Shown: positions 1 to 36,407 of the stretch, piece after piece
Position numbering within the stretch: the first letter of the stretch is position 1
Layout: the number at the start of each line of letters is the position of its first letter
Virus record (IMG/VR): IMGVR_UViG_3300017989_000239
Coordinates: 1 to 36,407 of that record
Source: a virus
DNA: 36,407 nt
Direction: 5' to 3' (one strand)
Made by a program: the position numbers and the translations under genes
Notes under the pieces: model-generated
What the model was told of the DNA's origin: nothing
Databases searched by the model: none
What the model saw: only the letters and a program-made list of their open reading frames with translations

Positions 1-696
1 GTTCCTTTTTATCAGGATCGATCTCAATTTTATGGGATATATCCTAGGACGAATTCGGTTGTAACGGTAGCTACCGGAGACGGAGTGACGGTAAACTTTG
101 CTGGTACGCTTACAAATGTCCCAATCTTAAAGAAAAATGTGTTGTTTAGTTCTGTAGATGCAAATAATAATTCTCTAGAATTGCATGATACTACTGGTGG
201 AACAGGCACAACTGGAATACTTACAGGTGCTGGTGGTGCATTGGGAACAATTAATTACGTAACAGGAGCTTATATATTAGCATTTGTTACACCTCCAGCA
301 GCTGGTGTTAGCATCGATGCTCATACAAGGCCGCACGTTGTATCTGTACCGCAGGCTGTCCTTTATTTTGATAATAAGTTTTATGTCCGTCCTGTACCTG
401 ATCAGGCATATAGAGTTGATATTGAGGCATATATACGACCTACAGAATTATTATCAGCCGGAGAATCGCCGGAGCTTGAGCAATGGTGGCAGTATATTGC
501 ATATGGCGCTAGTATAAAAATATTTCAAGATAGGACTGATGAAGAAGGTGTTCAAATGATTATGCCAGAATTTAAGAATCAACAGCGCCTTGTTTTAAGA
601 AGAACTATAGTCCAGCAGTCGAATGAACGTGTTGCAACGATATATACGGAAAACTTGAATACGCAAAATACCGGAAACTGGTGGAATAATACATAA
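1..696 (+). CDS. Head-tail adaptor-like protein (5' partial)
   Basis: The frame is open from the first base of the window, so the gene begins upstream; the GTG at 85 is an internal valine and not the start. About 231 residues are visible. The C-terminal half carries an aromatic-rich pattern (PELEQWWQYIAYGASIKI) followed by a long helix, like the helical-bundle adaptor proteins that join portal to tail in SU10- or P22-like podoviruses. It lies directly upstream of a small virion protein and a nozzle-like protein, the usual order after the capsid gene. The first half is rich in G, T and V, suggesting beta structure. The adaptor role is inferred from pattern and context; another tail protein is possible. 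Confidence 0.6.
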   Translation, partial: VPFYQDRSQFYGIYPRTNSVVTVATGDGVTVNFAGTLTNVPILKKNVLFSSVDANNNSLELHDTTGGTGTTGILTGAGGALGTINYVTGAYILAFVTPPAAGVSIDAHTRPHVVSVPQAVLYFDNKFYVRPVPDQAYRVDIEAYIRPTELLSAGESPELEQWWQYIAYGASIKIFQDRTDEEGVQMIMPEFKNQQRLVLRRTIVQQSNERVATIYTENLNTQNTGNWWNNT

Positions 697-720
697 GAAA
701 TTCTAATAGGAGATAATATT

Positions 721-1305
721 ATGGCGTATCAACAAAACATTCCGCAGCCAACGGATAAGATAAAAGACTCGCAAAACGATATATTGAATAATTTTCAGGG
801 TATTAAGACAGCGTGGGATATCAATCATGTTACATTTGATCTAGGTGACCAGGGTAAGCATAAGCATGTAACACTTCCGGAACAAGGTGCTGCTCCAGCA
901 ACGGCTGCAAATGAGATAGCAATGTACTCAAAGCAATCCACATTAACCGGTGCATCTGAGTTATTCATTCGAAGAGAGTCTAGTGGAAATGAGCTTGAGG
1001 CTACCGGAGCTAGTCTTGGTGCTATAGGGTGGAGTTATCTTCCTTCCGGATTACTTATCAAGTGGGGTGTTTCTAGTTGCACTGGAGATGATACATTTGT
1101 TTTGCCGGCAGGGGCTGGTATACCTGACTTTACAGCTATATATAGTATACAGTTAACTGTTGCGGATGCTTTGACAACAGATATAGATCAAGCTATTAGG
1201 GCAACAGCCTTTACACTTCCAGGAACAATTAGGGTATATGCATCAAATCGGTCGACAACCGGGCCGGCAACAGTAGGTTTCGAATATTTATTAATAGGAA
1301 TCTAG
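721..1305 (+). CDS. Small virion/tail protein with gp53-like C-terminal beta domain
   Basis: A 194-residue protein. The N-terminus (MAYQQNIPQPTDKIKDSQND, then ILNNFQGIK and NHVTFD) is of a type I know from many uncultured podovirus genomes. The C-terminal half has IKWG near residue 117, a run of short beta strands and a final FEYLLIGI, resembling the gp53-like knob of tail-fibre proteins. A good ribosome site (AGGAG) precedes the ATG. It ends on TAG immediately before the ATG of the nozzle-like gene, so the two are probably translationally coupled. The likely role is a tail-associated or receptor-contact protein; the exact function is unknown. Confidence 0.6.
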   Translation: MAYQQNIPQPTDKIKDSQNDILNNFQGIKTAWDINHVTFDLGDQGKHKHVTLPEQGAAPATAANEIAMYSKQSTLTGASELFIRRESSGNELEATGASLGAIGWSYLPSGLLIKWGVSSCTGDDTFVLPAGAGIPDFTAIYSIQLTVADALTTDIDQAIRATAFTLPGTIRVYASNRSTTGPATVGFEYLLIGI

Positions 1306-3495
1306 ATGGCTTTTGATAAATTTTTGATAGCCCCGATTTCAGATGGCTTAAGGCGAGATGTTAAACCCTTTCTAATCCCAGATCAAGCGTTTGAAGAACT
1401 TAATAATGCTTATATATTTCGTGGTCGTATTAAAAAACGTGCCGGAGCTGTTAATACAGGAGTTATAACAGATCTTGCTTCAGAAGGATCACGATTACGC
1501 GCTAATATAGGTACAACAGATGGTGCTGGTAATATTGCTGGAACCGTTCCAGGAGGTGCGGCTGGCATAGGCGCTATAGGGCAAATGTTTTCCATTGGAG
1601 GTGAATTTTTTACCGTATACCAAGCTAATGGAAACATGTATACTACGAGTCCAACAGCAACAGTTTTTACCTATAATACTGCTACGGGGGTCTATAATAT
1701 TCAGGGATCTTTAGCTACAACAGCGCTGTATTTTTACCCTGCTAAGCCCGTTATGGGTTTTACTCAATACGAACAAAGTGAAATTAACGATGAAGATACG
1801 TATGCGTGGGATACTTTTTTCAATTATAAGCTCTTATCAACTGGCTGGGAACGGGTAGCTGGTGCGACCGTTCCTGGAGATGCGCAATGGGCAGGAAGTA
1901 ATAGTCAATTCTTTTGGAGTTGCAACTGGCGTGGGACTGATGACTATAGCTATATTTTATTTACGACAAACTATAATTCAGCTGAAAGATTACGTTATTT
2001 TAATGGCACTAACTGGACAAGTTGGAGGCCTCAATATGCATCTAATGCAAATGAGACTATAGAAACATGCAGAATTATAATACCATTTCAGAATAGATTA
2101 CTTTTGCTTAATACGGTTGAGAGAAATGCCGCTGGTAACCCTTTTACCTATGTTAATCGTTGTAGGTATTCTAGAATTGGTAGTCCAATAGCTGCAAACT
2201 CTTATCGTGAAGATATAGGCGGTGAGGGATCCTTCATAGATGCACCAACAAGAGAAGCTATAGTAAGTGCAGCAACGTTGCGAAACAGATTAATTGTTTT
2301 CTTTGAGAGAAGTACTTATGAATTAGTTTATCTGGGAAACCAAGTTTATCCGTTTAGATGGCAAAAGCTTAACTCTACTTTAGGTTGTGAGTCTACATTT
2401 TCAGTTATTCCTTTTGATAAGGTTGTGCTTGGAGTAGGTCAAACCGGTATTCATGCATGTAACGGGGCAAATGTAGAAAGAATCGACAGTAAGATTCCAG
2501 ATGAGGTATTTGAGATACACAATGATGATGACGGTGTATTTAGGGTGCATGGTATAAGAGATTATTATAACGAGATGGCTTATTGGGCTATGCCTCACAG
2601 TGAAGCGTACGCTAGCTATCCTAATAGGGTACTAATTTATAATTATAAAAATGATACATGGGCCTTTTGGGATGATAATATCACAGCGTTTGGCTATCAC
2701 CAGTTGTTTACTGATACAACATGGGCAACAATACCGCATGCATGGGAAAACTACGATCAGCAGTGGAATGACGGTTCAGCTGAATCTAAATTTAGATACG
2801 TAATAGCAGGAAATCAGCAAGGTTACACATTCTTAATACATAGGGATTTTTCCTTCAATGCATATTCTCAGCAGATTACTGATATCCAAGAAGCTGCTGG
2901 GGTGGTTACTATCACGTCGATTGATCACAATTTAAAAGTAGGCGATTGGGTATATATTAATAACGCATCAGGAATCACAGAGCTCAACGACAATATATAT
3001 AAGGTTGGAGGTGTGCCGACAAACGATACATTTACAATTGATCTTCCTCCCGCTGTTACAGGCACTTATGAGGGTGGAGGTGTATTATTACTAGTGAGTA
3101 AGGTTGACATATATTCCAAGCGTTTCAATTTTTATAGCCCTCGAGGCTTAAGTACGAGCATAGAAAAGACAGACTTTCTTGTAGATAAGATAGATAATAG
3201 TGAGATAACCATTGATTATTTATCTGGAACCTCCCAACTATCTTTACGGGATGCCGGACTAGCAACAAATGCTATACTCGGTACATCTATACTTGAGTTT
3301 GGTGCGTATCCTACCGTCGCATATCAAGCAACACAAGAGCGCTTTTGGCATGCAGTATATCTGCAAGCACAGGGGGAATCGATTCAACTTAGAATATATT
3401 GGTCAGATGAACAAATGAGAGACGATGCTATTTCTCTTAATCCTTTTGATATTCATGCTATTTTATTCCATGCTTCTCCTACTCAAGATCTGTAA
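1306..3495 (+). CDS. Tail nozzle-like / DNA stabilisation protein
   Basis: A 729-residue protein. The N-terminus (PISDGLRRDVKPFLIPDQAF, then LNNAYIFRGRIKKR) is typical of large podovirus tail-nozzle or stabilisation proteins that start from a ring below the adaptor. The middle is a long WD/beta-rich region with many aromatic residues. Around residues 525-600 there is a small inserted domain (DIQEAAGVVTITSIDHNLKV ... NDTFTIDLP) resembling the FCCH-type fold often annotated in such proteins. The start directly abuts the preceding stop. It is followed by a hairpin and a convergent gene. Family placement rests on recognised patterns and position; no homology search was made. Confidence 0.65.
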   Translation: MAFDKFLIAPISDGLRRDVKPFLIPDQAFEELNNAYIFRGRIKKRAGAVNTGVITDLASEGSRLRANIGTTDGAGNIAGTVPGGAAGIGAIGQMFSIGGEFFTVYQANGNMYTTSPTATVFTYNTATGVYNIQGSLATTALYFYPAKPVMGFTQYEQSEINDEDTYAWDTFFNYKLLSTGWERVAGATVPGDAQWAGSNSQFFWSCNWRGTDDYSYILFTTNYNSAERLRYFNGTNWTSWRPQYASNANETIETCRIIIPFQNRLLLLNTVERNAAGNPFTYVNRCRYSRIGSPIAANSYREDIGGEGSFIDAPTREAIVSAATLRNRLIVFFERSTYELVYLGNQVYPFRWQKLNSTLGCESTFSVIPFDKVVLGVGQTGIHACNGANVERIDSKIPDEVFEIHNDDDGVFRVHGIRDYYNEMAYWAMPHSEAYASYPNRVLIYNYKNDTWAFWDDNITAFGYHQLFTDTTWATIPHAWENYDQQWNDGSAESKFRYVIAGNQQGYTFLIHRDFSFNAYSQQITDIQEAAGVVTITSIDHNLKVGDWVYINNASGITELNDNIYKVGGVPTNDTFTIDLPPAVTGTYEGGGVLLLVSKVDIYSKRFNFYSPRGLSTSIEKTDFLVDKIDNSEITIDYLSGTSQLSLRDAGLATNAILGTSILEFGAYPTVAYQATQERFWHAVYLQAQGESIQLRIYWSDEQMRDDAISLNPFDIHAILFHASPTQDL

Positions 3496-3529
3496 ATTAT
3501 AATTGTTTCCTTATTATTTTAAACGAAGA

Positions 3530-3552
3530 AACCGTGACAAAATGTCACGGTT
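3530..3552. terminator. Bidirectional hairpin terminator between convergent genes
   Basis: A perfect 10-bp stem (AACCGTGACA / TGTCACGGTT) closes a 3-base AAA loop. It lies 34 bases after the nozzle-like stop and faces a convergent leftward gene. No clear T run follows on the plus strand. The core GTGACA..TGTCAC recurs in degenerate form at 31679-31693, also between convergent genes. Confidence 0.6.
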
Positions 3553-3637
3553 CCCTCGCAAAAAAGGAGAGTAGTAATGATGAAGCCACTAATAATGGAC
3601 TAAACACACTAGTAGTACTAATAACTTCTTATTAAGT

Positions 3638-4183
3638 TTATTCTTTTATATATTCAAGCACAACATAAGTTGTTGTGTAGGCTGAATAGTTTGCACCAGT
3701 AGTAATTACTACGTTTGTTGCATTAAAGTAGAGTTCAATGTTGTTAGCTAATATTGGAGAAGAATATGGAAGAGGTATCTGTGTTTGTGCTACTGGGTCT
3801 GTTGCTGCTCCATATATACGCGTTGCTGTTAGTGTGCTTGTTGTCGGAAATGTGATGTTATGAGCTACCGTTTTTGTAGCAGTGTTTGGGAGTGCGCCAA
3901 AATTAACTACAGTTCTATATACTTGTCTTTCTACAGGTTTTTGTGCGGTACTGCTCCCTAGTGCTGGATTGGGAAACCATACTTGGCCATTAACAAATTC
4001 TTGCGGATCATATATGCCAGTATCTTTGATGTTCAATGTATTTGCATGGTTATTAAGTATTAGGCGAAGCCTTACTAGAAAGTCTCTAAACTCTGGGCTA
4101 TTAATCTTGATATCTTCTATGTTTTCAATCTCAAATTCTTCGGTTGTGGGAACAAAAGCGCCAATTCTTTTTTGGACTGCCAT
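3638..4183 (-). CDS. Inverted fibre-like/virion decoration protein
   Basis: A 181-residue protein on the minus strand inside a rightward virion cluster. Residues 1-70 (NSPEFRDFLVRLRLILNNHA, NIKDTGIYDP, EFVNGQVWFP) match a module I recognise from many metagenomic podovirus structural proteins, consistent with a short coiled or helical anchor. Residues 90-181 (VVNFGALPNTATKTVAHNI and onward) are beta-rich and resemble a compact fibre head or collar-type domain ending in VVLEYIKE. AAGG lies upstream of the ATG. The opposite orientation suggests separate control or later acquisition. The role is inferred as a receptor-contact or decoration protein. Confidence 0.55.
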   Translation of the reverse strand: MAVQKRIGAFVPTTEEFEIENIEDIKINSPEFRDFLVRLRLILNNHANTLNIKDTGIYDPQEFVNGQVWFPNPALGSSTAQKPVERQVYRTVVNFGALPNTATKTVAHNITFPTTSTLTATRIYGAATDPVAQTQIPLPYSSPILANNIELYFNATNVVITTGANYSAYTTTYVVLEYIKE

Positions 4184-4290
4184 CTTAAATTACCTTTTTT
4201 TTATTTAATAACGTTATACTACTATTGATATGATATAGGTGGTATTTGTTATTAACAAATTAAAGTGGTTTGGTTGAGGAAGGATAGACT
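4184..4290. promoter_or_regulatory. Divergent intergenic region
   Basis: This is a 107-base AT-rich gap between the leftward fibre-like gene and the rightward internal virion gene. It contains a short palindrome (ATAACGTTAT) and a GATATGATATAGG stretch that could serve as a -10 region. I could not fix a convincing -35/-10 pair in either direction, so promoter activity is inferred from the divergent layout only. Confidence 0.3.
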
Positions 4291-5277
4291 ATGGCTTTGG
4301 GTGCGATTTTAGGAGCAGTTGCAAAATATGGCGCTATTCCACTGGCAGGATTTGTTGCTAGTAAGTTATTTGGTAGAAGAGGGGGAAGAAAAGGTAGAGG
4401 AAAAGGATCTGAGGGAGAAATGCAACTTCCAGGTGGCGGAACAGCTGCTAATATTCCTACATTACCTCCTGCAGCACAAAAAGAACTCGAAAGTCTTATG
4501 CCACAAATACTTCAAGAATTTAAGGCAGAGCCACAAAAGTTTCCGGAGTTAGCAGAACTTGTACAGCAAGCTCGCGATGCATATGGCCCAATGGAATTTG
4601 ATCAGATGGTACCGGAATTAAAGGATCTTCCGCCTATTCCTGAAATGCCTGCAGAGGCTGACTTAAAAGAATTAGATTTTGGTCCTATAGAAGCCCGGGC
4701 TCGTCGACAATTTGCGCAAGAAACGCTCCCATCGATTGCTGAAAGATTTACTGCTCTTACTGGTGGGGGACAGAGGGCTGGAGCCTTTGAAAGACAAAAA
4801 GCGCAGGCTGGTGGCGAATTAGAAGAAAATTTAGCTGCACTCCGAGCAACAATGGAGCCAGAATATGCACTCAAAAGGGCACAATATGGCCTAGAAAGAG
4901 GTAAACTAGCTGGAATATTAGGACAATTAGGTTTAGAGCGTGGAAAAGCAGAGAACGTATTAGGCCTTCAGCGAGGTCAGTTAATGGCTAATTTAGGAAT
5001 GGCTCAAAGGGGGCAACGGTTTAACGAAATCCAGTCAGCAATGCAACAGGCTCAACTTGCGCAAGCGCCTGCACAGTTTAGGCAAAGCTTATTAGCTAAT
5101 ATATTAACTGGTGGAGTAGCATCTCCGTATCATACAGCTGTACAACCGGCTCGTCCTTCATTTTTACAGGGGATGGCTCCTGGAATTGGCGCTGGCCTTG
5201 GAGGCCTTATGGGCGGATTAGGTCAAGCTGCAGGGTCATGGTTATTCGGTGGTAGTAAAACAGGAATGTTTAAATAA
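4291..5277 (+). CDS. Internal virion/DNA ejection protein
   Basis: A 328-residue protein. An N-terminal hydrophobic, glycine/alanine-rich segment (residues 2-27) precedes a very basic GRRGGRKGRGKG stretch. Residues 125-250 form a long helical region rich in A, Q, E and R with the FTALTGGGQRAGAFERQKAQ motif typical of small internal virion proteins of podoviruses. The C-terminus returns to a glycine-rich hydrophobic segment (GMAPGIGAGLGGLMGGLGQA). This layout fits a protein packaged inside the capsid that inserts in the host membrane during DNA ejection. AGGAAGG precedes the start. It is first in a run of three co-directional genes. Function is inferred. Confidence 0.6.
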   Translation: MALGAILGAVAKYGAIPLAGFVASKLFGRRGGRKGRGKGSEGEMQLPGGGTAANIPTLPPAAQKELESLMPQILQEFKAEPQKFPELAELVQQARDAYGPMEFDQMVPELKDLPPIPEMPAEADLKELDFGPIEARARRQFAQETLPSIAERFTALTGGGQRAGAFERQKAQAGGELEENLAALRATMEPEYALKRAQYGLERGKLAGILGQLGLERGKAENVLGLQRGQLMANLGMAQRGQRFNEIQSAMQQAQLAQAPAQFRQSLLANILTGGVASPYHTAVQPARPSFLQGMAPGIGAGLGGLMGGLGQAAGSWLFGGSKTGMFK

Positions 5278-5289
5278 GGAAGGAAAATA

Positions 5290-5901
5290 ATGGCTATAAT
5301 AACGTTACCATCGCAACCAACCACCGGACATGCAATTGGTCAAATGCTAGGTGGTGGAGTAGCTGGTCTTGGTCAAGGTTTAGGGGCAGGAATATCTAAT
5401 ATTATTAATATGAAGCTTCAAAACATGCAAAGACAGCAGCAAAAGAAAAATCTTGAGGAGAAGTTATCTGCAATTTTACCAACAGAAAAGGCAGCAGCTT
5501 TTGCATCTCTAGGAGTAGATAATCCATCATTGTTAAATTTGCTTATTCGAAAGGAAAGAGATACTCCTGGATTACCACTTTCAGGCCTTTTTGGCGTTAA
5601 ATCTCCAGAAGCTACCAAGTCTAAGCTTGCTGAGCTTGAGTCTGAACCTCTTATTTCTAAAGAGAAACCAATAGCGGTAAAAAACTTTAGAAAAAATATT
5701 TTGGAGGGGATTAAGACTGGCAAAGTTGGGTATGAAGAGAGTAGAGAAAAATTGTTAAACATGGGGTTTGATCCGAAATCGATAGAGATTCTTTTAAGTG
5801 AAGATTTAACAGATGATGTTATAAGATTTTTTTTAGAAAAAACAAACAATAACCCCAAGAAAGCGAAAGCACTTGCATCAAAATACGGATTTAAGGTTTA
5901 G
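5290..5901 (+). CDS. Small internal virion protein candidate
   Basis: A 203-residue protein with a glycine-rich amphipathic N-terminus (AIGQMLGGGVAGLGQGLGAG, residues 14-33), a Q/K-rich helix (QNMQRQQQKKNLEEK) and a charged helical remainder. AAGGAAGG lies before the ATG. It starts 12 bases after the previous internal virion gene and ends 2 bases before the next, so all three are probably one transcription unit. The hydrophobic glycine-rich start is shared in style with its neighbours and suggests membrane contact during ejection. I do not recognise a named family. Confidence 0.5.
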   Translation: MAIITLPSQPTTGHAIGQMLGGGVAGLGQGLGAGISNIINMKLQNMQRQQQKKNLEEKLSAILPTEKAAAFASLGVDNPSLLNLLIRKERDTPGLPLSGLFGVKSPEATKSKLAELESEPLISKEKPIAVKNFRKNILEGIKTGKVGYEESREKLLNMGFDPKSIEILLSEDLTDDVIRFFLEKTNNNPKKAKALASKYGFKV

Positions 5902-5903
5902 TT

Positions 5904-8900
5904 ATGATGGAAGATCGTTTTGATATATTAGCAAATCAAGATACGGATCGTTTCAAGTCTTTAGCAACAGATGGAACATTAAAGGCGTCGCTTGAACAGA
6001 CACCGCAAAATAAGTTTGATTTTGTAGCAGAACAGAATGACATGAAAAAACAAGTACATGAAGCTCCGTGGCACTCACCAGAGGCGCTTTTAGATCATCT
6101 TTTTTCTCAGGCCCCTATTCCATTAGCAATGACATACAAAGCTATGCGAGGTGTTCAAAAACAAGTTAGGCCTGAAAAATTATATAAGGCAGGTACGAGA
6201 GGATTACAAAAGAGTGTATTGGGGTTTGCAAAAGAAGTTAAAGCTCCTATAGATACAAATTATCTTGAAAGATTGACTGAATCGCTTACAGAATTTGCAG
6301 GTGATTTGCCTATAATGATGCTCGGTTCAGTGCCGGGGGCAAAACTAGGAGCACTTGCAGGAGCGCCGTTTGGAGCTGCTGGAGCAGGAGTTGGTGCGGC
6401 TGTTGGTGGAGCGATGACAGGATTTGCTCTTCCTACGGCAATAAAATCTGTAATAAGAGAGTATAGAGATTTTCAGAAAAAGGGAGGAGATTTAACACTT
6501 AAAGAGTTTATTGAAAGAGGTGGAAGTGTTCTAAAGGATACTGGAAAGGCTGCTATAATGGGGGGTGCCTTGGGTGCAGTTGGAAAAGCTTTACCCCTTT
6601 TAGAATCCCTACCTGCTATGAAAAATTTATTAAATTCTAAACTGGGAAGTGAAGGTATTCGCTTAGGGGCTGAGGCTGCTACATTACTAGGTGTTAATAC
6701 TTTATTTGAAGGAAAGCTTCCAACAGCTGATGAAGTTGGTGATTTAGTAGGTTTTTTAGCAACAGCGCGAGCTTTTGGTGGTATAAAAGATTTCATGGAA
6801 AAAAGATCCAAGAAGCCGTTAGTTCCACTAAAAGAGCAAACACCAGAAGAAAAAGTATTAGGTAAAAAAGCATTACCAAAAGCTCAACGTTTTGAAACAA
6901 CGCAAGAAATGTATCAAGATGTGCTTGAGAATTTGGTTGGAGAGAAAAAAGCTAAGAAAGTAGAGGTTGCACATACATGGAGGAAGAGTTTAGAGCAAGC
7001 TGAAAAAGCGGCTAAAAGAAAATTTACTCCTATGGAACATGAAGAAGCTCTTTATTATATGCAGAAAACTGGTAACCCAGCGATTGAGGGAGACGGCTTT
7101 AATGATTTGGTAAAGCGTTTACCTAAAGAATTAAAAGAAATGGCTGACAAAAAGGTGCGTCCTGCTTTAGAAACGATTTTAAAAGAAAACAATGAAGACC
7201 CGGTAATGAAAACAATAAGACCACGTGAGGGCCTTGAGGAGTACTATTTGCCAGGTGTTTATGAAGGTACCCCAGAACAAATAGCAAAAGCAAAGGCATT
7301 AGCATATAAAAAGTTAAAAACACGTCCATTTTTTGCTAATACAAAAACATTTTTAACGTATCATGATGCAGCATTGAAAGCAGGATTAAAGCCGCGCTTT
7401 AAAACACTCCCTGAATTGATGGAATATACTCAGAATGAGTTTAATAGAGCTAAAGCTAATGCTGGACTGGTAGATAAACTTAGAAAGTTTCAAGATATTA
7501 CGGGCACGAATGTTATTGTAACTGATCATAGTAAAGCCAAATATAGAAAGGCAAAGCTTGAGGGATTTGTTCCATTCGACGATAAGATGCTTAGAACTTC
7601 ATACGATAAAGAGGTGGGAAAGTATACTCTTTCTCCAGAGCCTGCCTTATTAGCTCCGGATGTGGCAGAAACCTTTGATGGAGTTTTTGTTAGAAACTAT
7701 GAGGGAAAGCTCCCTAAAGCTTTACAGCATGTTAAAAATGTAACTGATGCATGGGATTCAATAAATAGGCGTCTAAATAGATTAGCGGTGTCGTTTTCAG
7801 GGTTCCACTATAAAACACAGTTAGAGAACGTTCTTGGTCGTTTAGGATTTGAGAAAGCCTTGAGACCAGCAAAATTGATGCAAGAAGGAGACATATTATT
7901 AAAAGATACTGCAAAGGTAAAAGATGCAGTAAAGCATGGACTTGAGATTGGTGGAATTGAGTCACTTACTATTCCCAAAAATGAACGAGTGTTTGATAAG
8001 TTTATTGATAAGATAGCTGATCCTGAATCTAAATTTTCGATAAGTACAAAAAAGTTTCAAAAAAGGCTTAGTGAAGTTCCAGATTATATACACAAAACTT
8101 TTATACCTAGATTAAAAATGGTTGCATATGATGAAACAGTTAAAGCGCAGCTTGGTCGTCTGGAAAAAGAATATGGTAGAAAGCTAACACCTGTAGAAAC
8201 AAAAGAATTAAAGCGGGTCGTTGCAAGTCGGATGAACGATGAGTTTGGTGGTCAAAGGTGGGAAACAAGTACCTGGTTTAAAAATCCTAAGATGCGTAAG
8301 ATGATGCGTGCTTTTATAGCCTTCCCTAATTGGACTGTTTCTAACGTGAAGCAACTTGCAGGAGCTTTTAAGCCTGGTCTTGAAGGACAATTAGGTAGGC
8401 AATATTTATTGAATTTCACAATAAAGAACTCACTGATAGCAGCTGGTTTTAAAGGTATTTTTGGAGGTATGACTACAAATGAAAAAGGTGAAAATATTTG
8501 GTCTCCATGGGAAGCTTTGCGAGCATTTACTGATATTAATGATGTTTCTGATTTATTTAGTTTTCCTTTGCCCGATTGGAATATTAATGGTTTAAGATTG
8601 GGTCGCGATAAAAGTGGTGCTCGCTTGAAGTTATATGCGGGTAAGCAGCTTGTTGAAGCATTAAATTATTTTAAGATAGGTGATCATCTATTAAGCATGT
8701 TATATAACAAATCTGTTCCTCTTGTTAGGGAGATATGGAAGCAAGTTACAGGAACAACACCTACACCGTATGGTCCTTTTATGGCAGAAGGGAAGTATAT
8801 GGGAGGTATTAGGAAACCATGGGAAGGTAAACAAGATTTTATTGAGCAGTTACCATCAAGAACAAAGTCGTTACTAAAAGATCTTGTCCCATTTGGTTTG

Positions 8901-9653
8901 CAATCTTTGGTAGTTGAACGTGACTTTCCTAAGTGGGTACAAACTGGAGGAGGTCTTTTTTCTGCTAGAAAGATGGCAACACCATTTAAAGAAGCAACTA
9001 ATATTAGGAAAGCACTTGAGGAAAATGATACGAGAAAGCTAGCTGATATAAAAAGAAAACTTAAGGAAAACGATATTCCAGATGAAAGAATACAACAGGA
9101 AATTACAAACCAGAAAAGTATTATTAAGTCTGACAGGTATTTTGACAAAGCAAAAGAAGCTGTATCAATAAAAGATCCGGAAAAAAGAAATGATGCAGTA
9201 CGGCGAGTAAAGGCTGAAATGCGTAAAGATCCGCTAGGTTTCAGTGAGAACTCTATCCAAGGCACATTTAATTATGCTTTGAAGTCGTTAAAATTTGAGG
9301 GTGTTTATACAGAGAAGCAGCGTGGAAAAATTAAAACAGAACTACCTACTTTAAGTGGTGATTTGAAGAACGCACTTTTGTCTGATGATAAAAACAAAAT
9401 AAGTGAAATAAAAAAGCAATATAAAACAAGTGGCCTCAATAAAGAACAAATTGACAACAAAATAAAATATGCAAAAAATGAAATTACAAGAGATAGATGG
9501 AATGAAAAAATTGCGGCTGCTATTAAATCTGGTGATTCTTCTAAAATAAAGAAGGTTAAAGATGATATGGCTAAAGATCCTTATGTAAATAAAAAAGGGA
9601 TTGTATCTAGATTTAATTCTATAAAAATAAAAGTTAAAAAAGGTTTACTCTAG
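5904..9653 (+). CDS. Large internal virion/ejection protein, LPD38-like
   Basis: A 1249-residue protein. Residues about 130-185 and 205-280 are glycine/alanine-rich and hydrophobic, with potential to cross a membrane. The middle (about 620-900) contains a pattern (SRMNDEFGGQRW ... FIAFPNWTVSNVKQL) that I associate with large polyvalent-protein or ejection-protein C-terminal modules (LPD38-type). Residues about 1032-1110 and 1153-1240 are a diverged internal duplication of charged helices, each ending in KDP. ATG is at 5904, with a second ATG at 5907, two bases after the preceding stop. The role is inferred: packaged and injected with DNA. No lysozyme or transglycosylase motif was recognised. 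Confidence 0.6.
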   Translation: MMEDRFDILANQDTDRFKSLATDGTLKASLEQTPQNKFDFVAEQNDMKKQVHEAPWHSPEALLDHLFSQAPIPLAMTYKAMRGVQKQVRPEKLYKAGTRGLQKSVLGFAKEVKAPIDTNYLERLTESLTEFAGDLPIMMLGSVPGAKLGALAGAPFGAAGAGVGAAVGGAMTGFALPTAIKSVIREYRDFQKKGGDLTLKEFIERGGSVLKDTGKAAIMGGALGAVGKALPLLESLPAMKNLLNSKLGSEGIRLGAEAATLLGVNTLFEGKLPTADEVGDLVGFLATARAFGGIKDFMEKRSKKPLVPLKEQTPEEKVLGKKALPKAQRFETTQEMYQDVLENLVGEKKAKKVEVAHTWRKSLEQAEKAAKRKFTPMEHEEALYYMQKTGNPAIEGDGFNDLVKRLPKELKEMADKKVRPALETILKENNEDPVMKTIRPREGLEEYYLPGVYEGTPEQIAKAKALAYKKLKTRPFFANTKTFLTYHDAALKAGLKPRFKTLPELMEYTQNEFNRAKANAGLVDKLRKFQDITGTNVIVTDHSKAKYRKAKLEGFVPFDDKMLRTSYDKEVGKYTLSPEPALLAPDVAETFDGVFVRNYEGKLPKALQHVKNVTDAWDSINRRLNRLAVSFSGFHYKTQLENVLGRLGFEKALRPAKLMQEGDILLKDTAKVKDAVKHGLEIGGIESLTIPKNERVFDKFIDKIADPESKFSISTKKFQKRLSEVPDYIHKTFIPRLKMVAYDETVKAQLGRLEKEYGRKLTPVETKELKRVVASRMNDEFGGQRWETSTWFKNPKMRKMMRAFIAFPNWTVSNVKQLAGAFKPGLEGQLGRQYLLNFTIKNSLIAAGFKGIFGGMTTNEKGENIWSPWEALRAFTDINDVSDLFSFPLPDWNINGLRLGRDKSGARLKLYAGKQLVEALNYFKIGDHLLSMLYNKSVPLVREIWKQVTGTTPTPYGPFMAEGKYMGGIRKPWEGKQDFIEQLPSRTKSLLKDLVPFGLQSLVVERDFPKWVQTGGGLFSARKMATPFKEATNIRKALEENDTRKLADIKRKLKENDIPDERIQQEITNQKSIIKSDRYFDKAKEAVSIKDPEKRNDAVRRVKAEMRKDPLGFSENSIQGTFNYALKSLKFEGVYTEKQRGKIKTELPTLSGDLKNALLSDDKNKISEIKKQYKTSGLNKEQIDNKIKYAKNEITRDRWNEKIAAAIKSGDSSKIKKVKDDMAKDPYVNKKGIVSRFNSIKIKVKKGLL

Positions 9654-9800
9654 TTCGCGTTCTCTCTGCATTGCCATTATTATTAAGCGTATTATTAACC
9701 TTGTTAATGTTATATTTCTACGTTTTGTTAGGAGGTTAAGTTGGTTATATATAACGGTTGGCAAATCAATTGAAAGTCTTTTTCGCCCTTTTCTAGGCAT
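9645..9800 (-). CDS. Ribbon-helix-helix DNA-binding regulator (CopG/Arc-like)
   Basis: A 51-residue protein (MPRKGRKRLSIDLP, VIYNQLNLLTKRRNITLTRL). It shows the RHH pattern of a short beta strand (RLSIDLP) followed by two helices. I chose the ATG at 9800 because AGGTGGG lies just upstream; a longer frame to 9851 has no such site. It converges with and overlaps the end of the large ejection gene by 9 bases. Its own promoter (9823-9851) contains an inverted repeat between -35 and -10, suggesting autoregulation. It sits at the border of the fibre block and may control it. Confidence 0.7.
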   Translation of the reverse strand: MPRKGRKRLSIDLPTVIYNQLNLLTKRRNITLTRLIIRLIIMAMQRERELE

Positions 9801-9822
9801 ATTCCCACCTTTCTTTTCATAT

Positions 9823-9851
9823 AGTATGGCATATGTGTGTACATATTGCAA
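9823..9851 (-). promoter_or_regulatory. sigma70-type promoter with embedded operator for the RHH gene
   Basis: Reading leftward: -35 TTGCAA (9846-9851), a 17-base spacer, then -10 CATACT (9823-9828). The spacer holds the inverted repeat ATATGT-GTGT-ACATAT (9831-9846), a typical position and shape for an operator bound by an RHH dimer pair. The gene it would drive starts at 9800. Confidence 0.5.
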
Positions 9852-9910
9852 ATGGGTGCTATCACCTGCTAATTCTAGCTGTTATTGTCTTGGAGACATA
9901 AACTTAATAA

Positions 9911-9922
9911 TCCTATATAGGA
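9911..9922. promoter_or_regulatory. Palindrome overlapping the ribosome site of the 836-aa fibre
   Basis: TCCTATATAGGA is a perfect 12-base palindrome whose right arm includes AGGA of the ribosome-binding site (AGGAGAAAG) for the gene at 9930. It may mildly mask the site in RNA or bind a regulator in DNA. Confidence 0.3.
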
Positions 9923-9929
9923 GAAAGAT

Positions 9930-12440
9930 ATGGCGTTACGTCAAAATACACGTACCTATGTGTACGGAATGGGAGATAACTTAATTGAGATGCCTCAACG
10001 TCCAATTGTAGCACAGAGAGCACCCACAACCGCTGATATTGCTTTTCCGGGAACAATTTGGGTAGATCAGCCTAATGATGACAACTATATTTTAACGAGA
10101 GTTGTCTCAAATAGCGCTACATGGATTAATGCTGGCGGTGGTTCTGGAGCATTTACCACGGTAGCCACAACTGCAGGAATTACTTGTGGAACGACCCTTG
10201 TGGTTGGTACTACGTTGGCAGTACTCGGGAATACAACATTGAATACAGGCCTTGGTGTAGTACAGTCAAGCGCAGCTGGGATTCTTTCATCATCTGATGG
10301 TACAGATGGGCAGGTGTTAATAGCCTCAACTGGGGCAGCCGCACCAGCATGGGCAGCTATAACTGCCGGTGCCGGAATTAATGTAACTAATGGTGCTGGT
10401 TCCATTCAAATCGATGCTACAGGTGCTACAGCAGTAAATTATCCAACAGATGTTGCTGGACCTGTTGTTCCTACAGGCTTGGGTGCGGTTAATGTGCTTG
10501 GTGGTTCAAATATTACTACTGATGGTACAGTAGCAAATACTATTACTATAGATCTAGATAATGATGTAGCTGTTACAGGTGGTTTAACAGCCGGTCATGA
10601 CCTCATTATGTCTGGCGGCTCTATGACCATCACAGCGGATGATGATGTTGCTCAGGCTGTTTATATACATGCAAATGGCGGAACTAATGAAACTATTGAT
10701 ATTCATTCCGATCAAGGGACTGGTGTTAGCGCTATTGACATTCATGCTGATGTTGGTGGTATTGATATTGACTCTGGCCTATCAACGGTAGACGCAATTA
10801 ACATTACTGCTTCTGATGCAGCTGGTGGTATTGATATTGACTCTGGAACAGGCGGATTTGATGTACTTACAACAGGTGCAGTATCTATAGACGGCGGTGC
10901 GGCATCAAATTTGACCGTAACAGGAGCTTTTGATCTAGATGTAGGTACAACTCTAGGATCATTAAATTTAACAGCTGGTGAAGCAGCTGCTGACGCTATT
11001 GTGATTGACGCAACAGATGCAGCTGGCGGAATTGATGTTGATTGCGGTACTGGCGGATTTAGCTTAGTTTGTGGAAACGGTACCGTTGCAATTGAATCTG
11101 GAACAGGCGCAATTAATGTGGGTGTCGACGCTGCGGCTAAAACTGTCACTGTGGGTAGTGTAACAGGCGCAGCAGCAACAGTACTTCAATCGGGGACTGG
11201 AAATACATCGATTACATCGACAGGAACAATCGATATTGATGGAACCGGCGCTATATCTATTAACTCTACCGGTGGCGCACTTAATATCGGTGATGATAAT
11301 GATGCGCAGGCAATAAACGTAGGGACTTCTGCATCCGCTAGAACTGTTACTATAGGTAATACTAACACTACAACTGGTGTTGTGCTGGATTCAGGTTCCG
11401 GAGATATTACAGCAAATGCAACTCTTGGTTCTGTTGTATTAAATTCAACAGAAGACGTTGCTGATTGTATATACTTGCATGCAAATGCGGGTACAACTGA
11501 AACAATTCGCTTGCACTCTGATCAAGGTACATCTTCAACATCCGTGCACATGCAATCAGATGTTGGTGGCTGTGCTATGACAGCAGGTCTTGCTGCAGCA
11601 AATTCTATTGTTATTAATGCGTCGAACGCAGCTGGTGGTATCGATATTGACTACGGGACTGGCGGAATGACAATAGATGCTACCAATGGTGCATTTACCC
11701 TTCAAACAGGAACAGGTGCAATTTCATTGGGTGCCGACGCCGTTGCCAAGACAGTAACTGTCGGAACAACAACAGGTGCCGGAGCTACAACGATTCAATC
11801 CGGATCCGGAAATACAGCTGTAACATCCACTGGTGCAATACTACTTGATTCTGCAGGTGTGTTGGAGATAAACTCTTCTGGTGGTGCAATAAGTATTGGT
11901 AATGATGTTATAGCTCAAGCTGTTAACGTTGCAACAGGCGGAGATCGTACTGTAATAATTGGCTCTGGAACTGGTGTTAACACAGTAACCGTAGAATGTG
12001 GGACGGGCGGAGCAAATTTTGGTACTACAGCAAACGCTCATACAACTACATTAGGGTCAACAACCACAACATCTACAACTGTAATTAACGCTGGCACAGG
12101 TGGATTATCGTTTGTAGCAGCAGGTGATATTGATCCAAATCCAGCTACTGTAAGTGGTGCCGGCGCAGCTCTTACATTAAATGCAAAATTTGGTGTTTGT
12201 ACGCATACCGGTATAACAACTGCTGTTGGCGCGCAACAAACATTCACTATTACTAACAGTGAGGTGTCTGCAACATCAGCAATATTTGTAACAGTTAACA
12301 ACATTGGATCGAATGACTGTAGATTAACACTTGAAAGAGTGAAACCTGCTGCAGGGTCGTTCACCGTTGATACACAGAACAATGGAGGGGCGATTTGCAA
12401 TGGTTCAGTTTACATTGCGTTCTGGGTTCTAACTCCTTAA
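9930..12440 (+). CDS. Large repeat tail fibre
   Basis: An 836-residue protein. Residues 1-75 form an anchor module (RAPTTADIAFPGTIWVDQPN, then TRVVSNSATWI) shared in pattern with the 601-aa fibre downstream. Residues 80-740 are a low-complexity beta-helix-like shaft rich in G, T, D, I and V. It has internal repeats: YIHANGGTNETIDIHSDQGT near residue 243 recurs as YLHANAGTTETIRLHSDQGT near 513, and DAAAKTVTVG near 400 recurs as DAVAKTVTVG near 600. The last 80 residues (FGVCTHTGIT ... YIAFWVL) look like a globular tip. Likely a trimeric receptor-binding fibre. AGGAG precedes the start. Confidence 0.75.
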   Translation: MALRQNTRTYVYGMGDNLIEMPQRPIVAQRAPTTADIAFPGTIWVDQPNDDNYILTRVVSNSATWINAGGGSGAFTTVATTAGITCGTTLVVGTTLAVLGNTTLNTGLGVVQSSAAGILSSSDGTDGQVLIASTGAAAPAWAAITAGAGINVTNGAGSIQIDATGATAVNYPTDVAGPVVPTGLGAVNVLGGSNITTDGTVANTITIDLDNDVAVTGGLTAGHDLIMSGGSMTITADDDVAQAVYIHANGGTNETIDIHSDQGTGVSAIDIHADVGGIDIDSGLSTVDAINITASDAAGGIDIDSGTGGFDVLTTGAVSIDGGAASNLTVTGAFDLDVGTTLGSLNLTAGEAAADAIVIDATDAAGGIDVDCGTGGFSLVCGNGTVAIESGTGAINVGVDAAAKTVTVGSVTGAAATVLQSGTGNTSITSTGTIDIDGTGAISINSTGGALNIGDDNDAQAINVGTSASARTVTIGNTNTTTGVVLDSGSGDITANATLGSVVLNSTEDVADCIYLHANAGTTETIRLHSDQGTSSTSVHMQSDVGGCAMTAGLAAANSIVINASNAAGGIDIDYGTGGMTIDATNGAFTLQTGTGAISLGADAVAKTVTVGTTTGAGATTIQSGSGNTAVTSTGAILLDSAGVLEINSSGGAISIGNDVIAQAVNVATGGDRTVIIGSGTGVNTVTVECGTGGANFGTTANAHTTTLGSTTTTSTTVINAGTGGLSFVAAGDIDPNPATVSGAGAALTLNAKFGVCTHTGITTAVGAQQTFTITNSEVSATSAIFVTVNNIGSNDCRLTLERVKPAAGSFTVDTQNNGGAICNGSVYIAFWVLTP

Positions 12441-12448
12441 TATAGATA

Positions 12449-12504
12449 ATTGATGTTGCCATATGACGCGTCTTTTCGTTATGCATACATATGGCAACAT
12501 CAAT
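12449..12504. repeat. 17-bp perfect inverted repeat
   Basis: Arms ATTGATGTTGCCATATG (12449-12465) and CATATGGCAACATCAAT (12488-12504) are exact reverse complements separated by 22 bases. It begins 8 bases after the stop of the 836-aa fibre. No T run follows. It could be a factor-independent terminator or RNA-stabilising hairpin, or a DNA-binding/recombination site. Confidence 0.85.
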
Positions 12505-12527
12505 GAGGCTTTAAATAGACACTTCTT

Positions 12528-12565
12528 GTACGAGTACCCCAATTAATTGGTACGAGTACCCCAAT
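12528..12565. repeat. 16-bp direct repeat pair, 22-bp period
   Basis: GTACGAGTACCCCAAT occurs at 12528-12543 and again at 12550-12565. The junction makes a perfect palindrome, CCAATTAATTGG. A spacing of 22 bases is two turns of DNA, compatible with paired protein binding on one face. No function can be assigned. Confidence 0.8.
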
Positions 12566-12774
12566 CTTTTTTCAGAATGGCTCTCCTAAAGTTTTTTTTG
12601 TTAAATATTTCCAACGGTAACGGTAACGGTAGTTAAACGTTACTCGTTTAATAGTTCCAAGCTCAGCCTTCCCCAGCTTCAAGCTGGACATTAAATAATT
12701 GTATGCCATATTCTTAGTTGCTATTCTGTTATTGGAAGATAATATTAACAACCTCATTACATGTAGGGAAAAAC

Positions 12775-13014
12775 ATGAAAGAAGAGATAAAGTACAGTAT
12801 AGAGATCAAAATAGACGAAGGTGTTTTTTCGTTTAATATGCCTTATCAGGCTCCACTTTCTGCTGGTCTTGATGCAGCAATGCATTTTTATTTGGTCATG
12901 AAAAAAAGGCTTGATGATTACAATAAAAAGCTTGAAGAAGACGGTAAGCTCAAGATGGTTGAGGAGCCAGAAGCAGAGATTAAAACTGATGATGATATAG
13001 AAGAAAAAGAGTAA
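12775..13014 (+). CDS. Small acidic phage protein
   Basis: A 79-residue protein starting MKEEIKYSIEIKIDEG and ending in a strongly acidic tail (AEIKTDDDIEEKE). I chose ATG 12775 over an upstream in-frame ATG at 12718 because AGGGA precedes it and the extra residues look untranslated. The middle (LSAGLDAAMHFYLVMKKRLD) is predicted helical. A short hairpin (CTCCC/GGGAG, 13021-13036) follows its stop. It leads a small group ahead of the second fibre. Function unknown. Confidence 0.6.
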   Translation: MKEEIKYSIEIKIDEGVFSFNMPYQAPLSAGLDAAMHFYLVMKKRLDDYNKKLEEDGKLKMVEEPEAEIKTDDDIEEKE

Positions 13015-13057
13015 CTCATTCTCCCGAAATAGGGAGGAGTTAATTTGGGAGACGTTG

Positions 13058-13255
13058 ATGGGATTTAGTATATATAAAGTGATTCTTGTCGTGTTATCGG
13101 TGATAATTGGCGTTGGATCTACATATTATTTTAAACTTAAAAAAGATAATCCTATTGAAGAGATTGCTGAAGAAGTTATTAAGAAACAAACAGGAGCAGA
13201 TGTAGACTTAAGTCCAGATACTCCTGAGAAGAAAGATTCGAAGGATAAAAAATGA
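13058..13255 (+). CDS. Small single-pass membrane protein
   Basis: A 65-residue protein. Residues 3-24 (FSIYKVILVVLSVIIGVGST) form one transmembrane helix, followed by a charged tail with IEEIAEEVIKKQTGADVDLS and a lysine-rich end. I take ATG 13058 rather than the TTG at 13055 because GGGAG is spaced correctly. Small proteins with this tail pattern are common in phage genomes. A lysis-associated or virion-membrane role is possible, but there are no two or three helices as in most holins. Its stop overlaps the next start (ATGA). Confidence 0.6.
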   Translation: MGFSIYKVILVVLSVIIGVGSTYYFKLKKDNPIEEIAEEVIKKQTGADVDLSPDTPEKKDSKDKK

Positions 13256-13587
13256 GTTTAGATGTAAGGCTAACCCCAGAAACGTTGCGCTCTCTAGCGT
13301 TTGGCTCAATAGGCGCTAACTATGCAGCAGTCGGTACAGCACTTGCTGAGCCATCCCGTATTTTAATTATTCAAAATTTAACTGATGCGATATTGCTTTT
13401 TTCATTTGATGGAACTAATGATCATCTAATATTAAATACGCTAACATCCGTTGTGATAGATATAACAGCAAATAAAACATCTTCGAATGGATTCTCTATA
13501 GCTAAAGGTACGACAATATATGTTAAACGCTCTGGTGTTCCAACAACTGGCTCAGTATACGTAAGTAGCTTTTATGGAGGATCGTAA
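13252..13587 (+). CDS. Small virion-associated protein
   Basis: A 111-residue protein (LRSLAFGSIGANYAAVGTAL; ILIIQNLTDAILLFSFDG; ends TGSVYVSSFYG). I know this compact beta-sandwich-like pattern as a conserved small structural protein in podovirus tail regions, but it has no assigned function. It overlaps the membrane-protein gene by 4 bases at its start and the next fibre gene by one base at its end, so all three are tightly coupled. Confidence 0.6.
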   Translation: MSLDVRLTPETLRSLAFGSIGANYAAVGTALAEPSRILIIQNLTDAILLFSFDGTNDHLILNTLTSVVIDITANKTSSNGFSIAKGTTIYVKRSGVPTTGSVYVSSFYGGS

Positions 13588-14873
13588 TGTCACAAATATT
13601 AGGTGCTGGAGGTGGAGGAAGCATTACTGTTCCTCTTCCAGTTAATCAAGGTGGTACGGGTCTTGTTACGATAACAGATCACGCAGTAATGGTTGGATCT
13701 GGTACAGGTGCAGTTACACCCGTTGGTCCTGGTACGAATGGACAGTTATTAATAGGCTCAACCGGTGCTGACCCTGCATGGGCTGCATTAACATCGGCTG
13801 GAAGTACAATTAGTATAACCGGCGGTGCTGGAACATTGGATCTAGATGTTGGTGCAACAGTAGCTACATCTTTTTCAGGAGATGCGGGATCGGCGGTTCC
13901 TGCTGCAAATGTTCTCATACTTACAGGCAATACAAATATAACTACAGCGGCTGCAGGTAACAGTGTTTCTTTCAGTGTTTCTGGAACTACTGATCATGCG
14001 GTACAAGTTGGTAATGCAGGTGGTGGTTTAACCTCATTGGGTATAGGTGCGACAAACCAAGTTTTACTTGGCAATACAGGTGCAGATCCTTCCTGGGGTC
14101 AAGTTGATTTAACTGCAGCTGTTACTGGAACACTTCCAGTTGGCAATGGTGGTTCAGGAGCTACGACATTTACAGATCATGGCGTTCTGCTAGGTTCTGG
14201 CGCTGGAGCATTTTCAGTTACAGCGGTAGGAGCTACAGGAACGGTACTTAAAGGTAATACAGGGGCAGATCCTACGTATGGTGCGGTAGATGTTACAACA
14301 GACATTACGGGTACGTTGCCTGTTGGTAATGGTGGTACGGGAGTTGCCGATCCAACAGACCATTCATTGCTTGTGGGCTCCGGTGCTGGAGCGATGACAG
14401 AGCTTGGAGTTGCAACTAATGGACAGCTTCCAATTGGATCAACAGGTGCAGACCCTGTGCTAGCGACAATAACCGCTGGAACAAATATATCTGTTACGAA
14501 TGGTGCAGGTTCTATTACTGTTAATTCTACAGCTGTAGAAGGTATTGCGTGGAACGAGGTTACCGGAACAACACAAGCCGCAGCTGTAAACAATGGATAT
14601 ATCACAAATAATGCTGGTTTGGTTACAGTTACATTACCTGCAACTGCTTCTGTGGGATCTGTAGTTCGTATTATGGGTCTTGGTGCAGGTGGTTGGAAAT
14701 TAGCACAGAATGCTTCTCAGTATGTACGCTGGGATGAATCAACTGTTACAACTACAGGTGTAGGTGGCTCATTAGATTCTACAGATGATCATGATGCTGT
14801 TGAATTGCTCTGTACAGTAACGAATAATGGTTGGTCAGTGTTGTCATCTAAAGGAAATATTTCTGTTACTTAG
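13587..14873 (+). CDS. Tail fibre with GGTG-type repeats
   Basis: A 428-residue protein. After a glycine-rich start, the shaft repeats LPVGNGGTG / TDHGVLLGSGAGA / QLLIGSTGADPAWA units about every 45-50 residues through residue 310, a pattern typical of trimeric phage tail-fibre shafts. Residues 318-428 (IAWNEVTGTTQAAAVNNGYI, later LPATASVGSVVRIMG and GWKLAQN) form a distinct beta-rich tip of a kind often found at fibre ends. The start overlaps the previous stop (TAATG). Likely receptor-binding. Confidence 0.7.
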   Translation: MSQILGAGGGGSITVPLPVNQGGTGLVTITDHAVMVGSGTGAVTPVGPGTNGQLLIGSTGADPAWAALTSAGSTISITGGAGTLDLDVGATVATSFSGDAGSAVPAANVLILTGNTNITTAAAGNSVSFSVSGTTDHAVQVGNAGGGLTSLGIGATNQVLLGNTGADPSWGQVDLTAAVTGTLPVGNGGSGATTFTDHGVLLGSGAGAFSVTAVGATGTVLKGNTGADPTYGAVDVTTDITGTLPVGNGGTGVADPTDHSLLVGSGAGAMTELGVATNGQLPIGSTGADPVLATITAGTNISVTNGAGSITVNSTAVEGIAWNEVTGTTQAAAVNNGYITNNAGLVTVTLPATASVGSVVRIMGLGAGGWKLAQNASQYVRWDESTVTTTGVGGSLDSTDDHDAVELLCTVTNNGWSVLSSKGNISVT

Positions 14874-14882
14874 GAGCAAGAT

Positions 14883-15545
14883 ATGGCGAAAATAAATAGT
14901 ATTAATAATAAGTCTCAGGAGCTCACGATAGATCCTGGGAATTCTGGTGATTCATTTGTGCAATTCGATATTAATACTACTGGAGAATTTCGCATAGGTG
15001 TTGATGATGATGATGGAGATGCATTTAAAATAAGTCAGGGGTCGGCGCTTGGATCTAATGATACATTTGTGGTAACGTCTGCTGGAGAAATTACTCAACC
15101 TCTTACACCGGCTTTTTTGGCGGTGCTTAATTCAGACATATCGAATGTAACGGGGGATGGTACAGCTTATACTGTTGTTTGGGACACAGAAGTTTTTGAT
15201 CAAAATTCGGATTTTGATGGTACATCAACGTTCACAGCTCCTGTAACGGGAAGATATCTGTTTTCCTGGGGACTCACTATGGATGCTTTGACCGCAGGTA
15301 TGACAGTCATGTACGGAAACCTTGTGACGAGCAATAGAAGTTATACTGTTTTCCAATGCGATCCAGGTTCTTTTAGAAGCACAAACGATGAAGTTGGGCT
15401 TTGCTTTGAGTTGCTTTGCGATATGGATGCCTCAGACACAGCCAGCGTGCAATTTAATGTACAGAACGGGACAAAGGTAGTTGATCTTATTACAAACGGC
15501 TCTGCAGATACGTATAATTTTTGGTCGGGGTATTTAGTATGTTAA
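14883..15545 (+). CDS. C1q-like tail protein, paralogue 1
   Basis: A 220-residue protein. The N-terminal module (INNKSQELTIDPGNSGDSF; FDINTTGEFRIGVDDDD; ISQGSALGSND) is nearly identical in the next two genes. Residues about 77-220 form a C1q/TNF-like jelly roll: SDFDGTSTFTAPVTGRYLFS is the hallmark strand pair, and the protein ends GYLVC. Such domains trimerise and bind ligands at phage fibre tips. AGGAGC precedes ATG. It starts 9 bases after the 428-aa fibre. The head domain differs strongly from its paralogues, suggesting diversified receptor binding. Confidence 0.7.
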   Translation: MAKINSINNKSQELTIDPGNSGDSFVQFDINTTGEFRIGVDDDDGDAFKISQGSALGSNDTFVVTSAGEITQPLTPAFLAVLNSDISNVTGDGTAYTVVWDTEVFDQNSDFDGTSTFTAPVTGRYLFSWGLTMDALTAGMTVMYGNLVTSNRSYTVFQCDPGSFRSTNDEVGLCFELLCDMDASDTASVQFNVQNGTKVVDLITNGSADTYNFWSGYLVC

Positions 15546-15558
15546 TGTTAGGAGTGTT

Positions 15559-16212
15559 ATGGCAAAAATGAATGCGATAAATAATAAATCTGGCAGCCTT
15601 ACACTAGATCCAGGTGCATCAGGCGACTCATTTATACAATTTGATATCAATACAACAGGCGAGTTTCGGATTGGTGTCGATGACGACGATTTAGATAAGT
15701 TTAAGATATCACAAGGTTCTGCATTAGGCTCCAACGATACAATGGTAATTACAGCGGCGGGAGAAATTACATATCCACTAACCTCCGCATTTTGTGCCTC
15801 TGTTACCGCATGGGGAGGTACTAACGTAACCGGTGACGGCACTGATTATACAATAGCATTTACTACCGAGTATTTTGATCAGAATTCTGATTTTGATGGC
15901 ACTTCTACATTTACGGCACCAGTAACAGGAAAATATTATATTACCGCTAGTGTTTTGGTAGATGAAGTATCAGCGTGTACATCATCACAGTTTAAAATAG
16001 TAACCTCAAATAGAACTTATAAAGCTTATGTACTGAATGTGTCACAATATGCTCACGCAGCGAATTACCAAGCAACATACTCTTTATCAGCTTTAGCAGA
16101 TTTTGATGCGAGTGATACCGCAACCATTCATGTTGATCTTGCTGGAGGAGGTAAAGTTGTTGATATTGGATACGGTGGCCGTGGAATGTTTAGTGCGAAT
16201 CTCGTGTGTTGA
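15559..16212 (+). CDS. C1q-like tail protein, paralogue 2
   Basis: A 217-residue protein. The N-terminal 75 residues match paralogues 1 and 3 (DPGASGDSFIQFDINTTGEF; VDDDDLDKFKISQGSALGSN). The C1q-like core SDFDGTSTFTAPVTGKYYIT is conserved, but the following loops (residues 135-190) have no close match to its neighbours. It ends SANLVC, keeping the terminal valine-cysteine. The gap to paralogue 1 is 13 bases, with AGGAG in it. Synonymous codon differences within the conserved blocks indicate an old duplication, not a recent copy. Confidence 0.7.
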   Translation: MAKMNAINNKSGSLTLDPGASGDSFIQFDINTTGEFRIGVDDDDLDKFKISQGSALGSNDTMVITAAGEITYPLTSAFCASVTAWGGTNVTGDGTDYTIAFTTEYFDQNSDFDGTSTFTAPVTGKYYITASVLVDEVSACTSSQFKIVTSNRTYKAYVLNVSQYAHAANYQATYSLSALADFDASDTATIHVDLAGGGKVVDIGYGGRGMFSANLVC

Positions 16213-16226
16213 TATAAGGAATTTGC

Positions 16227-16892
16227 ATGGCAAAAATGAATACAATAAATAATAAGGCTGAAGAACTCAAAATTGACCCGGGAGCTTCCGGCGACTCATT
16301 TGTACAATTTGATATTAACGGCACTGGTGAGTTTAGAATCGGTGTTGATGATGATGATTCAGATAAGTTTAAGGTTAGTTATGGTTCAGCATTAGGTTCT
16401 AATGACTGTTTAGCGATTACTAATGCAGGCGAGGTAACCAAACCATTACTACCAGCATTTTCTGCTAGTATTTCGAGCTTTATAGCAAATGCAACAGGGG
16501 ATGGGACAGCATATACTGTCGTGTTTGCTACGGAAACGTTCGATATCAATTCTGATTTTGATGGCACTTCTACGTTTACGGCTCCAGTAACAGGAAAATA
16601 TAAGTTATGTTCTAATATACTATATAAAGATATAGGCGCTTCGCATAATGATGCTTATATCGAAATTGTAACTTCAAACAGAACATATCGCTCGTTAACA
16701 TGTGAGCCCTCTGTTCTTGATCAGTCTTCTACGCAGCTTAATCCAGGACAGATTAGTGTATTATGTGATATGGATGCATCAGATACGGCAACAATTAGAG
16801 TTAAAGTGTCTGGATCTACTAAGACAGTTGATGTTGGATATAGTGCAGGAACAGATATCCAATCAATATTTTGTGGTTATTTAGCTTGTTAA
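16227..16892 (+). CDS. C1q-like tail protein, paralogue 3
   Basis: A 221-residue protein, the third tandem copy. Conserved N-terminus (MAKMNTINNKAEELKIDPGA; GEFRIGVDDDDSDKFKVSYG) and C1q-like strand pair (SDFDGTSTFTAPVTGKYKLC). The C-terminal head is diverged, with LCDMDASDTATIRVKVSG shared in outline with paralogue 1, and ends GYLAC. It follows paralogue 2 by 14 bases with a weak AAGGAA site. All three would have similar attachment but different surface loops. Confidence 0.7.
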   Translation: MAKMNTINNKAEELKIDPGASGDSFVQFDINGTGEFRIGVDDDDSDKFKVSYGSALGSNDCLAITNAGEVTKPLLPAFSASISSFIANATGDGTAYTVVFATETFDINSDFDGTSTFTAPVTGKYKLCSNILYKDIGASHNDAYIEIVTSNRTYRSLTCEPSVLDQSSTQLNPGQISVLCDMDASDTATIRVKVSGSTKTVDVGYSAGTDIQSIFCGYLAC

Positions 16893-16901
16893 AGGAAAAA
16901 A

Positions 16902-17198
16902 ATGAAAATACAAGTCGACGGAAAAGATTTATTTGAGCTTACAGATATTCAAAAGAAGGTAATACAGAATGATATCCCCTCTGAGATATTTGAAGCGGAT
17001 ATGAAAAGAAGAATTTTTAACGTAATTAATCACAAGTATGAGCAATGCTTCAAGCGCCTTAAGGTAGAATGGGAACCTAAATTAGAAAGAGCTGGTGTAG
17101 AATCTATACCTACAAATAAGGATAAATTTGCAGAGTTAGTATTTAAACAACCTGACTATAAAGATAGAAGCGCAAGGGATGCTGAATCTAAAGTATAG
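16902..17198 (+). CDS. Conserved small phage protein (98 aa)
   Basis: A helical, charged protein: MKIQVDGKDLFELTDIQKKV, NVINHKYEQCFKRLKVEWEP, ending near a KFAELVFKQPDYKDRSARD tail. I recognise this type from many uncultured podovirus genomes, where it is conserved among tail genes without an assigned role. AAAGGAAA precedes ATG. It lies 9 bases after paralogue 3 and 9 bases before a 48-residue gene, inside one continuous transcription unit. Confidence 0.55.
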   Translation: MKIQVDGKDLFELTDIQKKVIQNDIPSEIFEADMKRRIFNVINHKYEQCFKRLKVEWEPKLERAGVESIPTNKDKFAELVFKQPDYKDRSARDAESKV

Positions 17199-17207
17199 GA
17201 GAATCTG

Positions 17208-17354
17208 ATGCCTTATAGGGTAGGAACTAAGAGAAAAAAGGGTTGGCCTATATTAAAAAAAGAGGGTGGCTCTTGGAAAGTTGTTGGATATTCGAATAGT
17301 AAGAGTAAAGCGCAGGCTAGTATTCGTGCACGCTACGCTTCTGAAAACAAATAA
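17208..17354 (+). CDS. Very small basic protein (48 aa)
   Basis: MPYRVGTKRKKGWPILKKEG, then SWKVVGYSNSKSKAQASIRA and a short RYASENK end. The closing pattern (SKxKAQAxIRAxYA) is widespread in tiny phage proteins that occur next to tail or capsid genes. It has a good ribosome site (TAGGAGAATCTGATG) and fits exactly between its neighbours with 9-base gaps. Function unknown; the predicted charge is strongly positive. Confidence 0.55.
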   Translation: MPYRVGTKRKKGWPILKKEGGSWKVVGYSNSKSKAQASIRARYASENK

Positions 17355-17363
17355 GGATTAACT

Positions 17364-19169
17364 ATGGCTACACGTAAGGATACGAGGCGTAGTGGTGTTT
17401 GGCCGCTTGCCTATATGGGAGTTGAGCCAGTAGCTCCTGTCCTCTTATTAACGGACAATAGAGCCCCCACAGCAAACGATTATGATAATTTTGATGTTGG
17501 CACTTGGTGGATCAACAGAGCAACGGCTCCTAATGAAGAGCTTTGGATATTGGTTAATAAAGATAATCACGTTGCTCGTTGGATTCAGTTTCTAACTGGG
17601 GCAACGGGTATTCAAACGCTGACTGGTGATTTTGGTGGAGCGGTTGGTCCTGATGGTGCGTTAAACATAGACATACTTGGGTCAGGAGCGTATCTCTTTA
17701 CGGGAAACCCTGGCACTAATACCTTGACGCTTTCTGATGATGGTACGGTAGCCACACAATATGATGCTGATGTTGGATCAGCTATTCCTGCTGCAAATAT
17801 TCTCAATATTGTTGGAGATGGTACTTATACAGACACAGTAGGAGCTGGAAATACTATAACGATTAATTTTACACCTGATGCATGGGCTGATACCTATACT
17901 TGTGATGCAGGAAATGCAATTCCTGTTGCTGGAGTGCTTAATGTGCTTGGTGGTACACGATGTAGTACTACAGGTGCAGGTAACACTATTACCATCGATG
18001 TTGATGCAAGTAATTTAGCCGCTTCATTTGTTACAGACGCCGGTACAGCTACTCCCGATGCTGCGGGTGTGCTTAATGACTTGGGTGGAGAATTAATAAA
18101 CACAGCTGGTGCTGGTAATACTGTTACAACAAATTTAGATAGAGGCAATGACGGACAGGTAATAATAGGTGCAACAGGTGCTCCTTCAGCATATGCAAAT
18201 ATTACCTCTGCTGGTGGTACAATAACGGTTACTAATGGTGCAAATACTATAAATATTGATACGACTGCTGGTCCTGGTGGTACAAAAGTTACTAAGTTTA
18301 TTGTTTCTGGAACATGGACAAAAGACGCTAACGCTCAGAACATTCAAGTACTTGTATGGGACGCTGGTGCAGGTGGCGGATCCGGTAGACGTGGAGCTAG
18401 TACTGCTGCCGGAGGAGGCGGCGGAGGCGGCGGAGGAGGATTTTTATCATGGCAGGCGCCGGCTTATTTATTTCCTGCTACAGCTCCTGTTGTGGTTGCT
18501 GCTGGTGGAGCTGGAGGTGTGGCACAAACAGTTGATAATACTGATGGAAATGCAGGAGCAACTCCTGTTGCTACCACATCATTTTTAGGTCTTGACGGCT
18601 CTCCTTTAGGTTTTATAATAGCTGGTACAGCTGGTACGAATGGTGCAGCTGCTGGAGGTGTCACGGGTCCATTTACACTCAATTGGTATACAAGTCCTTA
18701 TTTAGGTTCTCTTAGTGCAGGCGCAGGAAATTTAACAGCTGGTACAAATGCCGGTTCTTTGGGGATCAATACCGGAGCGGCTTATTGGAGATATTATTTT
18801 GGTGGCCCTGGAGGCGGCGGAGGCGGTGCTGATGCTGTTACTGAACGTGCTGGAGGCACTGGATCTGCAGTCTATTCATCAAACAGTAATCTACTTCTAG
18901 CTGGAGCAGCAGGTGGTTTAGAATCAACAGGAATTAATGGAGCGGCTGGGGCTGCAAATACCGCAATTCTTGTTGGGACACCTAGCGGCGGTCTTGGCGG
19001 AGGCGGCGGCGGAGGTCAATCTGTTGGTGCTGCAGCTGGTAATGGTGGTGACGGTGGTATACCCGGCGGTGGAGGCGGCGGAGGGGGAGGTTCCTTGAAT
19101 GGAACTAACTCTGGAGCTGGAGGCACAGGAGCTCGCGGTGAAGTTGTCATTATTGAATATCTAGGATAA
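17364..19169 (+). CDS. Tail fibre with polyglycine adhesin tip
   Basis: A 601-residue protein. Residues 1-80 share the anchor pattern of the 836-aa fibre (NRAPTANDYDNFDVGTWWIN, later NHVARWIQFLTGATG). The shaft (80-310) repeats motifs such as AGNTITI and DAGNAIPVAGVLNVLGG. The C-terminal 290 residues are a glycine-rich domain with runs of up to ten glycines (near 350, 490, 545 and 570), like the polyglycine-II sandwich adhesins known from gp38-type proteins of T-even-like phages. It ends GEVVIIEYLG. The tip is likely the direct receptor-binding site. AAGGA precedes ATG. Confidence 0.7.
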   Translation: MATRKDTRRSGVWPLAYMGVEPVAPVLLLTDNRAPTANDYDNFDVGTWWINRATAPNEELWILVNKDNHVARWIQFLTGATGIQTLTGDFGGAVGPDGALNIDILGSGAYLFTGNPGTNTLTLSDDGTVATQYDADVGSAIPAANILNIVGDGTYTDTVGAGNTITINFTPDAWADTYTCDAGNAIPVAGVLNVLGGTRCSTTGAGNTITIDVDASNLAASFVTDAGTATPDAAGVLNDLGGELINTAGAGNTVTTNLDRGNDGQVIIGATGAPSAYANITSAGGTITVTNGANTINIDTTAGPGGTKVTKFIVSGTWTKDANAQNIQVLVWDAGAGGGSGRRGASTAAGGGGGGGGGGFLSWQAPAYLFPATAPVVVAAGGAGGVAQTVDNTDGNAGATPVATTSFLGLDGSPLGFIIAGTAGTNGAAAGGVTGPFTLNWYTSPYLGSLSAGAGNLTAGTNAGSLGINTGAAYWRYYFGGPGGGGGGADAVTERAGGTGSAVYSSNSNLLLAGAAGGLESTGINGAAGAANTAILVGTPSGGLGGGGGGGQSVGAAAGNGGDGGIPGGGGGGGGGSLNGTNSGAGGTGARGEVVIIEYLG

Positions 19170-19171
19170 CT

Positions 19172-19390
19172 ATGACAGAGATGGAATTTGAGATAAAAGA
19201 TAATCGCTGGGCTCAGGTTGATGAGAAGCATGCGGTTGTTAATGTAATTGAGTGGGATGGGAAGACAGAGATATTGGGTTTTCCTCCTAAGGGGCATAAG
19301 TTGATCAAGTGTAGCAAGTTTGTTGGTATTGGTGATACGTATGCTCCGTTAGAGAATGCTTTCATTAAAGGTAGGATTGTAAAAACGTAA
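19172..19390 (+). CDS. Small tail-fibre-associated protein
   Basis: A 72-residue protein beginning MTEMEFEIKDNRWAQVDEKH, containing VVNVIEWDGKTEILGFPPKG and IGDTYAPLENAF. The VVNVIEWDG and GDxY patterns occur in small proteins encoded directly behind phage tail fibres, some annotated as fibre assembly or attachment proteins. It begins 3 bases after the 601-aa fibre stop. It is the last gene of the rightward tail block, followed by a strong hairpin. Confidence 0.5.
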   Translation: MTEMEFEIKDNRWAQVDEKHAVVNVIEWDGKTEILGFPPKGHKLIKCSKFVGIGDTYAPLENAFIKGRIVKT

Positions 19391-19399
19391 GAAACTCGT

Positions 19400-19429
19400 G
19401 GGCCCGGCTAATAACCAAATACCGGGCCC
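19400..19429. terminator. Strong bidirectional terminator
   Basis: GGGCCCGG (19400-19407) pairs perfectly with CCGGGCCC (19422-19429) across a 14-base loop. It lies between the rightward tail block and the convergent leftward ERF operon. There is no long T run on either side. Confidence 0.65.
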
Positions 19430-19438
19430 GAAGTAAGC

Positions 19439-19462
19439 AGTGCCACTTAAGTTGTGGCCACT
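19439..19462. terminator. Second hairpin between convergent operons
   Basis: AGTGCCAC (19439-19446) pairs with GTGGCCACT (19454-19462) leaving one bulged C; the loop is 7 bases. It is nearer to the leftward operon end at 19472 and may terminate that transcript. Confidence 0.4.
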
Positions 19463-19471
19463 AGAAGGAGT

Positions 19472-20122
19472 TTATTTAGAGTTAATTTCTCTTCTTATTG
19501 TGAGTATTTCATTGATCCGTCGGTTTGCTCGTAGAAAATCTTCTTTTTTCATATATCTAAAAGATGAGAGTTTCAGTTTTTCTTTAAGTTCCGCTGCGTA
19601 TTCGGGGTCATCTCTTAGTGCGTCACATATTAGGTCATATTGCTCGTTTGTTATGTAGGGTGACTCATTGCTTATTGGTTTACTATATCGTTGGTTAGAA
19701 TTGAAGTTTGGCTTCTTAATTTGTCTTTCTTCCGAATCATCTGAGTCTTGATGTATGCCGAGCAGTCTCATGATAGCGTATCTAGCCTTGTAGGTTGTGC
19801 AGCTCCCCCATTCTTTTATGTCACTCCAGTTTTGATCGATTATAACTCTGCTGTTTATGGTTTCTCCTGATTTGTGTCGTAATTTGATGACCATGATTTC
19901 GTAGATTGAGTCTCCGGTTTTTAGTATTTCGAAATCTTTGCGTAGTGAGCAGTTATGTTTGTGGCATATTGGAACAACAGCTTCGAGAAGTCCTGGAAGA
20001 GATAGATATTTAAATCTAAATTTTCCGCCTTTAGATTCTGAATCTGTTTTAATATCTGCTTTGTATATATCTTTTTGAAGGTTTAAAAAGTCTTGTTCGA
20101 ATGTATTTTCTTTGTTTTTCAT
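19472..20122 (-). CDS. erf: ERF-family single-strand annealing protein
   Basis: A 216-residue protein from ATG 20122. Features of the ERF superfamily are visible: FKYLSLPGLLEAVVPICHKH (the Y..LP..LE.V.P pattern), LRHKSGETI, and CTTYKARYAIMRLLGIHQDS followed by an acidic DDSEE, matching the family's TYxRRYaL..LLGI..DDD signature. These proteins anneal complementary single strands in phage recombination and genome circularisation. I choose the fifth codon of the longer frame as start because it overlaps the preceding stop (TGATG) and has a GGATGGG site at reasonable distance. It is the last gene of a three-gene leftward operon. Confidence 0.8.
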   Translation of the reverse strand: MKNKENTFEQDFLNLQKDIYKADIKTDSESKGGKFRFKYLSLPGLLEAVVPICHKHNCSLRKDFEILKTGDSIYEIMVIKLRHKSGETINSRVIIDQNWSDIKEWGSCTTYKARYAIMRLLGIHQDSDDSEERQIKKPNFNSNQRYSKPISNESPYITNEQYDLICDALRDDPEYAAELKEKLKLSSFRYMKKEDFLRANRRINEILTIRREINSK

Positions 20123-20484
20123 CAGTAATCCCATCCTAATGTATTTCGTTCTTTGTGAGCTCTTTTTCTTTTTTCTATGGTATCCATTATTTTTTTAGCT
20201 AGCATTCGTGAGTGATCAAGTTTGCGCTTTTCTTCGTCACGTATACGGTCGAATACTTTAAGGCATGCAAGGCGAGTTTTTTCATTTCCCCATTCTGTTC
20301 CTACCTTTTTACGTGTTGCTGATTTTGGTAATGTTTTTGGTGGTGGAGGGGTCTGTGTGCGTTCTGCAAGTACTCTTGCTTTATGGAAATCTTCTTGATC
20401 CCAACCTATATTTCTTTTCATGGGGCTACAGTTAGCGGCTATAGCTAGTGTTGCAACGCCAATGAATATGATTATTTTATTCAC
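20122..20484 (-). CDS. Small protein with N-terminal signal sequence
   Basis: A 120-residue protein. I choose the GTG at 20484 because AGAAGG precedes it by six bases, and it gives a clean signal sequence: basic VNK, hydrophobic IIIFIGVATLAIAA, then NCSP. A cysteine follows the signal, but asparagine before it does not fit a standard lipobox. The mature part is basic and helical (DRIRDEEKRKLDHSRMLAKK). It overlaps the upstream gene by 8 bases and abuts erf, so it is co-expressed. Possible envelope-acting accessory protein; function unknown. Confidence 0.55.
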   Translation of the reverse strand: MNKIIIFIGVATLAIAANCSPMKRNIGWDQEDFHKARVLAERTQTPPPPKTLPKSATRKKVGTEWGNEKTRLACLKVFDRIRDEEKRKLDHSRMLAKKIMDTIEKRKRAHKERNTLGWDY

Positions 20485-20716
20485 TTTTGTCCTTCTGGTA
20501 TGAGAGCAGTACATCAAATAGTTCGCATTTATCTGGGTGTTGGGCTCTTATGAGCGAGTCTACAGGTTGTAGTTCTAAAAGGATAGCTGACATATCTTGG
20601 TGGGTTTTATCGATTTGTGCACGTAGTTTTTTAGCCTGTTTACCTAGTTTTGAGAATGTTTCCATTTTTAGGTCTATTTGTTCTTGCAGTTGTGCTGCTA
20701 GTTTTTCTATGGTCAT
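20477..20716 (-). CDS. Small coiled-coil protein, first gene of the erf operon
   Basis: A 79-residue protein starting MTIEKLAAQLQEQIDLKMET with heptad-like spacing over most of its length (FSKLGKQAKKLRAQIDKTHQ). GGAG precedes ATG. It is 49 bases downstream of a strong leftward promoter. Coiled-coil partners are common next to phage annealing proteins, but no specific family is recognised. Confidence 0.5.
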   Translation of the reverse strand: MTIEKLAAQLQEQIDLKMETFSKLGKQAKKLRAQIDKTHQDMSAILLELQPVDSLIRAQHPDKCELFDVLLSYQKDKSE

Positions 20717-20764
20717 TTTGTTTCTCCGACTCCGAATAGTGGTTGTACTACTGACTTCACTATC

Positions 20765-20793
20765 ATGATACCAGCATAAATATAGAATGTCAA
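20765..20793 (-). promoter_or_regulatory. sigma70-type promoter of the erf operon
   Basis: Reading leftward, TTGACA (20788-20793) is a perfect -35 box. After a 17-base spacer comes TATCAT (20765-20770) as -10. The first gene of the operon starts at 20716. This is one of the two best promoter matches in the window. Confidence 0.75.
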
Positions 20794-20893
20794 GGGGTAT
20801 AAAAAGATTTGCTTTTATATATGGATATGCTATATTGGTTGGTGATTAACAACGCGCTATTGCAATTCCTTCTTAGCTCACTTTATTCGCTTG

Positions 20894-20902
20894 TGTGGAT
20901 AA
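20894..20902 (-). promoter_or_regulatory. Perfect DnaA box
   Basis: TGTGGATAA on the plus strand is TTATCCACA on the minus strand, the consensus high-affinity DnaA site. It is the only exact copy I noticed. One exact match is expected by chance about once in several windows of this size, so it is only suggestive. Confidence 0.3.
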
Positions 20903-20935
20903 ATTAGATTGATTATTGACTAGTGTGTTTGTGGG

Positions 20936-20981
20936 GTACCGAGTAGGGTTAATTCTTTCAGGCTTTAATCCTACTGGGTAC
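20936..20981 (+). promoter_or_regulatory. Long stem-loop (17-bp arms) followed by a T-rich stretch
   Basis: GTACCGAGTAGGGTTAA (20936-20952) pairs with TTAATCCTACTGGGTAC (20965-20981) with one G/G mismatch and one G-T pair; the loop is 12 bases. GCTTTTATT follows on the plus strand. It could be a rightward terminator, an attenuator or a structured leader. Confidence 0.5.
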
Positions 20982-21459
20982 GCTTTTATTGGAGTCTTAT
21001 TATGGGAAAAGAAAAGGCGCCTCGAGGGCACCATTCTCTCTTATTTGTTGCCCTGCCTGTACATGTTTGCTCAAGGTTAGAACTAGGTTCTAATTGGCAA
21101 GACTTAGGTAGGTTATCATGTCTTTTGGCACCCGGTCAAGAAAATTCTTCAATAAGTTATATTTTTAATTTTAACTGCCATGTTACTACTAAAAAAAAGT
21201 TGTTAATTGTTTTCATAAAGAATGTAAATAAGCTGTTGACGAGTTGCGGAATCACTGATAAACTAAGAAGAGTCTTGGGTCCCCCTCTCTTCTTTCTCTC
21301 TCTTATATATATTAACTTAGTACTAAGTTGGAACTTTAATATAAGTTACTCTAAGTATATACCGCGCGAAGACATTAACTTCAATCGTCCAACAGTTTCT
21401 GCCATCGAAACGTTTATTTTTTTAAAAATCATAAGTGAAGACTTATTTTGTAACTTTTA

Positions 21460-21801
21460 TCAAAACATTTCATCTTCAAGTTTCTTTGCATGCAAATTAA
21501 AAGATTTATACAAAGTATCAAAATCTGATTCATGTCGTGTTGCTAAAACACGTACAAGAGGAAAGAATATTCGAAGATACTCAAACGCATCCCTATCATA
21601 CCTTTCTAGGTTTTTTATGAGACTGTTAAGTCTGTGTAGCATTTCAGATAGGCATAGTAGATATTCTTTTCGATCTTTAAAAATGCGCAACTGCTTTTTG
21701 TATGGAGATGCTCTAAAGACTTCCTTGGCTGCAACATGCGCAGTTATGCGAGACATAAGTTTCACTATCACTTTTATTTCATGCTTTGTTTTAGAATTCA
21801 T
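21460..21801 (-). CDS. Helical basic hypothetical protein
   Basis: A 113-residue protein beginning MNSKTKHEIKVIVKLMSRIT. It is almost wholly helical and basic, with RKEYLLCLSEMLHRLNSLIK and NLERYDRDAFEYLRIFFPLV. GGGAT lies 5-6 bases before ATG. It stands alone on the minus strand and its transcript would run into the gene-poor region. No family is recognised. The overlapping plus-strand frame has poorer composition, which is why this one is called. Confidence 0.5.
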   Translation of the reverse strand: MNSKTKHEIKVIVKLMSRITAHVAAKEVFRASPYKKQLRIFKDRKEYLLCLSEMLHRLNSLIKNLERYDRDAFEYLRIFFPLVRVLATRHESDFDTLYKSFNLHAKKLEDEMF

Positions 21802-21857
21802 TTTTATCCCACTGTTTTATAGAAAAATTAGTTTAAGTAGTATCTATTTTAACGAGA

Positions 21858-21881
21858 AAAACGCTTTAAATAAAGCGTTTT
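21858..21881. promoter_or_regulatory. Perfect 10-bp hairpin upstream of the packaging operon
   Basis: AAAACGCTTT pairs with AAAGCGTTTT around an AAAT loop. It looks like a terminator in both directions but lies between divergent genes, 17 bases before the start at 21898. Right after it AGAG-GAGAAA-CTCT (21884-21897) puts the ribosome site in a small hairpin loop. A leader-control role is possible. Confidence 0.5.
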
Positions 21882-21897
21882 CCAGAGGAGAAACTCT

Positions 21898-22575
21898 ATG
21901 AATAACCAAATATCCAGAGTTATAGAAAATAAACTTAGTTTCCTAAAGCTAACGAGAATGGGCAAGGTGAGTCTCACTGTCTTTCAGGACAAAGTGTTAT
22001 ATCATGCACTGAATAAGATCCAACGTAACCATAAAGATATACCAGCCAATCCATTCAACACCTATTACGCCTACTGTCTTTCAGAATCCAAGAGGCTACA
22101 ACTAGAACCAGATTGGTCTGTTTTAGCCAACTTCCCCGGATACAACACACAGAGCGATGCAACTTTGAAGGGGGAAAAGTTTGATATGAAGAAATGTAAT
22201 AACTTCCTAAAAGGGGTACGACGTAAGTCTACTAAGAAGTCCGTTTCTTTCAGTAAGTCCGGACAATACTGGAAACATGGCCAGTGGTACTCGTACCCAG
22301 ATGCTGCAATCGATAGTGAATCTTGCCCCTGCCAGGAAGACCCAACTTGGAAGCCAAGACTTGCTCAGCAGGACCCAAGTAGATTAACTATTTCTCCAGC
22401 AGAGGAGCTCCAAAAAGCAATTAATAGTGGAAAAATTGATCCAAAAGGGTTAGAATTTCTACAAGCAGTGTGCAGCGTAAATGCTGAACTAACCAACGTT
22501 ATCGACACATATTTGACCAAGGATCTCGAGGTGAAACATGACACTGTTCTAGAACCTCAACCCTTACCCTTATAG
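21898..22575 (+). CDS. Hypothetical early/packaging-operon protein (225 aa)
   Basis: First gene of the rightward packaging block. MNNQISRVIENKLSFLKLTR opens a helical region; residues 50-85 contain NPFNTYYAYCLSESKRLQLE and DWSVLANFPGY; residues 95-140 are basic (KKCNNFLKGVRRKSTKKSVS) with an aromatic GQYWKHGQWYSYPDA stretch; the C-terminus is helical with acidic residues. The pattern suggests nucleic-acid contact, but no family is recognised. GAGGAG lies close to the ATG inside a small hairpin. Confidence 0.55.
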   Translation: MNNQISRVIENKLSFLKLTRMGKVSLTVFQDKVLYHALNKIQRNHKDIPANPFNTYYAYCLSESKRLQLEPDWSVLANFPGYNTQSDATLKGEKFDMKKCNNFLKGVRRKSTKKSVSFSKSGQYWKHGQWYSYPDAAIDSESCPCQEDPTWKPRLAQQDPSRLTISPAEELQKAINSGKIDPKGLEFLQAVCSVNAELTNVIDTYLTKDLEVKHDTVLEPQPLPL

Positions 22576-22622
22576 AAATGTGTTAAATCTGGACATAGAG
22601 AGACGAAAATCAGAGGAGCACT

Positions 22623-23006
22623 ATGACCATGAAAAGAACAAAATCTTGTACGAGAGATGGCATATCGTTTGAATTTGAGGTATATGGAGACCCCATTGCC
22701 GCAAAGAAAGTAACCGAGACCGCCCCAACCATATGGTGCGAATACAAACAAGCACGATTCAACTTCATGCAACACATTAAAAACCAATTCGACTGTCGAC
22801 AACCTGTCGACGGACCAATACAAATAGAAACAATCTACTACGTGCTCCCATCCTGCACCCAAAAAACAATCAACCTATTCAATTTTACCTACCATAGCCT
22901 CAAAGGAGTTATATTCAAAAATAATTGCACCATTTCAGAAATTAAGTTAAAAAAAATAAAAGACAAGCGCCCACGAACAAGAATTAAAATTAAGAGACTA
23001 GCATGA
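22623..23006 (+). CDS. RusA-like protein lacking the catalytic acidic residues
   Basis: A 127-residue protein with the outline of RusA Holliday-junction resolvases: EFEVYGDPIAAKK near the N-terminus, DGPIQIETIYYVLP at 63-76, LKGVIFKNN at 93-101, then ISEIKLKKIKDKRPRTRIKI. In active RusA the segment KPDxDNLxK and a later DD carry the catalytic aspartates. Here the first reads KTINLFNFTY (81-90) and the second reads NN (100-101), so activity is doubtful. GAGGAG precedes ATG. It overlaps the small terminase by 4 bases. Codons favour C and A endings, unlike most of the window. Confidence 0.55.
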   Translation: MTMKRTKSCTRDGISFEFEVYGDPIAAKKVTETAPTIWCEYKQARFNFMQHIKNQFDCRQPVDGPIQIETIYYVLPSCTQKTINLFNFTYHSLKGVIFKNNCTISEIKLKKIKDKRPRTRIKIKRLA

Positions 23007-23485
23007 AAAAAACAAAACAAAATACCAAAAAGAAACGATTACCCTCAATCTTCCGGACCAAACTAGCACACCGATTCCTTAAAGAAAATCCCATAACAGA
23101 CAGCATGATAGAGTACATATGTGACGAACTGAGAGACTACGCCGCATCCAAAGATGCCCTATTTATCGAAGACTTTAGACGGGAAATGCGTATACCAAAG
23201 AGCACGTGGTTTGATCTGGCCAATAATTTCCCCCAACTTAAAGAAGCTATAGAAGAAGCAAAAGAGGACATAGCATATGGGCGATACAGAGCAGCTGCAA
23301 CAAGGCATTTTGATAAGAACGTTATCTTCCATACACAGCATCGATTCGGCCAAGCTTGGAGGGACGATGATACGTATCAAGCCGAGCTGAAAAAATCTGA
23401 ACAAGATAATTCCAAACAGCCAATAAACGTATACCTTCCAGAAAATAAAAGAGTGATTAATGTTGATGAGAATAAAGAAACGTAA
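23003..23485 (+). CDS. terS: Terminase small subunit
   Basis: A 160-residue protein. The basic N-terminus is followed by a helix-turn-helix-like segment (FRREMRIPKSTWFDLANNFP) and then helices with RYRAAATRHFDKNVIFHTQH and RFGQAWRDDDTYQAELKK, a pattern typical of podovirus small terminases, which recognise packaging sites and form rings. It is two small genes upstream of the large terminase. It overlaps the RusA-like gene by 4 bases (ATGA). Start ATG 23003. Confidence 0.65.
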   Translation: MKKTKQNTKKKRLPSIFRTKLAHRFLKENPITDSMIEYICDELRDYAASKDALFIEDFRREMRIPKSTWFDLANNFPQLKEAIEEAKEDIAYGRYRAAATRHFDKNVIFHTQHRFGQAWRDDDTYQAELKKSEQDNSKQPINVYLPENKRVINVDENKET

Positions 23486-23494
23486 GGAGATTGT

Positions 23495-23755
23495 ATGCCA
23501 CATATATGGCTATTATACATAATTATAGGTCTTATTATTACCGATATGATCATGATCATTGGCAGCTACCGTTCCGGAAAACGAGAACTGAGATTGTTGC
23601 ATTCTAGATATGACAAATTGCAAATGCAGCACAGAGCTCTCGAGGAGATTGTACGTACGCATGATGTTAAGCTAGGTTCATGTATACATAAGCTTGAATC
23701 TCTTACAAGAAAACCAAGAACTAGAAGGCAAAAAAAAGATGCAAAAGAAGATTAA
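23495..23755 (+). CDS. Single-pass membrane protein with coiled coil
   Basis: An 86-residue protein: transmembrane segment at residues 4-23 (IWLLYIIIGLIITDMIMIIG), then a charged helical region with YDKLQMQHRALEEIVRTHD and a basic end. AAGGAGATTGTATG is a strong start signal. The layout (N-terminal helix in the membrane, then a coiled coil) is that of inner-membrane spanin (Rz-like) subunits. It overlaps the next gene, which has a signal sequence, as Rz/Rz1 pairs often do. The partner lacks a lipobox cysteine, so the spanin call is tentative. Confidence 0.5.
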   Translation: MPHIWLLYIIIGLIITDMIMIIGSYRSGKRELRLLHSRYDKLQMQHRALEEIVRTHDVKLGSCIHKLESLTRKPRTRRQKKDAKED

Positions 23756-23954
23756 GATACTCTTTGTGTTATTAACTCTCATTTTCCCTCTTTTAGGTTC
23801 TTATGGGCCACGTTTCTATTCTAAAGAGAAGTGGCGAGAGATACGTAAAGAGGTGAAAAAAACAGTAGAAGAAGTTGCGCGCCAGGAAGCAGCCAAAAGA
23901 GCCCGATTGAGAGAGAAGCATGGAAGAAAAACCCCTAGAGATACGACTGGATAA
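23739..23954 (+). CDS. Small secreted/membrane-anchored basic protein
   Basis: A 71-residue protein from ATG 23739: basic MQKKIK, hydrophobic ILFVLLTLIFPLLGSYG, then a highly charged helix (KEKWREIRKEVKKTVEEVAR). AGAAGG lies about 10 bases upstream. It overlaps the preceding gene by 17 bases and the large terminase by 35 bases in different frames. A spanin-like outer subunit would need a cysteine after the signal; there is a serine instead. Function unknown. Confidence 0.5.
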   Translation: MQKKIKILFVLLTLIFPLLGSYGPRFYSKEKWREIRKEVKKTVEEVARQEAAKRARLREKHGRKTPRDTTG

Positions 23955-26382
23955 GTTCTCGCCTCGAGAATATCAGGCCTGTCTATTCGACGCTATATTC
24001 AACTTGAACTATAAGAAAGTAATGGCCTGCTGGCCGAGACGTTGTCTGTCTGGTGATACACATATTACCATGGCCGACGGCTCTTGGAAATTTCTTCGAG
24101 ACCTAGAAATAGGCGATGAGATTCTTTCGTGGGATGGTACTAAATTTGTTTCAGATAAAGTTAAGAATAAGTGGAAAACAGGCGTTAAGGATACATTAAA
24201 GCTTCAGTCTTATGGGTATCTCCCAGTTATAACGTCCGCGGACCATAAATTTGCAAATTTAACTCAAGGAAGGGATCACGTTCGCTGGGATAGTGTCGAC
24301 ACAATTTCGAAAAGAAAGAGCCGGCAAGTATTAAACTATGCTGGTATCGGATATGGAACTCTGCATAATCCGGATCTTGCTGAATTTATAGGGTATATGA
24401 TAACAGATGGCTACTGCAGCGGTTATCAACAGCCGAAATTTACTAATACAAACAAGTTTATGCTAGCGCGTGTTGCTTACCTTGCTGAGAAGCTTTTCGG
24501 AATGGTACCCATATATCGTAAAAAGGGAAATGGATATGATCTTGGTTTATCCAATGGCACTAAGGGCGGTGGAACATATAAAAACAATGTGAAAGAATTC
24601 TTTCGAAAGTATGGACAGGATGTTTCGAAGGAGAAAAGAAGAATCTTACCCCTAGTGTGGCAATTCGATGAGGAGTCACTAGGGCGCTTTTTTTCTGCTG
24701 TCATAGCGTGTGATGGATCTATATACGCACACAAATCCGGATTTGTTGGTGATAGGTGTCGCGATGTACCCCCAGCAAACGAGATATCCATTAATTGCGG
24801 TGTTAGCTATCTTATGGGTTGGGATATGTATTGGCTTCTGCGCAAAATAGGCATAATTCCACAGGTACCTAAGAATGAAAGAGGGTCCAATTGGAAGATA
24901 CGCGTAACTAAAGGATATGGGGTCAGGCAACTCCTTTCATATGGCCCAATATTCGGAAAAGAAGATAAGCAAGGGGAAGTTTATGCAAGAATTCCCTATA
25001 AACCTTATAAGCCGCGCGTATGGAATAGTTGTTATCGATGTGCTACTAAGGTAATGCGCTCCGGAGCTGATCAGCTTTATGATATAGAGACTGAAAAGCA
25101 TCATAATTTTATAGCTAATGGGTATGTTGTGCACAATTCTGGGAAGGATTTGTGCGCTTGGAACATATGTATACAGCAATTACTACGTAAAACATGTGTG
25201 ATATTCTACGTATTTCCTACCTTTGCTTTAGGAAGAAGAATTCTTTGGGATGCTCTTACCATCGATGGTGATAGAATCCTAGATTATCTACCAAAAGAGT
25301 TAGTCGAGTCTAAAAATGAGCAGCTCATGCGTATTAAACTTAAGAATGGCTCTCTCTTTCAGATAGTTGGGTCTGATAAGTTTGATAAATCTATGATCGG
25401 TACCAACGCACACGGTATGGTGTTCTCAGAGTTTGCAGTTAGTGAACCGCAATCTTATTCTTTATCTTTACCGATTCTATCTGTATCAGATGGGTGGGCA
25501 TTGATTGTTTCTACTCCCAGAGGCAAGAACTTTATGTATGACATGTACAACGTTGCACTTGAGAATCCAGATATTTGGTATGTTTCAAAATTAACCGTTG
25601 ATGACACCAAGCATGTTTCTCTAGAGAAGCTTGAGTTAGATCGTAGAACCGGTGAAATGTCGGAAGATCTTCAGCTTCAAGAGTATTGGACGTCGTTTGA
25701 TATGGGTGTCGAAGGATCATATTACGTGAAATATATCGATCAACTTAAGCTTAATGGGCAGATTGGCCACGTGCCATGGGATCCAACACTCAAGGTACAT
25801 ACCGCATGGGATATAGGTTGTCGCGACATGACTGCTATTATCTTCTTTCAGATATCTCGGGATAACTCCATACGTATCATCGATTGCTATGAGAAGAATA
25901 AAGAAGGTTTGGAGCATTATATTAAGATTCTTAGGTCTAAAGATTATACGTACGGCAAGCATATTGGCCCTCATGATATTCGAAATATGGAGTTTAGCAC
26001 CGGAATTACTCGTTGGGAAAAAGCCAGGAGGCTTGGAGTAACCTTTACAGTTGCTGATAAACTTGGGATCATGGATGGAATTGAGGCCGTAAGATCAAAG
26101 CTACCCTTAATGTATCTAGATCAGGTACGATGTGCGCCGCTTATCAAAGCGCTTGAGAACTATAGACAAGAGTATGATAGCAAGAGGAAAGTATACAAAG
26201 AGAAGCCACTTCACGATGTATTTTCGAACTTTGCCGATGCAATGAGATATTTGGCTGTGTCGCTAGGTAAAGTTAAAGATGGGTCATCGCCAGAGGAACT
26301 AGAAAAACGTTACAGAGAAGCGATGTATGGAGATCAGAGTAATATGCCTGCTGTCTTTAGGGATGATTTGCCAAGATATTAA
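23920..26382 (+). CDS. terL: Terminase large subunit interrupted by an intein
   Basis: An 820-residue precursor. The ATPase P-loop reads CWPRR (37-41), then 365 intein residues, then SGKDLCAWN (407 on). After splicing, the protein would be 455 residues with an intact PRRSGKD. Other motifs: Walker B-like GMVFSEFAVSEP near 499, coupling motif LIVSTPRGKN near 527, nuclease motif AWDIGCRDMTAI near 628 with a catalytic aspartate, and HDVFSNFADAMRYL near 765. It is the ATP-driven packaging motor and headful nuclease. The start overlaps the previous gene. It acts with terS and the portal. Confidence 0.9.
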   Translation: MEEKPLEIRLDKFSPREYQACLFDAIFNLNYKKVMACWPRRCLSGDTHITMADGSWKFLRDLEIGDEILSWDGTKFVSDKVKNKWKTGVKDTLKLQSYGYLPVITSADHKFANLTQGRDHVRWDSVDTISKRKSRQVLNYAGIGYGTLHNPDLAEFIGYMITDGYCSGYQQPKFTNTNKFMLARVAYLAEKLFGMVPIYRKKGNGYDLGLSNGTKGGGTYKNNVKEFFRKYGQDVSKEKRRILPLVWQFDEESLGRFFSAVIACDGSIYAHKSGFVGDRCRDVPPANEISINCGVSYLMGWDMYWLLRKIGIIPQVPKNERGSNWKIRVTKGYGVRQLLSYGPIFGKEDKQGEVYARIPYKPYKPRVWNSCYRCATKVMRSGADQLYDIETEKHHNFIANGYVVHNSGKDLCAWNICIQQLLRKTCVIFYVFPTFALGRRILWDALTIDGDRILDYLPKELVESKNEQLMRIKLKNGSLFQIVGSDKFDKSMIGTNAHGMVFSEFAVSEPQSYSLSLPILSVSDGWALIVSTPRGKNFMYDMYNVALENPDIWYVSKLTVDDTKHVSLEKLELDRRTGEMSEDLQLQEYWTSFDMGVEGSYYVKYIDQLKLNGQIGHVPWDPTLKVHTAWDIGCRDMTAIIFFQISRDNSIRIIDCYEKNKEGLEHYIKILRSKDYTYGKHIGPHDIRNMEFSTGITRWEKARRLGVTFTVADKLGIMDGIEAVRSKLPLMYLDQVRCAPLIKALENYRQEYDSKRKVYKEKPLHDVFSNFADAMRYLAVSLGKVKDGSSPEELEKRYREAMYGDQSNMPAVFRDDLPRY
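24043..25137 (+). mobile_element. Intein with LAGLIDADG homing endonuclease in TerL
   Basis: 365 residues. The first is Cys (CLSGDTHITMADG, block A), block B is TSADHKF, and the end is YDIETEKHHNFIANGYVVHN with the His-Asn pair and Ser as the +1 extein residue, so all splicing residues are present. Two dodecapeptide motifs (LAEFIGYMITDG at about residue 154 and LGRFFSAVIACDGS at about 254 of the precursor) mark a two-motif LAGLIDADG nuclease. The insertion lies inside the Walker A P-loop between Arg and Ser. It would home into intein-free terL alleles. Confidence 0.92.
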
Positions 26383-26429
26383 CCTACATTTAAAATTTGA
26401 AGTTCAACTTCCATTTACAAGGATTTTTC

Positions 26430-26720
26430 ATGAAAACATTAACTCCACTATACGATAAAGTTTTAATTAAAAAAGCTGCAGAGGAAGATAAGACTGCAGG
26501 TGGAATAATTATTCCTGAGAGTGCCTCTGACATGGGTGCACAGCTTAAGATAGCTACTGTAGTAAGTGTCGGAAAAGGCAGAAAAACAAATGGTCACGAC
26601 TTAATACCGTTGCAGGTAAAAAGCGGTGACCAAATTTTATACAACAAGCACGCAGGCCTGCCGTTTGATAGCGATCATCTAATATTACGTGAAGATGAAA
26701 TTGTAGGAATTGTACAATAA
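26430..26720 (+). CDS. groES: GroES-type co-chaperonin
   Basis: A 96-residue protein of full GroES length from ATG 26430 (AAGGA precedes it; a TTG further up is rejected). It has the LTPLYDKVLIKK start, the mobile-loop sequence EEDKTAGGIIIPESA, VVSVGKGRKTNG, VKSGDQILYNKHAG and the LILREDEIVGIVQ end. The GGIIIP element that binds GroEL is intact. The protein would cap host GroEL, most simply to fold the capsid protein as T4 gp31 does. It follows the large terminase by 47 bases and ends before a palindrome and a terminator. Confidence 0.92.
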   Translation: MKTLTPLYDKVLIKKAAEEDKTAGGIIIPESASDMGAQLKIATVVSVGKGRKTNGHDLIPLQVKSGDQILYNKHAGLPFDSDHLILREDEIVGIVQ

Positions 26721-26759
26721 ATAATTCTTCTCGGTTGTAATGATTATTGAGATACTATC

Positions 26760-26775
26760 GCATAAAATTTTATGC
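26760..26775. repeat. 16-base perfect palindrome behind groES
   Basis: GCATAAAATTTTATGC is fully palindromic. Flanking ATC and GAT extend it with one bulged C. It may be a weak terminator or a protein-binding site at the end of the packaging operon. Confidence 0.5.
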
Positions 26776-26808
26776 CGATTATACTTAATTGTAAAGCTTT
26801 GAACACGG

Positions 26809-26829
26809 AAAAAGGGCCCGTTAAGGCCC
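26809..26829 (-). terminator. Rho-independent terminator for the 26841-27305 gene
   Basis: On the minus strand the stem GGGCC-TTAACG-GGCCC is followed directly by TTTTT. On the plus strand the same stem is followed by CGTCGGTTCTTTT, a weaker terminator for groES. It lies between convergent genes. Confidence 0.7.
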
Positions 26830-26840
26830 CGTCGGTTCTT

Positions 26841-27305
26841 TTATTTTCGTAGACCTACGCGTTTACTTATTGGTTTTTGTTTCCAAATTTCACGCATGCC
26901 TCTTTTTATTTTGCATCTTCTGATAAGCTCAGCACCTGCGTTATCAGCTGGGCACCTTTCGCGTGCTGCACGTGCTAACATACCTGATGCACAAGCTTGT
27001 GCTTGCAATTTATCCATTTGCGCTTTGTTTGCAGCAAACACATCTCTAACTGGCACATTAGGCTTTTTAGGCGGCTTGGGTGGTGTCGGTTTTGTAAGCC
27101 ACTGATACGTCTCCTTTGTGAGTTCATAGCTACTTTCAGCTACTGCATATGCCAACTTAAATGGCGCCGCTATAATGCACTTAAGTCCAGTTGCAACTGC
27201 CTCTGCGACTTCGCTACTCTCTTCTGTTTCCTGCTCTTGCATCATCATGCATGATATAGGCGCAGACACTAGTAAAGATAGTCCAATTATTAATATACGT
27301 TTCAT
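26841..27305 (-). CDS. Secreted small protein with signal sequence
   Basis: A 154-residue protein. A signal sequence is clear: MKR, then hydrophobic ILIIGLSLLVSAPIS, then CMMMQEQ. The cysteine is close to the cleavage point, but proline at -3 is atypical for a lipobox. The mature part is acidic, then has a hydrophobic/aromatic stretch (CIIAAPFKLAYAVAESSYEL), a proline-rich PTPPKPPKKP linker and a basic C-terminus. GGGAGGA lies ahead of the ATG. It stands alone leftward with its own terminator, like an accessory (moron) gene. Function unknown. Confidence 0.6.
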   Translation of the reverse strand: MKRILIIGLSLLVSAPISCMMMQEQETEESSEVAEAVATGLKCIIAAPFKLAYAVAESSYELTKETYQWLTKPTPPKPPKKPNVPVRDVFAANKAQMDKLQAQACASGMLARAARERCPADNAGAELIRRCKIKRGMREIWKQKPISKRVGLRK

Positions 27306-27374
27306 AGGAATCCTCCCGTAATAAAGTTAAAAATACATCTACTTGCGTATCCACTACGCTCTCCTTGCAAAACA

Positions 27375-27408
27375 TTGTGCGCACAACGTTCTAGCTAGAA
27401 GGAGCTCC
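27375..27408. promoter_or_regulatory. Cluster of three adjacent palindromes
   Basis: TTGTGCGCACAA (27375-27386), TTCTAGCTAGAA (27389-27400) and GGAGCTCC (27401-27408) are each perfect and nearly contiguous. They lie in the divergent region between a leftward secreted-protein gene and a rightward regulator gene, a likely operator area for the RHH protein at 27554. Confidence 0.45.
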
Positions 27409-27409
27409 T

Positions 27410-27502
27410 ATGAATCGAGTAAAAAATAGGAACTCCAACTTAGCAAGCATAATTAATTATATATTATATATATATATTGTCAACAGCTATTTGACTATTT
27501 AA
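27410..27502 (+). CDS. Possible 30-aa leader peptide
   Basis: ATG at 27410 is preceded by AAGGAG at ideal distance and opens a 30-codon frame (MNRVKNRNSNLASIINYILY, then a hydrophobic end). It overlaps the AT-rich tract and the -35 box of the next promoter. The strong ribosome site is the only real support; it may be chance because the AGCTAGAAGGAGCTCC stretch is itself palindromic. Confidence 0.25.
   Translation: MNRVKNRNSNLASIINYILYIYIVNSYLTI
27450..27479. other. Very AT-rich tract
   Basis: About 30 bases of alternating A and T lie between the palindrome cluster and the promoter. Such a tract melts easily. It could aid promoter opening or serve as an unwinding element, but no origin-type iterons are present. 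Confidence 0.35.
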
Positions 27503-27519
27503 TTGTATGATGTTATTAT
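27491..27519 (+). promoter_or_regulatory. sigma70-type promoter for the RHH operon
   Basis: TTGACT (27491-27496), a 17-base spacer, and TATTAT (27514-27519). The RHH gene starts at 27554 with GGGGAAG as ribosome site. Likely drives 27554-28635. Confidence 0.7.
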
Positions 27520-27553
27520 AATAATAGTAATAAATATTTAAGCCGGGGAAGTT

Positions 27554-27760
27554 ATGGAAAATAAGAAAATAGGGCGTCCAAAAGAGCTTTTGGAGCCTAA
27601 GGGTAAGTTTACGCTTTATATGACGAAGGAAGTAGAAAAGAAGTTTAATCAAATATTTGCATTTCGCGTGATGGCCGGAAGCAAGGATACAAAATCGGAT
27701 ATCTTATGTCAGGCTGTTGAAGAGCTGTTTGAAAAAGAATTTAAGGATATGAAATCATGA
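27554..27760 (+). CDS. Ribbon-helix-helix-type regulator
   Basis: A 68-residue protein. A basic GRPKELLEPKGK N-terminus, a beta-strand-like KFTLYMTKE, then two helices (VEKKFNQIFAFRVMAGSKDT and SDILCQAVEELFEKEF) give an RHH pattern. It lies directly behind a strong promoter and a palindrome cluster, so autoregulation is likely. It overlaps the next gene by 4 bases (ATGA). It could be an early transcriptional repressor. Confidence 0.55.
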   Translation: MENKKIGRPKELLEPKGKFTLYMTKEVEKKFNQIFAFRVMAGSKDTKSDILCQAVEELFEKEFKDMKS

Positions 27761-28413
27761 GCTTAAAATTACCTAAATTCGAAAAATGGGATGGACGTAT
27801 ATGGTCTTGGAAAGAAGACGATAAGCATAGCTATGCAAATGAGTATTTCTTTGAAGCGTATTGCGGTTATAATTGGTATTTAAATGTTTATCTTATGAAA
27901 TATATACTTAGGGTACCAGATCACTACTTTATATATGCGAATTACAGTCGGGATGCAATTCCGTCAAAAAAAGATCTAGAGATGTATTTTAAAAAGATTC
28001 TAGAGAAAGTAGGTCAAGATATTTTAGATGATATGGATGAAAATTTTGCTAGCGATAAAGATATAACTGACTACGTTGATGATAAGGATGACAACGAGCT
28101 TGACCTTAAAAACCCACTTCGAGATCATGCTATAGCTTATGCAGAATACATAAAATATCGAAAACGTATGGCGTCAAAAGAGGAATATCGATTGTTTATC
28201 GATGCACTTCATGATTTAAATGATCCTTTTTTATCAGCTACGTTTAGTGCAATTTCTAGCTATGAAATACAAGACGGTTATCTAATGATTCTATGTTGGA
28301 ATAAAAACTATGGCTTCTTTGAGGATGTATTAGAAGCTTCTAGAGGCTCATGGTTTCCAATATTACAGAAGCAGTTTCAACGCGTTGAAAAAGTATTACT
28401 GCGTTTTGTATAG
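27757..28413 (+). CDS. Hypothetical protein, C-terminus resembles a DnaA/DnaX-type domain
   Basis: A 218-residue protein. The N-terminus is aromatic-rich (KFEKWDGRIWSWKEDDKHSY), then an acidic helical middle (DILDDMDENFASDKDITDYV). Residues 145-218 (FIDALHDLNDPFLSATFSAI, DGYLMILCWNKNYGFFEDVL, ending VEKVLLRFV) follow a helix-helix-strand-helix-strand order like the small N-terminal domain of DnaA or the C-terminal domain of the DnaX tau subunit. This is a fold-level impression only. It is translationally coupled to the RHH gene. It may interact with the host replication machinery. Confidence 0.45.
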   Translation: MSLKLPKFEKWDGRIWSWKEDDKHSYANEYFFEAYCGYNWYLNVYLMKYILRVPDHYFIYANYSRDAIPSKKDLEMYFKKILEKVGQDILDDMDENFASDKDITDYVDDKDDNELDLKNPLRDHAIAYAEYIKYRKRMASKEEYRLFIDALHDLNDPFLSATFSAISSYEIQDGYLMILCWNKNYGFFEDVLEASRGSWFPILQKQFQRVEKVLLRFV

Positions 28414-28422
28414 GGGAAAATA

Positions 28423-28635
28423 ATGGAAACAAATAAAGGTAAATGGCGCGGTCATTACGTAGAAGACCCAACGCTCTTTAAGGCCTTAAATTTTGTCGTG
28501 CATATGGTGGAAAACGATGGAAAAAACATAGCTGAGGCTATTCGAATAGCAGCCAATTACCATAAGTTGGCGATATCTGCTGTAGCAATAGAATTTATGA
28601 CAGCCGCATACCTTAAGAGGAAAGAAAATCTATAG
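28423..28635 (+). CDS. Small conserved phage protein (70 aa)
   Basis: METNKGKWRGHYVEDPTLFK leads into helices with DGKNIAEAIRIAANYHKLAI and AVAIEFMTAAYLKRK. The DGKxxxEAIRxAAxxY pattern resembles small helical DNA-associated phage proteins of unknown role. GGGGAAA precedes ATG. Its stop codon is embedded in a 22-base palindrome. Confidence 0.5.
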   Translation: METNKGKWRGHYVEDPTLFKALNFVVHMVENDGKNIAEAIRIAANYHKLAISAVAIEFMTAAYLKRKENL

Positions 28636-28652
28636 CAAATGCATTTGCTATA
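28631..28652. terminator. 22-base perfect palindrome overlapping a stop codon
   Basis: TATAGCAAATG and its exact reverse complement CATTTGCTATA are directly joined. The TAG stop of the preceding gene is in the left arm. It is likely a terminator or mRNA 3'-end structure for the RHH operon, or a binding site; there is no T run. Confidence 0.5.
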
Positions 28653-28706
28653 CACAATTAACCTTGTATTGATTAGTTGCCCATTCTAAACTAGTTATGT
28701 TTAAGT

Positions 28707-28748
28707 GGTCTCGAGGGGTTTTAATTCCTCCTTTGATCCCCTCAGACC
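28707..28748 (+). promoter_or_regulatory. Leader hairpin of the portal gene
   Basis: GGTCTCGAGGGG (28707-28718) pairs with CCCCTCAGACC (28738-28748), 11 base pairs with one bulged C. The 19-base loop contains CCTCCTTT, which resembles the 3' end of 16S rRNA and is complementary to purine-rich ribosome sites. The portal ribosome site AGGAAGGAAG lies about 15 bases further on. Confidence 0.55.
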
Positions 28749-28775
28749 TATAAAGTTAACTAGGAAGGAAGAAGA

Positions 28776-30830
28776 ATGGCATTATTTCCTCAAATAGGGC
28801 CTCAGTATTACGATTCAAAAGATAAAGGGGTCTTAGAGCAGATGGAGGCCTTTTATAGTGAGGCGATATCCATCAATCAGGCCTTTTGGTCAGAAGCTGA
28901 TACCGATACAAGGTTCGAAGCAGGTGATCAAACTCTTTGGAATGATCTATACGGCAACCTACCACTAAATAGGCGAAGACAATTTAACTTTAACCGTATA
29001 AAACGTGTTAAAAACATGATATCTGGTTATCAGCGAAAAAATAGAAAATCTACTATAGTTGTACCGGTTGAGAATGGTGATGAGCTAACGGCAGATCAGT
29101 TTACCAAGATCATGATGTGGATTAACCAGCAAGAGGGTACGCTTGATACCATATCGAACGCGTTCGAAGGTGCATTAATAACAGGCATGAATCTGCTTCA
29201 AGTATGGGTCGACTATCGATCTGACCCAGTTTCTGGGAACATTAAGGTTGATAACTGTAGTTATAACAGCTTTTTAATTGATCCGTTCTTTAGGAAACAA
29301 GACTTATCTGATTGTCGCGGATTATGGAAACGTTCTTTCCTAACCAAATCAGAATGTTTATCGCTGCTTCCAGATTATAAGGATGAAATTATAGGGCTTT
29401 CTGGCAATGATATGCGTGATAATAAGTTTCAATTTATGCCTGAAAACTATAATTATGGACCTAAAAATCTTCTTACGTATGATGAATACTATTACAGAGG
29501 TTATAGAACGCAAAAGATGCTCGTTGATTCTCAAACGGGAGAAACATTTGAGTGGAAAGTCGACAATGATGACGCGCTTAAAGAGTTCTTAAGAGTGTAT
29601 CCACAAGTGACAATTGTAGATCAGGAAGTACCAACGGTTAACGTTGCAATCGTTGTACAAGGTAAGGTGATGTATAATGGGCCTAATCCAATGGGTATCG
29701 ATAATTATCCTTTTGTGCCAGTGTTTGCGTATTATTCACCTGAAATACCTTATTTTCCTTGGCGTGTTCAAGGGGTCGTACGGGGATTGAGAGATGCACA
29801 ATTTTTATATAATCGTAGAAAAGCTATTGAGCTTGATATACTTGAAAGTCAAATCAATTCTGGTTGGAAGTATAAAGAAGATTCTTTGGTTAACCCTAAA
29901 GATGTCTTTATGTCTGGGCAAGGCAGAGGATTGGCTCTTAAACAAGAAGCGCAGATGACCGATGTTGAGAGAATACCTCCAGCAGCATTCGATTCTTCCA
30001 TTGTACAGATATCTGAAATATTAGCGCGTGAAGTGCAAGAAATTTCTGGTGTTAATGAAGAGTTGCTCGGTTCCGCTGTTGATGAAAAGGCTGGTATACT
30101 TGCCATGTTACGCCAAGGTGCTGGTTTGACTACACTGCAGAAACTATTTGATCAGTTAGATCGGTCTCAAAAGTTACTCGGTAAGTTGATGTTGGACATT
30201 GTGCAATCTAATTTTACCCCAGGAAAAGTAAAAAGAATTATCGAGGAAGAGCCTTCGCCACAGTTTTATAATAAAGCTTTTGGTAGATATGATTCAGCGG
30301 TTGAAGAAGGTCTTAATACAACAACACAGAAACAGATGCAGTTTGCTCAGTTGCTACAGATGCGTGAAGCAGGAGTGCAAATTCCTGATGAAGTACTACT
30401 TGAGGCTTCTACTCTACAGAACAAGAAGAAACTAGTCGAATCTGTACAGATGGCCGCGCAACAACGAACCCAAATTGAGCAATTGCAATTGCAGGCTACT
30501 TTAGCTGAGCAAGAAGCTCGTACAGAATTAGCGCAAGCTCGATCGGTCGCTGATAGAGGTCTAGGATTAGAACGTGCTAGCCGAGTCGAAGAAAACCAAG
30601 CATTCGCTACCGAGCGTTATGCAGAAGCTCAAAAAGATAATGCTATGGCAGATTTAAATATAGTTAGAGCTCTTAAAGAGGTAGAAGAAGTAGACATTAG
30701 ACAACTTGAGAAGCTAATATCTTTATCTCAGATAATGACACGTGAAAATGTGCGTGATCAAAGGGCTCATGAGACAGCGAAGAAGGGTACAATGGCCGAA
30801 GCAGAAAAACTTGCTACTGCTAATGTTTGA
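28776..30830 (+). CDS. Portal protein (P22 gp1-like)
   Basis: A 684-residue protein of expected portal size. FWSEADTDTRFEAGDQTLWN near residue 37, NRRRQFNFNRIKRVKNMISG near 65 and the following RKSTIVVPVE are characteristic of the P22-type portal family. Residues 560-680 form a long helical, Q/E/A-rich barrel-like tail (QTQIEQLQ-type), as in portals with extended C-terminal barrels. It forms the dodecameric DNA channel at one vertex and binds terminase and adaptor. AGGAAGGAAG precedes ATG. Confidence 0.85.
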   Translation: MALFPQIGPQYYDSKDKGVLEQMEAFYSEAISINQAFWSEADTDTRFEAGDQTLWNDLYGNLPLNRRRQFNFNRIKRVKNMISGYQRKNRKSTIVVPVENGDELTADQFTKIMMWINQQEGTLDTISNAFEGALITGMNLLQVWVDYRSDPVSGNIKVDNCSYNSFLIDPFFRKQDLSDCRGLWKRSFLTKSECLSLLPDYKDEIIGLSGNDMRDNKFQFMPENYNYGPKNLLTYDEYYYRGYRTQKMLVDSQTGETFEWKVDNDDALKEFLRVYPQVTIVDQEVPTVNVAIVVQGKVMYNGPNPMGIDNYPFVPVFAYYSPEIPYFPWRVQGVVRGLRDAQFLYNRRKAIELDILESQINSGWKYKEDSLVNPKDVFMSGQGRGLALKQEAQMTDVERIPPAAFDSSIVQISEILAREVQEISGVNEELLGSAVDEKAGILAMLRQGAGLTTLQKLFDQLDRSQKLLGKLMLDIVQSNFTPGKVKRIIEEEPSPQFYNKAFGRYDSAVEEGLNTTTQKQMQFAQLLQMREAGVQIPDEVLLEASTLQNKKKLVESVQMAAQQRTQIEQLQLQATLAEQEARTELAQARSVADRGLGLERASRVEENQAFATERYAEAQKDNAMADLNIVRALKEVEEVDIRQLEKLISLSQIMTRENVRDQRAHETAKKGTMAEAEKLATANV

Positions 30831-30883
30831 ATGTGATATATTTGAAAGAATTAAACCTCTTTTGGTTAGGGGTTGTTAACCTT

Positions 30884-30895
30884 GCCCATATGGGC
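30884..30895. repeat. 12-base palindrome behind the portal gene
   Basis: GCCCATATGGGC is perfect. It is preceded by small inverted repeats (AACC-TCTTTT-GGTT). It lies in the 82-base gap before the next gene and may be a weak terminator or processing site. Confidence 0.35.
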
Positions 30896-30912
30896 AGTTT
30901 CCAGGAGAAACG

Positions 30913-31116
30913 ATGGCAAAAAAACGCTATTATGGTGGAATGATCAATGATGATACTTCTGCTATAGCAAATCTTCCACAACAAGTGATATACAAAAAAT
31001 ATCCAGAAATGCCTTATAACATGCCTGAAGGATTGGATGACACAATGGCAGGAGTCGATCGTCAAATTAAAGACGACCTGAAACGCAAAAAACCAATCAA
31101 TTCAGAAAAATATTAG
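30913..31116 (+). CDS. Small portal-adjacent protein (67 aa)
   Basis: MAKKRYYGGMINDDTSAIAN followed by LPQQVIYKKYPEMPYNMPEG, then LDDTMAGVDRQIKDDLKRKK. This pattern is familiar from small proteins encoded next to portal genes in uncultured podoviruses. CAGGAGAAACG precedes ATG. Function unknown, possibly a minor virion component. Confidence 0.55.
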   Translation: MAKKRYYGGMINDDTSAIANLPQQVIYKKYPEMPYNMPEGLDDTMAGVDRQIKDDLKRKKPINSEKY

Positions 31117-31124
31117 GAGATAAT

Positions 31125-31271
31125 ATGCCTGTCATGCCACGAGAAAAGGGAAAGGCTGAAAAAATAGCATATGCGATACTAGGTACGCCCTTTAATATGC
31201 AAAAAAACAAAAAACGTCAGAGTAAAGAAAAAAAACGGCTCTACCTTGAAGAAACGAGACTTGTCAGGTAA
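31125..31271 (+). CDS. Very small basic protein (48 aa)
   Basis: MPVMPREKGKAEKIAYAILG, then TPFNMQKNKKRQSKEKKRLY and a short end. AGGAG is placed well before the ATG at 31125. It begins 8 bases after the portal-adjacent gene. It has a strong positive charge and no family is recognised; the ribosome site and tight spacing are the main support. Confidence 0.45.
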   Translation: MPVMPREKGKAEKIAYAILGTPFNMQKNKKRQSKEKKRLYLEETRLVR

Positions 31272-31292
31272 TAGAAGGATCCTTTTTATTGG

Positions 31293-31352
31293 GGAGGCGG
31301 TACGTAGTTAATTAATTTTTCCTCAAAAACTTGGTTGATCAACACCGTCTCC
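31293..31352 (+). promoter_or_regulatory. Nested stem-loop leader before the lysine-rich gene
   Basis: GGAGGCGGT (31293-31301) pairs with ACCGTCTCC (31344-31352), nine pairs with one G-T. The enclosed segment includes the palindromes TTAATTAA and GTTGATCAAC (31334-31343). An AAGGATCCTT-TTTATT element just upstream could terminate the preceding transcript. Function unknown. Confidence 0.4.
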
Positions 31353-31371
31353 TTACCTATAGGAGCAATTT

Positions 31372-31656
31372 ATGGCTAAGAAACTAGTTAAAGCACCTAA
31401 AGCAAAAAAAGATAAAAAGATATTTAAGAAGAAGATGGAAATTGTTATGGGAGAAGCAAAATCCGGAAAACTTAATATCGGAAAAAGCAAAAAGAAGGTT
31501 AAAAGTAGGAAGCAGGCTATAGCTATAGCTTTAAATGAAGCTTCGCAAGCTGCTAAACGCGGCAGTGTGGTAAAACCTAAAAAGAAAAATGCACAAAAAA
31601 AGGGGTTAAAAAAGAAGGAAGGTGTAAAAAAATTAGGGTCAAAAAAGAAGAAGTGA
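31372..31656 (+). CDS. Lysine-rich protein, DUF6496-like
   Basis: A 94-residue protein with about 40% lysine. The centre MEIVMGEAKSGKLNIG and VKSRKQAIAIALNEA matches the small DUF6496-type pattern (MHEFKxGxLxSG ... KQAIAIALSEA) found in phages and bacteria. Its basic flanks suggest nucleic-acid binding, perhaps DNA condensation in the virion. AGGAGC precedes ATG. A hairpin and a convergent gene follow. Confidence 0.65.
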   Translation: MAKKLVKAPKAKKDKKIFKKKMEIVMGEAKSGKLNIGKSKKKVKSRKQAIAIALNEASQAAKRGSVVKPKKKNAQKKGLKKKEGVKKLGSKKKK

Positions 31657-31678
31657 CTCTTTATCACTGTTTGAGTAT

Positions 31679-31693
31679 GTGACGTTTTGTCAC
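31679..31693. terminator. Short bidirectional hairpin
   Basis: GTGAC-GTTTT-GTCAC lies between convergent genes and overlaps the stop codon of ruvC. The arm sequence is shared with the stronger hairpin at 3530-3552. Confidence 0.45.
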
Positions 31694-32172
31694 GACCTTA
31701 AAGCTTTTTTTTTATTCCACAGGCCACAGAGGGCTACTGCTAATGCGTCAGTTGTATCATCCCTTTGTGGTTTTTTAATATTAAATAGCCTTGTTACTAC
31801 AGTAGAAACCTGGTCTTTCGATGCTTTTCCGTAACCGGTTACTTGTTGCTTGATTTCCATTGGAGCGTACTCACGCAGCTCAAATTGTAGTTGGTCAGCG
31901 ATAAGATAAAGAACACCTCGAACATATCCCAGCTTGAGAAACGTTGAGGCATTCTTATATAAAAAAGGAGTCTCTAGGGCGAGTACTGTTATTTTATACT
32001 CTAGAGCTTTCTCATGTATAAATTTATATATGCATCCGATTTTTTCAGTGAGTTTCTTTTTTTTGTGTATATCTAAACAGCCTGATTCAATTAATCGTGT
32101 TTTTTGCTTCGTGTGATCAAGTACGCCATATCCAAGATATCTTGTGCCTGGATCTACTCCCATTATGATCAT
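31690..32172 (-). CDS. ruvC: RuvC-like Holliday junction resolvase
   Basis: A 160-residue protein with all RuvC signatures: GVDPGTRYLGYGVLD (Asp7), VLALETPF (Glu67), ASTFLKLGYVRGVLYL, and a C-terminal RDDTTDALAVAL (Asp139 and Asp142). It retains the acidic catalytic residues and so is probably active, cutting branched DNA before packaging or during recombination. It starts 3 bases after the preceding stop on the minus strand. This contrasts with the RusA-like protein at 22623, whose acidic residues are absent. Confidence 0.9.
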   Translation of the reverse strand: MIIMGVDPGTRYLGYGVLDHTKQKTRLIESGCLDIHKKKKLTEKIGCIYKFIHEKALEYKITVLALETPFLYKNASTFLKLGYVRGVLYLIADQLQFELREYAPMEIKQQVTGYGKASKDQVSTVVTRLFNIKKPQRDDTTDALAVALCGLWNKKKALRS

Positions 32173-32175
32173 TAA

Positions 32176-32739
32176 TTACCTTTTATATAAGCCTCTTAAA
32201 ACAGCAATTGTTCTTATTTTACTTTTAGGCATCAGATCTTTAATTGATCCGAGTGTATTAACTAGTTCATCCAACTCTGCCTGTTCCTCTTTACAAAGAT
32301 GACACCGCAAACGTTTGAATCTTTTCATCATTGCGTTTCTATAAGCTGCAGTATTGATTTTATCGAATAGTTTCTTAAGCGCCAGTGCAAAACTAATAAA
32401 GAAATAGTATTTTACCTCTAGTACTTTTCGGACTTCTAGCGCTTCCTTTTTCATGAACTTAAGTACTGTTAGCATCGATGTATATTTTTCCATTTGTGTT
32501 TCTTTATACTTATCAACAGCATCTTTTATAAGTATATCCATTCGATCGATTAATTGATCTAACCTTTGAATTATATCTTTTATCGTTAGTTTGCTGTCTT
32601 TCTCGAAAAGTTCCTCGATGTCCTCTTTTAATGTTTTTATATGATTATGCGCGTATTCGATATGGTTACTCATATCATTCGGCCTACTCATAGCCATCAT
32701 GCATAATGTTGACATGATGACGGATTTAATAAGTCTCAT
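32176..32739 (-). CDS. Secreted helical protein with CxxC
   Basis: A 187-residue protein. MRLIKSVIMSTLCMMAMSRP is a short signal sequence, followed by an almost wholly helical, charged region (ELFEKDSKLTIKDIIQRLDQ). A hydrophobic patch (YYFFISFALALKKLF) occurs near residue 110 and RCHLCKEEQ near 145. A leftward promoter is visible at 32775-32803. It is co-transcribed with ruvC. No family is recognised. A host-envelope or superinfection role is only a guess. Confidence 0.55.
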   Translation of the reverse strand: MRLIKSVIMSTLCMMAMSRPNDMSNHIEYAHNHIKTLKEDIEELFEKDSKLTIKDIIQRLDQLIDRMDILIKDAVDKYKETQMEKYTSMLTVLKFMKKEALEVRKVLEVKYYFFISFALALKKLFDKINTAAYRNAMMKRFKRLRCHLCKEEQAELDELVNTLGSIKDLMPKSKIRTIAVLRGLYKR

Positions 32740-32774
32740 ACAGTACCCTTTGTGTGTTTAGGATTATAATACAT

Positions 32775-32803
32775 AGTATAATAATAACATAATAGCGGCT
32801 CAA
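32775..32803 (-). promoter_or_regulatory. sigma70-type promoter for the secreted protein-ruvC pair
   Basis: Leftward TTGAGC (32798-32803), a 17-base spacer, TATACT (32775-32780). The first start codon is at 32739. Confidence 0.5.
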
Positions 32804-32828
32804 AAGGAAGTAAATGAGCCGCCAGAGG

Positions 32829-33128
32829 TTACTTTGAGACTAACTTAATAATTGTAACTACAATTGTAGATAGTCCCGAGAGCAGTGCAAGTATAGATTT
32901 TGTTGTCTCGGGTGTACAACAAATCTTAGCATCGTCGTTTTCACTATCTTCTATTGTTGCTTCTAGCTTTGTTACATCTTTCGAAAGCCGGTTTCTATGT
33001 TTCTGAAATTCTTCTCTTATGCATTTCATTCTTCTGGAGAACCGAGACGCTGATCGCATCAGTGGATAAGTGTTAGTCCCGCACAGTGATACTAGTAGTG
33101 AAATCAATAAGATTTTTTGTTTAAACAT
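32829..33128 (-). CDS. Small secreted/membrane protein
   Basis: A 99-residue protein. N-terminal MFKQKILLISLLVSLCGTN is a signal or anchor; the middle is charged (FSRRMKCIREEFQKHRNRLS); the C-terminus has a hydrophobic helix (SILALLSGLSTIVVTIIKLV). GAAGGAGGTCATC gives a very strong ribosome site. The two ends in membrane with a charged middle would be compatible with a lysis or envelope protein, but it does not match a known holin. It is divergent from the scaffold operon. Confidence 0.55.
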   Translation of the reverse strand: MFKQKILLISLLVSLCGTNTYPLMRSASRFSRRMKCIREEFQKHRNRLSKDVTKLEATIEDSENDDAKICCTPETTKSILALLSGLSTIVVTIIKLVSK

Positions 33129-33181
33129 GATGACCTCCTTCCAGTAAGATGGTTAAAGCTTTGCGATTACTTAGATGCCTT

Positions 33182-33201
33182 TCATAATTATGATATCATA
33201 A
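33182..33201. promoter_or_regulatory. Two overlapping palindromes in a divergent intergenic region
   Basis: TCATAATTATGA (33182-33193) and TTATGATATCATAA (33188-33201) overlap by six bases. They lie between a leftward gene and the rightward scaffold operon and may be an operator region. I found no convincing -35/-10 pair. Confidence 0.4.
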
Positions 33202-33232
33202 AGGAAAAAATATATTCCAGTAGGGGAAAGCA

Positions 33233-33721
33233 ATGGATGAGAAACGAGATACAGTTGGGAAAATTAGCCTCGAGTTATTAGAAAAATCTAATGACTTTGA
33301 TCATTCTCCGTCTGATCAGATGCAAGAGCAGCTTACTGATTATGAAAAACATATCAATGAGTGTATTGAGCGCTCTAAAAAAGACTTTGATGGGGATTTT
33401 TATATAGTAGTTTTAACTAAAAAAGAGCGTTTAATGCAGAACGTTATTCGCAACTTTTTTACTGGCCGTCAAAGTTGTCCTACTCCAGAATGGGACCAAA
33501 TAGTATATAAATACAATAGAAAGGCAGGCATACTTGAGTTTTTATGGGTTATACCGGCAAGAGATATCTGTGAGATATTGGTGGCGAATGCTTTAGATTT
33601 GCCAAAAGAACAAAGAGAACTGTTAAAATATGTTTTAGAGTATAGTGATGGCACACTTTTAAGGTTAGCTAAAAAACTTAACGGAGAAGAAGATGCATCT
33701 CCATGCTTAGTGAAAGGATAA
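33233..33721 (+). CDS. Conserved phage protein upstream of scaffold
   Basis: A 162-residue protein. DYEKHINECIERSKKDFDGD, FYIVVLTKKERLMQNVIRNF, CPTPEWDQIVYKYN, LEFLWVIPARDICEILVANA and SDGTLLRLAKKLNGE form a pattern I recognise from uncultured podovirus genomes, always next to capsid-assembly genes. No biochemical function is known to me. GGGGAAAG precedes ATG. Its stop is one base before the scaffold start. Confidence 0.6.
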   Translation: MDEKRDTVGKISLELLEKSNDFDHSPSDQMQEQLTDYEKHINECIERSKKDFDGDFYIVVLTKKERLMQNVIRNFFTGRQSCPTPEWDQIVYKYNRKAGILEFLWVIPARDICEILVANALDLPKEQRELLKYVLEYSDGTLLRLAKKLNGEEDASPCLVKG

Positions 33722-33722
33722 T

Positions 33723-34457
33723 ATGCAAACAGAAGAATTAAACAACACAATACAAGAAGCTACTGAACAAGAAGTAGTCCAAGAACAAGAGCAACCAGAA
33801 GTTCAGGAAGAGGCACAACAAGAGCAACCAGATTATAACGAAGCTAACATGCGAGAAATGCGCCTTCGTAAGGAGCGTGCTGAAAAAGAAAGAGATGAGG
33901 CTTATAGGTTAGTACAACAAATGAAAGAGCAGTACGAAAAGCCACAAGCAAAACCGGAGCCTGAAGATGAGGATTTAAATATCGGCGCCGATGACTTTGT
34001 AGAGGGAAAACATCTAGGTAAAGTTGCAAAGAAGATTAAAAAACTTGAGCAACAACTTAAAAATTATCAACAAGTTACTACATCAGCAACAGTTGAGACA
34101 CGCTTAAAGCAAAAATATAATGATTTTGATTCTGTTGTAAGTAAAGAGAATGTTGAGGCTTTGGTGAGGGATTATCCTGAAATAGGTGATACATTGCGAG
34201 CAAATAGCGATCTGTATTCTCAAGCTGTTTCTGCATATACCATGATTAAGCAGTTAGGCATTTATAGAGAAGATAAATATGAAGCGGATAGAGCTCGAGC
34301 TCAAAAAAATGCTGCTAAACCTCGACCATTAGCAAGTGTTTCTCCACAACAAGGTGAAGGACCTCTACAAAGAGCAAACGCATTTGCAAACGGATTAACA
34401 GATGAGCTTAAAGCACAACTTCTTAAAGAAATGAATGATGCAAGATCTAGAAATTAG
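33723..34457 (+). CDS. Scaffolding-like protein
   Basis: A 244-residue protein. The N-terminus is highly acidic and Q/E-rich (QEVVQEQEQPEVQEEAQQEQ), then coiled-coil helices (MRLRKERAEKERDEAYRLVQ; KVAKKIKKLEQQLKNYQQ), and a C-terminal basic helix. Composition, length and the place between portal and capsid genes fit an internal scaffold that directs procapsid assembly and leaves before packaging. AAAGGA precedes ATG. Confidence 0.7.
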   Translation: MQTEELNNTIQEATEQEVVQEQEQPEVQEEAQQEQPDYNEANMREMRLRKERAEKERDEAYRLVQQMKEQYEKPQAKPEPEDEDLNIGADDFVEGKHLGKVAKKIKKLEQQLKNYQQVTTSATVETRLKQKYNDFDSVVSKENVEALVRDYPEIGDTLRANSDLYSQAVSAYTMIKQLGIYREDKYEADRARAQKNAAKPRPLASVSPQQGEGPLQRANAFANGLTDELKAQLLKEMNDARSRN

Positions 34458-34463
34458 ATTCGG

Positions 34464-34922
34464 ATGTATAAAATTGGCGACCGTATAGGTCATATGACTG
34501 TAATTGGAAGTGGCCCAGATCAAGTGCATATTGTTAAGACCGGACCTCGTCGTGGAAGAGTTATAAGGAAGCCCCGTGTGCGCGTTAAGTGTATATGCGG
34601 CGCTGAAAGAGTTAAAGTGGTCAGTGAACTACGTAGAGGAAAAGGAACAAAATGTATAACATGCAGCAATAATATTACCAAACTAGTTGCAGCTCCAAAA
34701 AGGATTGTATACAAATTAAAAAATGTATATGATTCATGGAAAGTTTTATATAAATACAAACTTATAAAATCCGGAAAAAAGACTAATAAGAGAATATTGA
34801 CGTGCTTATGTGAATGTAGATGTGGGAAAAGAAAGTACGTACGATGTTCTCAATTGAGATCAGGTAGATCTAAAAGGTGTCGCGCATGTCATTTAAAGTA
34901 TCTTCACAGCCTTAAGGCTTGA
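34464..34922 (+). CDS. Tandem zinc-ribbon protein between scaffold and capsid
   Basis: A 152-residue basic protein. The start MYKIGDRIGHMTVIGSG resembles N-termini of HNH/AP2-type homing endonucleases. Two matching ribbons follow: CxC at 43-45 with CxxC at 64-67, and CxC at 118-120 with CxxC at 139-142, each with 21 residues between first cysteines. No HNH, GIY-YIG or LAGLIDADG nuclease motif is visible. It may be a DNA-binding remnant or regulator of a homing system. The ribosome site is weak. It is followed by the triple hairpin array. Confidence 0.6.
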   Translation: MYKIGDRIGHMTVIGSGPDQVHIVKTGPRRGRVIRKPRVRVKCICGAERVKVVSELRRGKGTKCITCSNNITKLVAAPKRIVYKLKNVYDSWKVLYKYKLIKSGKKTNKRILTCLCECRCGKRKYVRCSQLRSGRSKRCRACHLKYLHSLKA

Positions 34923-34948
34923 ACTAAAAAATTGGATTATGTACTATA

Positions 34949-34986
34949 GGGTTGGCTGGACGGGATTCGCCAACCCACTTTTTTAT
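34949..34986 (+). terminator. Rho-independent terminator-like hairpin before the capsid gene
   Basis: GGGTTGGC (34949-34956) and GCCAACCC (34969-34976) form a perfect 8-bp stem with a 12-base loop, followed by ACTTTTTTAT. If active, it would reduce transcription into the capsid gene unless a promoter or antitermination acts. It is also the first unit of the hairpin array. Confidence 0.65.
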
Positions 34987-35039
34987 ATCTGAGCTGGACC
35001 GGGACATCGCTCATCCCACGGGCAGGAAGGGAATCGCCC
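34949..35039 (+). ncRNA. Tandem array of three hairpins with a conserved loop
   Basis: Three successive stems enclose related loops. Unit 1 is GGGTTGGC/GCCAACCC with loop TGGACGGGATTC. Unit 2 is TGAGC/GCTCA (34990-34994, 35009-35013) with loop TGGACCGGGACATC. Unit 3 is GGGC/GCCC (35020-35023, 35036-35039) with loop AGGAAGGGAATC. The loops share GGA, GGGA and a final TC while the stems differ but still pair, which suggests selection on structure. It lies 43 bases before the capsid start and so is probably in its leader. Function is inferred as regulatory or as a protein-binding RNA. Confidence 0.55.
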
Positions 35040-35081
35040 ACCCACATGTTGTAATATTATAAGTTTAGGTTAGGAGAAACT

Positions 35082-35369
35082 ATGCCTATAACCACTACAG
35101 CTGTATTGCCTGCTCCAGTCCAGCAGTCTTTCAGCTATAAACTTCTCTCCGTACCAGTTCCATCAATGATCCATAAAATACCTGCAATGAAAAAAAGAAT
35201 GCCTTCTAAAGGTGGAACAACGCTACGTATGAGAAGATATAATCCTCTTAATACAGCAATGGTACCGCTTGGAAATACAGGAGTTACACCTCCATCGCAG
35301 CAACTTACCGCGGTCGACATAGATGCAAGAATTGATTTTTACGGTAATTTAGGTGCCGTAATAGTTTAA
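35082..35369 (+). CDS. Major capsid protein, exon 1 (N4-gp56-type)
   Basis: The open frame gives 95 codons, but the last few are intron. The true protein part (at least 88 residues) contains PVQQSFSYKLLSVPVPSMIH, TTLRMRRYNPLNTAMVPLGN and GVTPPSQQLTAVDIDARIDF, typical of the N-terminus of N4-gp56-type capsid proteins. TAGGAGAAACT precedes ATG. The exon probably ends at GGT (35345), where a 7-bp P1 helix with a terminal U-G pair can form. A later end near 35355 is possible. It continues in exon 2 at about 36185. Confidence 0.8.
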   Translation: MPITTTAVLPAPVQQSFSYKLLSVPVPSMIHKIPAMKKRMPSKGGTTLRMRRYNPLNTAMVPLGNTGVTPPSQQLTAVDIDARIDFYGNLGAVIV

Positions 35370-36184
35370 CTGATTTGACCTACGTTCAGTTGAACGAGCA
35401 GGTTGTAAAATTGATCTTTGAAATTTCTTGATTTTGGCAGTGTTAGCCTGCTTTAAATCGAGCTATATGCTGGAAACCCCTAAAGCCTTTCTGTACGTAC
35501 AGAGCATTCGATGATATAATAAATAAAACAATATTAATCTGTCGTGAAAATCAGAAGGATGAAACAATGGGCAATCAGCAGGAAAGACTTGAAATTGATT
35601 TAGCATGGCTTACAGGTCTCATAGAAGGTGAAGGTTGGATAAGTCTTATTTGCTATAAATCTAATCAAAAAAACGGTAAGTATACTAGAGCATTGAAAGG
35701 CAATATTGGAGTTGTTAATTGTGATATTGTTATTATGGATAAGATAAAATCTATTTTAGATAATTTAGATATAAAATATCGATACAATTTTAGAAAAGCA
35801 GCAATTGGAAGTGATGGCATATCTAGGAAAGCAAAAGTAGAAATATCAGTTGAAAATCAAGCATCGTTAAGAAAACTAGCAAATACGATATATCCATATA
35901 TGATAGGCGAAAAGAGACATCGCGTTACAAAGATATTGGAATTTCTAGATATAAGGGCTTCGAAGCCACGTTCTGGAAAAGCATCAAAGTATGGAAAAGA
36001 AGAATTCATCCTTTATAGAGAAATGTATGGCTTTAAAGGTAAATCAAGGTCAAGAATCCTCAACGACTATACGCTCGACAAAATTATAAAAGATTTTGAA
36101 GATATAGTCTGATCTCATATGAGAGTATGAGAGGGAGGAATAACAAGACTCCCCGCCAAATAGAAAATATTTGGTCATAAAAAG
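35346..36184 (+). ncRNA. Group I intron in the capsid gene
   Basis: Exonic TTACGGT pairs with GCCGTAA (P1, U-G at the splice point). A P2-like stem follows (ACCT...AGGT enclosing GTTCA/TGAAC). The core element TGCTGGAAACCCCTAAAGCC is at about 35468-35487, with an R-like CAGAGC near 35500. The S-like GAAGATATAGTCTG (36098-36111) gives P7 pairing CAGA/TCTG. Terminal hairpins are CTCATA/TATGAG, GGGAG/CTCCC and CCAAATA/TATTTGG. G36184 is the best 3' terminal guanosine structurally, but the exact splice sites are not resolved. The endonuclease frame occupies the P8 region. Confidence 0.8.
35567..36112 (+). CDS. LAGLIDADG homing endonuclease (intron-encoded)
   Basis: A 181-residue protein with one clear motif (LAWLTGLIEGEGWISL, residues 13-28), so it probably acts as a dimer or has a degenerate second motif. 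KGNIGVVNCDIVIMDKIKSI and NQASLRKLANTIYPYMIG are typical of the family core. The stop codon region overlaps the intron S element, a common arrangement in which the open frame shares sequence with the ribozyme core. It cuts intronless capsid alleles to spread the intron. AGAAGGA lies 8 bases before ATG. Confidence 0.88.
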   Translation: MGNQQERLEIDLAWLTGLIEGEGWISLICYKSNQKNGKYTRALKGNIGVVNCDIVIMDKIKSILDNLDIKYRYNFRKAAIGSDGISRKAKVEISVENQASLRKLANTIYPYMIGEKRHRVTKILEFLDIRASKPRSGKASKYGKEEFILYREMYGFKGKSRSRILNDYTLDKIIKDFEDIV

Positions 36185-36407
36185 TAACAGAAAATGTACA
36201 TTACAAAATCAAGATCCTGTTTTGAACGAAGCTGCAGCAAGATTAGGTGTGTCGCTAAGACAAACAGAAGACCAACTTACAAGAGATATGTTGGCAGCAA
36301 CTGCTGGTTTCATAAACTGTGTTGGTGGTGTTAATGGTGATAACCCAACAGAAGTCACCAGAACAGATATTGATGAAGTTGTAAGAACTCTTCTTTCTAA
36401 CGATGCA
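36185..36407 (+). CDS. Major capsid protein, exon 2 (3' partial)
   Basis: From 36198 the frame reads TLQNQDPVLNEAAARLGVSL, then RQTEDQLTRDMLAATAGFIN and CVGGVNGDNPTEVTRTDIDE, a continuation of an N4-gp56-type capsid protein, and runs off the end of the window. The first 13 bases are ambiguous: the downstream frame reads NRKC, while a different frame reads VTENV, which is closer to what I expect before TLQNQ. The start given here is the structural 3' splice estimate, not proven. Confidence 0.75.

Follow-up and report, generated by a model that had tools for sequence, protein, structure and literature searches.

What are the three tandem repeats that stand before the major capsid gene of this phage, and what could they do for the message that carries them? 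The DNA analyzed here (the window) is a 36,407-bp phage record from IMG/VR, in which genes for the terminase, the portal and the major head protein were found. The repeats are flanked by an HNH-like open reading frame (ORF; 34464-34922) on one side and by the start codon of the capsid gene, at 35082, on the other. The features of the leader and of the capsid gene are collected in Table 1, where the limit of exon 1 was inferred from relatives aligning over residues 1-88.

Table 1. Features of the capsid leader and capsid gene in the window.
Feature	Position	Strand	Components or basis
sigma70-like promoter	34919-34947	+	-35 TTGAAC 34919-34924, 17-nt spacer, -10 TACTAT 34942-34947; 4/6 and 4/6; weak match alone, placed as in relatives
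Pseudoknot unit 1	34952-34976	+	S1 TTGGC(T)G 34952-34958 with CGCCAA 34968-34973; S2 GGG 34962-34964 with CCC 34974-34976
Pseudoknot unit 2	34990-35017	+	S1 TGAGC(T)G 34990-34996 with CGCTCA 35008-35013; S2 GGGA 35001-35004 with TCCC 35014-35017
Pseudoknot unit 3	35020-35043	+	S1 GGGC(A)G 35020-35025 with CGCCC 35035-35039; S2 GGG 35029-35031 with CCC 35041-35043
Shine-Dalgarno AGGAG of capsid gene	35072-35076	+	sequence
Major capsid gene exon 1, ~88 codons	35082-35345	+	phrog_1357, E = 2.1e-7
Group I intron after ~codon 88 of capsid gene	35346-36198		RF00028, 40.1 bits, E = 2e-8, under gathering score

Capsid residues 1-85 (35082-35336 in the window, and the corresponding part of the relatives) are 82-91% identical, and the leaders and other proteins are far more diverged. 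A LAGLIDADG endonuclease ORF (35567-36112) lies inside the group I intron of the capsid gene. An apparent intron or insert is also seen near codon 12 of the same gene in L124 (14610-15360) and in contig L162 (1-421); that of L124 contains a homing-endonuclease-like ORF, and codon 12 would be a second insertion site in one capsid gene. Elsewhere in the window, the ORF of the terminase large subunit (23920-26382) contains an intein-like insert with Intein_splicing and LAGLIDADG_3 matches, and a gene for a RuvC-family Holliday junction resolvase (31690-32172, minus strand; PF02075, E = 1.6e-37) sits beside the structural genes.

Architecture of the repeat unit

The first-pass annotation described the repeats as three hairpins at 34949-35039 with conserved loops. 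Three tandem units are present beyond chance: stem-1-type hairpins number 143 over both strands of the whole window, only four of which also have three loop/3′-flank pairs in the fixed register, and three of these four are the units before the capsid gene. In hairpin form, unit 1 reads GGGTTGGC-TGGACGGGATTC-GCCAACCC (34949-34976), unit 2 GAGC-TGGACCGGGACATC-GCTC and unit 3 GGGC-AGGAAGGGAATC-GCCC. The likeness of the loops comes from GGG(A), which forms one strand of a second stem (S2) by pairing with (T)CCC directly 3′ of the hairpin, whose own stem is S1. The units are thus pseudoknots rather than simple hairpins, and unit 3 reaches 35043, past 35039, since its CCC lies at 35041-35043. All three have one bulged base in the 5′ strand of S1 (S1a), and their S2 core pairs share one register, with S2 comprising only 3-4 bp in the window.

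The 190 nt upstream of the capsid gene were compared in 80 relatives, where the likeness of the loops does not extend. Other letters replace GGG(A) there, and their complement is found directly 3′ of the hairpin, as in GACG TATC GAGC ATT CGTC AA GCTC and AGCC CAAAC TGAAGA TT GGCT T TCTTCA. Because the loop letters vary together with a complementary 3′ flank, the unit is read as S1a - L1 - S2a - L2 - S1b - (A) - S2b, an H-type pseudoknot. Its approximate consensus is RRC(U)G-YA-n-RRG-NU-CGYY-A-CYY, with a length of ~24 nt and no inner hairpin. The same comparison gives no support to the suggestion that the loops are sites for CsrA, as the loop GGA is usually replaced by GTA (TGTACGGGA) among the nearest relatives and is missing from most others.

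To guard against circularity, units were picked by S1 alone and S2 was then tested in fixed columns. Among 294 distinct units, the three core pairs of S2 are Watson-Crick in 71, 82 and 76% in one register, compared with 43, 40 and 36% after shuffling. Mutual information in that register is 0.40-0.65 bit, against a largest shuffled value of 0.07, and other registers are near background. The converse also holds: in units picked by the S2 core together with the inner pairs of S1, the two S1 pairs that come next are kept in 75-76%. The covariation score for 46 thinned, ungapped units is 0.617, compared with 0.228 (s.d. 0.021) for shuffled units and no more than 0.173 after sliding of the register by one to three columns, and the observation of the first-pass annotation that the stems change and remain paired is thereby borne out. 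Since sliding the register keeps relatedness, shared ancestry does not explain this covariation.

The pairing is also concentrated where it was first seen. S1-only matches carry the S2 core as well in 209 of 325 cases in leaders (64%) but in only 44 of 2437 elsewhere (1.8%), and matches with both S1 and the S2 core occur at 8.5 per kb in leaders versus 0.044 per kb over the remainder of those contigs, in agreement with the earlier proposal that the capsid gene has a structured RNA leader. As the detectors had been built from these sequences, the fixed-register, slid and control-DNA comparisons served to counter over-fitting. A permissive pseudoknot scan gave too much noise, and the fixed-register tests were used instead. 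Nested folding of the leaders was not significant in the window (z = -0.20) and gave a mean z of -0.56 over 25 relatives, because nested-fold programs cannot draw pseudoknots. Taken from these sequence comparisons, the units of the window and of its relatives almost certainly form compact H-type pseudoknots in tandem.

Distribution among relatives

The first-pass annotation had made recurrence upstream of the capsid gene in relatives its own test, and the array does recur: at least one scored unit is present in 118 of the 123 distinct leaders of this capsid gene in IMG/VR. Five leaders lack a scored unit; by eye, three of them have recognizable weaker units and two are from distant gut phages without the array. 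Leaders usually hold two to four units and up to eight (~120 distinct IMG/VR leaders). The array belongs to one capsid lineage, with an N terminus >80% identical, for which IMG/VR holds at least 588 encoding stretches. On these contigs it is confined to the capsid leader, and further two-unit clusters, which are without the family consensus, look like chance occurrences. The array is absent from gut phages with a ~30% identical capsid and also from KPP25 and Rhizobium phage RHph_Y1_10, two distant relatives by portal whose capsids are unrelated. The capsid was not found in any cultured phage, and the sole match among genome contigs, on a Methylococcaceae MAG contig (L162), has no units upstream of it.

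The longest array seen is that of L161 (4588-4781), where seven of the eight units in one leader are almost identical 24-nt repeats, suggesting growth of the array by duplication, apparently recent. To judge from the leaders compared, the design is kept in more than 100 related uncultured phages despite its changing letters, and for this reason the array probably sets the amount of coat protein made.

Promoter, spacing and the Shine-Dalgarno hairpin

In 44 of the 89 leaders with two or more units, compared with 4.2% of control windows, a -10 box matching in at least five of six positions has its start 11-14 nt ahead of unit 1; in 23 of those 44 it is accompanied by a -35 box. From the position of the -10 box and usual promoter geometry, we infer that the mRNA begins at the first pseudoknot; transcription should thus start at the first bases of unit 1, at ~34954 in the window. 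A T7-like phage promoter (ACTATAGGG) was considered and rejected, as GTACTATAGGG-type sites are no commoner in the window than expected by chance.

The predicted start bears on the possibility that the leader controls transcription, either by put-like antitermination or as an attenuator in which unit 1 and a U-run terminate. In the window, the strands GGGTTGGC/GCCAACCC of unit 1 (34949-34976) can form a rival 8-bp stem that competes for the CCC of S2, so that the extended stem and S2 are mutually exclusive; it is followed by ACTTTTTT, and the leader starts beside the promoter. However, if transcription starts at ~34954, as relatives suggest, GGG 34949-34951 probably lies upstream of the start and would not be transcribed, so that the 8-bp stem would be incomplete. 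The likeness of unit 1 to a terminator, remarked on in the first-pass annotation, is local to the window and its closest relative; U-runs follow the first units in 9 of 89 leaders, or 10% against a background of 8%, and a terminator scan left the site unflagged. We consider control of transcription highly improbable.

Within the array, gaps between units are mostly 1-2 nt. The units fall into positional classes, the first being mostly AGCG-type and the last mostly GACG-type, often with AAGC as the 5′ strand of S2. Unpaired loop letters are conserved, with YA at the loop start and U at the loop end, and the 5′ strands of both stems are purine-rich.

The last unit differs from the others in its relation to the Shine-Dalgarno (SD) region. 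Its S2b together with the next 8 nt pairs with the SD region of its own leader over at least 6 bp in 45 of 84 leaders (permuted mean 13.6, largest 23), whereas the flanks of earlier units do so in 2%. An SD-anchored hairpin of at least six pairs is found in 47 leaders, and in 36 its 5′ arm starts in or next to the S2b of a pseudoknot. The arm overlaps S2b by 3-4 nt in 32 of these 36, and the 3′ arm, which ends with the AAG in AAGG, covers part of the SD sequence. The overlap makes formation of S2 in the last unit an alternative to closing the foot of the SD hairpin. No SD hairpin was seen in the window or its closest relative, whose SD region is TTAGGAG.

These features also help to weigh two further explanations. 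Similar-sized pseudoknot repeats occur in tandem in type III antitoxins (PMC5086642), and the array, as part of an abundant transcript, might be a decoy of that kind; the near-identical repeats of L161 would suit it. Yet the units of one leader usually diverge widely, whereas antitoxin repeats are near identical. Neither the positional classes nor the overlap with the SD hairpin would be expected of a decoy, and no Rfam family matched, leaving this explanation very improbable. The second is that the element acts as DNA, either as a protein site or as an extruded structure. At paired positions G-U is not commoner than A-C, so pairing alone is no proof of RNA rather than DNA. However, the pairing is interlocked, the loops are asymmetric and matches are biased to one strand (10.7 versus 3.5 per kb on the reverse strand). 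Moreover, the array begins at the expected transcription start and the flank of the last unit pairs with the SD region, both of which fit RNA. A DNA element is therefore scarcely to be expected.

Proposed function

We favor the array as a cis-acting leader of the major capsid mRNA that both caps its 5′ end and controls its translation, a role that its sequence and placement make reasonably likely. The mechanism that we propose, with unit 1 as the cap and the last unit keeping the SD open, is more tentative, and our confidence in it falls a little short of even. Transcription is predicted to start at unit 1, so that the first pseudoknot would cap the 5′ end of the mRNA and shield it against 5′-end-dependent decay; 5′-terminal pairing slows the decay of known bacterial mRNAs (PMC3997798). 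The last unit would hold the strand that otherwise closes the SD hairpin. With the pseudoknots folded, the capsid mRNA would be long-lived and well translated. Because the window has no SD hairpin, the switch half of this mechanism does not apply there in that form.

Two to four units exceed the need of a simple 5′ cap, a hint that something binds them. A partner protein is plausible and could read the conserved loop letters and the purine-rich strands; if one from phage or host bound the array, it could add feedback control to the cap and switch, as gp32 does at the T4 leader pseudoknot. The alternative is that binding is the main function, and that capsid, scaffold or another phage protein binds cooperatively to repress (or activate) capsid translation. 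The position in the leader, the several units per leader, the conserved unpaired YA and U letters and the purine-only 5′ strands in both stems would all be in keeping with such an autoregulatory operator, and gp32 on the gene 32 leader pseudoknot of T4 is a precedent (PMC3014915). Nevertheless, the number of units varies, those within one leader differ in sequence, and the leader could work without any protein; we regard an operator as possible but rather unlikely. A specific form of it is somewhat less probable, namely an operator of several pseudoknots that would sense free capsid (or scaffold) protein cooperatively and, by way of its last unit, expose or occlude the capsid SD. If true, such an RNA device would adjust the synthesis of coat protein to head assembly.

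Comparison with known systems

The leader appears to be a structured RNA undescribed in the sources searched. Rfam at permissive thresholds gave no convincing match for the leader in the window or in 13 relatives, and no description of this capsid leader was found in the open literature, of which coverage was partial. Nested-fold methods miss this RNA because its second stem is a pseudoknot. It would represent a well-supported structured RNA at the start of one of the most-demanded messages in a large group of uncultured phages.

The STAXI RNA (RF01728; Weinberg et al. 2010, PMC2864571) consists of two or three tandem copies of a pseudoknot. The STAXI model has no match in the window or the 13 relatives, with an E. 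coli positive control scoring 134 bits. The likeness is limited to tandem pseudoknot repeats, and the folds differ: STAXI has ~50-nt repeats with UUCG-capped inner hairpins, whereas the units here are ~24 nt and have none. In addition, STAXI is found near ssb, topoisomerase, antirestriction and integrase genes of Enterobacteriales, and the present array is found in capsid leaders. The type III antitoxins ToxI, TenpI and CptI and the phage pseudo-ToxI likewise consist of short pseudoknots in tandem, but their near-identical repeats are followed by a terminator and the gene for an endoribonuclease toxin, whereas here the units diverge and the capsid gene comes next. The ompA and papA 5′-terminal stem-loops, which stabilize mRNA (PMC3997798), are placed at the first bases of the transcript or directly beside them, as is predicted here; they are simple hairpins of host genes, in contrast to pseudoknot arrays.

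In both position and possible function, the nearest known system is the T4 gene 32 operator, an autogenous one at which the product of the gene binds and represses translation. Like the units described here, the operator of T4, T2 and RB69 is an H-type pseudoknot that lies ahead of the ribosome binding site in the leader of a phage gene. It differs in being a single unit that precedes an SSB gene and is followed by a U/A-rich single-stranded tract. The capsid leader instead has two to four units, a predicted start at +1 and, in many relatives, an SD hairpin that overlaps the last unit.
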